Of a stretch of DNA of 45,245 bases, positions 1 to 45,245 are shown one piece after another. The notes below the pieces were generated by a model. The model worked only from the letters and a program-made list of their open reading frames with translations, was not told where the DNA came from and made no database searches. Source of the DNA: Campylobacteraceae bacterium (lineage in GTDB: Bacteria; Campylobacterota; Campylobacteria; Campylobacterales; Campylobacteraceae); NCBI GenBank assembly GCA_031284315.1, contig JAITAB010000019.1, positions 1-45,245 on the forward strand. The letters are read 5' to 3'. A program made the translations under genes and the position numbers. How positions within the stretch are numbered: the first letter of the stretch is position 1; every line of letters starts with the position of its first letter.

Positions 1-78
1 CGCTTCGCCGCTTTCAAAATCCTGCGCAATTACAGGGAGCAGTTTTATCTGCCCCCAATCTATTTTTATACCGCTCAT
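1..78 (-). CDS. hisI: Phosphoribosyl-AMP cyclohydrolase, N-terminal fragment
   Basis: Only the first 26 codons lie in the window; the gene runs off the left edge. The peptide starts MSGIKIDWGQIKLLPVIAQD and continues into FESGEA. This matches the HisI start (DWG...L(V/L)PVIxQD...GE), which leads into the conserved LMLAYMN block expected just outside the window. HisI opens the ring of phosphoribosyl-AMP in histidine biosynthesis. Its ATG (78-76) overlaps the stop of the upstream SPFH gene in an ATGA arrangement, so the two are probably translationally coupled. The call rests on a short stretch, and a HisIE fusion cannot be excluded. Confidence 0.72.
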   Translation of the reverse strand, partial: MSGIKIDWGQIKLLPVIAQDFESGEA

Positions 79-1199
79 TGTCCTATACTTGACTGTTTTT
101 GTTTGTCTTTTGTATCTACCCAAATATTCGGTACCGCGCCTCCGGGAGTTAAAAATATTTGAGCGTCTCTATTCTCTTTCAAAGCTTCGTTAAACTTCGC
201 CTGCGTTTCAATTTGGCGCAACTGTAATAATGACGGAGTCAAACTTTTGCTGATTTGTAAATTGGCGTAAGCGTTTGCATCCGCTTCCATCTTTATAGCG
301 TCCGCTTTGCCCTGCGCCATTGTTTTTATGGCATCCGCTTCGCCTTTGGCAGTAGCTACCTTCTTTTCGGCTTCCTGTTTTTCTCTGGATACTTGATTTC
401 GCGCCTCTTCAACTTGTTGTCTGGCAAGCTGCACCTGCTCTATCTGCTGTCTGATTTTTTCAGGCAAAATAATCTCCCGTAACTGAACGGTATTTAAAAC
501 AACCGGTTTCCCCTCTTGAGCTTCTATGCTTTTTATAATATCCTCTTTAATGGCTTCTGCAAATTCGCTTCTTTTTTGCGGGATATCTTCTGCGTTATAT
601 CTGCCCGCGACTTCGCGCACGACTTCTCTTACGGTCGGATCTATAATTTTATTTTCCCAATTAAGTCCCCAGATAGACATTGTATTCGGAGCCTGCAAAG
701 CGTTCAAATGATACAAAACCGCAAGGTCTATATGAAAATCCAAACCTCTTGCGTCTTTAACGGAAATGGACTCCTGCGAGATAACGGATGAAGCCGATAT
801 GTAACTATCGCCGCTGCTTATAAGTTTTTGCTGCGTTTCTCCTATGCGCCCCATCTGTTCAGTGGAGGTATAACTCATCATTCTGACTTTTGCATCAACC
901 GGAATAATATCCTGAATGAACGGTAAAAAAAAGTGAAGTCCCGGATCCAGAGGAATAGGCGAATAAACGCCTGTCGTTACTCTGATGCCGACTTCGCCAG
1001 AATTTATAATCTTAAACGGGCGCGCTACGATAAGAAGCAGTATGACCGCTATGGCAACATAAAGCGTTATAGCTTTTTTGCCGTCAAGCTGAGGTATTTT
1101 GAAATTAAAATTATTTCCGCCGCCGTTATTATTATCTCCGCCGCCGCCGCTGTTGCCGCCGCCTCGTTTTTTAAAATAGTCGTTTAAATCTGCCGGCAT
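75..1199 (-). CDS. SPFH/prohibitin-family membrane protein, HflK-like
   Basis: 374 aa. The N-terminal 35 residues are rich in Gly and Asn (GGGNSGGGGDNNNGGG), as in HflK. One transmembrane helix follows at about residues 45-60 (LYVAIAVILLLIVA), then an SPFH/Band 7 domain (SGEVGIRVTTGVY...LDPGLHFFLPF), then a long charged coiled coil (about 255-320) rich in Q, E, K and A. Family members form membrane-anchored rings that organise membrane domains and restrain proteases such as FtsH. The gene lies 9 nt after ilvE and has a good ribosome site (AAAGGAAAAAT before ATG). The same ilvE-SPFH pair is recalled from C. jejuni. The specific function is unproven; HflK versus prohibitin cannot be settled from sequence alone, and no hflC partner is adjacent. 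Confidence 0.85.
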   Translation of the reverse strand: MPADLNDYFKKRGGGNSGGGGDNNNGGGNNFNFKIPQLDGKKAITLYVAIAVILLLIVARPFKIINSGEVGIRVTTGVYSPIPLDPGLHFFLPFIQDIIPVDAKVRMMSYTSTEQMGRIGETQQKLISSGDSYISASSVISQESISVKDARGLDFHIDLAVLYHLNALQAPNTMSIWGLNWENKIIDPTVREVVREVAGRYNAEDIPQKRSEFAEAIKEDIIKSIEAQEGKPVVLNTVQLREIILPEKIRQQIEQVQLARQQVEEARNQVSREKQEAEKKVATAKGEADAIKTMAQGKADAIKMEADANAYANLQISKSLTPSLLQLRQIETQAKFNEALKENRDAQIFLTPGGAVPNIWVDTKDKQKQSSIGQ

Positions 1200-1208
1200 A
1201 TTTTTCCT

Positions 1209-2135
1209 TTATTTAGCAATATATGTCAAAAAGTGTTCAAATGATTTATCTTCGCCCATGACAACGGCAAAATAAGCGTCTTGAAGCTTTTTTGTAACTT
1301 CGCCGCGTTTGCCGTTTCCGATAACTCTTCCGTCCACATTATTTATAGGAGTAACTTCCGCCGCCGTTCCTGTGAAAAACGCTTCGTCCGCTATGTAAAT
1401 CTCATCTCTTGAAATCCTTCTGCGCTCAACGGCTATATTGAGTTTTGCCGCGATTTGGATAACGCTGTCTTGCGTAATACTCTCAAGAGAATTGTCATTC
1501 GGCGGAGTAATAAGCTTGCCCTCTCTTACGATAAAAAAGCACTCGCCGCTGCCTTCGGCGACAAATCCTTCGTCGTCAAGCAGCAGCGCTTCCTCATATC
1601 CCGCATCCAACGCCTCATATTTTGCCATCTGCGAATTTAGATAATTTGCCGCCGCTTTTGCTTTGCCCATAGTTGATTTGACGGAGTTTCTTGTAAATGA
1701 GGAGATTTTGACCTTTATGCCGTTAGCCAAACCCTCTTCGCCAAGATACGCGCCCCACTCCCATGAAGCTATCGCCGTTTGTACGGGCGCATCTCTGTGA
1801 TTGACGCCCATGACGCCGTAACCTAAAAATATAATAGGTCTTATATAAACATTGCCGTTATAAGTATTGGCTCTCAAAAGTTCTATCTGCGCCTCTTCCA
1901 ACTCTTTTTGGGTATATTTGGGTTTAATCGCGACTATTTTTGCAGAGTTTAAAAGTCTTTTCGTGTGGTCTTGCAAGCGGAAAATCGCCAAACCTTTATC
2001 CGTCTTATAAGCTCTTGTTCCTTCAAAAACGCCGTTTCCATAGTGAAGCGTATGCGTCAATACATGAACTTTCGCTTCTTTCCATGGAATCAATTTGCCT
2101 TCAAACCATATAAATTGAGATTCTGCCAAAGCCAT
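1209..2135 (-). CDS. ilvE: Branched-chain amino acid aminotransferase
   Basis: 308 aa, the normal length for a class IV PLP aminotransferase. It catalyses the last, reversible step of valine, leucine and isoleucine synthesis using glutamate as amino donor. Visible family blocks are FEGKLIPWKEAKVHVLTHTL at the start, YGNGVFEGTRAY, the lysine-containing stretch GKAKAAANYLNSQMAKYEA, EALLLDDEGFVAEGSGECFF, and the cofactor-binding FFTGTAAEVTPI. It is the first gene of a leftward unit ilvE-SPFH-hisI. A divergent gap of about 155 nt separates it from the rightward tautomerase gene and should hold its promoter. Confidence 0.95.
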   Translation of the reverse strand: MALAESQFIWFEGKLIPWKEAKVHVLTHTLHYGNGVFEGTRAYKTDKGLAIFRLQDHTKRLLNSAKIVAIKPKYTQKELEEAQIELLRANTYNGNVYIRPIIFLGYGVMGVNHRDAPVQTAIASWEWGAYLGEEGLANGIKVKISSFTRNSVKSTMGKAKAAANYLNSQMAKYEALDAGYEEALLLDDEGFVAEGSGECFFIVREGKLITPPNDNSLESITQDSVIQIAAKLNIAVERRRISRDEIYIADEAFFTGTAAEVTPINNVDGRVIGNGKRGEVTKKLQDAYFAVVMGEDKSFEHFLTYIAK

Positions 2136-2263
2136 ATTCTGCCTTTTTTAGTGATTTTTGATAAACCCTAATATTACTCTAAAAAAGTTTAAAGGCAGGT
2201 TTAAAACAGTTTTCTTGCATATCTTAATTTCGAAAGGCGGATAAGCTTTTAGTTTCATTTGGA

Positions 2264-2269
2264 TATAAT
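2264..2269 (+). promoter_or_regulatory. Candidate -10 box for the tautomerase-bcp unit
   Basis: TATAAT at 2264-2269, preceded by TTTGGA, lies 22 nt before the TTG start at 2292 in the divergent ilvE/tautomerase gap. No clear -35 is visible, as is common in Campylobacterota. Confidence 0.5.
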
Positions 2270-2291
2270 TGCGCTTTAAAAAGGAGCAAAA

Positions 2292-2495
2292 TTGCCGTAT
2301 GTAAATATCAAAATCACAAAAGAGGGAGCCACAAAAGAGCAAAAAGCGGCTCTCATTAAGGGCGTAACCAATTTGCTGGTAAGCGTACTTGGCAAAAATC
2401 CGAAAACCACAGTCGTAACGATAGACGAAGTAGAAACGGACAATTGGGGCATCGGCGGCGAAAGCATAACCGAAATAAGAGCAAAATCATCATAA
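2292..2495 (+). CDS. 4-oxalocrotonate tautomerase family protein
   Basis: 67 aa, typical of small 4-OT/DmpI tautomerases, which assemble as hexamers and use the N-terminal proline (exposed after Met removal) as general base. The protein begins (M)PYVNIKITKEGAT, so the catalytic Pro1 is present and fixes the start. The start codon is TTG (2292-2294), backed by the ribosome site AAGGAG at 2281-2286. The segment TDNWGIGGESITEIRA matches the family C-terminus. The physiological substrate is unknown, and no aromatic meta-cleavage genes are nearby. It is co-directional with bcp, 11 nt downstream. The same neighbour order (tautomerase, bcp, queH) is recalled from C. jejuni. Confidence 0.88.
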   Translation: MPYVNIKITKEGATKEQKAALIKGVTNLLVSVLGKNPKTTVVTIDEVETDNWGIGGESITEIRAKSS

Positions 2496-2506
2496 AAGGA
2501 AATATT

Positions 2507-2980
2507 ATGTCAATAGATACAGGTCAAAATGCGCCCGATTTTTCGCTGAAAAATCAAGACGATATAGAGATAAGCCTTAGAGATTTTAAAGGCAAATGGG
2601 TAGTTTTATACTTTTACCCGAAAGATAATACCTCAGGCTGTACGGCTGAGGCGTGCGATTTTACCGCTAAATTGCCTGAATTTAAAGGGCTGGACGCCGT
2701 GATATTGGGAGTAAGTCCCGATAGCGTCAAATCGCATGAAAATTTCATCGCCAAGCAAAATATCGCTTTTACGCTTTTATCTGACGAAAATAAAGAGACG
2801 GCAAAAGCTTACGGCGTTTGGAAGAAAAAGAGTATGTACGGAAGAGAATATATGGGCATAGAGCGTTCTACTTTTTTGATTAACCGCGAAGGTAAAATCG
2901 CTAAAATTTGGCGCAAAGTCAGCGTAAAAGAACATGCCGACGAAGTTAAATCGGCGATTGAAACAATGGAAACATTTTAA
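2507..2980 (+). CDS. bcp: Thioredoxin-dependent thiol peroxidase (peroxiredoxin Q/Bcp)
   Basis: 157 aa. The start is taken at the ATG at 2507, which is preceded by AAGGA at 2496-2500. A longer frame opening at 2444 overlaps the tautomerase gene and is not needed. Bcp reduces hydrogen peroxide and organic peroxides using thioredoxin. Peroxidatic Cys45 and resolving Cys50 lie in YPKDNTSGCTAEACDF, the classic PrxQ arrangement. The region GVSPDSVKSHENF and the C-terminal IERSTFLINREGKI are also family features. It probably forms an operon with the tautomerase upstream and queH 6 nt downstream. Confidence 0.95.
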   Translation: MSIDTGQNAPDFSLKNQDDIEISLRDFKGKWVVLYFYPKDNTSGCTAEACDFTAKLPEFKGLDAVILGVSPDSVKSHENFIAKQNIAFTLLSDENKETAKAYGVWKKKSMYGREYMGIERSTFLINREGKIAKIWRKVSVKEHADEVKSAIETMETF

Positions 2981-2986
2981 AGCGGC

Positions 2987-4039
2987 ATGTTAGCGCATAT
3001 CTGCTGTTCTGTGGACAGCCGCTATTTTTTAAAAAAACTTCGCGAAATCTTGCCGCATGAAAATATAATCGGTTTTTTTTACAATCCCAATATCCACCCT
3101 TACAATGAGTATAAGCTGCGGCTTTTAGATGTGCAAAGAAGCTGCGCCAAATACGGTATCGCCCTTTTAGAAGGAGAGTACGATTTAAACGCATGGCTTA
3201 AAGCCGTAAAAGGACTTGAAAACGAAGCCGAAAGAGGCGCAAGATGCGAAGTTTGCTTTGAAGAACGGCTGGAAGTTACGGCAAAAAAGGCTAAGGAACT
3301 TGGAGAAAAACGAATCACAACTACGCTTTTTATGAGTCCTAAAAAATCTTTTGAACAGCTCAATGCGGCATCAGAGAAGATAGCCGCGCGGTACGACATG
3401 GAAGCTTTGTGTTTTGATTTTAGAAAAAACGGCGGCACACAGGCGCAGTTTGAATTGGCGCGCACCGATAAACTGTACCGCCAAAATTACTGCGGCTGCA
3501 TGTATGCGCTTATTTGCCAAAGAGAGGCGCAAAAAAGGTTTTGCGGCGAACTTTTAAATCCTCTTGGAAAAGAGATTTTGCCCTCTTCCATAGAGGAGCG
3601 GTTAGATATTTATGAAAAAGTCGTCAAATGCGAAAAAGAGGGGATTGATTTTGCGCTGACAAAAGAGAAGTTTCAAAATTACCGCCTTTTGTGGGGGCGC
3701 GTTTTGGACGAAAACGGCAATGTTGTGCCAAGCTGGTTTTTGGGCGCACATGATGGAAATTTTGAAGCTGCGGTAAAAAGCGTTCATGAAGGATGCGGAT
3801 TTGCAGAACATGCGCTGTTTGTGGAACTTTGGCAGTTTAACAAAAGAGCAAAACGCTCGTACAAAAGCATAAAAGAGCTTATTTTCAATCCCCCGCCGTT
3901 TGAAGAGCAAAAAAATATCCATGCGAAATTTGTAAATTCTTTTGTTGTAGTCGTTGAAAACATAAAAAAAACAACCTGTAAAATAGAGGTAAAATCAACA
4001 TTTTACGAAGATGTTAGAGAAGTTTTAGCAATACTTTGA
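2987..4039 (+). CDS. queH: Epoxyqueuosine reductase QueH
   Basis: 350 aa. QueH carries out the last step of queuosine tRNA modification, reducing epoxyqueuosine to queuosine with an iron-sulfur cluster. Cysteine motifs match the family: CC at residues 6-7 (AHICCSVDS), Cys87/Cys90 (RCEVCFEERL) and Cys170/Cys172 (NYCGCMYAL), with the motif TLFMSPKKSFE between. The first ~180 residues cover the usual QueH core. The remaining ~170 residues form an extension that I believe also occurs in Campylobacterota homologues. The third Cys often seen after CC (CCAPC) is replaced by Val here. The ATG at 2987 lies 6 nt after the bcp stop with a poor ribosome site, suggesting coupling. Confidence 0.88.
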   Translation: MLAHICCSVDSRYFLKKLREILPHENIIGFFYNPNIHPYNEYKLRLLDVQRSCAKYGIALLEGEYDLNAWLKAVKGLENEAERGARCEVCFEERLEVTAKKAKELGEKRITTTLFMSPKKSFEQLNAASEKIAARYDMEALCFDFRKNGGTQAQFELARTDKLYRQNYCGCMYALICQREAQKRFCGELLNPLGKEILPSSIEERLDIYEKVVKCEKEGIDFALTKEKFQNYRLLWGRVLDENGNVVPSWFLGAHDGNFEAAVKSVHEGCGFAEHALFVELWQFNKRAKRSYKSIKELIFNPPPFEEQKNIHAKFVNSFVVVVENIKKTTCKIEVKSTFYEDVREVLAIL

Positions 4040-4045
4040 TAAAAT
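4040..4045 (+). promoter_or_regulatory. Candidate extended -10 before fabZ
   Basis: TTTGATAAAAT (4035-4045) overlaps the end of queH and lies 31 nt before the fabZ ATG. It matches the TTnGnTAAAAT pattern also seen before lpxB and rplY in this window. Confidence 0.5.
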
Positions 4046-4076
4046 TGACAGATTTTTAAAATAAGGTTTTGCAAAC

Positions 4077-4523
4077 ATGATAAATGTTAGAGAGATTCAA
4101 GAGATACTTCCTCACCGTTTTCCATTTTTGCTTATAGACAGAGTCGTTGAGCTAAACAGTGGAGTTTCGATAGTAGCGTACAAAAATGTAACTATCGGCG
4201 AGCAGATTTTTCAGGGGCATTTCCCCGGTCATCCGATATATCCGGGCGTGATGATTATAGAGGGAATGGCGCAGGCAGGCGGCGTTTTGGCGTTTAAAAG
4301 CATGTGTTCCGAGACGCAAAAAACAGTGCAAAATAAAGTTGTTTACTTCATGAGCATAGACAGCGCGAAATTCAGAGTTCCCGTAACTCCTGGCGATAAA
4401 TTGATATACAAGCTTAATGTCTTAAAGCACAAAGGCAATATTTGGGTTTTGGACGGCAAAGCGTATGTGGAAGATAAACTTGTTGCCGAAGCAGAACTTA
4501 AAGCTATGATAGTAGATAAATAA
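4077..4523 (+). CDS. fabZ: 3-hydroxyacyl-[ACP] dehydratase FabZ
   Basis: 148 aa, standard length. FabZ dehydrates beta-hydroxyacyl-ACP in fatty-acid elongation. The hot-dog fold signature is clear: [13 protein letters not shown] near the start and [20 protein letters not shown] with catalytic His48 and Glu62. It is the first gene of the run fabZ-lpxA-clpX-mreB-mreC, and its stop codon overlaps the lpxA start by one base (TAATG). Pairing with lpxA is classical, since both draw on the hydroxyacyl-ACP pool. Confidence 0.97.
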
Positions 4524-5320
4524 TGAGCAAAATTCATTCTACCGCCATAGTGGAAAAAGGCGCGGTTTTAGGTGAAAATGTAACGATAGAGGCTTACGCT
4601 TTCGTCTCCGCAAACAGCACGATAGGCGGCGGCAGTGAAATAAGACAGGGCGCGCAAGTGCTTGGAAGCAGTATTATCGGCGGACATGTGAGAGTATATC
4701 CGTATGCTATTATCGGCGGCGACCCGCAGGATATTTCGTTCAAAGTCGGCGAAACTTCGCGCGTTATCATAGGCGACGATACCACAGTAAGAGAGTTTGT
4801 AACGATAAACGGCGGTTCGCAAAAGGGCGATTTTACTACGCGCATAGGCAAAAACTGTTTTATTATGAATTTTTGCCATATAGCGCATGACTGCACTTTG
4901 CATGATAATGTCATTTTGGCAAATTCTGCGACTTTAGCCGGACATGTGGAGGTCGGAAAAGATACCGTTATCGGCGGCTTAACGCCCGTTCACCAATTTG
5001 TCAAAATCGGCGAGGGCTGCATGATAGGCGGTGCGAGCGCGCTTTCGCAGGATATTCCACCGTTTTGTCTGGCGGAGGGCAACCGCGCCTGTCTTAGAGG
5101 TTTAAATCTGGTAGGGCTTAGAAGAAGAGAAAATAAAGAGGATATAGACGCTTTAAGCATTGCGTATAAAAAACTTTTCAAAAGCGTCCAGCCGATAAAG
5201 CAGAGCGCGGAAGAGATTTTGCGCTCAAGCGATAACGCAAAAGTCCGCCTCATGTGCGAATTTGTTTTAAATACAAAACGCGGAATCCCATACGAAAGAG
5301 TAAGCAATGAAAAAATGTAG
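4523..5320 (+). CDS. lpxA: Acyl-ACP--UDP-N-acetylglucosamine O-acyltransferase
   Basis: 265 aa. LpxA performs the first step of lipid A synthesis in the cytoplasm. The N-terminal ~190 residues are hexapeptide repeats forming a left-handed beta helix (for example [19 protein letters not shown] and [20 protein letters not shown]). The C-terminal ~70 residues are helical. His119 and His122 lie in CHIAHDC; His122 corresponds to the catalytic base. [10 protein letters not shown] is the conserved linker to the helical domain. The stop overlaps the clpX start by 14 nt, indicating tight operon structure. Confidence 0.97.
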
Positions 5321-6524
5321 TTTTTGCGGCGAAGAGTATAGCGATGATGAGCCGCTGCTGTCTGCGCTGAACGAACCGAATGTTTATATATGCAAAGGAT
5401 GCGTAACAGCCGCGGCATCGGAGATATTTTCAAATAACGGCAGGGTTAAGTCCGTAGATAGAAAGCTTTTAACCCCAAAAGAGTTGAAAGATGTTCTGGA
5501 TAAATTTGTCATAGGTCAGGACAAGGCCAAAAAAGTCTTTTCTGTCGGCGTTTATAACCATTACAAAAGAATTTTCAAGCAGGATATCAAAGATAACGAT
5601 ACGGAAATTTCAAAATCAAATATTTTATTGATAGGACCCACGGGAAGCGGTAAAACGCTCATGGCGCAGACTCTGGCTAAATTTTTAGATGTTCCAATAG
5701 CAATATGCGATGCGACAAGCCTAACCGAAGCGGGATATGTCGGCGAAGATGTGGAAAACATTCTCACAAGGCTTTTGCAGGCTGCAAACGGGGATTTGGA
5801 AAAGTGCAAACAGGGCATCGTTTTTATAGATGAGGTTGATAAAATCGCCCGCATGAGCGAAAACCGCTCCATCACGCGCGATGTTTCCGGAGAAGGCGTA
5901 CAGCAGGCGCTTTTGAAAATTATAGAAGGCAGCGTTGTAAATATCCCGCCCAAAGGCGGGCGCAAACACCCAAATCAAGAGTTTATCCAGATAGATACGA
6001 CAAATATTTTGTTTGTCTGCGGCGGCGCATTTGACGGGCTTGAAGAGATAATAAAACGAAGAGTCGGCAAAAATATCTTGGGTTTCAATCAAGAAAAACG
6101 CGGCAAAAGCGAAGAAAGCGAACTTTTAAATCTCTTGGAGCCTGACGATTTGATACATTATGGACTTATCCCCGAACTTATCGGGCGGCTGCATGTGAAT
6201 GCGGCGCTTCAAAATTTGAGCAGAGCCGATATGGCGAGGATTTTAACAGAGCCGAAAAACGCTATCGTCAAGCAGTATGAGAAACTTTTTGCGATAGATA
6301 GCGTAAAGTTAAGCTTTGAGCCTGAAGCTCTTGAAGCGATAGCCGAACTTGCCATCAAACGCAAAACCGGAGCAAGAGGGCTTAGAACTGTCATGGAAGA
6401 GTTGATGACCGATATAATGTTCGAACTTCCCGATTTCAAGGGATATGAGATAGTCATTACACTTGACGTTGTAAAAGGCGGCGAGAAACCGCTTTTTATC
6501 AAAAAAGATAAAAAAAGCGCGTAA
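5307..6524 (+). CDS. clpX: ATP-dependent Clp protease ATP-binding subunit ClpX
   Basis: 405 aa. ClpX is the AAA+ unfoldase that feeds substrates to ClpP. A four-cysteine zinc domain is intact (Cys4, Cys7, Cys29, Cys32). Walker A is GPTGSGKT (110-117), the pore loop GYVGEDV follows, Walker B is [11 protein letters not shown], and the substrate-gripping loop GGRKHP is present. The C-terminal small domain contains KTGARGLRT (sensor 2). clpP is not in the window. The ATG lies inside the lpxA terminus. The lpxA-clpX-mreB linkage is a Campylobacterota hallmark. Confidence 0.98.
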
Positions 6525-6536
6525 GGAGCGTAAACG

Positions 6537-7571
6537 ATGATATTAGACCAATTGATAGGATTTTTTTCAAACGACATGGGTATAGATTTGGGTACGGCAA
6601 ATACGCTTGTACTTGTTCGCGGCAAGGGCATTATCATAGACGAGCCTTCCGTTGTTGCCGTTCAGCGCGATAAATACGGCAAACAAGATATTCTTGCCGT
6701 TGGACATGAAGCTAAAAAAATGGTAGGTAAAACTCCGGGCGATATTGAAGCGATAAGACCCATGAGAGACGGCGTTATCGCTGATTTTGATATGACAGAA
6801 AAGATGATTCGCTACTTTATAGAAAAGGCGCACAAAAGGAAAAACTTTCTAAGACCGCGTATCATTATCTCTATTCCGTACGGATTGACGCAGGTAGAAA
6901 GAAAAGCCGTCAGAGAGTCTGCCATGAGCGCTGGCGCGAGAGAAGTATTTTTGATAGAAGAGCCGATGGCGGCTGCGATAGGCGCAGATTTGCCTATTAG
7001 AGAGCCAAAGGGAAGTTTGATAGTGGATATCGGCGGCGGCACGACTGAAATCGGCGTTATCTCTTTGGGCGGTCTTGTTATCAGCAAATCAATCCGCGTT
7101 GCAGGCGATAAAATAGATATGGCGATAGTGGATTATGTAAAGAAAAAATATAACCTTTTAATCGGCGAAAGAGGCGGCGAAGAGATAAAAATAGAGATAG
7201 GAAGCGCGATTTCTCTGAACCCTGAACTTTCAATGATGGTAAAGGGACGCGATCAAGTCAGCGGACTTTTAAGCCGCATAGAAATGACAAGCGAAGATGT
7301 GAGAGAAGCCATGAAAGAGCCGCTAAGGGAAATAGTTGAAGCATTAAAAGATGTGCTTGAAATTACGCCGCCAGACCTTGCGGGCGATATAGTTGAAAAC
7401 GGCATCGTATTAACGGGCGGCGGAGCTTTGATACGCGGGCTTGACAAATACTTAAGCGATGAAGTAAAACTGCCTGTTTTTATCGGCGAAGAGCCGCTTT
7501 TGGCGGTAGCAAAAGGTACGGGTAAAGTACTTGAAGAGATAGGATTGTTGCAGCAATTAGCTAATGAATAA
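6537..7571 (+). CDS. mreB: Rod shape-determining protein MreB
   Basis: 344 aa actin-like ATPase whose membrane-associated filaments guide cell-wall elongation. Actin-fold motifs are visible: phosphate 1 ([12 protein letters not shown]), connect 1, phosphate 2 ([19 protein letters not shown]) and the adenosine motif ([14 protein letters not shown]). The short amphipathic start [14 protein letters not shown] is typical. A GGAG ribosome site sits just upstream, 12 nt after clpX. The end overlaps mreC by 8 nt. Presence of mreBC implies a rod-shaped or helical cell. Confidence 0.98.
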
Positions 7572-8307
7572 CAAACTTAAATTTTTTTTAATTATTATAT
7601 TATTAGCCGTTATCTCCATTAATTACGCAAATGGTTTAAGAGGTTTAGCGGGAGATATTTCATCGTTTTTTATAAATATCCATATAAGCGTGAAAGAGGG
7701 ATTTAACAATGCGGTAGACGAACATTTTGCCCAGCGTGAAAAGATACGGAAATTGAAGGAAGAAAATACCGAACTTTTAGAACTTGCGCAAATTTCGTCC
7801 GCTTATGCGGCTAAATTTAACAGCATGCTTAAAGAGACAAATTTAAGCGAATATAAAGTCAAAACAAAACTTGTCAGAGCGCTTTCGTATGTAAATCTCG
7901 GCGATTACAACAAAGTTTGGCTTGACTTTGAAGGTTTTGACGAAAATAAAATCTACGGACTCATGTATCAAGGATATAGCGCGGGCATCGTAACTTCAAG
8001 CAAGGGAAGAGCTTTGGCGCTTTTGCAGCAAGACCCCAAATCCTCTTTTTCCGTTTACATGGGTGATGAAAAGATAAAAGGCATCGCGTTTGGCTCCGGA
8101 GACAAGATAGAGGTGCGGTATATCCCTTTGTGGAGCGAGCCTAAAGAAAATGACGAAGTTGTAGCAAGCGGATTAGACAATATATTTTTCGAAGGCTTAA
8201 AAGTAGGAAAAATAGTCATTGTCTATAAAAACGAGTCATATTTCACAGCTATCGTTGAACCGTATGCCGCTGTTGAAGTACCCGCTTTTTTTCATGTGAT
8301 ACTGTAA
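7564..8307 (+). CDS. mreC: Rod shape-determining protein MreC
   Basis: 247 aa. It has one N-terminal membrane helix ([20 protein letters not shown]), a short periplasmic coiled coil (about 50-75, [18 protein letters not shown]) and two beta-barrel lobes with the conserved [19 protein letters not shown] and [19 protein letters not shown]. MreC bridges MreB to the periplasmic wall synthases. It overlaps mreB; no mreD follows, and the next gene is carB after 27 nt, as in other Campylobacterota. Confidence 0.93.
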
Positions 8308-8334
8308 AAATGAATTTTAAAAAAGGATAATTTT

Positions 8335-11300
8335 ATGCCCAAACGCACTGATATACGCACTATTTTGCTTGTAGGCTCAGGTCCTATCGTCATAGGGCAG
8401 GCTTGCGAATTTGATTACTCCGGCACTCAAGCGGCTAAGACGCTAAAAGAGCTGGGATACAGAGTAGTTCTTATCAATTCAAACCCAGCGACTATCATGA
8501 CAGACCCAGAATTTGCCGATAGAACATATATAGAACCGATTACGGTTGAAGTGGTAGAGCGCATTATAGAAAAAGAAAAAGTTGACGCTATTTTGCCTAC
8601 GATGGGCGGTCAAACTGCGCTTAATATCGCTATGAAGCTTTACGAAAGCGGCAAAATCGCGAATGTGAAATTTTTGGGCGCAAATCCCGAAGCGATAAAA
8701 AAAGGCGAAGACAGACAAGCTTTCAAGGAAGCTATGATAAAAATAGGCATGGATTTGCCCAAATCGCGATACGCCTACACGCTTGACGAAGCGGTAAAAG
8801 CGGCGGAAGAGATAGGATTTCCTCTCATTATAAGAGCTTCATATACATTGGCAGGCGGCGGAAGCGGCGTAGCGTATAACATAGACGAATTTAAAGAACT
8901 CGCTTCGCGCGGCATTGACATAAGCCCGATAAATGAGATACTCATAGAAGAGTCTCTGCTTGGCTGGAAAGAGTACGAAATGGAAGTCATACGCGACAGA
9001 TGCGACAACTGCATCATAGTCTGCTCCATAGAAAATCTTGACCCCATGGGCGTTCACACGGGAGACAGCATAACTATCGCGCCAGCATTGACGCTTACGG
9101 ATAAAGAGTACCAAAAAATGAGAAACGCTTCGTTTGCGATTTTGCGCGAAATAGGCGTGGACACGGGCGGAAGCAATGTACAGTTTGCGATCAATCCCAA
9201 AACAGGGCGCATGACCGTCATAGAGATGAATCCGCGCGTTTCGCGCTCTTCCGCGCTTGCTTCAAAAGCTACGGGTTATCCTATCGCGAAAGTGGCTACG
9301 CTTTTGGCTGTGGGATTTACGCTTGATGAGATAAAAAACGATATTACGGGAACAGCGGCGAGCTTTGAGCCTGTGATTGACTATATCGTTACGAAAATTC
9401 CGCGTTTTACGTTTGAAAAATTTCCCTTAGCCGAATCCACGCTCACCACCTCCATGAAAAGTGTCGGCGAAGTCATGGCGATAGGCAGAACTTTTAAGGA
9501 GTCTTTGCAAAAAGCGCTCTGCTCGCTTGAAACGGGGCTTTACGGATTTAACAAACTCTCATGCAAAGACGATGTATTGACAAGCGAAATCAGAAGAGCT
9601 AACGCTAATAGACTGCTTTATATAGCAGAAGCGTTCAGGCGCGGATTTTCTATCGAAGAGGTGCATAAATTATCTCAAATAGACGCTTGGTTTTTAAGGC
9701 AAATCGCGGAGATAATCGCTTTTGAAAAAGAGATAGATATGAGGATTTTAAATAATGCAAAACTTTTGAGATTTGCGAAAACTTACGGATTTTCCGATGA
9801 AATGATAGCCTCTATCATTAACGATAAAGACAATCTGTCGCTAACGCAAAACGATATATATTACGCAAGAAACAGAGCGGGCATTTTTCTTGAATACAAT
9901 AACGTAGATACATGCGCGGCGGAGTTTGAAGCGCTCACGCCCTATCTGTACTCAACTACTAACATAACGGCTAACAACGCTGTTAGTAAAAACGGCAATA
10001 AGGAAAAAGTGCTGATAATAGGCGGCGGTCCGAACAGGATAGGGCAAGGCATAGAGTTTGACTATTGCTGCGTTCATGCGGCGTACGCGCTTAACGATAT
10101 GGGCGTTGAGACTATCATGTACAACTGCAATCCCGAGACTGTCTCTACCGATTACGACACGAGCGATGTTTTGTATTTTGAGCCTATAGACTTTGAACAT
10201 GTAAGAAGCGTTGTAGAGCTTGAAAACCCAAACGGCGTTATCGTTCATTTCGGCGGTCAAACTCCGCTTAAACTTGCCAAGCAATTGACTGCGGCAGGAG
10301 CAAAGATTATCGGAACAAGCGCACATGTGATAGATATAGCCGAAGACAGGGAAAAATTCTCAAAATTCATCAAAGAAAACAATATCAACCAGCCACAAAA
10401 CGCCACCGCTTTAAGCGAAGAGGAGGCGATAGAAAAAGCCAATATCATAGGCTATCCCGTACTTGTGCGCCCAAGTTATGTATTGGGCGGACGCGCCATG
10501 AGGATAGTTTATAATGAAAGCGAATTAAAGCTTTACATGAAAGAAGCGGTCAATGTCAGCCACCAGTCTCCCGTTTTGATAGACCAGTTTTTAGACCGCG
10601 CGATAGAGCTTGACGTGGACGCAATAAGCGATGGCAAAGATGTTTATATCGGCGGAATCATGCAGCATATAGAAGAGGCGGGTATTCACAGCGGAGACAG
10701 CGCATGTTCGCTCCCTGCGGTTAGTTTGTCTCCGAAAATAGTCAAAAAAGTAGAAAGCCAGACAAGACAAATCGCCCTAAACCTCGGCGTCATCGGTCTT
10801 ATGAATATCCAATATGCCATTTATCAAGACGATATCTATATGATAGAGGTAAACCCAAGAGCAAGCCGAACCGTGCCGTTTGTCAGTAAGGCAACAGGCG
10901 TTCCGATGGCAAAAGTCGCTACGCGCGTCATGTATCGCGGGGATTTAAAAGAAGCGTTGAAATTTTACGATAAATTCGGCGTAATTTACGAAGAAGACGG
11001 CATACTAAAAGCCAAAATTAAAAACCATGTCGCCGTGAAAGAGGCGGTTTTTCCATTTAACAGACTTCAAGGCGCGGATACGATTTTGGGTCCGGAGATG
11101 AAGTCCACAGGCGAGGTTATGGGCATCAGCGGAAGTTTTGCCGACTCATTTGCCAAAAGCCAAATCGCCGCAGGCAATGTGCTGCCAAAAAGCGGAACGG
11201 TATTTTTGTCATTAATGGATGCGGATAAGATTTTTGCCAAAAGACTTGGAGAGAGTTTTAAAAAGATAGGATTTTCCATTATCGCCACAGGCGGCACGCA

Positions 11301-11592
11301 CAAAGCGTTGATAGACGCGGGGCTTGAAGCGGAATTTGTCTATAAAATAAGCGAAGGTCGTCCGAATATTGAAGACAAACTTAAAAATAAAGATATCGCA
11401 TTAGTCATAAACACAAGCGACAACAAATCCAGCAAAGACGACGCCAAAAAGATAAGGCAGAGTGTTTTACGGCTAAATATTCCCTATTTTACGACTGTTT
11501 CAGAAGCGTTTGTAGCGATAGAAGCGATAGCAAATCTGCAAAAAGACGGCGGATTGGAGCCAAAATCCTTGCAAGAGTATCTGCAAGGCTAA
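8335..11592 (+). CDS. carB: Carbamoyl-phosphate synthase large chain
   Basis: 1085 aa, full length. CarB makes carbamoyl phosphate from bicarbonate, ATP and ammonia supplied by CarA, feeding arginine and pyrimidine synthesis. Two homologous ATP-grasp halves are present, each beginning with a phosphate-binding motif ([19 protein letters not shown] and [18 protein letters not shown]) and each with an ATP-grasp core ([18 protein letters not shown] and [18 protein letters not shown]). The MGS-like allosteric domain ends the protein ([14 protein letters not shown]). carA is not in the window. The start has AAAAGGATAATTTTATG. Confidence 0.98.
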
Positions 11593-11609
11593 GTTTCAAT
11601 AAAAAAAAT

Positions 11610-11662
11610 AGCGCGCTGCTCATTTTTTGTTTACGCCGTTTTTTAACGGCTGCATGCGCGCT
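11610..11662 (+). repeat. Nested inverted repeat after carB
   Basis: An outer pair AGCGCGC (11610-11616) / GCGCGCT (11656-11662) encloses an inner perfect hairpin GCCGTT-TTTT-AACGGC (11635-11650). It lies between carB and the candidate promoter of the next gene. It could end carB transcription, but there is no clear T-run after it. Confidence 0.5.
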
Positions 11663-11669
11663 GTTTGGG

Positions 11670-11675
11670 TATATT
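11670..11675 (+). promoter_or_regulatory. Candidate -10 for the membrane protein gene
   Basis: TTTGGGTATATT, with TATATT at 11670-11675, lies 20 nt before the ATG at 11696, downstream of the nested hairpin. Confidence 0.4.
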
Positions 11676-11695
11676 CCGCATTAAAGGGCATTTTT

Positions 11696-12856
11696 ATGCA
11701 AAACGAGATAAAAAAGGCTGGTTTTATTTCAAGCGGCGGCGTTTTGCTTATGCTTTTGGGCATATTTTTGCTTTGCATGAGAGGCGCGGATACGGACGAA
11801 TGTTTAAGTTTTGCCAGCCAAAACGCGCTCATATTAGCAGCTTTTGTCGCGATAATTGTCGGCGTTTTGACGGAGCTTTTCGGAAGGTTTAAGCTATCCT
11901 GCGCCGCAGATAACATGAAGTTGTTTTACAACAGGCTAAATCTCTACTTTATCGCCGCGATTTTTCTTTTAAATCCTTCATTTTTCTCATCTATTTGCGC
12001 AGATGAAGATATTGGGGCTTTTCAAAAGACGGGGTCGGGCGCTTTTTCCGTATTTTTGGTCATTTTGGGCATCTATTTTCTACTAAAAGATTCCATTTAT
12101 TTTGCGAGGGTTTTTAAAAGCATACTGCCCAAAATTGTATTTGCGTTTGGCATTGTCGCTGTCATTCTATTTTTGCCAGACTTTGCGGGAGCTTTTGTCT
12201 TTATCCTGCCTCTTGCGGCACAACTAATAGCATACTTTCAAATCGTCAGAGCGCCCGCCGTGCATGAAGCCAAAAATTTCTCATTTTATAGCTATTTTGC
12301 GCCAAACTATATAAAAGCGCTTTTTGTTTTACTTGCCGCTTACGCAGTTTTAGCATTTTCACTTCTTGTTAATTCATCGGGAGCGTTGATATTTATATTT
12401 GGGCTTGCCGCAGCGCCACTTATCCTTGCCGGGTCATTGCCGTTATTGTTTCTTGAAAATTCGCCGATTAGTAAAAAAGACATATTGCTGTTTATGCCCT
12501 CTTTAATTCTGTTTTCTGCGGCGGCGGTTACTTTAATGGTATCGGCGCCGCCTGTTTTTATTTTGATTGTACTGTGTATGATTCTTCTGTTTGTCAATAA
12601 AAACAGGATATTGTCATGGGTTATACTTTATGCGGGTATCGGCGGCTCTATGCTATTTGAGCCTGATATTTTAAAAATGCTTATTACATATCTTATTGTG
12701 CTCGCGCCGATTTGTTCTCTTATCATGCCGTTCTCTTTAACATTTTGCGTAATTTTAAAGCTCCAGCAGTATAATTTCACAAAAACAGTTATCCTGCTCA
12801 TGGCGGCAGCATGCGCGCTATTTGGATATATTATACCGTTTATCATGTATGTTTAA
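11696..12856 (+). CDS. Multi-pass membrane protein of unknown function
   Basis: 386 aa from the ATG at 11696, which has AAAGGG at 11683-11688. A frame opening at 11627 with TTG would run through a hairpin and is less likely. I do not recognise the family. By eye it has about 11-12 hydrophobic helices with short loops (for example GGVLLMLLGIFLLCM, LILAAFVAIIVGVLTELF, VFLVILGIYFLL, ILLFMPSLILFSAAAVTLMV, TVILLMAAACALFGYIIPFI). Soluble loops are small, with few conserved polar motifs. It is followed 10 nt later by the Sua5-like gene, so the two may be cotranscribed. A transporter or an integral membrane scaffold is possible, but no assignment is justified. Confidence 0.8.
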   Translation: MQNEIKKAGFISSGGVLLMLLGIFLLCMRGADTDECLSFASQNALILAAFVAIIVGVLTELFGRFKLSCAADNMKLFYNRLNLYFIAAIFLLNPSFFSSICADEDIGAFQKTGSGAFSVFLVILGIYFLLKDSIYFARVFKSILPKIVFAFGIVAVILFLPDFAGAFVFILPLAAQLIAYFQIVRAPAVHEAKNFSFYSYFAPNYIKALFVLLAAYAVLAFSLLVNSSGALIFIFGLAAAPLILAGSLPLLFLENSPISKKDILLFMPSLILFSAAAVTLMVSAPPVFILIVLCMILLFVNKNRILSWVILYAGIGGSMLFEPDILKMLITYLIVLAPICSLIMPFSLTFCVILKLQQYNFTKTVILLMAAACALFGYIIPFIMYV

Positions 12857-12866
12857 AAGGTGAAAA

Positions 12867-13289
12867 ATGATTTATCTCGTGCAAACCGACACAACGGCGG
12901 GCTTTCTGTCAAAAAATATAAAGGCTTTGAACGCGCTGAAAAAACGCCCGCTAAACAAGCCGTGCATTCTCTGTTCGTCTTCATTGCGGGAAATATCTCC
13001 AAGAGTTCCGCGCCGTCATAAAAATCTTGTGCGCCGCGCCAAAAAGACGACGCTTATCCTTGAAAACGGCTTTTCATTTAGGCTTGTAAAAGAGGGTGCG
13101 CATGCGGCGTTTTTGAAGAAAATGGGCGCGATGTACTCTACTTCGGCAAATGAGAGCGGAAAACTCTTTGATATAAATTTTGCCAAATCCAAAGCCGATA
13201 TTGTCGTGGAAGACGAGAGGGGATTTTTTGAATGCGCGCCGTCCGCGATACTCAAACTTGGCAAAAAACGGCTGAAAAAAATCAGATAG
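12867..13289 (+). CDS. Short Sua5/YrdC/YciO-family protein
   Basis: 140 aa. The segment starts MIYLVQTDTTAGFLS, resembling the PTDTxYGL motif of YrdC proteins. It continues with KKRPLNKPCILCSSSL (KxR...KP nucleotide-binding block) and ends with MYSTSANESGK (the STSAN motif). Full YrdC/Sua5 proteins (about 180-350 aa) make threonylcarbamoyl-AMP for t6A tRNA modification. This one is clearly shorter, lacking part of the central region, as I recall for some Campylobacterota homologues. Whether it is catalytically competent is uncertain. The start has AAAGGTGAAAA before the ATG. Confidence 0.78.
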   Translation: MIYLVQTDTTAGFLSKNIKALNALKKRPLNKPCILCSSSLREISPRVPRRHKNLVRRAKKTTLILENGFSFRLVKEGAHAAFLKKMGAMYSTSANESGKLFDINFAKSKADIVVEDERGFFECAPSAILKLGKKRLKKIR

Positions 13290-13296
13290 TTTTTTT
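13272..13296 (+). terminator. Weak terminator-like sequence after the Sua5-like gene
   Basis: A short stem CTGA/TCAG (13272-13275 with 13282-13285) overlaps the end of the gene and is followed by a run of seven T (13290-13296). The stem is short, so support is weak. Confidence 0.3.
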
Positions 13297-13422
13297 ATAC
13301 ATTTTAAAAAATATTTTGTTCAAAAATGATAATGACGCTCCATTGCCAGACAACAAAGCAAATGCAATCATAAGCTTTTTTTGGATTGCCGCGCAACGCC
13401 TCTAATGACAACCGTTTATGTT

Positions 13423-13475
13423 ATTCCCGCGACCAAACGACAAGTTTTTGCAAGAAACGCATATCATGAAGGAAG
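13423..13475 (+). repeat. Left arm of a 53-bp inverted repeat
   Basis: The sequence from ATTCCCGCGACCAAACGACA to GGAAG reappears as its reverse complement at 14216-14268 with one mismatch in 53 positions. The arms enclose about 740 bp of repeat array. Confidence 0.9.
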
Positions 13476-13518
13476 GCGGGAATCCGCACCTTTCTGTCAT
13501 TCCCGCGCCCTTTTCGTC

Positions 13519-13538
13519 ATTCCCGCGTAGGCGGGAAT
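13519..13538 (+). repeat. Palindromic repeat unit, variant
   Basis: ATTCCCGC-GTAG-GCGGGAAT; 8-bp arms with the centre GTAG rather than GCAG. It is preceded by a half-copy at 13496, giving a compound unit repeated at 13953-13996. Confidence 0.9.
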
Positions 13539-13627
13539 CTATCCATGACGCATGTATATAATTTGGATACCCGTTTTCACGGGTATGACGGAACAGTTTT
13601 CTATCATTGCTAAAAATAAAATAACGA

Positions 13628-13707
13628 GATACCCGCATTCCTCGCAAATATCGCTTTCCGCGAAAACTTTTTGTTTGTTTGGGTATGACATAGAGGATTG
13701 TCATTCC
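13628..13707 (+). repeat. 80-bp direct repeat, copy 1
   Basis: It starts GATACCCGCATTCCTCGCAA and ends GGATTGTCATTCC. It is identical over 80 bp to 13816-13895 and has ATACCC/GGGTAT arms around a ~45-bp core. Confidence 0.92.
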
Positions 13708-13765
13708 CGCACTCATGTGGATAAATCCCTTTTGTCATGCAAAACACATGCGCCCTTCTTCCGTC

Positions 13766-13785
13766 ATTCCCGCGCAGGCGGGAAT
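13766..13785 (+). repeat. Palindromic repeat unit
   Basis: ATTCCCGCGCAGGCGGGAAT, 8-bp perfect arms around GCAG, located between the two 80-bp repeats. Confidence 0.92.
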
Positions 13786-13815
13786 CCACACCTTTCCGTT
13801 CCCATGTCTTTTTTG

Positions 13816-13895
13816 GATACCCGCATTCCTCGCAAATATCGCTTTCCGCGAAAACTTTTTGTTTGTTTGGGTATGACATAGAGGATTGTCATTCC
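13816..13895 (+). repeat. 80-bp direct repeat, copy 2
   Basis: Identical to 13628-13707; the copies start 188 bp apart, suggesting recent duplication. Confidence 0.92.
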
Positions 13896-13975
13896 GTCTT
13901 TTTCCATCATTCCCGCAAGCGAACGGCAAATAAAATACATTGTGTTTATTGCGTCATTCCCGCGCCCTTTTCGTC

Positions 13976-13995
13976 ATTCCCGCGCAGGCGGGAAT
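13976..13995 (+). repeat. Palindromic repeat unit
   Basis: ATTCCCGCGCAGGCGGGAAT, preceded by a half-copy at 13956 within the same compound unit as at 13496-13539. Confidence 0.92.
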
Positions 13996-14118
13996 CCAAT
14001 TCAAACACAAACTATCAATTTCAAATTTAAGTTGCTTGATGTTTTATAACGCTTTGCTTGTCTGGGTTGCTTCATTATTTCATTACTCACAATAACCTGA
14101 GAGGAAATTATAATTTGG

Positions 14119-14138
14119 ATTCCCGCCTGCGCGGGAAT
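14119..14138 (-). repeat. Palindromic repeat unit, opposite orientation
   Basis: ATTCCCGCCTGCGCGGGAAT on the plus strand, the reverse complement of the unit at 13766-13785. It is followed 16 nt later by a second copy. Confidence 0.92.
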
Positions 14139-14154
14139 GACGAAAAGGGTGTGG

Positions 14155-14174
14155 ATTCCCGCCTGCGCGGGAAT
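14155..14174 (-). repeat. Palindromic repeat unit, opposite orientation
   Basis: Second tandem copy of ATTCCCGCCTGCGCGGGAAT, 36 bp from the first. Confidence 0.92.
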
Positions 14175-14215
14175 GACATAAGGGGACATGGGAGTGACGG
14201 AAAGGAGATTCTCGT

Positions 14216-14268
14216 CTTCCCTCATGATATGCGTTTCTTGCAAAAACTTGTCGTTTGGTCGCGGGAAT
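14216..14268 (-). repeat. Right arm of the 53-bp inverted repeat
   Basis: Reverse complement of 13423-13475 with one mismatch. With the left arm it frames the core of the repeat array, resembling the ends of a non-autonomous element, although no transposase is visible inside. Confidence 0.9.
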
Positions 14269-14343
14269 GACGGAGTGGCGGATTGCCGCGCTTACAACCG
14301 CAATGACTAAACGGCGCATGCAAATAAAAGATAGCAGTTACTT

Positions 14344-14749
14344 TTAAAAGCCATATCTTTTTAAACTCACATGATTTTTGCAACCCTCAGTGTTTCCATC
14401 ATCACAGGCTTTTTTATAGAGTTCTACTGCTTTAGAATGGTCCCTTTTTATGCCTTGACCGTAAAAATACATATTTCCCAAATTATTGCAGCTTATAGCA
14501 ACTCCTCCATTGCAGGCTTTTTTATAAAGTTCGGCGGCTTTATATAGTCCTGTTTTCCACCTTCACCATTGTCATACATAACGCCTAAATTATTGCAGCT
14601 CAGGGCATTCTCTCTATCGCAGGCTTTTTCGTAAAGTTTTGCCGCCATTTTATAATCGCCTTTTTCATAAGCTTTGTAAGCCTTGTCAATATCATCGCCA
14701 AAGCCAAATTGCCAAGCAATACCACAATCGACAACCGCTTCAAAACCAT
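14344..14749 (-). pseudogene. Sel1-repeat (Hcp-like) secreted protein, frameshifted
   Basis: Read leftward from the ATG at 14749, a signal peptide (MVLKRLSIVVLLGNLALA) is followed, in a different frame, by FGDDIDKAYKAYEKGDYKMA and cysteine-containing Sel1-like repeats (LYEKACDRENALSCNNLGVMY). After a second frame change come more repeats (LYKKACNGG, SCNNLGNMYFYGQGIKRD, LYKKACDDGNTEGCKNH) and a stop at 14346-14344. Both breaks fit loss of a single base in short homopolymers, near 14700-14702 (T-run on the coding strand) and near 14539-14541 (A-run). The repeated Cys pairs resemble Helicobacter cysteine-rich proteins, which are periplasmic or secreted solenoids. It is either a decaying gene or an intact gene with sequence errors. 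It follows surE by 26 nt on the same strand. Confidence 0.8.
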
Positions 14750-14775
14750 TTCCCCTCTCTTTTCCTTAAATATTT

Positions 14776-15567
14776 TCAAACAGACTTTATCCACTTTTCA
14801 AGCGTTTTTAGTTTGTCGTAAGACGTCATGTCAAGACGTATCGGCGTGAGCGAAACAAAGCCTTGATTGAGCGCGTATATATCGGAATCTTCGTCAATGT
14901 CCCGCTGCCATGTCAGAGCGTCGACTCCTATCCAGTAATACTCTTCGCCGCGCGGATTTCTATTTATTAAAGCTGTACTTTCGTATGCTCTGTTTCCCGT
15001 TTTTGTTACTTTGTAGCCTTTGCATTCTTTGGGCGCAATCGGCGGAATATTGACATTTATAAACTCTCTGCTTCCAAGCGGATACGCGCCTTGCAGGATT
15101 TTTTTCGCCAAATCATGCGCCGTTTTTGCCGCCAGTTCATAGCCTAAAATATCCAGCGTATCGCGCCCGCTTGCATAGTATTGCGATATTGCAAATGACG
15201 CAATCCCATGCAAAGTTCCTTCCATGGCGCCGCCCGCCGTGCCGCTGTAAGTTATATCTTCGCCGATATTTGCGCCGCGGTTGATACCGCTTACTACCAA
15301 ATCGGGCTTTTTATCCTTTTCAAACAACGCGGTAATCGCCAAATATATGCAATCGCTCGGCGTTCCGTCGTCAAGCTTGAAAAAATCATCGTCCACCTGT
15401 ATAAATCTCAAAGGTTTGGTAACTGTCAAAGAGTGTCCGCATGCCGATTTTTCAGTGGTCGGAGCCACTATCGTAACATGTCCCAAAGGTTTCAGCGCAT
15501 CCGCCAAAGCCAAAAGCCCTCTGCTTTCGTATCCGTCATCGTTTGTAATTAAAATTCTCTTTTGCAT
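14776..15567 (-). CDS. surE: 5'/3'-nucleotidase SurE
   Basis: 263 aa. SurE is a metal-dependent nucleoside monophosphatase linked to stationary-phase survival. The N-terminal ILITNDDGYESRGLLALADAL holds the metal-binding Asp-Asp pair. DGTPSDCIYLA, PDLVVSGINRGANIGEDITY and YSGTAGGAMEG are further signature motifs. Length fits the family. The start has GGAAAT upstream and lies 30 nt after the pbpC stop, so surE is probably the third gene of the A2M-pbpC-surE unit. Confidence 0.96.
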   Translation of the reverse strand: MQKRILITNDDGYESRGLLALADALKPLGHVTIVAPTTEKSACGHSLTVTKPLRFIQVDDDFFKLDDGTPSDCIYLAITALFEKDKKPDLVVSGINRGANIGEDITYSGTAGGAMEGTLHGIASFAISQYYASGRDTLDILGYELAAKTAHDLAKKILQGAYPLGSREFINVNIPPIAPKECKGYKVTKTGNRAYESTALINRNPRGEEYYWIGVDALTWQRDIDEDSDIYALNQGFVSLTPIRLDMTSYDKLKTLEKWIKSV

Positions 15568-15597
15568 AAATTTCCTTTTTTGTATTGTAACACTATT

Positions 15598-17907
15598 TTA
15601 TTTAATCTCTTTTACGCTAAATTCAACCTTTTCGCTCTGCCCGCTCTCGTCAATGACCACAAGTTGATAAATGTCCTCCTGCGTAAATTTGCGGTTCAAA
15701 AAATCCCCCTCGCTGTTTTGCGCTATAAGTTCGCCGTTCAAAAACCACCATCTTTTGCCTCTGCCGCCCTGCGAAGTGATTTTGGGGATTAATTCCCGCT
15801 CGGATATTGTAAAAATCGTGTCGTTTTTCACATTTTTGATAATGAGCGTTCTTGTCGGGTCATTGTCTTCAAGCGGCGGGCATGTTTGGCTTTTTTTTGG
15901 CAGTCTTTGCGATACATGTTCGCTTTTTGGAAGCCATGGAGTAAGCGAAACAGGCCAGAGGGCAAGCTTTTTTTGCATGGCGTTTTTGCAGTAATACGCA
16001 CTCATTTCGCCCTTATCGTCCGTGTAGTATGTAAACCAGCCGCTTGACAAATCCTGCTTGGAAGAAAAAAGAGTCGGCGGCGTGAAATCGTTAAATATCC
16101 ACGCTCTTTTTTCCACGCGGCAGTTTGGGTCGTTTTTCGCAAGCGGCTGTCCGCTCGGCCAGCATATATTTTTTACGCTTACAGACGAGGGTTTTTCATC
16201 CAAGTAGTCATTTAGCAAAAATGAGGTTGTCTCTCTTTGCTTTAAGTAATTGTTTATTTGATACAAAAACGGAACCGCTGACGCCGCGCCGAATTGCTCC
16301 GCAACAGGAGCGCCGTCCGGGCGTCCTGTCCAAACGCCGATGATATATTTTGAACTTATGCCAACAGCCCATGCGTCTCTCATGCCGTAACTCGTGCCTG
16401 TTTTATACGCAAACGACAAAAATCCGCGCCGATAAAACGCGGGGTCTGCTTCGCCCGAGAGCATGCGCCTTGTTATCCATGCCGCGCCCGCATCAATAAA
16501 ATCATACTCTATCAAAGGATCATCCGCAAGATATCTCAAAGCCGCGATTTTACCGCCTCTTGCATATGCGCTGTACGCGCTGACAAGTTTATCGAGACTG
16601 ATACCTGCGCCACCCAAAATGACGGCGAGATTTGGCTCTGCATAGGGCGGCAGTTTTAGATTTATATCTGCGCTTGAGAGTTTTGCCATAAATTTTTTGG
16701 GTCCGTAAACTTCCATCAATTGAACGGCAGGCAGATTTAAAGAGTCGCTCAAAGCATCTGACGCGCTCGCCGCGCCGGAAAATGCCATATTGAAATTTTC
16801 TGGAGTATAGCCTTGTATTCTTGGCGTATCCTGCAAAAGCGACTGCGAATGTATCAACCCCTCGTCTATCGCCAAAGCGTAAATAAAAGGCTTCAGCGTT
16901 GAACCCGGAGACCTCGCCGCGCTTACCATATCCACATGACCAAAGCGGCTTTCGTCATTAAAATCTATAGAACCGACATACGCTTTCACGGACATATCGG
17001 TATGATCCACCACAAGCATAGCCAAAGAGACGGCGGGGTGGAGGGCGGATTTCGCATTTAACGCCATCTCTTCAAGGCTTTGCTGCATGGAGGCGTCTAT
17101 ATTTGTTTTTATAACTCTTTCGTTTGTCATCTGAAGCGAACGCCTTGCAAAAATCGGCGCCAACTGCGGAGTAAAACGAGGCGGCAGATAGATATCCTCC
17201 TCTTTTGCCTCTTTTACCGTTTTTTCGTCCCATACGCCGAATTTCAGCAGTCTATCCAACACTTTATCGCGTGCCTTTTGCGCCTCTTTTGGATATCTAT
17301 CAGGTCTTAACTTGCTTGGAGACTGCGGTAAAGCCGTCATCAAAGCCGCTTCCGCATAAGTTAATTCCAGAGGCGTTTTGCCAAAATAACTCCAAGATGC
17401 CGCGCCGATGCCCTCTATCGTTCCGCCAAAAGGCGCACGGTTTAAATATATAGTCAAAATCTCATCTTTTGAGTAGCGCCATTCAAGCTGTGCGGCGCGC
17501 CACATCTGTTTGATTTTGCCGCTTATGCTCTTTTTGTGAGGTTCAAGTATCCTTGCCGTTTGCATGGTAAGAGTGCTTGCGCCCGATACCCTTTTGCCTT
17601 CAAATATATTTTGCGCCGCCGCGCGCGCTACGGAGAAGGGATTGATGCCAAAATGCCAGTAAAACCACCTGTCCTCATAAGCAAGCAAAGCTTCTAAATA
17701 AGCAGGCGACACATCTTTAATCTCCACAGGATAACGCCAAACGCCCTCTTCGTCCGCAAACCGCCAAAGCGGCGAATTATCGCTTGCGACTACTATCCTT
17801 GACATGCGCGCGTCATTCACGGGAAGCGGAAAAAGTTTGTCCAAAATAAACAGCGTACATGAAGCAAAGATAAGAAAAAAAAGAAAAAATTTTAAAATCT
17901 TTTTCAA
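15598..17907 (-). CDS. pbpC: Penicillin-binding protein 1C (bifunctional transglycosylase/transpeptidase)
   Basis: 769 aa. It has an N-terminal membrane anchor (KKILKFFLFFLIFASCTLFI), then a GT51 glycosyltransferase domain with the catalytic motif EDRWFYWHFG (Glu78). The transpeptidase domain follows, with SxxK at Ser336-Lys339 (SPGSTLKP), SxN at Ser389-Asn391 and KTG at 502-504. A ~170-residue C-terminal beta domain of the PBP1C type ends the protein. The start codon is TTG (17907-17905) with a weak ribosome site, chosen because it supplies the anchor helix. The alpha-2-macroglobulin gene lies 39 nt upstream on the same strand, the well-known pbpC/A2M pairing in which the inhibitor is thought to guard the periplasm while PBP1C repairs wall damage. 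Confidence 0.95.
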   Translation of the reverse strand: MKKILKFFLFFLIFASCTLFILDKLFPLPVNDARMSRIVVASDNSPLWRFADEEGVWRYPVEIKDVSPAYLEALLAYEDRWFYWHFGINPFSVARAAAQNIFEGKRVSGASTLTMQTARILEPHKKSISGKIKQMWRAAQLEWRYSKDEILTIYLNRAPFGGTIEGIGAASWSYFGKTPLELTYAEAALMTALPQSPSKLRPDRYPKEAQKARDKVLDRLLKFGVWDEKTVKEAKEEDIYLPPRFTPQLAPIFARRSLQMTNERVIKTNIDASMQQSLEEMALNAKSALHPAVSLAMLVVDHTDMSVKAYVGSIDFNDESRFGHVDMVSAARSPGSTLKPFIYALAIDEGLIHSQSLLQDTPRIQGYTPENFNMAFSGAASASDALSDSLNLPAVQLMEVYGPKKFMAKLSSADINLKLPPYAEPNLAVILGGAGISLDKLVSAYSAYARGGKIAALRYLADDPLIEYDFIDAGAAWITRRMLSGEADPAFYRRGFLSFAYKTGTSYGMRDAWAVGISSKYIIGVWTGRPDGAPVAEQFGAASAVPFLYQINNYLKQRETTSFLLNDYLDEKPSSVSVKNICWPSGQPLAKNDPNCRVEKRAWIFNDFTPPTLFSSKQDLSSGWFTYYTDDKGEMSAYYCKNAMQKKLALWPVSLTPWLPKSEHVSQRLPKKSQTCPPLEDNDPTRTLIIKNVKNDTIFTISERELIPKITSQGGRGKRWWFLNGELIAQNSEGDFLNRKFTQEDIYQLVVIDESGQSEKVEFSVKEIK

Positions 17908-17946
17908 GTTATATCCGATTTCAAGAGGCGGAAACCGCCCCTTGAT

Positions 17947-20900
17947 TTATTTGACTGTGAATTTGGATACGCTTTTGCCTGTGGCGAAAATTTCAGGAGA
18001 GTACATGGACTCCACATGCGGCGGCGGAACCGTATAAACTCCCGGACTTACCGCGCGCGCAAGATATACAAGCACGGCGGGACTATACCGCTCAATATCA
18101 ATAGCGGCTATGTATCTGTCGTCTCTAAACTCTTGATGAATAATGGAAGTTCGCGCAAGCGCAAGCGATAACTCTTTGTTTGCTTTCATTGCATCGCTGT
18201 CGGCTAAACTTATCGCGCTGTGTCCTAAATTTTGATTTTCAAGCTCTAAACCAGCCGGCAGCAAATCCACCACAAGCGCATCGGAAATTCTCTCAAATTC
18301 AGTAGTTACCTTCAAAGCCACGACTATCAAATCTCCGCTTTTAAGCTCGTCTAAAACCGTCTCTTTGCCATCAAGCGTGTAATATGTCCTTGAAATGGTG
18401 ATATTGTTTGAAACGGGCGCGGGAGCCGATGTAGGATAGCCTGTGATATCTACTGAAGCAAACAGTATCGTTTCATCGGAGTTTTTGACGCTTTGCACGG
18501 ATTTAAGCGCGGCGGCGTCAAACGCTCTCATGAAGGGCTTGCCATCAAGCTTGATATTTTCCTTTTTGCCGTTCGCGTCAATAACTGCCTGCCAAAACGG
18601 CTCTTTTGCATTTACAAAATGTCTGCCCGCTAAAAATATAGCGTTTTGCTCCTGCGTGGAAAAATATCCTTTTGTTTTGATTTTTTCGGAGAGTGAAAGG
18701 GCGATTTTTGCTCTCTCGTCAGGCAATAAGTTATGTTCATACAAAAGCGACAATATCAAAGCCATATCTCTTACTTCGCTTCCATAGTCGCCGTACCAGT
18801 AATAGCCATTGCGCTTCGCTGAAAAGAGCAGCGCTTTTTTTGTAAGATCGTCCGCCCGCGAATTGTCGCCCGAGAGTTTTAACGCGAGAGCAAGCTGCAT
18901 GAGTGCAAGCGGGGATTGTTTATCGCTTGATGCGTCATAAAGGCGTCTTAAATTGCCGAGATTTGCCTTTTGTTCGCGCGCTAAAACAAAAGAGGCATAA
19001 CTTTTGACCGCGAAATTTGTATAATCCGCGCTATAAGTATAACCATAGTCAATATTCCCGCTATTGGCGTAGTATTGCAGTCTCTCTATCGCTCTGTTTA
19101 AAGCCTCCTGCGGCACATAAAAGCCCTGTTCTTTTGCCCTTAGCAAAAAGTCTGTTACATAAACGCCGGCCCAATGCGCCTCATGAGAGTTAGCATCCCA
19201 AAATCCGAAACCGCCGTTTGTTTTTTGCATGCCAAGAAGCCTCTCTATGCCTTTTTGCACATTCTCTTTTCGCTCTTCGTTGCTTGAAGTTTTGATTCCA
19301 AGCGCGGCAAGTTGTTCGGACGAAGCATAAATAGACGGATATATGCCGCTTGTAGTCTGCTCCACGCAGCCGTAAGGATAGGCAAACAGTTCCTTGACGG
19401 CTTGCGCTAAATTAAGCGGCGGGATAGAACTGATGCCAAGAGCCGCTTCTATGGTTCTTTCGTCAAGATTTTCATATCCTGCTTTAAATTCGGCGGCATT
19501 GAGAGTATCGTCTTTTTTCAACTCTTTGAAAAATTTAAAAACTCTCGCATTATAGGGCGGTCTTACTCCTATGACCCATTTTTTTTCTATCGTTTTTTGC
19601 GATTTGTCCTCAAAATCCGCTTTGACCGTTACCGTACCGCTTCCAAAGCCGCTTTGCGCGGATATTGGTATATAAATAACCTTTTTTTGGTTATTTAGTA
19701 TCGTTATTTGCTCCTCTTTAAAGCCGTCTAAATAACCTTGCGCAGTTACGGTTACTTTCAGTTTTTGTTCAAGTCCTGAGAGATTGTTTATATCAAGAGC
19801 AAGCGTGCTTTTATCGCCGCCCGCTAAAAATCTCGGGTGGTTTAACTCCACTACAAGAGGCGCGGCGACAATAGCTTTTTGCTCTGCGCTGCCGTAATCC
19901 TCGTCTCCCCAAATCTGCGCCATGAAGCGGAGTTCGCCGTTAAAATCGGGGATTTCAAACCAAACTTCCGCTTCCCCTTTTTCATTTATCGTTACAGGTT
20001 TGGACTGCATGGCGACCAGCAAAAATTCGCTTAAAGGTTTTTTGCCGCCCGTGAGTTTTGCAAGAGCCGTATCTCCGCCGTATTTCAATGACGCGCTTTT
20101 CGCGCCGCCTTCTATCAGATTGCCGTACACATCGTATATATCTATATTCCATTCCCGTTTGGCGAAAAATGTCTCAAAAGGGTTCGGCGTTTGAAATTCT
20201 GTGATATTTAAAATGCCGCTGTCCACCGCCGATACGATGGCGGTAAGCTTTTTGCCTTTTTGAATTTGGTTTGTTTTAAGCGATACTTTGATTTTCTGTT
20301 TTGGCTCTATTTTGTCAGGAACGCCGAGTTTCAAATCAATTTTTCTATCGTCTCTAAACAGCGGCAAATGCAGTATGCCCATAGCTCTTTTGGGCGTTAG
20401 ATGCAGGTTTTTATTGCCCTGTTTGATAATGGTCGCGCCGATGTAAATGTCATGGCTTGCCCACTCTTTGTTTACGGGTATTTGGACAACATTCGCGTTT
20501 TTACTGACATTGATATTCTGCTGCCACAAAACGCCCTCGTTTGTCTCTACGATAATGTAGCCGCTTCCGCCCTCAGGGGATTCAACGGTAACTTTCGCAA
20601 CATCGCCCGCCTTGTATGAGGGCTTGTCAAGTTTCAGCGTTATCTGCTCGGGTTTTGCCGTGTTTGCGCCGCTTTGCTGCCAACTGTATCCTGCGTAAAA
20701 GCGAACCGCGCTTACTGCGTTTGTATTTAAGTCCGTAACCTCAATGACATAAGAGCCCCAATCCACGTCAAATCCCACTATCGCGCTTTTGCCCTGCGCT
20801 ATGGATATATCCCTGTTTTCCATGTTGATATGTTTTACATTGTAGTCATACCCCCAGCCGCCGCCATCGTTATAATACCAGTAGTAATCGTACCGCTCCT

Positions 20901-22887
20901 TTATCAAAGAAACGCGGAGGTTGTTTTTTGCAAGTTTTTTGCCCTCGGTATTTGTAAATATTATTTCAAACTCTGCATGCGAATCTTCGTCTATGGAAAA
21001 TTCATTTTCATATCGTCTGTTTTTGTAGTTGTATATCTTTTTTACGCCAAAATTCGGTTTAATTGCGGGAAGTTCCATACTCGGGAAAACAGCCTGCGTG
21101 AAAGTCCTTGTTACGGGGCGTCCGCCTGATTCCATGAGGCTTGCTTCAAAGACTATATTAATCGGCGAATTGATGCTATCCCAAGAGTTTTGCGCAATTA
21201 CGCGCGCTTTTCCCTCCTCGTTAAGTTCGGTATCTACATATCTTATATATTTGTCCAAACCGCCCTCTCTTAAAGAGCCGAAATAAAATCCGTTTAGAGA
21301 TTTGAGCGGATTTCTCAGCGGTCGTATTTTCAAATCGCCTATAAGCCTGTTGCCTCCGGCCGGCGCGCCGTAAAGATATTTGCCGTATATGTCAAAAACC
21401 GCATCGCTTGTTTTGGGCAGTATTTCCGCGCTTTTGTTTACTTCAAGAGCCATTTTTTCAGGCAGAAAGTCTTCCACTTTAAAAGCGTAAAAACGGTAAT
21501 TTCCATCTCCTAAGTCAAATCTAAACTTCCACTCTCCCGTTGGCGCGTTTTGCGGCAGGTCGTATGTATATTGATAAAATCCGTCCTTGCCCTGCCATGT
21601 GAATGTTTTTGCTATTTTATTGTCGGCTTGCAAAATATCCGCTTTTATCGGCTGTTCTGATATGCGCTTGCCGTCATAATCTCTCAATACGGCATTTACA
21701 AACACTTTCTCCCCAGGTCGGTACAAATCGCGCGGACCAAATGTAAAAAGCGTTTTATCAAAATCCTTAGCTCCTGCAATATTAAAATCCGCCAAATCCA
21801 AAGCGCCCCTGTTCAGATAAACAAAGCTCGTTTTCCCGCCCTTTTGCGCGAGCAAAACCTCAGCTTTGCCAAGCGGCGCATTTAGATAGCCTTTCGCATC
21901 TGTTTTTAAATCGGCGGTTGTCTCGCCGTGCGCGTTTAAAAACCTGATATTTACATCCGACATGGGCGCGCCGCTTAGATTCTGCGTGAAAATATCATAA
22001 GAATTTCTGTTTTTATGAACGATAACGCCGATATCGGTAAATGTAAAAACAGTTATCGGAATATCATAAGAGTAGTATTTGCCCGCTTCTCTCATGACGG
22101 CTATATAAATGCCGTTTTCTTTTAATTCTTTTATATTTTTAACAGGCAAAGTTACCGTTTCGCGCGCGTTTTTTTTGGCATTTAGCGTAAATCTTCCCGA
22201 ATATACTGGTTTTATATTACTCTCGCGCAAAAAATTATCCATAGTATAAGCGCTGATAGAAGTCCTTTTAAAAAACCTTTCCAAAGTCTGCGGCAGGGAT
22301 TGGGCTTCTACGCGGTAAAAATCCACGTCAACTTCTTTGACATTCAAAGTCGTAACCGCAAGCCCTCTCGTAAAATCCAAAGGCAGCAGAGACGATGAGG
22401 AAGCAAAGCCTACGACAGGCTGTAAATCTTTCGTGGTAATCTCCACAGAATATCTGCCTGAGGGTTTTAACTCTTTGCCCGCTATGTTTTTGATTTTACT
22501 TTGCTGCTCTATATAAACAAGATATTTTGCGTTCGGGTCTAAATATTTGAAATATATCTCCTGTCTGTCTTTGGAAAGTTCCCATAAGCCGTCCACATTC
22601 TGCGAAGAGGTTTCCATCGTTCCGTCCGCGCGTTTTGATTGCTCTTGTTTTTGTATGGTAATGATTTTATTTAAATCCTGCCTTGCCGCAATCGGCGTTG
22701 AAAAAGTTATGGCGATTGCCGCCGCGCCCTCAACGGTCGTTTCCGAAGCGTCCACAATGTAAAAAGCCTTATCTTTAAATCGTTCAAGTTGAGCTTCTTT
22801 TGAAGCCGTATTTACATTTTGCGCAAAAAGCGATAAACTTACGCTTGCCGATAACATGAAGAGTTTTAATATACGGGAGAGGTTCAT
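17947..22887 (-). CDS. Bacterial alpha-2-macroglobulin family protein
   Basis: 1646 aa, the usual size for bacterial A2M (YfhM-like). These proteins trap proteases: cleavage of a bait region activates a Cys-Gln thioester that bonds the attacker. The thioester motif is intact (PYGCVEQTT, Cys1174), followed by the alpha-helical thioester domain (LLGMQKTNGGFGFWD, HWAGVYVTDFLLRA). Multiple MG beta-sandwich domains fill the first ~1100 residues, including DLYRPGEKVFVNAVLRD and LDKPSYKAGDVAKVTVESP. The signal peptide MNLSRILKLFMLSASVSLSL is followed by FAQN with no lipobox Cys, unlike the E. coli lipoprotein form, so this one is predicted to be soluble in the periplasm. AAGGAAA precedes the ATG. 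Confidence 0.95.
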   Translation of the reverse strand: MNLSRILKLFMLSASVSLSLFAQNVNTASKEAQLERFKDKAFYIVDASETTVEGAAAIAITFSTPIAARQDLNKIITIQKQEQSKRADGTMETSSQNVDGLWELSKDRQEIYFKYLDPNAKYLVYIEQQSKIKNIAGKELKPSGRYSVEITTKDLQPVVGFASSSSLLPLDFTRGLAVTTLNVKEVDVDFYRVEAQSLPQTLERFFKRTSISAYTMDNFLRESNIKPVYSGRFTLNAKKNARETVTLPVKNIKELKENGIYIAVMREAGKYYSYDIPITVFTFTDIGVIVHKNRNSYDIFTQNLSGAPMSDVNIRFLNAHGETTADLKTDAKGYLNAPLGKAEVLLAQKGGKTSFVYLNRGALDLADFNIAGAKDFDKTLFTFGPRDLYRPGEKVFVNAVLRDYDGKRISEQPIKADILQADNKIAKTFTWQGKDGFYQYTYDLPQNAPTGEWKFRFDLGDGNYRFYAFKVEDFLPEKMALEVNKSAEILPKTSDAVFDIYGKYLYGAPAGGNRLIGDLKIRPLRNPLKSLNGFYFGSLREGGLDKYIRYVDTELNEEGKARVIAQNSWDSINSPINIVFEASLMESGGRPVTRTFTQAVFPSMELPAIKPNFGVKKIYNYKNRRYENEFSIDEDSHAEFEIIFTNTEGKKLAKNNLRVSLIKERYDYYWYYNDGGGWGYDYNVKHINMENRDISIAQGKSAIVGFDVDWGSYVIEVTDLNTNAVSAVRFYAGYSWQQSGANTAKPEQITLKLDKPSYKAGDVAKVTVESPEGGSGYIIVETNEGVLWQQNINVSKNANVVQIPVNKEWASHDIYIGATIIKQGNKNLHLTPKRAMGILHLPLFRDDRKIDLKLGVPDKIEPKQKIKVSLKTNQIQKGKKLTAIVSAVDSGILNITEFQTPNPFETFFAKREWNIDIYDVYGNLIEGGAKSASLKYGGDTALAKLTGGKKPLSEFLLVAMQSKPVTINEKGEAEVWFEIPDFNGELRFMAQIWGDEDYGSAEQKAIVAAPLVVELNHPRFLAGGDKSTLALDINNLSGLEQKLKVTVTAQGYLDGFKEEQITILNNQKKVIYIPISAQSGFGSGTVTVKADFEDKSQKTIEKKWVIGVRPPYNARVFKFFKELKKDDTLNAAEFKAGYENLDERTIEAALGISSIPPLNLAQAVKELFAYPYGCVEQTTSGIYPSIYASSEQLAALGIKTSSNEERKENVQKGIERLLGMQKTNGGFGFWDANSHEAHWAGVYVTDFLLRAKEQGFYVPQEALNRAIERLQYYANSGNIDYGYTYSADYTNFAVKSYASFVLAREQKANLGNLRRLYDASSDKQSPLALMQLALALKLSGDNSRADDLTKKALLFSAKRNGYYWYGDYGSEVRDMALILSLLYEHNLLPDERAKIALSLSEKIKTKGYFSTQEQNAIFLAGRHFVNAKEPFWQAVIDANGKKENIKLDGKPFMRAFDAAALKSVQSVKNSDETILFASVDITGYPTSAPAPVSNNITISRTYYTLDGKETVLDELKSGDLIVVALKVTTEFERISDALVVDLLPAGLELENQNLGHSAISLADSDAMKANKELSLALARTSIIHQEFRDDRYIAAIDIERYSPAVLVYLARAVSPGVYTVPPPHVESMYSPEIFATGKSVSKFTVK

Positions 22888-22979
22888 GATGAAATTTCCT
22901 TGTAAAAGAATTAAAAATAAGAGTTTAATAATATCACCAAGTTGTTTAAAATTTTATCAAAATTATAATTGATTTTTAT

Positions 22980-22985
22980 TATAAT
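22980..22985 (+). promoter_or_regulatory. Candidate -10 before the DUF502 gene
   Basis: TTATTATAATTT with TATAAT at 22980-22985 lies in the divergent gap between the A2M gene and the DUF502 gene, 24 nt before the ATG. The gap is very AT-rich and also offers an AATTATAATTT on the other strand for the A2M unit. Confidence 0.45.
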
Positions 22986-23009
22986 TTTTTCAAAAAAACA
23001 GGAGCTTTC

Positions 23010-23705
23010 ATGCAGGAAAAAAGAGGCGTATTAAAGCATTTCGCCGAAAATATACTTCAAGGGCTTTTTTGGCTTTTGCCCGCCGCAGTTATCGTTTTTA
23101 TCATCTTTTGGCTTTACGGCAAAGTAGATGCGCTGACTTACAGGCTTTTTGAATTTATCGGATTTGAGATTGACGGGAACAGCTTTTTGTGGATTTTGCT
23201 TACCATTATTATCTTGATAGTTACGCTCTATATCGTGGGATTTGCGGTAAATACAAAAATAGCTTCGCTTTTTGAAGCGTTGTTTACGAAAATCCCGTTT
23301 TACTCCACGCTGAAAGATATTATAAATATTTTCAATTCGTCCAAAAAGGGCGAGACGAAAGTTTTGGTTGTCGCGATAAGGGGATTTGGCAATGTCGGCT
23401 ACAATATAGGGCTCATGTATTCGCAAAAAGAGAGTATCATAAAAGACCACTATACGGTTACTTTGTCGCAGTCTCCGATACCAAACGGCGGCTTTATGTT
23501 TGAGATGCACAAAAAAGATATATTTGTCATACAAAACGCCACTTTTGACAACAATCTGCAATATCTTTTATCCATGGGAGTTAAAAGTCTGGCGGAAATC
23601 TTAAAAACCGAACCGATAAATATAGACGAATTGACGCCGCTTGAAGTGTGGATAGATTCCAAACAAACTGTAAAAAAGGTGAAAAATGTTAAAGCGCAAA
23701 AATAG
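23010..23705 (+). CDS. DUF502 family inner-membrane protein
   Basis: 231 aa. Two transmembrane helices (about 17-37, [19 protein letters not shown], and about 56-78, [20 protein letters not shown]) are followed by a conserved cytoplasmic or periplasmic domain. Signature stretches are [48 protein letters not shown] and LLSMGV. These features match DUF502, a widespread membrane family with no established biochemical role. A ribosome site AGGAG (23000-23004) sits 5 nt before the ATG. The coding end overlaps hemL by 20 nt. Confidence 0.9.
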
Positions 23706-24975
23706 CATCAAAGCCTACGAAAAGGCAAAAGAGTTTATCCCCGGAGGCGTAAATTCGCCCGTGAGAGCGTTTTTGAGCGTAGGTCAAACGCCGCCTTTTA
23801 TCATAAAGGGTAAAGGCGCGTACATGAGCGATATTGATAGCAACAGATATGTTGATTTTGTCCAAAGCTGGGGTCCTTTGATATTCGGACATGCTAATAA
23901 CGCCGTAGAAAAAGCGGCAATAAAAGCGATAAAAAACGGTTTAAGTTTCGGCGCTCCGACAGAAGTAGAGACAAAACTCGCGCAGACTCTATGTTCTATT
24001 TTTCCCTCTATTGAAAAAATCCGCTTTGTAAGCAGCGGAACGGAAGCCGTCATGAGCGCAATTCGTTTGGCGCGCGGATATACAAAAAAAGACGATATTA
24101 TAAAATTTAAAGGCTGTTATCACGGACACAGCGACTCTTTATTAGTACAAGCCGGAAGCGGCGCGGCGACATTCGGCTCTCCAAGCAGTCCGGGCGTTCC
24201 TGAGGATTTTGTAAAACACACTCTTTTGGCTGATTATAACGATATAAAAAGCGTTGAAAAATGTTTTAAAGAGTCCGACAATATAGCATGCGTTTTGATT
24301 GAGCCGATAGCGGGAAATATGGGTTTGGTGCCTGCCGATATTGAATTTTTGGAAGCTCTTGGAAAATTGTGCGATAAATATAACGCGCTTTTGATATTTG
24401 ACGAAGTTATGAGCGGATTTAGAGCCTCTTTGAAGGGCGCGCAAGGTTTTACGGAAGTTATGCCCGACATCGTAACGCTTGGCAAAGTTATAGGCGGCGG
24501 TATGCCTGTGGGCGCGTTTGGCGGCAAAAAAGAGATAATGTCATGCCTCTCGCCCGAGGGCGCGGTATATCAAGCCGGCACGCTTAGCGGCAATCCTGTC
24601 GCAATGAGCGCAGGACTTGAAAATATCAATAAAATACTAAAAGATAAAAAACTTTACGAAAGGTTAAATTCCCTCGCAAAAGCTCTCATGAGAGGATTTA
24701 AGGAGAGCGCGGCTAAAGAAGGCATATCTTTGCAAGTCTGCGTAAGAGGCAGCATGTTCGGATTTTTCTTCAATGAAAAAGAGGTGAAAAATTTTGACGA
24801 TGCGCTAAAATCGGACACAAAACGCTTTGCGGCTTTTCACAAAAAAATGCTTGAGAGGGGATTTTATTTTGCATGCTCGCAGTTTGAAACGGGCTTTATC
24901 TGCGATGCGATGAATGAGAAAATTATACAAAAAACTATCAATGCCGCAGGCAAAGTATTTAAAGAGATAAAATGA
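23686..24975 (+). CDS. hemL: Glutamate-1-semialdehyde 2,1-aminomutase
   Basis: 429 aa. HemL converts glutamate-1-semialdehyde to 5-aminolevulinate in C5 tetrapyrrole synthesis. The start [18 protein letters not shown] and the motifs [19 protein letters not shown] and [10 protein letters not shown] are typical. FDEVMSGFR is followed by the PLP-lysine region [17 protein letters not shown]. Length is standard. It begins inside the DUF502 gene and ends in an ATGA overlap with a tiny ORF leading to the atpZ/atpI-like gene. Confidence 0.97.
24956..24975 (+). repeat. 20-bp direct repeat, copy 1 (end of hemL)
   Basis: TATTTAAAGAGATAAAATGA, encoding the last codons of hemL and its stop. It is identical to 25021-25040, 65 bp downstream. 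Confidence 0.92.
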
Positions 24976-25040
24976 ATAGAGTTTTTATGCATGCGGCAAA
25001 CGCGGGTATTCTTATCACGATATTTAAAGAGATAAAATGA
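24972..25040 (+). CDS. Candidate 22-residue micro-ORF between hemL and the atpZ-like gene
   Basis: ATG at 24972 overlaps the hemL stop (ATGA), and the TGA at 25038-25040 overlaps the next ATG (25037) in another ATGA. The peptide is [20 protein letters not shown] followed by IK; its last residues copy the hemL C-terminus because the 20-bp repeat carries them in frame. The middle is weakly hydrophobic. It may be an accidental product of a 65-bp duplication that kept reading through, or a coupling peptide that passes ribosomes from hemL to the next gene. No family is recognised. Confidence 0.4.
25021..25040 (+). repeat. 20-bp direct repeat, copy 2 (start of atpZ-like gene)
   Basis: Identical copy of 24956-24975; its terminal ATGA contains the start codon of the atpZ-like gene and provides the AGAGAT ribosome-binding region. 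Confidence 0.92.
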
Positions 25041-25357
25041 GCGAAGAAAACAAAGATACGCCTTTGGAGCAAAAAAAGCCCAAATACGGCAGAGTTATAG
25101 AGGGAGCGGGCGAACTTTCGCTTGGCATTTCGGTAGTTGTCGCGGTACTTTTGGGCGTACTTTTGGGGCTTTGGCTGAAAAATTTGACAGGATATGCATG
25201 GATGCTTTGGCTTGGCATATTTTTCGGCATCGGCGCGGCGGTAAAAAATGTGCACATTGCGTATAAAAAGCAGAAAAAAAGTTATGACGAGCTTAAAAAT
25301 GAACCGCGCTACAAATATCAAGCTGATAAAGATGATGATGAAGACGATAAATATTAG
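25037..25357 (+). CDS. AtpZ/AtpI-family protein (ATP synthase accessory)
   Basis: 106 aa. A charged start ([20 protein letters not shown]) precedes two membrane helices (about 27-47, ELSLGISVVVAVLLGVLLGLW, and about 53-70, YAWMLWLGIFFGIGAAV) and a charged tail ending in acidic residues. The layout matches the small AtpZ/AtpI-like proteins thought to assist F0F1 c-ring assembly or Mg2+ supply. The structural atp genes are not in this window. The end overlaps the next membrane protein gene. Placement right after hemL is one I recall in other Campylobacterota. Confidence 0.75.
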   Translation: MSEENKDTPLEQKKPKYGRVIEGAGELSLGISVVVAVLLGVLLGLWLKNLTGYAWMLWLGIFFGIGAAVKNVHIAYKKQKKSYDELKNEPRYKYQADKDDDEDDKY

Positions 25358-25838
25358 GCTCTCAGCCGCTATTTTCGCACTTGTGCAGATACTCTTTGCC
25401 GCGCTCTTTTTTTGGGGCGGCGCGGTATGGTTTTTGAATTTACAGGCAGGATTTTTCGGTTCGTTTTTAATCATCATCGGCTCGTTTTTAGGCTATAAAA
25501 AAATGGTAAATTACAAAGTATCTACTTATGATAACGAGCCTGATATGATAGACAAAATGGAAGATCCTTATGATATTTGGAGCGATGAAAATGAATTAAG
25601 CGGCGATGCGGATAAAAACGCTTCAAAAAACGCCGCAAAGCCCGCAACGCTAAAAGGCTTTTTTTCGCCCTACCGCATTGCCTCTTATATGCTATTTTTT
25701 GTTCTGTTTTTACTGTTGGTTAAAAGCGGTAATTTTGCGGTAATTTTATTTTTAACAGGCATAACTTGCGCGCCTTTATCCGTGATATTATACGAAGCGG
25801 CACGCTCTTTTTTGTTCAGTTTGGGCGGTAAAATCTGA
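25338..25838 (+). CDS. Membrane protein of unknown function
   Basis: 166 aa from the ATG at 25338, inside the end of the atpZ-like gene; ATGs at 25332 and 25335 are equally possible, and a longer opening at 25248 is mostly overlap. Hydrophobic segments lie near residues 7-30 (IFALVQILFAALFFWGGAVW), 36-50 (GSFLIIIGSFLGY) and 115-150 (SYMLFFVLFLLLVKSG, AVILFLTGITCAPLSVILY). A charged loop (about 55-100) with DNEPDMIDKMEDPYDIW sits between. I do not recognise the family. Tight overlap with the atpZ-like gene suggests a linked role at the membrane. Confidence 0.75.
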   Translation: MKTINIRLSAAIFALVQILFAALFFWGGAVWFLNLQAGFFGSFLIIIGSFLGYKKMVNYKVSTYDNEPDMIDKMEDPYDIWSDENELSGDADKNASKNAAKPATLKGFFSPYRIASYMLFFVLFLLLVKSGNFAVILFLTGITCAPLSVILYEAARSFLFSLGGKI

Positions 25839-25892
25839 CATGCAAAAAACATATAAAAGACATGCTTAATCTGATTTTTCACAAATTTATCG

Positions 25893-25898
25893 TAAAAT
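25893..25898 (+). promoter_or_regulatory. Candidate -10 before the nifU-like gene
   Basis: TTATCGTAAAAT with TAAAAT at 25893-25898 lies 29 nt before the ATG at 25927, in the ~88-nt gap after the preceding membrane gene. Confidence 0.4.
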
Positions 25899-25926
25899 CC
25901 GATTTTCAAAAATTTAAAGGATTGTC

Positions 25927-26193
25927 ATGATTCCTTTCACGGACGAAGAGTTGATGCCTGTTGTGTCTAAAGTTTTGGACAAGGTAAGACCCATGCTCGC
26001 GCAAGACGGCGGGGATATGAAACTTTTGGCTGTCAAAAACGGGCGCGTTTTTATACAGTTTCAGGGCGCGTGCAACGGCTGCGCGTCAAGCGATATGACG
26101 CTGAAATTCGGCGTGGAAAGGCAGCTTCGCATAGATATACACCCCGAAATGGAAGTTGTGAATGTAAAAAATGAGAGCGAAATACCGCAATGA
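25927..26193 (+). CDS. NifU C-terminal domain (Nfu-type) iron-sulfur scaffold
   Basis: 88 aa, a stand-alone Nfu domain. These proteins carry an Fe-S cluster between subunits through a CxxC pair and hand it to target enzymes. The core KVRPMLAQDGGDMKLLAV and the motif QGACNGCASSDMTLKFGVE contain the CNGC pair. AAAGGATTGTC precedes the ATG. The gene ends in an ATGA overlap with murE, a linkage I recall from C. jejuni. Confidence 0.93.
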   Translation: MIPFTDEELMPVVSKVLDKVRPMLAQDGGDMKLLAVKNGRVFIQFQGACNGCASSDMTLKFGVERQLRIDIHPEMEVVNVKNESEIPQ

Positions 26194-27500
26194 TACATGA
26201 AGTTAAAAACCAAAAATTCAAATACATAACCGACAATTCAAACGAAGCGGGCGAAAATACGGCGTTTGTAAAAACCGCGCAAAACGGCGCATACGAAAAA
26301 GAGGCGCAAAAAAGCGGCTGCAAAACGCTCATAAGCGTTCATGAGTGTTTTGAGATTTTGGGCATCAATCCCGACTTAAAAATCATCGGCATAACAGGCA
26401 CAAACGGCAAAACGACAACGGCCGCGGCTATATACTCCATGCTTTTGGATTTGGGTAAAAACGCCGCGCTTCAAGGCACTCGCGGCTGTTTTATAAACGA
26501 TAAATGCGTTGATGAAAAAAGCCTCACTACGCCGTCTATTTTGCATACGCTTATCAACATGCAAAAAGCTTCGCAGCAGCAGTGTTCGTATTTTGTCATG
26601 GAGGCAAGCTCTCATGCGATTGTGCAAAAACGCATTGAAGGGTTGAAATTCGCCCTTAAAATTTTTACGAATATTTCGCAGGATCATTTGGATTTTCATA
26701 AAAGCATGAGCGAATACATAAACGCAAAAAGTTCGTTTTTTAGCGATGATTCGTCAAAACTTATCAACAAAGACGATGAAAATATAAGATACAATCTCAA
26801 AAATGCGCTTACTTACGGCATTGAAAAACCTTCCACATATCAAATTACCGCTTACGCTTTAAGAGGCGGGATAGAGATGGCGGTGCAGTACGCAAACAAA
26901 ACGCATGCATTTTCAAGCGCGCTTCAAGGAAAGTTCAACCTCTACAACCTTTTAGCCGCAATTTCTGCCGTGCATATTTTAGAAAAAGCCCCTTTTGAAG
27001 AGATAAACGAAGCTCTTGCGAATTTTGCGGGGGTGAGCGGACGCATGGAGATTGTGAATTCAAATCCTCTGGTAATTGTGGATTTTGCCCATACGCCCGA
27101 TGGCATGGAGAAAGTTTTGGAAGCGATGAGGGAAAACGAACTTGTAGTTGTTTTCGGCGCAGGCGGCGATAGAGACAGGCTAAAACGCCCTCTTATGGGA
27201 AAAATTGCGCAAAAATATGCAAAAAGGCTATATATAACAAGCGACAATCCAAGAAGCGAAAATGCCGAAGATATTATAGAGGATATAGCGTGCGGCATGG
27301 ATAAGGGATTGAATATTTATAAAATAGCCGATAGAAAAGAGGCTGTGATAGAAGCGTTAAAAAGTTTGCAGCCAAAAGAGGTTTTGATGATACTCGGAAA
27401 AGGCGACGAGGCATATCAGGAGATAAGCGGCGTAAAACGCCCTTATAGCGATAAAGAGGTCGTGCAAACATTTTTAAAAGTAAAAATTGATAAAATATGA
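26190..27500 (+). CDS. murE: UDP-N-acetylmuramoyl-tripeptide synthetase (meso-DAP adding)
   Basis: 436 aa, somewhat shorter than the ~490 of E. coli because the N-terminal domain is reduced, as in relatives. MurE adds meso-diaminopimelate to UDP-MurNAc-Ala-Glu. The ATP loop GITGTNGKTTTAAAI has Lys74; QGTRGCF, SSHAIVQKRIEGL and TNISQDHLDFH are family motifs. The DNPR motif (TSDNPRSE) indicates specificity for meso-DAP rather than lysine. VVFGAGGDRDRLKRPLMGKI is also typical. It is translationally coupled to the nifU-like gene. Confidence 0.96.
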   Translation: MIHEVKNQKFKYITDNSNEAGENTAFVKTAQNGAYEKEAQKSGCKTLISVHECFEILGINPDLKIIGITGTNGKTTTAAAIYSMLLDLGKNAALQGTRGCFINDKCVDEKSLTTPSILHTLINMQKASQQQCSYFVMEASSHAIVQKRIEGLKFALKIFTNISQDHLDFHKSMSEYINAKSSFFSDDSSKLINKDDENIRYNLKNALTYGIEKPSTYQITAYALRGGIEMAVQYANKTHAFSSALQGKFNLYNLLAAISAVHILEKAPFEEINEALANFAGVSGRMEIVNSNPLVIVDFAHTPDGMEKVLEAMRENELVVVFGAGGDRDRLKRPLMGKIAQKYAKRLYITSDNPRSENAEDIIEDIACGMDKGLNIYKIADRKEAVIEALKSLQPKEVLMILGKGDEAYQEISGVKRPYSDKEVVQTFLKVKIDKI

Positions 27501-27527
27501 AACTATTAAAATATAAAAGGTCAGGTA

Positions 27528-27893
27528 ATGATGTTTGAAATGCTTCACAGCAAAATACATAGAGCTACCGTTACGGATGCAAATTTAAATTACGCAGGGT
27601 CAATAACGATAGATAGAGACTTGATTGATGCGGCAAAATTAAAAATCGGACAAAAAGTAGATGTCGTAAATATTAATAACGGCGAGCGCATAAGCACATA
27701 TGTGATAGAAGGAGAAAGCGGCGGCGGCATCATTTGTCTGAACGGCGCGGCGGCGCGAAAAGCTCAAATCGGAGATAAAGTTATCATCATATCTTATGTT
27801 GCGGTTGATGAAAAAGAGTTGGCTAATTTCAAGCCTGCCGTTGTTTTGGTGGACGAGAAAAACAGTATCATAAAAATAGAAGAGAGTCTTTAA
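27528..27893 (+). CDS. panD: Aspartate 1-decarboxylase
   Basis: 121 aa proenzyme. PanD makes beta-alanine for pantothenate and CoA. Self-cleavage at Gly24-Ser25 (NYAGSITID) creates the pyruvoyl group; starting at the first of two Mets ([16 protein letters not shown]) puts the site at the canonical position. [19 protein letters not shown] is conserved in the family. TAATG links it to the next gene with a one-base overlap. Confidence 0.97.
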
Positions 27894-28201
27894 TGTTGGA
27901 AGGATTTGATTTTTCAAAAATGGGTTCAATGCTTGAGGAAGCCCAAAAAAAGATACAGGAGCTTCAAGAAGAGGCTAAAAGCAAAACATTCACGGCAAAA
28001 AGCGGCGGCGGACTTGTGAGCGTGAGCGTAAACGGCGGCGCGGAAGTGATAGATATCACGATAGACGATTCGCTTTTATCGGATAAAGATTCTATGCAGA
28101 TTTTGCTCATGAGCGCGGCAAACGACGCTTTGAAAATGGTAGAAGAGGATAGAAAGCTTCTGGCTTCAAAAATGCTCGGCGGTTTTGGAATGATGAGGTA
28201 A
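27893..28201 (+). CDS. YbaB/EbfC nucleoid-associated protein
   Basis: 102 aa DNA-binding protein of the YbaB/EbfC family, a dimer with tweezer-like helices. The pattern MLEEAQKKIQELQEEAKSKT followed by FTAKSGGGLVSVSVNGGAEV and a C-terminal helical part (DALKMVEEDRKLLASKML) fits well. In many bacteria it sits with dnaX/recR; here it is between panD and an uncharacterised gene before ispA. Confidence 0.93.
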   Translation: MLEGFDFSKMGSMLEEAQKKIQELQEEAKSKTFTAKSGGGLVSVSVNGGAEVIDITIDDSLLSDKDSMQILLMSAANDALKMVEEDRKLLASKMLGGFGMMR

Positions 28202-28208
28202 AAAGCAG

Positions 28209-28811
28209 TTGGATACGAAAACTTTTATTGACAAACTAAACGATATGACAAAAAGGGCATTTGAAAAACTTCGCGCTAAACATCCTGATTTTAATCTCTA
28301 TACGGCTTTGATTTATATAGATTTTATAGATGCAATTCCCGCTTATCTTAATGGGGAAAAGGAAGAGAATATCAAAAGCAGAGCCGTATGTACGATAGGC
28401 TTTGACAGTTTGGAAAATTCGCTCAAACGCGCCGATGAATGGATAGCGTCTTTGGATCCCAGAAACGAAAGAGCCGACAGAAATGCGACAAGGACTTACA
28501 GAACGCAGGATCTTTTAGTAAAAGACATTGAACGCATAGAGTGCGATGAGATAAAGATAAAAGATGCGCATGAAGCGATAATGACTTACAAGAAATGCTC
28601 AAAAGTCTGCATTACTGCAAACATAGAAGCGCAGGGGTTAAATATCTCCGAAGGCGCGGCGGTTGTGTTTTTGTCCGAGACATGGCTGTCGTATTACGGC
28701 ATGTACGGCATAGTTGACCTTGGCATAAAAAGAGGAGAGAAAGGGTGGCTTTCGTTTTGGAATGTCTCTTTTTTGCTGTTGATTTTGCTTTTAATATATC
28801 TCTTTTTTTAA
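28209..28811 (+). CDS. Tail-anchored protein of unknown function
   Basis: 200 aa with start TTG at 28209, the only reasonable start after the ybaB stop; GAGG lies about 11 nt upstream. Residues 1-175 are soluble and mostly helical, then charged (KPDxx-free, with EERADRNATRTYRTQ-like basic stretch near residue 90). A single hydrophobic helix ends the protein (FLLLILLLIYLFF), so it should be anchored by its tail with the body in the cytoplasm. No known domain is recognised. The ybaB-unknown-ispA-tkt order resembles that recalled around Cj1642-Cj1645. Its place just before ispA hints at a membrane-linked role, but this is only context. Confidence 0.72.
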   Translation: MDTKTFIDKLNDMTKRAFEKLRAKHPDFNLYTALIYIDFIDAIPAYLNGEKEENIKSRAVCTIGFDSLENSLKRADEWIASLDPRNERADRNATRTYRTQDLLVKDIERIECDEIKIKDAHEAIMTYKKCSKVCITANIEAQGLNISEGAAVVFLSETWLSYYGMYGIVDLGIKRGEKGWLSFWNVSFLLLILLLIYLFF

Positions 28812-28820
28812 AGGATTTTG

Positions 28821-29654
28821 ATGCTGGAAGAGTTTGAAAAATTTTTGCAAACGCACATTATAAAAACGAAAAGCTTTCATCCGTTTTATAACGAAGCTTA
28901 TGAGAAAATGCTGAACGCAGGCGGCAAAAGATTTCGTCCGCTTTTGCTTTTAAATGTCGTAAAAATTTGCAATCCGCTGTTGATTAACGCCTCTTTTCAT
29001 GCGGCTTTGGCTTTAGAGATGATACATACCTATTCGCTCATACATGACGATTTGCCCTGCATGGACGATGCGCCTTTCCGCCGCGCTACTCCAACGCTGC
29101 ATGTAACATACGGCGAAGCGGCGGCTGTTTTGATGGGAGATGCGCTGAATACGGACGCTTTTTTGATACTCATGAACTCTCCTTTGGACGCTAAAACAAA
29201 AGTAAGATTGTGCGAAATTTTGAGTTTTAACGCGGGAAGCGGTGGCATGGCGCTTGGGCAGGCGATAGACTGCCATTTTGAAAATCAACCCTTAGACGAA
29301 TCGGAACTTGAATTTTTGCATATTCATAAAACCGCAAGGCTTATCGCCGCCGCTTTACAGATGGGAAGCGTTATAACGGGAAGCGAACTTGAAGAGAAAC
29401 TTTACTCGTTTGGTCTGGAGCTTGGGCTTTTGTTTCAAATCCAAGACGACATTATAGACGCCGTAAAAAGCAAGGAAGAAGCGGGTAAACCGACCCGAAA
29501 CGATACGAATAAAAATTCTTTTGTCAATCTTTTGGGGCTTACAAACGCGCTGCTTAAAAGAGACGCCAAAGTAAAAGAACTTAAAGCAAAAGCCGAAACT
29601 TTTGAGGCTCTCGGCGGTTATTTTCAAAAAATATTAGATACAAATTTCAAATAA
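28821..29654 (+). CDS. ispA: Polyprenyl (farnesyl/geranyl) diphosphate synthase
   Basis: 277 aa. The ATG at 28821 is preferred over the TTG at 28818 because AAGGA (28811-28815) is well spaced. The enzyme condenses isopentenyl diphosphate with allylic diphosphates. The first Asp-rich motif is LIHDDLPCMDDAPFRR and the second QIQDDIIDAV. NAGGKRFRPLLLL and HKTARLIAAALQMG are family blocks. Product length is probably C15, judged by the CMDD region, but C10 or C20 is possible. It is followed 10 nt later by tkt. Confidence 0.94.
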   Translation: MLEEFEKFLQTHIIKTKSFHPFYNEAYEKMLNAGGKRFRPLLLLNVVKICNPLLINASFHAALALEMIHTYSLIHDDLPCMDDAPFRRATPTLHVTYGEAAAVLMGDALNTDAFLILMNSPLDAKTKVRLCEILSFNAGSGGMALGQAIDCHFENQPLDESELEFLHIHKTARLIAAALQMGSVITGSELEEKLYSFGLELGLLFQIQDDIIDAVKSKEEAGKPTRNDTNKNSFVNLLGLTNALLKRDAKVKELKAKAETFEALGGYFQKILDTNFK

Positions 29655-29664
29655 AGGATGTCAG

Positions 29665-31602
29665 GTGGATTATGAACTTTTAAAAAAACAGGCAAATACG
29701 ATTCGGTTTTTAGCCGCCGATATGGTGCAAAAAGCAAACAGCGGACACCCGGGCGCTCCCATGGGGCTTGCGGATATTGTAACGGTTTTGTCTTATCATC
29801 TGCGCCACAATCCCTCAAATTCCAAATGGCTGAACCGCGACAGGATAGTTTTCAGCGGCGGTCATGCGTCTGCGCTTGTGTATTCATTTTTGCATTTAAG
29901 CGGCTATGATATCTCTTTGGAAGATTTGAAAAATTTCCGCCAGCTTGGCAGCAAAACGCCCGGACACCCCGAATACGGCGAAGTAGAAGGCGTTGAAGTT
30001 ACGACAGGACCATTGGGACAGGGAGTAGCGAATGCCGCAGGATTTGCCGCCGCGGCGAAATATGCCTCAAACATACTGAACACGGACGAAATTAAAGTCA
30101 TAGACCACAAAGTTTACTGTCTCTGCGGAGATGGTGATTTGGAAGAGGGCATAAGTTATGAAGCGTGTTCGTTTGCGGGGCATTTGGGGCTTGATAATCT
30201 CGTTTTGATTTACGATTCCAACAATATCACCATAGAAGGCAGTACCTCTCTTGCGTTCGGCGAAGATATCAAATCCCGATTTGAAGCGCAGGGCTGGGAA
30301 GTTTCAAAAATAAACGGGCATGATTTTGATGAAATAGAAGAAGTTTTGACGCGCTCTTATAAACAGACAAAACCATACCTCATCATTGCAAATACGCTCA
30401 TCGCAAAAGGCGCTTGCAAAATGGAAGGAAGCCACGAAGCGCATGGCGCGCCTTTGGGCGAAGAGGAGATAGAAAACGCAAAAATAAAAGCGGGATTTAA
30501 TCCAAAAGAGAAATTTTTTATAGCCGAAGATGTTAAAGAGGAGTTTTTAAAGGCAAAAATAAACGGCGCAGAGGCTGAAAAAACATGGAAAGAGAAAACG
30601 GCTCTATTGAAAAATGAGCAAAAAGAGGTATTGCACAAGCTTTTAAATCCTGATTTTAACTCCATAAAATGGCCGCAATTTGAAGCTGGAAGCGCGGTCG
30701 CTACAAGAGACAGCAATGGAAAAATCATCAATGAAATCGCAAAAGCTCTTATAGGATTTTTGGGCGGAAGCGCGGATTTGTCGCCTTCAAACAAAAGCGA
30801 ATTAAACGGCATGGGAAGTTTTCCCGCCGGGCGAAATATCCATTTTGGCATCAGAGAACATGCGATGGCGGCGATTTGCAACGCTATATCGCTATATGGA
30901 CTGTTTTTGCCTTACAACGCGACCTTTTTTATATTCAGCGACTATTTAAAACCTTCCGCAAGACTTGCCGCGCTCATGAAACTAAAAACATTTTTTATCT
31001 GGACGCATGACAGCATAGGCGTTGGCGAAGACGGACCCACGCATCAGCCCATAGAACAATTATCGCAGTTTCGCGCTCTGCCAAATTTTTATGTCTGGCG
31101 TCCCGCTGACGCTAATGAAAATGTGGAAGCTTGGAAATCCGCTTTGAATATGAACGCTCCAAGCGCATTTGTTCTCTCTCGCCAAAAATTAACGGTACTT
31201 GACCAAGCGGGCGATTTTGGCGGCGCAAAAAACGGCGGATACCTCTTGAAAAAAGCCAAAAATCCCAAAATAACGCTTATTGCGAGCGGAAGCGAAGTCG
31301 GACTTTGCGTAAAAGCCGCGCAGAAATTAAAAGATGAAAGTATAGAAGCAAATGTCGTAAGCGTGCCGTGTTTTGACTTATTTTTGGAACAAGAAAACGC
31401 CTATGTGCAAACTGTGATTGATAAAAATACGAAAATTTTGGCTGTGGAGGCTGGCGCAGGCGATGTTTGGTATCGTTTCGCGGACGATGTTATATGCATG
31501 AAAAGTTTCGGAGCAAGCGCACCGAGCGAAAAACTTTTTGACAAATTCGGCTTTAGTGTGGAAAATGTAATCGCAAAAGCAAAAAAACTGCTGGAGAGAT
31601 AG
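29665..31602 (+). CDS. tkt: Transketolase
   Basis: 645 aa. Transketolase moves two-carbon units with thiamine diphosphate in the non-oxidative pentose phosphate or Calvin pathway. NSGHPGAPMG near the start, TGPLGQGVANAAG, CGDGDLEEGISYEA (thiamine/Mg2+ motif), LIYDSNNITIEG, GIREHAMAAICNAISLYG and DSIGVGEDGPTHQP are all intact. The start codon is GTG (29665-29667), preceded by AAAGGA at 29653-29658. Its partner transaldolase is encoded near 38.1 kb. Confidence 0.97.
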   Translation: MDYELLKKQANTIRFLAADMVQKANSGHPGAPMGLADIVTVLSYHLRHNPSNSKWLNRDRIVFSGGHASALVYSFLHLSGYDISLEDLKNFRQLGSKTPGHPEYGEVEGVEVTTGPLGQGVANAAGFAAAAKYASNILNTDEIKVIDHKVYCLCGDGDLEEGISYEACSFAGHLGLDNLVLIYDSNNITIEGSTSLAFGEDIKSRFEAQGWEVSKINGHDFDEIEEVLTRSYKQTKPYLIIANTLIAKGACKMEGSHEAHGAPLGEEEIENAKIKAGFNPKEKFFIAEDVKEEFLKAKINGAEAEKTWKEKTALLKNEQKEVLHKLLNPDFNSIKWPQFEAGSAVATRDSNGKIINEIAKALIGFLGGSADLSPSNKSELNGMGSFPAGRNIHFGIREHAMAAICNAISLYGLFLPYNATFFIFSDYLKPSARLAALMKLKTFFIWTHDSIGVGEDGPTHQPIEQLSQFRALPNFYVWRPADANENVEAWKSALNMNAPSAFVLSRQKLTVLDQAGDFGGAKNGGYLLKKAKNPKITLIASGSEVGLCVKAAQKLKDESIEANVVSVPCFDLFLEQENAYVQTVIDKNTKILAVEAGAGDVWYRFADDVICMKSFGASAPSEKLFDKFGFSVENVIAKAKKLLER

Positions 31603-31707
31603 CGATTGTTGTGTTGCGGCGCAGGTTTCAAAACTATGCGACGCGGATTTTGAAAGGCGATTTTTGGCAAAATAGCGATATTTTAAAAAGGGTTCAAAAA
31701 TAAAAAA

Positions 31708-31944
31708 TTGGTCTTATTGGTTTTGCTTGTATCTTTTGGTGTGTGTGATGATTTTGAAGAGTATAAAAAAGCCTGCAATGGAGGAAAGGCTTTAGGTTGT
31801 TACAATATCGGTATTTCATATGCCAAAGGTCAAGGCGTGAAACAGGATAAACGTATTGCAAAGAAATATTTTCGCATTGCCTGCGATTTACAAGACCAAA
31901 TGGGTTGTGATAACCATAAAAAACTCAACGAACAAGGGTATTAA
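31708..31944 (+). CDS. Small Sel1-repeat protein with signal peptide
   Basis: 78 aa from a TTG at 31708. The sequence opens with VLLVLLVSFGVC (signal peptide-like, probably part of KKLVLLVLLVSFGVC) and then one and a half Sel1-like repeats with paired cysteines (YKKACNGGKALGCYNIGISY, YFRIACDLQDQMGCDNH). It resembles the repeats of the broken gene at 14344-14749 and Helicobacter Hcp proteins. In-frame codons upstream (AAT AAA AAA TTG) suggest that an original ATG may have been lost, so the start is unsure. AAAGGG lies at 31686-31692. It precedes uppP by 26 nt. Confidence 0.65.
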   Translation: MVLLVLLVSFGVCDDFEEYKKACNGGKALGCYNIGISYAKGQGVKQDKRIAKKYFRIACDLQDQMGCDNHKKLNEQGY

Positions 31945-31970
31945 ATCTCTATCTTTTTTAAAGGAGAAAC

Positions 31971-32771
31971 ATGAATTGGTTTGAAGTATTTGTACTCTCT
32001 CTTATACAGGGTATCACGGAGTTTTTGCCCGTGTCAAGCTCGGCGCATCTTGTTTTGGCTCCTCACATATTCGGCTGGCAGGATCAGGGGCTTGCGTTTG
32101 ATGTGGCGGTGCATTTCGGCACGCTTTTTGCCGTGATGATATATTTCAAAAATGAAATTTTATTGCTTTTAAAAGATTGGTTTTACTCGCTGAAAACGGG
32201 CAAAAATGTCGGTGAAAGCACGCTTGCATGGGGGATTATAATAGCTACTGCGCCCGCATGTATTGCCGGACTTTTGTTTAATGACATGATTGAGGCATAT
32301 CTTCGTTCGCCTTTGATTATCGCCGCAACGACTGTGATTTTTGGTATCGTACTTTTTATAGCCGATAGATTTTCGGGCAAAAAAGATGAAAAAAATATCA
32401 CTTTATACATAGCGCTTTTTATAGGTTTGGCGCAAATGCTGGCGTTAATTCCTGGCGTTTCAAGGTCGGGCATAACTTTGAGCGCGGCTTTGCTGCTGGG
32501 ATTTGGCAGAGTAAGCGCGGCGAGATTTTCGTTTTTGCTCTCTATCCCGATAATTTTGCTCGCAAGCGGATACGAAGGCTTAAAGCTGCTGCAAAGCTCA
32601 CATGATGCGGAGTGGAGCAAGATAGCCGGAGCGGTCGTTATATCGTTTTTGAGCGGCTACGCATGCATACATCTGTTTTTGAAAGCCGTGTCAAAGTTTT
32701 CCATAACGCCGTTTGTGATTTATCGGCTTATGCTGGGAATTGCGCTCTTTTTGCTGTTTTGGAACGCATAA
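31971..32771 (+). CDS. uppP: Undecaprenyl-diphosphatase
   Basis: 266 aa, multi-pass (BacA family). UppP dephosphorylates undecaprenyl diphosphate to recycle the lipid carrier for peptidoglycan and polysaccharide synthesis. Signature motifs are QGITEFLPVSSSAHLVL at the start and PGVSRSGITLSAALLLGFGR around residue 163. About seven hydrophobic helices are present. AAGGAGAAAC precedes the ATG. Its end is close to a terminator shared with the convergent gene. Confidence 0.97.
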   Translation: MNWFEVFVLSLIQGITEFLPVSSSAHLVLAPHIFGWQDQGLAFDVAVHFGTLFAVMIYFKNEILLLLKDWFYSLKTGKNVGESTLAWGIIIATAPACIAGLLFNDMIEAYLRSPLIIAATTVIFGIVLFIADRFSGKKDEKNITLYIALFIGLAQMLALIPGVSRSGITLSAALLLGFGRVSAARFSFLLSIPIILLASGYEGLKLLQSSHDAEWSKIAGAVVISFLSGYACIHLFLKAVSKFSITPFVIYRLMLGIALFLLFWNA

Positions 32772-32791
32772 AGCGCGGCTTATCTTTTTTT
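32768..32791 (+). terminator. Terminator between convergent uppP and coiled-coil gene
   Basis: ATAAAGC-GCG-GCTTAT forms a short stem with one bulged A, followed by T-rich CTTTTTTT (32784-32791). It overlaps the uppP stop and reaches into the end of the opposite gene. Confidence 0.55.
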
Positions 32792-33094
32792 CAGGGTTGA
32801 TATATCGTTTTTCAACTCTTTTATCTCTTTTTGGAGTTTCTCCGTTTCGCTTTCAAGTTTTTTTATACTTTTTGCCAAATTTTCACTCTCTTTTTTCAAC
32901 TCTTTTATCTCTTTTTCCTGTTCATCGCTCTTTTTGCCGCTGTTTTTTTCAAATTCTGCAAGTTTATCAATGTTCCCTTTTACGCATTTGTCGTAAGAAT
33001 CGCCGCTTATGTAACTCTCTTTGCATGTCGTAAAAATATTTTGCGCAAAAATTGCGGATGCGCAAAACAACAAAATAAAAACAATCTTTTGCAT
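32780..33094 (-). CDS. Small secreted coiled-coil protein
   Basis: 104 aa from the ATG at 33094, preceded on its strand by AAGGAG six bases away; a longer frame starting at 33253 overlaps lpxB and lacks this site. A signal peptide (MQKIVFILLFCASAIFAQN) is followed by a short region with two cysteines (FTTCKESYISGDSYDKCVKG). A lysine/glutamate coiled coil extends to the end (EQEKEIKELKKESENLAKS, KKLESETEKLQKEIKELKND). No family recognised; it should be periplasmic. It lies convergent to uppP and divergent from lpxB. Confidence 0.78.
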   Translation of the reverse strand: MQKIVFILLFCASAIFAQNIFTTCKESYISGDSYDKCVKGNIDKLAEFEKNSGKKSDEQEKEIKELKKESENLAKSIKKLESETEKLQKEIKELKNDISTLKKR

Positions 33095-33175
33095 GGAAAA
33101 CTCCTTAATTTTGAGCATAAATATAGCGCAAAGTTTGTAAATCCGCGCCTCATTGACTGCAAAGCTATTGTTAGG

Positions 33176-33181
33176 TAAAAT
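33176..33181 (+). promoter_or_regulatory. Candidate extended -10 before lpxB
   Basis: GTTAGGTAAAAT with TAAAAT at 33176-33181, 25 nt before the lpxB ATG, in the divergent gap with the coiled-coil gene. Confidence 0.5.
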
Positions 33182-33205
33182 CAAAATCATTTTTAAGGCA
33201 AAACC

Positions 33206-34237
33206 ATGAAAAAACTGTTGGTAAGCGCGCTTGAACCGTCGGCAAACCTGCATCTAAAACCCATTTTAAAAGAACTTGGAGAGTATGAACTTTCGGGTAT
33301 ATTTGACGAAGAGTTCGGCTCTCCGCTGTTGGCGTCAAAAGAGTTTTCGGTTATGGGATTTTTGGATATTTTTTCAAAACTGAAAAAGGCTAAAAACGCG
33401 ATAGATAAAATGGCGCGCTTAAGCCTTGAAGCCTCTCATGTGCTGTTGATAGACTCTCCCGCCTTTAATCTTCCGCTCTCCCAAGCCATCAGAAAAATCA
33501 ATAAAAGCGTGCCGATAACTTGGTACATTTTGCCGAAAGTATGGGCATGGAAAAAAAAACGGGCGAAAAAAGTGGAAAAATACTGCACCAATTTAGCATC
33601 TATATTTCCATTTGAAGATAAGTTTTATGCGCGCGCGGTTTATGTCGGCAACCCGCTTTTAGACGAGATAAGACAGGCAAAAAAGAGCCTTGAAAGCAGC
33701 GGTAAAATAGTTTTTATGCCCGGCTCCCGCAAAAGTGAAATAAAATCCCTCATGTGCGTTTTCAAAGAGGTCGCCGCGCGTTTGGGTAAAGAAAATATTA
33801 TCGTGATACCAAAGCATTTCAGCGCGCGGGAAATTGACGAAATTTACGGGGATTTGAACAAATTTACCGTCTCCAAAAATGCATACGAGAGCCTTTTGAG
33901 CGCAGAATTTGCCTTTATTTGTTCAGGAACAGCTACGCTGGAAGCCGCGCTTATCGGCACGCCGCTCGCGCTTTGCTACAAGGCTAAGGCGGTTGATTAT
34001 TTTATAGCGAAGAGATTTGTAAAGTTAAAATTTGTCGGCTTGGCAAATATCATATTTGATTTTTATGGCTTTAAGCCGCTGCATGAAGAATTTTTGCAAA
34101 GCGCCGTAAACGCTGAAAATCTCATACGGGAGTATAACAATATGGACAAAAACGGCTATTTTTCGCGTGCGCAAAAGTTAAAAGAGATACTCTCTCATGG
34201 CAGCTCGGAAGTTGTGGCTAAGATAATTAAGATATAA
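33206..34237 (+). CDS. lpxB: Lipid-A-disaccharide synthase
   Basis: 343 aa, a little shorter than the E. coli enzyme but normal for this phylum. LpxB joins UDP-diacylglucosamine to lipid X to form the lipid A disaccharide. SALEPSANLHLKPILKEL is the phylum-style start (classical GExSGD is altered to LEPSANL), followed by VLLIDSPAFNLPL, WYILPKVWAWKKKRAKK, FPFEDKFY, YVGNPLLDE and the C-terminal FICSGTATLEAALIGTPL. It is a GT19 glycosyltransferase acting at the inner membrane surface. Confidence 0.93.
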   Translation: MKKLLVSALEPSANLHLKPILKELGEYELSGIFDEEFGSPLLASKEFSVMGFLDIFSKLKKAKNAIDKMARLSLEASHVLLIDSPAFNLPLSQAIRKINKSVPITWYILPKVWAWKKKRAKKVEKYCTNLASIFPFEDKFYARAVYVGNPLLDEIRQAKKSLESSGKIVFMPGSRKSEIKSLMCVFKEVAARLGKENIIVIPKHFSAREIDEIYGDLNKFTVSKNAYESLLSAEFAFICSGTATLEAALIGTPLALCYKAKAVDYFIAKRFVKLKFVGLANIIFDFYGFKPLHEEFLQSAVNAENLIREYNNMDKNGYFSRAQKLKEILSHGSSEVVAKIIKI

Positions 34238-34238
34238 T
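34233..34238 (+). promoter_or_regulatory. Candidate -10 before greA
   Basis: GATATAATAA, with TATAAT at 34233-34238 overlapping the lpxB stop, 36 nt before the GTG of greA. Confidence 0.4.
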
Positions 34239-34274
34239 AAAAGTTTTAAAATTTATAGTTTTTGGAGTTTTTAA

Positions 34275-34760
34275 GTGAAAAAAGAGCCTATGACGCTTTA
34301 CGGCTTTAAAAGATTGGAAGCCGAATTGAAAGATTTGACAAAAGTGCAACGCCCGCAGATCGTGATAGAGATAGATATAGCGCGCGGGCATGGCGACTTG
34401 AAAGAGAACGCCGAATACCACGCCGCACGCGAAAAACAGCGCTTTATTGAAGCGAGAATAGCCGAATTTTCAGACCTTTTGTCAAAGGCGCAGATAATAG
34501 ACCCAAGCCTTTACGAACATGACAAAGTGCTTTTTGGCTCTACTGTGGAGCTTGAAAATTTGGACAGCGGCGAGAGTTTTACCTATACGATAGTTGGGAT
34601 GCTGGAAGGCAATGTGGAAAAAGGCTTTATCTCCATCTCTTCGCCGCTTGCCAAACATTTGATAGGCAAGAAAAAAGGCGATGAAATAACTGTAAAACTT
34701 CCAAAGGGCGAAGCTTCGTACGAAGTGATAAATGTTTACTTTAAACCCATAGAGTTTTAG
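34275..34760 (+). CDS. greA: Transcription elongation factor GreA
   Basis: 161 aa. GreA rescues backtracked RNA polymerase by inserting a coiled coil into the secondary channel. The start EPMTLYGFKRLEAELKDL, the acidic-tip region ARGHGDLKENAEYHAAREKQ and the C-terminal FKBP-like SSPLAKHLIGKKKGDEITVK are typical. The start codon is GTG (34275), with GGAG at 34264-34267 seven bases before; an ATG at residue 6 would cut into the conserved start. argC follows after 8 nt. Confidence 0.96.
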   Translation: MKKEPMTLYGFKRLEAELKDLTKVQRPQIVIEIDIARGHGDLKENAEYHAAREKQRFIEARIAEFSDLLSKAQIIDPSLYEHDKVLFGSTVELENLDSGESFTYTIVGMLEGNVEKGFISISSPLAKHLIGKKKGDEITVKLPKGEASYEVINVYFKPIEF

Positions 34761-34768
34761 GAGAAAAT

Positions 34769-35779
34769 ATGAAAAAGATAAATGCCGCCATTGTCGGCGC
34801 GAGCGGTTACACGGGGCTTGAATTGGTAAAAATTTTGCTGAACCACCCGCATTTTAATCTTTCATACGCGGGAACAAGCGAAGGCGGTAAAAACCTTAGC
34901 GATTTGCACCCAAGCCTTTTGGGCGTGATAGACATGAAAGCGCAAAAGAGTAGCGCAAAAGAGATAGCCAAAACATGCGAATTGGCATTTTTGGCGCTTC
35001 CTCACAAAACTGCCATGGAGTTTGCAAAAGAGCTTTTGGAGCTTGGCGTTAAAGTTGTTGATTTGTCGGCGGATTACAGGCTTTCTTTGGAAAATTACGA
35101 AAAACATTACGGCGCTCATTTGGACAAAGAACATTTAAAAGAGGCTGTTTACGGACTACCTGAACTTAACCGCGAAAAGATTAAAAAAGCCTCATTGGTG
35201 GCAAATCCGGGCTGTTACCCGACCGCTTCCATTTTGGCGATAGCTCCGTTTGCGCCGTATATCAAGAAAAATACGCCGATATTCATAGACGCAAAAAGCG
35301 GCGTCTCCGGACGCGGCAAAAAGATAACCGAAAGCGAGCATTTCGTCAATGTAAATGAGAATTTTTTGACTTATAATGCCCTGAAACATAGACATGAGCC
35401 TGAAATAGCGGAAGTTTTGGCTTCGCAAAATATCTCTAACGCCGTGCATTTTGTACCGCATCTGCTGCCGCTAACAAGGGGCATGTTAGTTAGCGCGTAC
35501 ATGCAGGTAAATGCCGAAATAGACGCGTTTAAAACGCTAACAGATTTTTATAACAACGAATATTTTGTCAGGGTAAGAGAAGAAGCTGTTAGTTTGAAAT
35601 TGACGGCGGGGACGAATTTTTGCGACCTTTTTGCGGCGGCGAAAGACGATATTGTGTTTGTCAGTTCAAGCATAGACAATCTTTTGCGCGGCGCGTCCGC
35701 TCAAGCTGTCGTGAATGCAAATCTAATGTTTGGATTTGAGGAGGGCGCAGGAATACCTAAGGTTGCTTATGCCCCTTGA
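34769..35779 (+). CDS. argC: N-acetyl-gamma-glutamyl-phosphate reductase
   Basis: 336 aa. ArgC performs the NADPH-dependent third step of arginine synthesis. The nucleotide-binding start is AAIVGASGYTGLELVKIL, and the catalytic Cys149 lies in VANPGCYPTAS. SGVSGRGKK and HRHEPEI are further active-site stretches. GAGAAAATATG gives the ribosome site. Its end overlaps the next gene by 11 nt. Confidence 0.97.
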   Translation: MKKINAAIVGASGYTGLELVKILLNHPHFNLSYAGTSEGGKNLSDLHPSLLGVIDMKAQKSSAKEIAKTCELAFLALPHKTAMEFAKELLELGVKVVDLSADYRLSLENYEKHYGAHLDKEHLKEAVYGLPELNREKIKKASLVANPGCYPTASILAIAPFAPYIKKNTPIFIDAKSGVSGRGKKITESEHFVNVNENFLTYNALKHRHEPEIAEVLASQNISNAVHFVPHLLPLTRGMLVSAYMQVNAEIDAFKTLTDFYNNEYFVRVREEAVSLKLTAGTNFCDLFAAAKDDIVFVSSSIDNLLRGASAQAVVNANLMFGFEEGAGIPKVAYAP

Positions 35780-36491
35780 GATAAAGGATAGAGCTTTGTT
35801 TGTCGCGGACGCTCATGAAAACGGCAAAAACAGAACGCTTTTTTCAAAGCTTTTATGCATGGTAAAAAGCGGCGAAATAACTGCGCCTCAGCTTTTTTTG
35901 ATGGGAGATATATTTGATTTATTAGTCGGCGGCGCAAAAAAAACGGAACTGATATTTAAAAACGAGATAGAAATACTTGAAGAGATTGCGCAAAAAATAG
36001 AAGTATTTTACTTTGAGGGCAATCATGACTTTAATTTGGACAGGATTTTTTCAAGCGTGAAAGTTATTCCGCTAAAACTTCAACCGATACTGTTTGAGAG
36101 CGAATGCGGTACATTTGCGCTCTCTCATGGCGATTTGGGCGGGACTTGCGCATACAAGTTTTATACTGCGCTGATAAGAAATCCGTTTTTAACCGCTCTT
36201 TTAAACCTTGTTGATTTTCAAGGATTTATCACAAAGACTATTTTAAAAAAGCTTGAAACAAAAGAGCTTTGCAAAAAAATGGAAACTTTTCAAAATATCG
36301 CCGCAAAAAAGACGCTTTTTTATGAAAATTGCGATTTTATCGTTGAGGGACATTACCATCAAAATCAAAGTTTTGCTTCTAAAAAATGCGTATATATCAA
36401 TCTTGGCGCATTTGCATGCGGCGGGAAAATTTATCAGTTTAACTCCAAAACAAAACCGCACTTTCAAAGCTTGACTTTTTCGGAAGCGTAA
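35769..36491 (+). CDS. LpxH-like metallophosphoesterase (UDP-2,3-diacylglucosamine pyrophosphatase)
   Basis: 240 aa starting at the ATG at 35769 inside the argC end. Calcineurin-type metal motifs are in order: DAH (residues 14-16, LFVADAHENG), LMGDIFDLL, FEGNHDFNL, LSHGD and VEGHYHQN. LpxH-like enzymes cleave UDP-diacylglucosamine to lipid X, the substrate of LpxB, which is encoded 1.5 kb upstream. The first motif is DAH rather than DLH, and I cannot confirm the substrate from sequence. The C-terminal part (CVYINLGAFACGGKIYQF) is the usual beta end. Confidence 0.8.
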   Translation: MPLEIKDRALFVADAHENGKNRTLFSKLLCMVKSGEITAPQLFLMGDIFDLLVGGAKKTELIFKNEIEILEEIAQKIEVFYFEGNHDFNLDRIFSSVKVIPLKLQPILFESECGTFALSHGDLGGTCAYKFYTALIRNPFLTALLNLVDFQGFITKTILKKLETKELCKKMETFQNIAAKKTLFYENCDFIVEGHYHQNQSFASKKCVYINLGAFACGGKIYQFNSKTKPHFQSLTFSEA

Positions 36492-36524
36492 GTTTATTAA
36501 AGTATTTTAGGCAGCAAATCGCTC

Positions 36525-37427
36525 TTATTCTATTATCTCGTCCAAAAGTTTAAAGTTATTTGCGCCCATGAGGTGAAGTTTGGGGTGGAAATTTTTTAAC
36601 TCGTTAAATAACTCTTTTGAAAGCTTAACGCCGATTTTTAACTCTTCCGCTTCGCTGATTTTTTTGGCGTTTGAGAGCTGCTGCATCAAAAACTGCGGTA
36701 CATGAATGCCGCTTACATGCGAATTTAAAAATTGCGCAGTTTTTAATCTTGTCGCAGGGAAAAATCCAAAAACCAACTCCGTATCCGCCTTAACTTCTTC
36801 TTTTGCTTCGTCAAAGATATTTTTCAGCCATTTTGCGTTTTCAAGCCCATATACAGGCTGGGTTATAATCGCCGACGGATTAAATCGAAGCTTTGTCATT
36901 ATCTTTTTTTGCAGCGTTTTGGGATTGTTTGCGCGCGAATTGCAAACGGCAAACGAAAGTATCGGCTTCAAGGGCGCGCTAAACTCTTTGCCCGCGTAAT
37001 CAATGCCCGCGTTAAAGCATTTGACGATTTCCAAAAGAAGCGTGGAATTTGCCTCAAAAACTCCCTTCACATTCGGCTGATTGCCGCTTGCGGCAGGATC
37101 TCCCGTGAGAGCCAAAACAGCCCTTACGCCAAGTTCGTTTGCGCCCATAACGGTTGATTGCAGGGCGATTTTATTTTTATCGCGCATGGTTATGGTAGCG
37201 ATGGCGGGCTTTGAAAAATACTCCTGTAATTTAAAAGCGGTAATTACGGAGTCGGATTTTAGCCTTGCCAAAGGGCTGTCTGTTACGACAAACGCGTCTA
37301 TTTTCTCTTTTAAGCGGGACGCATTTAATTTTTCAAATATAGCCGCATTGCCGCCTCCATGAGAGGGCGTAATCTCCAAAGAGATAAATTTTTTATTTTG
37401 AATTTTGTTTTTTAGCTGTAAATACAT
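36525..37427 (-). CDS. Methylenetetrahydrofolate reductase family protein
   Basis: 300 aa TIM-barrel flavoprotein of the MetF family, which makes 5-methyl-tetrahydrofolate for methionine synthesis. SLEITPSHGGG holds the catalytic-type glutamate; FVVTDSPLARLKSDS, ALTGDPAAS and PSAIITQPVY are typical of the subtype with an ITPP-like start. This subtype also occurs fused to or beside methyltransferases. It is monocistronic, divergent from serB. On its strand a good extended -10 (TGATATAAT, plus-strand 37460-37468) lies in the ~50-nt gap. A second, canonical metF elsewhere cannot be excluded, so no symbol is given. Confidence 0.8.
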   Translation of the reverse strand: MYLQLKNKIQNKKFISLEITPSHGGGNAAIFEKLNASRLKEKIDAFVVTDSPLARLKSDSVITAFKLQEYFSKPAIATITMRDKNKIALQSTVMGANELGVRAVLALTGDPAASGNQPNVKGVFEANSTLLLEIVKCFNAGIDYAGKEFSAPLKPILSFAVCNSRANNPKTLQKKIMTKLRFNPSAIITQPVYGLENAKWLKNIFDEAKEEVKADTELVFGFFPATRLKTAQFLNSHVSGIHVPQFLMQQLSNAKKISEAEELKIGVKLSKELFNELKNFHPKLHLMGANNFKLLDEIIE

Positions 37428-37459
37428 GATTTTATCCGCTTTTTAATATAGATTTTAGT

Positions 37460-37468
37460 ATTATATCA
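37460..37468 (-). promoter_or_regulatory. Extended -10 for the MTHFR-family gene
   Basis: On the minus strand the sequence reads TGATATAAT, matching the TGnTATAAT extended -10 exactly, about 33 nt before the ATG at 37427. Confidence 0.5.
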
Positions 37469-37478
37469 GAAAATTAAG

Positions 37479-38120
37479 ATGAAAATTATGGAATACAAAA
37501 TGAAACTTGCGGCTTTTGATTTTGACTCTACGCTGATGGACGGAGAGACTATCAATTTTTTAGCGGACGCTTACGGAGTGGGCGAAGAGGTAGCAAAACT
37601 TACAGCCGAAGCCATGAGCGGCAAGATAGATTTTTTTGAAGCGTTAAATAAAAGGGTTGCTCTTTTAAAAGGTATGAGTGAGAAAAAAGTTATTAATATA
37701 TGTGAAAATCTGCCTTACATGAAGGGCGCAAAAGAGCTGATAAAAGAGCTTCGCACGCGCGGCATTACTGTTGTGGTTTTTAGCGGCGGATTTAGATATG
37801 CTACAAATTTTGCGAAAAAAGTTTTGGGATTTGACGCTGATTTTGCGAATGTTTTACATGCGAAGGACAATGTTCTTACGGGACTTGTCGGCGGCGATAT
37901 GATGTTTGGTTTTTCCAAGGGCGATATGCTTTTGAGAATACAGTCTCTTTTGAAAATTGGCTGCGAAGAAACCATATCGGTAGGCGATGGAGCAAATGAC
38001 GCTTCCATGTTTGAGCTTTCAAAGGTGAAAGTTGCGTTTTGCGCCAAAGAGGTTTTGAAAAGCAAAGCTAATGTCATCATTGACAGCAAAGACTTGACGA
38101 AAGTTTTAGAATATATTTGA
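37479..38120 (+). CDS. serB: Phosphoserine phosphatase
   Basis: 213 aa from the first ATG; ATGs at 37488 and 37500 are in frame, and family homology begins at the third (MKLAAFDFD), so the true protein may be 206 aa. No ribosome site clearly decides. SerB removes phosphate from phosphoserine in serine synthesis. HAD motif I is FDFDSTLMDGE, motif II VVFSGGFRYA, motif III lysine in GFSKGDML, and motif IV VGDGANDASMF. The helical cap AEAMSGKIDFFEALNKRVAL is typical. serB next to tal matches the order recalled from C. jejuni. Confidence 0.94.
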   Translation: MKIMEYKMKLAAFDFDSTLMDGETINFLADAYGVGEEVAKLTAEAMSGKIDFFEALNKRVALLKGMSEKKVINICENLPYMKGAKELIKELRTRGITVVVFSGGFRYATNFAKKVLGFDADFANVLHAKDNVLTGLVGGDMMFGFSKGDMLLRIQSLLKIGCEETISVGDGANDASMFELSKVKVAFCAKEVLKSKANVIIDSKDLTKVLEYI

Positions 38121-38130
38121 AGGAAGTAAA

Positions 38131-40740
38131 ATGGCAATCGGTTCAAGCAATTTTTCTATTTGGTGCGACTTTATAGAGAGAGAATTTTTATCAAGAGAGC
38201 TTCCTGCGCTTGTTGATTCTGGTGTGGTAAGCGGCGTTACGAGCAACCCCGTTATCTTTAAAAACGCTATTTTAAACTCTAAAGCGTATGCCGAAGATAA
38301 GAAAAAAAGTATAGATATGCTTCCCAAGGAGAGATACGAGTTTTTAGCGATAAATGATGTCAAAAATGTCGCTAAACTGTTAGCTTCTACGCATAAAGCA
38401 AATGATCAAGATGGATTTGTGAGCATAGAGGTAAATCCTCTGTTTGCAGATGATTTTGAAAAAATGACTGACGAGGCTAAGCGGCTTTATAAAAAGATAG
38501 GCATGCCAAACATCATGATAAAAATTCCCGCAACAGAAGCTGGATATGAGACGATAAAAGAGTTAATTATAGAGGGCATCAATGTAAACGCCACTCTTGT
38601 TTTTTCGCCGCAGCAGGCAGGCAAGTGTCTTCAAGCGATAGAAAACGGATTTTACATATTTCAACGCAGAAATCCGAAAAAAGCCTTTCCGCAGGTTGTT
38701 ATCAGCGTTTTTGTAAGCCGTTTTGATAGAAAATTAGATGAAAAGTTTGAGTCTTTGGGGCTTGAAAAGATGAAATTTGGCGTCATGAACGCATCATATA
38801 TATATCAATTGGTAAGAGAACAGAAAATCTCCAACGTAAGATGTCTTTTTGCAAGCACAGGCGTAAGCGACCCGACTTTTAATAAGTCGTATTATATTAC
38901 AAGACTGCTCTATAAAAATGCTATCAATACAGCTCCTTTGGCGTCTATAGAAAGTTTCATGGAAGTGCTTGATACGGAAGAGAAAGTCTGTCCCGATAAA
39001 GAGAGTATTAAAAAATATTTTGAAGAAGTAGAGGCAAAAGGGGTAATACTTAAAGAAATATACGCTTCGCTTCTTGAAGAAGGGCTTGAACAGTTCAGTC
39101 AGGCGCACAGAGAATTGATGGAGAGTTTGAAAGTAACAAATGAAGAGATAGAGGAGATAAGAATGGCTGAAAAAGCCGAGCAAGAACGCATAGAGCGCGA
39201 AGCAAGAGAGCAGGAAGAAGCTTTAAGAAGAGCTGAGGAAGAGAGAAAAGCGGCCAAAAGAGACGAAGAAGAGAGAAAAGCGGTAGAGGAAGCCAGAAAA
39301 AAAACAGAGCAGGAAGCCGCTGAAAAAGCCGAGCGTGAAAGACTTGCAAAAGAGGCGCATGAGAAAGCTTTGGAGGATTTGAAAAGACAGACGATTACCG
39401 CAAAACCTGCAGAAGATATAAAACCCGCCGCCGTAAAAAAAGATGTAGAGGTAAATGTAGATGTTAAACTGAACAAGCCTCTTTCAAGAGCGGAACAGAG
39501 AAGATTAGCCGTGGCAGCGGCGCAGGAAAGCCGCTACAAAAGCCCTGTTATGAAAGTAACGGAAGGGTATCTGAAAGAACTTATTTCATATGGAGGAAGC
39601 GATTTGCATATCAAGTCGGATGCCGCTGTCAAAGGGCGCGTAAACGGCGAAATTGTAACGGTGAGCAACAATATCTTTAAAAAAGAGGAGTTGGATATCC
39701 TTGCACGCGAGCTTTTGCAGGATAGATACGACGATTTTACAAAGAAAAAAAATATAGATTTTACCTATAAACTTGACGAAGATTATCGGTTTCGCGTTAA
39801 TATATTCCGCCAAACAGACGGCATTTCATTAGTATTTCGCGTAATTCCATTGGATATTCCATCTGTCGAAGAGCTTGATTTGCCGCTTGCCATTAAAAAT
39901 TTTGCGACCAAAAGAAGAGGGCTTGTGCTGGTAACAGGACCTACGGGAAGCGGTAAAAGCACCACGCTCGCGGCTATCATAAATCTTATAAATCAAACGA
40001 GCCAAAGGCATATTATCACGATTGAAGATCCGATAGAGTTTATCTATAAAGACGAGCAGAGCATTATCAATCAACGATCAGTAGGGCAAGATGCAGTGAG
40101 TTTTTCAGACGCACTGGTGGCTTCCTTGAGAGAAGACCCAGATGTTATCATGGTTGGCGAAATGAGAGACGTTGAAACTATCAGAACGGCAATTCGCGCG
40201 GCGGAAACAGGCCACCTTGTGCTTTCTACTTTACATACGCTTGACGCCAAAGAAACGGTTGGGCGCATTATCAGTATGTTTAACGGCAATGAGCAGGTTC
40301 AGATACGCCACTCACTCGCTTCCGTACTTCAAGCGGTTATTTCACAAAGGCTTGTGAGGCGCAAGGACGACAAGGGAAGAGTTGCGGCTATTGAGATTTT
40401 GGTAAAAAACGAACGCATAGAAACGATGATAAAAGACGGCAGAGAGGGCGAGATAAAAGATGCTATTGAAGATGACAGCGATGTTTACGGTTCGCAAAGT
40501 TTCAATCAAGCGCTGCTTGATCTTTACATCAAAGACCTTATAAGCTACAACGAAGCTCTTTATACGGCGACTTCGGCGGCGGATTTGAAGATTTTACTTG
40601 ATAACCATGATATAGAAAAACATACGGGCATTAAGCGCGGCGGCACAAGAAAACGCTTGGAATATGATGATGACGAAGCTGAAAGCGAGAATATAAGCGT
40701 AGATATGGACGATGACGATATTTTGTCGTTAAAGCGGTAA
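38131..40740 (+). CDS. Transaldolase fused in frame to a PilT-type ATPase
   Basis: 869 aa in one open frame. Residues 1-334 are transaldolase: FSIWCDFIEREFLSRELPAL at the start, GVTSNPVIFKNAI, the Schiff-base Lys131 in MIKIPATEAG, and FASTGVSDPTF. Residues ~335-430 are a charged Glu/Ala/Arg/Lys coiled coil. From about 474 a PilT retraction ATPase follows: SYGGSDLHIKSD, Walker A GPTGSGKST (603-611), ITIEDPIEF, Walker B-like MVGEMRD, His box TGHLVLSTLHT (693-703), then an acidic tail. Sugar metabolism joined to pilus retraction has no obvious logic. One A less in the AAA of codon 334 (39130-39132) would give TTG AAG TAA and end a normal transaldolase. An ATG at 39163 (residue 345) with GAGGAG six bases upstream could start a separate 525-aa PilT protein. 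It may therefore be a true recent fusion, or two genes joined by a one-base error. Both catalytic parts look intact. Confidence 0.85.
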   Translation: MAIGSSNFSIWCDFIEREFLSRELPALVDSGVVSGVTSNPVIFKNAILNSKAYAEDKKKSIDMLPKERYEFLAINDVKNVAKLLASTHKANDQDGFVSIEVNPLFADDFEKMTDEAKRLYKKIGMPNIMIKIPATEAGYETIKELIIEGINVNATLVFSPQQAGKCLQAIENGFYIFQRRNPKKAFPQVVISVFVSRFDRKLDEKFESLGLEKMKFGVMNASYIYQLVREQKISNVRCLFASTGVSDPTFNKSYYITRLLYKNAINTAPLASIESFMEVLDTEEKVCPDKESIKKYFEEVEAKGVILKEIYASLLEEGLEQFSQAHRELMESLKVTNEEIEEIRMAEKAEQERIEREAREQEEALRRAEEERKAAKRDEEERKAVEEARKKTEQEAAEKAERERLAKEAHEKALEDLKRQTITAKPAEDIKPAAVKKDVEVNVDVKLNKPLSRAEQRRLAVAAAQESRYKSPVMKVTEGYLKELISYGGSDLHIKSDAAVKGRVNGEIVTVSNNIFKKEELDILARELLQDRYDDFTKKKNIDFTYKLDEDYRFRVNIFRQTDGISLVFRVIPLDIPSVEELDLPLAIKNFATKRRGLVLVTGPTGSGKSTTLAAIINLINQTSQRHIITIEDPIEFIYKDEQSIINQRSVGQDAVSFSDALVASLREDPDVIMVGEMRDVETIRTAIRAAETGHLVLSTLHTLDAKETVGRIISMFNGNEQVQIRHSLASVLQAVISQRLVRRKDDKGRVAAIEILVKNERIETMIKDGREGEIKDAIEDDSDVYGSQSFNQALLDLYIKDLISYNEALYTATSAADLKILLDNHDIEKHTGIKRGGTRKRLEYDDDEAESENISVDMDDDDILSLKR
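39151..39165 (+). promoter_or_regulatory. pilT: Internal Shine-Dalgarno and ATG for a separate PilT protein
   Basis: GAGGAG (39151-39156), then six bases, then ATG (39163-39165) in frame with the PilT part. It would yield a 525-aa protein beginning MAEKAEQERIE, with the coiled coil and the full ATPase. Confidence 0.6.
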
Positions 40741-40767
40741 CTTATCTGTTTTTTATATAAAATTAGA

Positions 40768-40773
40768 TAAAAT
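40768..40773 (+). promoter_or_regulatory. Candidate extended -10 before rplY
   Basis: ATTAGATAAAAT with TAAAAT at 40768-40773, 30 nt before the rplY ATG; it has the same TTnGnTAAAAT form as before fabZ and lpxB. Confidence 0.5.
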
Positions 40774-40802
40774 CACCCTCTTATTTTTTTAAAAGGACGA
40801 TA

Positions 40803-41339
40803 ATGTTAGAGGGCATACTAAGAGAGAGTATCGACGGCAAGTCATTAAAAACGCTTAGACGAGATGGTTATCTGATTGCCAATATTTATGCAAAAGGCTT
40901 TGAAAATATTCATGCGGCGTTTAAAGAGAATGAATTTATTAAGGCTGTACGCAAAAAAGAGGGTCTTGTTTTCCCCGTTAAAATAGGCGAAAGCGTATAT
41001 AATGTGGTCATACAGGAGTATCAAAGAGAGCCTGTTACTAACAGACTTTTACATGTTGATTTGAAAGTAGCGCTTCAAGGCGTTGTTACGAAATACATGG
41101 CGCCCGTAGTCATAAAAGGCACGGCAAAAGGCATTAAAGACAAGGGCGTTTTGGTTTTGTCAAAAAGAAGGCTTGGCGTAAAATGCGCCGCAGAAAATCT
41201 TCCGAACGCTTTTGAGCTTGATGTAAGCGAGCTTGGAGTCGGCGATTCGCTGCTTGTAAGAGATATCAAACCAAGCGCAGGCGTAAAAATAGTAGAGGCG
41301 GATAGAGTCGCTGTCGTAGGCGTTATCAAGGCGCAATAA
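40803..41339 (+). CDS. rplY: 50S ribosomal protein L25 (CTC/TL5 type)
   Basis: 178 aa, the long form with a 5S rRNA-binding N-terminal domain and a C-terminal beta domain. [20 protein letters not shown] is the start pattern (Arg-rich, replacing the usual RxxxGKGxxRxLRxxGxIPA), [19 protein letters not shown] is the 5S-contact block, and [12 protein letters not shown] is the C-terminal domain motif. AAAAGGACGATA precedes the ATG. pth follows 6 nt later, a classical pairing. Confidence 0.96.
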
Positions 41340-41345
41340 CAACTG

Positions 41346-41909
41346 ATGTTTCTGTTTGCGGGGCTTGGAAATCCTACCGAGAATTACGCAAACACGAGGC
41401 ACAATATAGGCTTTAGGGTGATTGACATTTTAACCATTCACTTTAAAGTCTCCCGTATTTCAAAACCGCAGTTTTTCGGCGATTTATACAAAGCGGAAAA
41501 CACCCTTTTTTTAAAACCTATGACATACATGAACAACTCGGGCAAAAGTATTGCCGCAGTTGCCAATTTTTACAAGCCCAGCGAAATAGTCGTTATCCAT
41601 GACGATATAGCCATACCGTTTGGCTCTGTGCGCATAAAGCGCGGCGGTTCAAGCGGCGGACACAACGGCTTGAAGTCTATTGACGCGTATATTGGGGCGG
41701 ATTATATAAGAGTGCGTTTGGGAGTCGGCGCGCCAAAAACAGGGCAGGACGCGGCGGATTTTGTATTGTCAAATTTTTCAAAAGATGAGGACGGCGGCGT
41801 TTTGGAACTTGTGGATTACGCCGCGCATGTATGCCGCGAACTGCTTGAAAAGCCTTTTGACGAGGCATGCGCACAATATACGCGCAAAAAAGGCGGCGGT
41901 AATGGTTAA
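41346..41909 (+). CDS. pth: Peptidyl-tRNA hydrolase
   Basis: 187 aa. Pth frees tRNA from prematurely released peptidyl-tRNA. GLGNPTENYANTRHNIGFRV contains the catalytic His, FLKPMTYMNNSGKS the substrate-contact Asn, and VIHDDIAIPFGSVRIKRGGS the catalytic Asp. SGGHNGLKSIDAYIG is also conserved. Its end overlaps the next gene by 8 nt. Confidence 0.97.
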   Translation: MFLFAGLGNPTENYANTRHNIGFRVIDILTIHFKVSRISKPQFFGDLYKAENTLFLKPMTYMNNSGKSIAAVANFYKPSEIVVIHDDIAIPFGSVRIKRGGSSGGHNGLKSIDAYIGADYIRVRLGVGAPKTGQDAADFVLSNFSKDEDGGVLELVDYAAHVCRELLEKPFDEACAQYTRKKGGGNG

Positions 41910-42960
41910 AATATACCAGCGTTATATTGTATTTTTATATCTGAAAAATTTTTTCATTATATTTTGCGCATTAGAGTTTTTTTATGCGGGCGTTGATTTT
42001 ATCACCAATTTTAGCAAACTTCCAGACTCCGCGAATTTACAGTTTTTATATCTTTTGTTCAATCTTATGAGCGCGGTAAATTACACGATGCCGCTTTCTA
42101 TCGTTTTTGCGATGATAATTTCCAAATTTTCCATGATTCGTTCCAATGAACTTCTTTGCATGTACGCTGCGGGCATCACGAAAAACGCGCTTATTTTGCC
42201 GATATTTTTCACGACTTTGGTTTTGACGCTCGGATATATCGCACTCAATTTTACATCATTTTCATATACATCCGAATATAAAAGCAATCTGCTAAAATAC
42301 AGCCAAATTCTCTCTACTTCGTCTGATTTATTTTTGAAATACGAGGGTAAATATGTATATTTCGGCGAATTAAATCCACTAAAACAGGAAGCTGTAAAAG
42401 TTAAGATTTTTGATATAAAAGATAACGAACTGCAAGAGATTATAAGCGCGCAAAAAGGTGTTTTTATTGACAACACATGGGTTTTGAGCGATGTTGAGAT
42501 AATAAGAAAACCAAAGATAAATGAAAATTTAAGCACAAAACTTGAAAGTCTCAAACTGCCTTACATGAACGCTTTGGAAAAATTTCGCCCCAAAATCATA
42601 GAAAACGCCTATCTTGGGCAATCCTCTATCCCCGATGCTATTGACGCGATAAAATTTTTCGGCATGCAGGGAGTTAATATAGACTCTATCAAAACGAACC
42701 TTTATCTGATACTTTTTTTCCCGTTTTTTGCACCGTTCATGGTCGTGATTTTTTACTATTATCTGCCGTTGTCGGGAAGATTTTTCAACCTCGCACTGAT
42801 GAATTTTATATTTGTTTTTATCGCGCTGTCGCTTTGGGGAGTACTTTTTGTACTTGGCAAATTTGCCTCAAACGGAGCTATGGCGCCCGAAATATCCATA
42901 ATTTTACCGATAATTATTTTGGGAATTTTCGCGCTTGTTTTGTACCGCAAAAACCGATAA
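41902..42960 (+). CDS. LptF/LptG-family (YjgP/YjgQ) permease
   Basis: 352 aa from the ATG at 41902 inside the pth end; a longer frame opening at 41761 is only pth overlap. Transmembrane helices lie near the N-terminus (IVFLYLKNFFIIFCALEFFY), around residues 50-75 and 100-120, and three at the C-terminus (LYLILFFPFFAPFMVVIFYY, LMNFIFVFIALSLWGVLFV, IILPIIILGIFALVLY). A periplasmic beta-jellyroll region lies between. This is the topology of LptF/LptG, the permease pair that extracts LPS from the inner membrane with LptB. MSAVNYTMPLSIVFAMIISK and SNELLCMYAAGI match the family. Which of the two subunits it is cannot be told. Confidence 0.9.
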   Translation: MVKIYQRYIVFLYLKNFFIIFCALEFFYAGVDFITNFSKLPDSANLQFLYLLFNLMSAVNYTMPLSIVFAMIISKFSMIRSNELLCMYAAGITKNALILPIFFTTLVLTLGYIALNFTSFSYTSEYKSNLLKYSQILSTSSDLFLKYEGKYVYFGELNPLKQEAVKVKIFDIKDNELQEIISAQKGVFIDNTWVLSDVEIIRKPKINENLSTKLESLKLPYMNALEKFRPKIIENAYLGQSSIPDAIDAIKFFGMQGVNIDSIKTNLYLILFFPFFAPFMVVIFYYYLPLSGRFFNLALMNFIFVFIALSLWGVLFVLGKFASNGAMAPEISIILPIIILGIFALVLYRKNR

Positions 42961-43006
42961 ATTTGCAATTTTCTTTTAACACGAGCCCAAGTTAAAACGA
43001 CTTTAA

Positions 43007-43012
43007 TATAAT
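43007..43012 (+). promoter_or_regulatory. Candidate -10 of the first duplicated leader
   Basis: CTTTAATATAAT with TATAAT at 43007-43012, about 100 nt before the ATG at 43112. The second leader has a related ACTTTAATATAGAAT at 44843-44857. Confidence 0.45.
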
Positions 43013-43053
43013 ATCAATACCAACCATGTTATTCTTACAAACGGGAGACGGGG

Positions 43054-43111
43054 TTAAACTCTACCGTTTAATTTTTTAAAATTGTTCTATGCATTCATTA
43101 AAGGATTGAAC
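43054..43111 (+). repeat. Duplicated leader, copy 1, with TTAAAC-N6-GTTTAA dyad
   Basis: The perfect dyad TTAAAC (43054-43059) / GTTTAA (43066-43071) around TCTACC is followed by TTTTTTAAAATTG, then AAGGATTGAAC and the ATG. It aligns with 44908-44961 with few differences and a 4-bp length change. Either it is an attenuator-like RNA hairpin with a T-run, or the dyad is an operator just ahead of a TAAAAT -10 at 43077-43082. Confidence 0.75.
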
Positions 43112-43642
43112 ATGAGAGCATTCGGAAAAGTTATAAGCTGGTATTTTGCCGTTTTATTTTTGGCATTGTTTACGGTAAGTACGGCGGCAGAGTCTGCGTC
43201 CAAAAACGAGAAAGCGCCGATGGATCAGCTCATAGAGGCTATTTTGAAAACAGGCGGAACTTATACTGTTTTGCTGGACGATACTGCGCAAGAGGAGTGG
43301 GCAAATCTAATGATGTATCTTGAAGGGCAAGACCCGCGAACCATAGCGCAGATTTCCTTGCCCATAAATGTGCAATTTTACGGACTTGCGCAACAAGGCA
43401 AAACCACGCCCATGTTTTCAATAACGCCGAAAAAATCGGGCATACTAAGCGTTACAGTGGATACTAAAGGCGATTTTACGCCCGATATCAAATGCGGGGA
43501 AAAAGCGGTGCAGGAAAATGTCGGTTTTAGCGTTTATCGCGTAAATTTTGCGGTTACGGCAGGCAAAACTTACCATATAACTATCGGCGATTCGCTTAAT
43601 GAGAGCGGTTTATACAGCGTAACCGCCGTATTGAAGCCATAA
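43112..43642 (+). CDS. Secreted protein of unknown function, small beta domain
   Basis: 176 aa from the ATG at 43112, which has AAGGA (43101-43105) six bases before. A signal peptide (MRAFGKVISWYFAVLFLALF, cleaved near STAAES) precedes a mature part of about 140 residues. Its second half (MFSITPKKSGILSVTVDTKG, VNFAVTAGKTYHITIGD, GLYSVTAVLKP) looks like a beta-sandwich of the PPC (pre-peptidase C-terminal) kind, but this is only a resemblance. No catalytic motif is visible. The next gene starts 9 nt later with a similar signal peptide (MRTFKQFISWRLAVL), so the two look like a duplicated export cassette with different cargo. Function unknown. Confidence 0.72.
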   Translation: MRAFGKVISWYFAVLFLALFTVSTAAESASKNEKAPMDQLIEAILKTGGTYTVLLDDTAQEEWANLMMYLEGQDPRTIAQISLPINVQFYGLAQQGKTTPMFSITPKKSGILSVTVDTKGDFTPDIKCGEKAVQENVGFSVYRVNFAVTAGKTYHITIGDSLNESGLYSVTAVLKP

Positions 43643-43651
43643 GTATCAAAC

Positions 43652-44797
43652 ATGAGAACATTCAAACAATTCATAAGTTGGCGGCTTGCCGTCTTGTCCG
43701 CAATGGCGATGTTTATGGCAAGTTCTGCTTTTGCTACGCCTATAAAGCCTATCATGGCTCATGTAGAAAGTATTGCTCCTGTCAATATAGGAGAGAAGAC
43801 TTTTATACCTGTGCAGATTGATAAGCTTGACTTTAAACTAAAATCTGCAAAGATAAGTTTTAAGATTAATACATGGTTGCCTCCTTTGGAAGAAGGTATC
43901 AGCGCAGACTCTGTAAAGACAGAAGAGACAGTAGTTGATGTCAGCAAACTGACATCTTTTCCATATACCGTTTATGTGCCTGTAACGGTTACAGGGGAGG
44001 GCAGATTTGACTTTAAAGGCGCGTTACATATAGAAGCGCTTGAGGGCAAAATGATATTTGACAAAGAGTATTTTGATTATCCTTTACGCTTTAGCATATT
44101 TGCGTTTGAAGGCAGAGTATTTTTTGCAAAGTATAGCGATTCAGCAGCAGCAGCGGCAGCAGATGAGAATCTCAAAAAAACAAACTCCGAATATAATAAA
44201 CTCTTAAACAAAAAAGAGAATACAGGCAAAGGGATCCTAAAACAGAGTTTCTCAAAAGAGGAAGAGGAGAAGCTGCATAATATTTTGATAGACGCCAAAC
44301 AACAGCTATTAAGAAAATACTATGAACGCTATCCCATCAAGCCATCTCCAACATCAAGACTTCTTAGAGAAGCCCCTTTAAGCAAACCTCAAAAAGACGA
44401 CACTGTCGTCTTAGAGGTTAATTGGGCTATTAATGACAGTTATACTTCCTTTTTACCCTTACACGGAGCGGAAATAACAATATATGCAAACGAAAACAAT
44501 AACTCTATGACTCAAATATCCAAAGGCGTTTTAAATAACGGCAAATACGGTTTCATATCTCCAAGAGACAATCTCAGCTTTACCGCCAAAATAAGCGCCA
44601 AATACGGAAACGACTTTGAAGTAAAAAATGCCACAGGAAGCGTTATAGAGATAGGCTTTAAAGATATTACGAGCTTTAATATAAAAACAGTTGAAAACGA
44701 CAATGATTTATTAGAAATAGTAGGCGTAGAAGCTAACGCATGGTCTGTATTTCAAGCGTTCATAAAATTACATAAATTAACTTTTAAAAATTCATAA
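43652..44797 (+). CDS. Secreted protein of unknown function, two beta domains
   Basis: 381 aa. The signal peptide (MRTFKQFISWRLAVLSAMAM, cleaved near AFA-TP) resembles the previous gene's. A beta-rich region (about 35-160) contains YTVYVPVTVTGEGRFDFKG. A low-complexity helical linker (about 165-240) includes AAAAAA encoded by CAG/CGG repeats. A second beta domain (about 250-345) with VVLEVNWAINDSYTSFLPLH and GAEITIY resembles carboxypeptidase-regulatory or transthyretin-like folds. I do not recognise the whole. No ribosome site is obvious in the 9-nt gap, so translation may be coupled. Base use is more AT-rich toward the end, hinting at an accessory locus. Confidence 0.7.
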   Translation: MRTFKQFISWRLAVLSAMAMFMASSAFATPIKPIMAHVESIAPVNIGEKTFIPVQIDKLDFKLKSAKISFKINTWLPPLEEGISADSVKTEETVVDVSKLTSFPYTVYVPVTVTGEGRFDFKGALHIEALEGKMIFDKEYFDYPLRFSIFAFEGRVFFAKYSDSAAAAAADENLKKTNSEYNKLLNKKENTGKGILKQSFSKEEEEKLHNILIDAKQQLLRKYYERYPIKPSPTSRLLREAPLSKPQKDDTVVLEVNWAINDSYTSFLPLHGAEITIYANENNNSMTQISKGVLNNGKYGFISPRDNLSFTAKISAKYGNDFEVKNATGSVIEIGFKDITSFNIKTVENDNDLLEIVGVEANAWSVFQAFIKLHKLTFKNS

Positions 44798-44907
44798 ACA
44801 CTATTTATTAATAAGAATTATTAATTATTATACTTACCGCATACTTTAATATAGAATTAATAATAGTTATGGTATTTTTCGCGAATTGGGAATAAGGGAA
44901 GAGGTGA

Positions 44908-44961
44908 TTAAACTCTGCCGTTTAATCTTTTAAAATTGTTCTACACATTAAAGGATTTAAC
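44908..44961 (+). repeat. Duplicated leader, copy 2
   Basis: The same dyad TTAAAC (44908-44913) / GTTTAA (44920-44925), loop TCTGCC, then TCTTTTAAAATTG and AAGGATTTAAC before the ATG. The stem extends to 7 bp (A44907 with T44926). The gene behind it is unrelated in its protein sequence to the one behind copy 1. Confidence 0.75.
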
Positions 44962-45245
44962 ATGGAAGGATTGGGTCTTGAAATCGTTATTATCTTGGTA
45001 ATAACAGGACTTGTAATATATTTTATAAAGAAAAAATCACTAAGTATATGGATTATTGCAATACCAATACTTCCATTTGCATACGCTTCTTTACAAATAG
45101 TCATGGAGTATGACGGAAACGACTTCACAAAAGCTTCAAACACATCTATCGAAGGATTTGTATGCGAAGATAAAAATCAAACATTAAACGCCGAACAGCA
45201 AAAACAAAGAGAACAAAGAATAAAAGAGATATATGAAGCTATCGA
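44962..45245 (+). CDS. Membrane protein of unknown function, partial
   Basis: 94 complete codons are in the window; the gene runs off the right edge. The ATG at 44962 has AAGGA (44951-44955) six bases before, inside the repeated leader. The protein opens MEGLGLEIVIILVITGLVIY, then FIKKKS, a second hydrophobic helix (LSIWIIAIPILPFAYASLQI), then a polar part with YDGNDFTKASNTSIEGFVCE and a Gln/Glu/Lys-rich helix (AEQQKQREQRIKEIYEAI). No family is recognised. Two helices with a short cytoplasmic turn are likely. The locus is AT-rich compared with the housekeeping part. Confidence 0.7.
   Translation, partial: MEGLGLEIVIILVITGLVIYFIKKKSLSIWIIAIPILPFAYASLQIVMEYDGNDFTKASNTSIEGFVCEDKNQTLNAEQQKQREQRIKEIYEAI

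Follow-up and report, generated by a model that had tools for sequence, protein, structure and literature searches.

The window, that is, the whole analysed stretch of 45,245 nucleotides, contains an open frame of 869 codons, flanked by serB on one side and by the ribosomal protein L25 gene on the other. Translation of the window revealed zero internal stops in this frame, which encodes a transaldolase domain, a linker, a PilT/PilU-family ATPase domain, and an acidic tail (Table 1). These are two complete enzyme domains in one genuine continuous frame, just as the initial annotation had observed; the profiles NF003026 (transaldolase) and TIGR01420 (PilT-type ATPase) are matched nearly end to end.

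Table 1. Features of the tal–pilT fusion gene and its direct neighbours (positions refer to the window).
Feature	Position	Strand	Evidence or remark
serB	37479..38120	+	TIGR00338, 231 bits; next gene upstream, at a distance of 10 nt
tal–pilT fusion gene, 869 aa	38131..40740	+	single open frame
Transaldolase domain, aa 6–333	38146..39129	+	NF003026, 394 bits; TAL_FSA, 2e-71
AAA codon (K334), site of the suspected extra base	39130..39132	+	differs between relatives, frame stays open
Linker, aa 335–466	39133..39528	+	charged; E/K/R/A/Q/D make up about two thirds
Possible internal start for a free PilT, AGGAG and ATG (aa 345)	39152..39165	+	AGGAG 6 nt before ATG
PilT/PilU-family ATPase domain, aa 480–817	39568..40581	+	TIGR01420, 421 bits
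Acidic C-terminal tail, aa 818–869, ending DDDDILSLKR	40582..40737	+	sequence
Ribosomal protein L25 (rplY/ctc)	40803..41339	+	NF004129, 242 bits; downstream neighbour of the fusion gene

Several other features of the window were recorded. A bacterial alpha-2-macroglobulin (17947–22887, minus strand) is encoded beside a penicillin-binding protein that combines transglycosylase, transpeptidase, and BiPBP_C domains (15598–17907, minus strand); the pairing of these two proteins is of a known kind. The region 36525–37427 (minus strand) matched a bifunctional family over its methylenetetrahydrofolate reductase half, with a score under the family cut-off. Downstream of an lptG-like gene, the open frames 43082–43642 and 43652–44797 (plus strand) remained without a match in Pfam and NCBIfam under the thresholds applied. 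With regard to the habitat, a termite-gut origin of the genus is a guess from isolate names, which the literature did not confirm.

The N-terminal domain is a full-length transaldolase match, covering positions 3–323 of the 323 in NF003026 (curated cut-off 344 bits), and Pfam TAL_FSA agrees with this assignment. Residues D13, N39, E100, K131, N153, T155, S192, and R197 are invariant in the 11 aligned fusions. We take K131 to be the Schiff-base lysine and the remaining residues to form part of the transaldolase active site; the presence of Lys131 pointed out in the initial annotation is borne out. A single copy of tal was found in the genome.

The ATPase domain spans positions 5–342 of the 343 in TIGR01420 (curated cut-off 319 bits), in agreement with Pfam T2SSE. 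Its Walker A (GPTGSGKST), Asp box (ITIEDPIEF), Walker B (DPDVIMVGEMRD), and His box (AETGHLVLSTLHT) motifs are intact and, single exchanges aside, are kept in every fused form. The tail ends with LKR or LKK in all fused proteins (14 of 14). The AIRNLIRE motif is missing from the fused ATPase, where ERIETMIKDG stands in its place; this motif is present in PilT and absent from PilU (PMC6762196). A second PilT of 358 aa, encoded by a separate gene on contig C55, matches TIGR01420 with 448 bits and reads AIANLIRED. In comparison with the solved PilT 6ojx, the C55 protein scored 377 bits versus 265 bits for the fused domain. The latter shares 230–295 bits with solved PilT and PilU chains (best PilT, 295; best PilU, 237); these scores do not favour a descent of the fused ATPase from PilU. 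By these sequence comparisons, the C55 protein is the more canonical PilT copy, while the fused ATPase is a second PilT paralogue. The initial annotation had described a complete PilT retraction ATPase, which holds for the completeness of the family domain but not for its identity with PilT proper. The PilU of Vibrio cholerae depends on the presence of PilT for its action (PMC6762196); on this analogy, the fused ATPase may have an accessory part in retraction.

Comparison of tal and pilT gene structure in the closest genomes, as proposed in the initial annotation, revealed fusion and not separate genes wherever the locus was complete. Namely, the frame is unbroken in 13 of 13 such genomes of the genus, including that of the window (G011 was left out of this count, its locus being cut by contig ends), and also in G023, a genome of a neighbouring genus in the same family. 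Ten named relatives, all of them metagenome-assembled genomes, display the same frame with 67–94% identity over the whole protein; they belong to the same-genus genome set and are counted once, within the 13. The fused forms constitute one clade in the tree of both domains (support 100/100), with one change of state. As judged from this distribution, the fusion is conserved throughout this uncultured group of the Campylobacter family and is of single origin. No further fused frame was present among the tal frames listed for a family sample of 150 and an order sample of 299 genomes. Long tal frames in G331 and G369 were considered as candidates for repeated fusion and rejected, as a stop separates tal and pilT in both.

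The codon for K334 deserves separate attention. The loss of one A at 39130–39132 would end the transaldolase at 334 aa with ESLK, as the initial annotation had pointed out and as we could reproduce. The corresponding codon is AAA, AAG, AGA, or AGG in the relatives and GAG in G023. Since relatives carry other bases at this codon and yet stay open, the ESLK ending is a coincidence of the window sequence. Programmed frameshifting at AAAGTAA was rejected as well, because this site is not conserved among relatives.

Within the fusion, conservation is lowest in the linker. Measured up to the GSDLH motif, its length varies from 63 to 154 aa across the fused forms, with the frame retained, while the remaining two frames contain many stops. 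Open linkers of such length are rare in shuffled bases (P ≤ 0.0025 per genome). The dN/dS values of the linker are mostly 0.09–0.23 in close pairs and 0.39 in a more distant pair, and exceed those of both domains in close pairs (0.03–0.08); these are simple Nei–Gojobori estimates, and dS is near saturation in distant pairs. Judged from these ratios and from a frame that is kept across lengths, the linker evolves as protein, under purifying selection. Strongly charged, helix-forming linkers are confined to nine genomes, those closest to the window. The linkers of G004 and G012 are of an intermediate type, and those of G009, G013, and G023 are shorter, differ in composition, and are not strongly charged. 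The AlphaFold model (11 sequences) was of low confidence (mean pLDDT 54, pTM 0.39), so that only a helix at aa 337–412 was taken from it, as a weak hint. The long helical arm suggested in the initial annotation is not, then, a general feature of these proteins, and its interpretation as a defined lever was rejected because both the length and the composition of the linker vary widely.

A continuous frame may still yield mostly two proteins, through internal initiation or cleavage of the linker, and the fusion would then be of little consequence. The low conservation of the linker fits this reading, as does the ATG at aa 345, which is preceded by AGGAG, a sequence resembling a ribosome-binding site, and might give rise to a separate PilT in G000, G007, and G003. 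These are the only genomes with ATG in this position; it is replaced by AAG in G006, and the start is also missing in G008, G005, and others, so that a conserved internal PilT start was rejected. The linker of G013 contains no ATG, GTG, or TTG, save one TTG located 4 aa before the PilT core; with no usable linker start codon, a free PilT is unlikely in this genome. In addition, a stop or frameshift reappeared in none of the 14 fused genomes. A mostly two-protein outcome is, in our judgement, unlikely.

Unfused relatives point to the route by which the fusion may have arisen. In 50 of the 52 genomes of the order for which both positions were listed, tal lies directly upstream of the same PilT paralogue. 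The initial annotation knew of no established link between pentose phosphate metabolism and pilus retraction; this view needs to be amended at the level of gene order, where the fusion appears as an old operon turned into one gene. Detailed reading of 22 unfused junctions showed that tal and pilT share a frame at 14 of them, nine of which have 9 nt from the tal stop to the pilT ATG. One departure from this arrangement was seen at G239:C1:509573-511674, where the PilT paralogue adjoins another PilT-family gene and not tal. As tal and pilT are often in frame and few bases apart, the loss of a stop would be enough to fuse them. We infer from the gene arrangement that the stop codon of tal was lost in an old operon of tal followed by the PilT paralogue, which joined the frames. 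This would have happened once, in the ancestor of the window's genus (g1) and genus g11, and the spacer between tal and pilT would then have grown into the linker.

The neighbourhood of the two genes also invites a regulatory reading, in which the state of the transaldolase or its binding of sugar phosphate alters retraction, or the pilus base gives the enzyme its location. The persistence of tal and this pilT as neighbours across the order speaks for such a device, as does the retention of the fusion since the ancestor of two genera. However, operon inertia accounts for the neighbourhood, and a linker of so variable length and composition, without the charged helix in G009, G013, and G023, speaks against a defined lever arm; we consider this reading very unlikely. 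The bolder version, in which the transaldolase would serve the retraction ATPase as an integral metabolic sensor or anchor, coupling pentose phosphate status to retraction, and the order-wide adjacency would reflect the same link between separate proteins, is equally improbable. The chance that an extra A at 39130–39132, introduced by sequencing or assembly error, joins two separate genes is negligible: dropping it does leave a transaldolase of normal length, with the AGGAG-preceded ATG 30 nt downstream of the suspect codon, but the frame is equally open in 12 further members of the genus and in G023, with different bases at this codon, and the linker evolves as protein.

We favour, as the likely reading, a bifunctional protein that stems from a single fusion, with both domains active and with a role of the PilT side in retraction of an MSHA-type pilus. 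A pilus-like machine is present in the genome, as indicated by an MshL-type secretin, a PilC/GspF-like protein, and an MshE/GspE-like ATPase of the extension type that carries an MshEN domain, all on contig C66, and by pilin-like genes on contig C60. Contig C69 resembles a type II secretion system. With regard to the pentose phosphate pathway, transketolase is encoded inside the window (29683–30627 matched) and ribulose-phosphate epimerase on contig C22. The N-terminal transaldolase, of which the genome revealed no second copy, would serve the non-oxidative part of this pathway. The C-terminal ATPase, as a hexamer, would help to retract the MSHA-type pilus beside the separate canonical PilT, while the linker would hold the domains apart and so allow both to work. 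By reference to the two protein families, as many as six transaldolases would be borne by such a hexamer, outside the ATPase. Since the fusion is genus-wide and no further transaldolase turned up in the genome, the two activities could not easily be expressed apart.

The combination of a transaldolase with a pilus motor ATPase is a new architecture of known parts. No earlier description of a tal–PilT fusion was found in open-licence literature, which is weak evidence of novelty. The bifunctional transaldolase/phosphoglucose isomerase (NF007080) is likewise a fusion with an N-terminal transaldolase, but its partner is another sugar-phosphate enzyme and not a pilus motor ATPase; accordingly, NF007080 matches aa 6–382 of the fusion only weakly (229 bits, far under the cut-off of 712). 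With the PilT/PilU family (TIGR01420), represented by PilU and by PilT of Geobacter, Aquifex, and Thermus, the fused protein shares the core with its Walker A, Asp box, Walker B, and His box motifs. It differs by its N-terminal transaldolase, its acidic tail, and the lack of the PilT trait AIRNLIRE. The closest counterpart is the tal–pilT operon of other Campylobacterales, which has the same two families in the same order and on the same strand, often in the same frame, separated by a stop and about 9 nt. It encodes two proteins, however, and the PilT has an N-terminal extension of about 30 aa where the fusion has its linker. The fusion represents a clear case of operon neighbours becoming one gene, probably through stop codon loss, and the unfused operon found across the order offers a natural comparison for asking whether the separate proteins already interact.

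Follow-up and report, generated by a model that had tools for sequence, protein, structure and literature searches.

Leader switches with mutually exclusive hairpins are either riboswitch-like or protein-controlled. The leader described here resembles them in that the 3′ arm of its upstream hairpin is predicted to double as the anti-SD strand, and differs from them in having no known ligand domain and a second hairpin that is not conserved in all copies. In FourU-type RNA thermometers, as outlined in a section of PMC10586365, the SD is paired to a U run within a leader hairpin, and the same pairing is predicted for copy 1 of our leader, in which AAUUUUUUAA/UUAAAGGAUU sets four U against the SD. 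Unlike in such thermometers, the long U run opposite AAGG is confined to copy 1, the other six copies reading UCUUU, and no Rfam match of this type was obtained at E up to 10.

With regard to the genes behind the leader, the comparison is with honeybee-gut bifidobacteria, which carry many RCC1-repeat secreted proteins per genome according to the portion of PMC4449606 relied on here. As in our case, those surface families occur in tandem copies that are mostly not positional orthologues, their genes are cut at contig borders, and they evolve by duplication, divergence and recombination (PMC4449606, same portion). They differ in being Gram-positive and LPxTG-anchored with Flg_new domains, and that portion of PMC4449606 mentions no shared leader; here, unlike in bifidobacteria, the proteins come from Campylobacteraceae genomes and are mosaic in their mature parts (PPC-like, VWA, protease-like). 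Our search of the open-access literature found no paper dealing with this leader or with RCC1 proteins in these bacteria.

Copies of the leader and the genes behind them

The window analysed is a stretch of 45,245 nt, the whole of contig C36 of its own genome, G000 (1.83 Mb, 69 contigs), and its two leader copies are designated W1 (copy 1) and W2 (copy 2). The first-pass annotation had reported a leader of about 55 bp repeated at 43054 and 44908 together with a distal -10-like element, and both repeats were confirmed. As direct repeats in the window, the dyad block (43040-43095 and 44894-44949) is 84% identical over 56 nt, the common block from SD to start codon (43096-43125 and 44946-44975) 83% over 30 nt, and the distal element, which is AT-rich (43000-43036 and 44843-44879), 73% over 37 nt. 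The dyad reads TTAAACTCTACCGTTTAA in copy 1 (43054-43071) and TTAAACTCTGCCGTTTAA in copy 2 (44908-44925). Allowing three mismatches, the dyad pattern was seen 3 times in the window versus a mean of 0.37 in 100 dinucleotide shuffles of it. The exact dyad occurs only twice in the 1.83 Mb of the own genome, and blastn of the leader against this genome returned the second copy at E = 1.5e-15 and the next match at 0.19.

A covariance model built from five copies, all among the seven strong ones, was searched against 14 genomes of the genus. It revealed a third copy in the own genome, at C6:2165-2294 (90.9 bits), whose differing loop had hidden it from the pattern search; the two window copies are thus not the only ones. 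In all, seven strong copies (90.9-137.5 bits) are present in four of the 14 genomes: three in G000, two in G007 (C81 and C143), and one each in G008 (C31) and G006 (C90). G006:C68 is a partial copy (39.3 bits) in which the promoter block is retained and the dyad is missing. We excluded from these counts weak matches of 25-30 bits without a dyad (G000:C60, G000:C26, G008:C25, G003:C36, G006:C112, G013:C129 and, twice, G003:C90), and took as chance the weak blastn matches of 18-40 nt at nine places outside G000, G007 and G008, of which those in G012 were inspected. A second model (R2), built from all seven copies and run on 153 genomes of the family with stricter filters and 22 candidates scored per genome, was positive in the same four; the remaining 139 genomes yielded no leader, and none of the other 11 genera had one. 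Absence of the leader is to be read softly, since several genomes of the genus are 55-90% complete.

Copy 1 precedes the gene of a secreted 176-aa protein (43112-43642, forward strand) consisting of a signal peptide and a domain predicted to fold like PPC; the best Foldseek match of its model (pLDDT 69.7) is the PPC domain 5sv5 (E 8.4e-05). Relatives of this protein occur in four other genomes of the genus, and by sequence it matched neither a Pfam nor an NCBIfam family and had no significant relative in the PDB. Next comes a secreted 381-aa protein (43652-44797, forward strand) with no dyad leader of its own, which shares 76% identity with the N-terminal third of an 1141-aa open frame of G008 and, by sequence comparison, looks like a truncated version of it. 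The 176-aa and 381-aa genes have a common signal-peptide region, visible as a direct repeat in the window, and the 176-aa protein matches the C-terminal part of the same 1141-aa frame. Copy 2 precedes the start of a membrane protein (44962-45243, forward strand; 94 aa, cut by the contig end) whose family differs from that of the copy-1 cargo. The genes behind the two leaders had been called unrelated, which is correct insofar as the copy-2 gene belongs to a different family, but its homologues occupy the same kind of locus, and the two proteins behind copy 1 match parts of a single frame. Homologues of the 381-aa protein were found in the Campylobacteraceae bacterium MAGs Nc350_bin201, Im510_bin75 and Cd354_bin15, isolate names of a kind that we take to denote termite-gut metagenomes.

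The cargo of G000:C6 and G007:C81 has an MQRFYCIK.../MKQFYCIK... signal region, that of G008:C31 and G006:C90 is a secreted protein of large size that matches VWA weakly and contains an HEFGH motif, protease-like by eye, and in G007:C143 a homologue of the copy-2 gene comes after what remains of a signal peptide (19 aa). The proteins of G008:C31 and G007:C81 hit the contig end in the same segment (DNA 88.7% identical over 106 nt), the one that opens the RCC1-like domain found in G005:C30 and at the G000:C13 start. The genes behind the leaders encode secreted or membrane proteins from mosaic families that are linked to one another, apparently often carrying RCC1 repeats. All four leader genomes are among the six of the 14 genus genomes that have RCC1 repeats (chance 15/1001 by our own arithmetic); no RCC1 repeats were found in the window cargoes, that of copy 2 being cut off, and RCC1 proteins untouched by any leader match also occur (G000:C14 and C42). 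In G005:C30 (L146, 6735-8755, reverse strand), three tandem paralogues of the copy-2 gene (190-214 aa), possibly partner or immunity-like genes, lie just before a 1162-aa VWA7/RCC1 protein. Contig breaks fall within these genes or the RCC1 domain at the window end (45245), G007:C81, G007:C143, G008:C31, G006:C68 and G000:C13, which suggests that leader copies outnumber those visible in the assemblies.

Pairwise blastn showed that copies with different cargo (W2 and G007:C81; G000:C6 and G008:C31) are alike through promoter and leader to within at most 10 nt of the start codon, while G008, G007:C143 and G006:C90 are alike further, into the signal peptide. The proposal of a reusable expression cassette stands, with seven strong copies in four of 14 genomes, at least three kinds of gene downstream, and homology between copies that stops at the start codon where the genes differ. 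Upstream of the promoter, W2, G000:C6 and G007:C81 carry the tail of the 381-aa gene (NAWSVFQAF), a stretch internal to a longer gene in G008 and G006, and G006:C68 has a similar, more decayed tail. The leader sits after the L17 gene in G000:C6 and G007:C81, and after homoserine dehydrogenase in G008:C31 and G006:C68, where the flanks are 80.7% identical over 1499 nt and the cargo is different; window copy 1 adjoins an LptF/G gene, and the G007:C143 leader lies near an aspartyl-tRNA-synthetase-like gene. Block homology, neighbour-gene remnants and site sharing together indicate that the leader has been copied, as one unit, along with a mosaic gene family. It exists in multiple copies, is found only with this set of genes, has been block-copied at several chromosomal sites and contains a conserved inverted repeat.

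Upstream of the leader copy in G006:C90 (L076), positions 516-863 hold five CRISPR-like 38-nt repeats, four of them spaced ~65 nt. Elsewhere in the window, an 869-aa open frame (38131-40740, forward strand) is a candidate fusion, with transaldolase at 10-332 and a type II secretion ATPase domain at 470-752, and on the reverse strand a penicillin-binding-protein-like gene adjoins a bacterial alpha-2-macroglobulin gene (15598-17907 and 17947-22887), a usual pairing.

Candidate promoters and putative hairpin H1

The promoter region of copy 1 (43000-43030, forward strand) has TTTAAT at 43002, followed at a spacing of 17 nt by CATGTT at 43025, with an alternative -10 TATAAT at 43007; that of copy 2 (44843-44873, forward strand) has TTTAAT at 44845 and TATGGT at 44868, with an alternative -10 TAGAAT at 44852. 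The region is conserved among the seven copies: a TTTAAT-like hexamer, a 17-nt spacing and a TATGnT-like hexamer recur in 7/7, and TAnaAT is found in 5/7 at block positions 8-10. The latter fits the C. jejuni sigma-70 -10 motif, given as gnTAnaAT without a -35 in an excerpt of PMC3847290. In a strict sigma-70 consensus scan, neither promoter candidate matched. From either candidate we infer a start site that would place the dyad within the 5′ UTR, where it would be transcribed and fold as an RNA hairpin, H1.

The putative H1 spans 43052-43073 in copy 1 (forward strand; GGTTAAAC-TCTACC-GTTTAATT, 8-bp arms including two outer G.U pairs) and 44906-44927 in copy 2 (forward strand; GATTAAAC-TCTGCC-GTTTAATC, 8 perfect pairs). 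The family dyad is GATTAAAC-N5/6-GTTTAATC, with arms of 8 bp if G.U is allowed; RNAalifold on the seven copies chose exactly those 8 pairs, and 55 of the 56 stem cells are paired. Mean column identity is 0.91 in the arms (16 columns) versus 0.64 in 44 other leader columns and 0.52 in the loop, with SD and start left out and columns with fewer than five letters dropped. A permutation test of arm versus neighbouring columns gave p about 1e-4 with columns treated as independent and, because the copies are related by descent, on few independent lineages.

Could such a dyad be without a present role, the similarity reflecting recent paralogues that were duplicated with their upstream regions and are constitutively expressed? 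We regard this as rather unlikely, yet a functionless by-product has to be taken seriously as a rival, since the dyad is missing from two related units, namely G006:C68 and the orthologous promoter at G007:C100, where the G007 orthologue of the 176-aa gene is found. It also accords with the copying of leaders together with flanking DNA and with the absence of compensatory double changes at all 8 H1 pairs, of which 4 vary on one side, 3 are invariant and 1 departs only by the broken cell. It is opposed by the degree of arm conservation relative to neighbouring columns, and by loops whose length shifts while the arms stay.

One of the two mechanisms offered by the first-pass annotation was an operator controlling a small regulon. 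Palindromic arms around a non-conserved centre are indeed operator-like, but a DNA operator for a dimeric regulator of the gene set is, in our judgement, quite improbable. Half-site spacing is 5 in three copies and 6 in four, and the distance from the -10-like element to the dyad varies from 21 to 42 nt (sd 6.7), less steady than that from dyad to SD (21-30 nt, sd 3.2; 21-22 in five of seven copies). All five arm substitutions break DNA symmetry, four of them keeping RNA pairing as G.U and one breaking the pair; this is weak evidence because transitions only would keep half paired, and by our own arithmetic such an outcome would arise in roughly one case out of five were every change a transition. 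The geometry is the better evidence against an operator. Moreover, the dyad pattern occurs at eight places over the 14 genomes, seven of them leaders; the eighth, in G000:C23, was rejected as a regulatory site since it lies within an ABC-transporter-like coding sequence. With arms conserved, loops not conserved and a steadier distance to the SD than to the promoter, the sequence comparison speaks for an RNA hairpin close to the ribosome site rather than for a DNA operator.

The other mechanism offered, a hairpin in the RNA leader, thus fares better as regards the hairpin, but less well as regards attenuation. Every copy has CTTT, CTTTT or a T run after H1, as might befit a (protein-controlled) terminator or anti-terminator. 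A terminator scan seeking a G+C-rich hairpin and a U run was nevertheless blank at both window leaders, for which reason attenuation is less likely than action on translation; the stem is A+T-rich (-2.8 to -6.9 kcal/mol in five copies), and no leader peptide is conserved among the seven copies. Transcription attenuation is therefore very unlikely. The candidate peptide, a GTG frame (VIKL... or VIRP...) across the dyad in five of seven copies, was discarded, its length and end not being conserved and the frame being absent from W1 and G007:C143. Hardly credible is a site-specific recombination site swapping downstream genes, suggested by conserved arms around a variable centre and one site with different cargo, because the centres differ in length and sequence and the homology of different-cargo copies through the dyad to the start codon means that the junction is not at the dyad.

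Rfam gave no matches at gathering score in the window, and a permissive scan of 42950-45000 (E up to 10) gave two matches far under the cut-offs (E 2 and 3.4). A loop-purine pseudoknot was likewise rejected, the duplex of loop and upstream purine tract beating shuffles only in G008 (fraction 0.02; 0.18-0.85 in the other six).

Predicted hairpin H2 and access to the SD

The 3′ arm of H1 and the following CTTT(T)AA are able to pair with TTAAAGGATT, forming a second predicted hairpin, H2. In copy 1 it would span 43066-43111 (forward strand; GTTTAATTTTTTAA with TTAAAGGATTGAAC, MFE -11.6 kcal/mol) and hide the SD AAAGGAT at 43100-43106; in copy 2 it would span 44920-44961 (forward strand; GTTTAATCTTTTAA with TTAAAGGATTTAAC) and hide the SD AAAGGAT at 44950-44956. 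Predicted H2 occupancy in W1 and W2 is 0.99-1.00 at 25 and 37 °C. The predicted unpaired probability of the SD is 0.01 in W1 and 0.02 in W2, compared with a median of 0.55 in 19 other window genes (of 29 other hand-picked starts, 10 had no detectable SD), only one of which is as inaccessible, and only 1.3-1.7% of upstream shuffles are as low.

SD access in the other five copies is ordinary versus shuffles (fraction 0.24-0.96). Both hairpins are predicted in G000:C6 and G006:C90, mostly H1 in G008, H1 only in G007:C143 and neither in G007:C81; predicted H1 occupancy is almost nil in W1, W2 and G007:C81. Going by these models, H2 characterises the two window copies, and perhaps some of the rest, but is not conserved across the leader family.

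Proposed mechanism and its meaning

We propose that the repeat is a promoter with a 5′ UTR of ~75-110 nt, together forming the shared expression unit of a genus-restricted set of secreted and membrane genes in Campylobacteraceae-like bacteria, and that the balance of H1 and H2 sets their translation, a reading to which we give an even chance. The 3′ arm of H1 and the CTTT behind it would pair instead with AAAGGATT to form H2, covering the ribosome-binding site. Since the predictions give H2 the upper hand in W1 and W2, their resting state would be OFF; a signal such as a protein, a small RNA, temperature or coupled ribosomes would favour H1. The copies would have spread by duplication and recombination with the gene family, the dyad itself not being the crossover site. 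A translational RNA switch is plausible, and the leader probably tunes the amount of protein made. The wider version, in which a bistable RNA switch specific to the genus masks the ribosome site for the whole mosaic host-facing family and travels as a cassette with its genes, is unlikely; were it true, newly acquired surface proteins would fall under one common translational control.

Even if not regulatory, the leader still marks a mosaic, assembly-breaking family of secreted proteins in this genus. If translational, it gives uncultured Campylobacteraceae an RNA element that is small and open to testing, and its control of translation would keep a variable set of secreted proteins under one control despite the shuffling of genes between sites.
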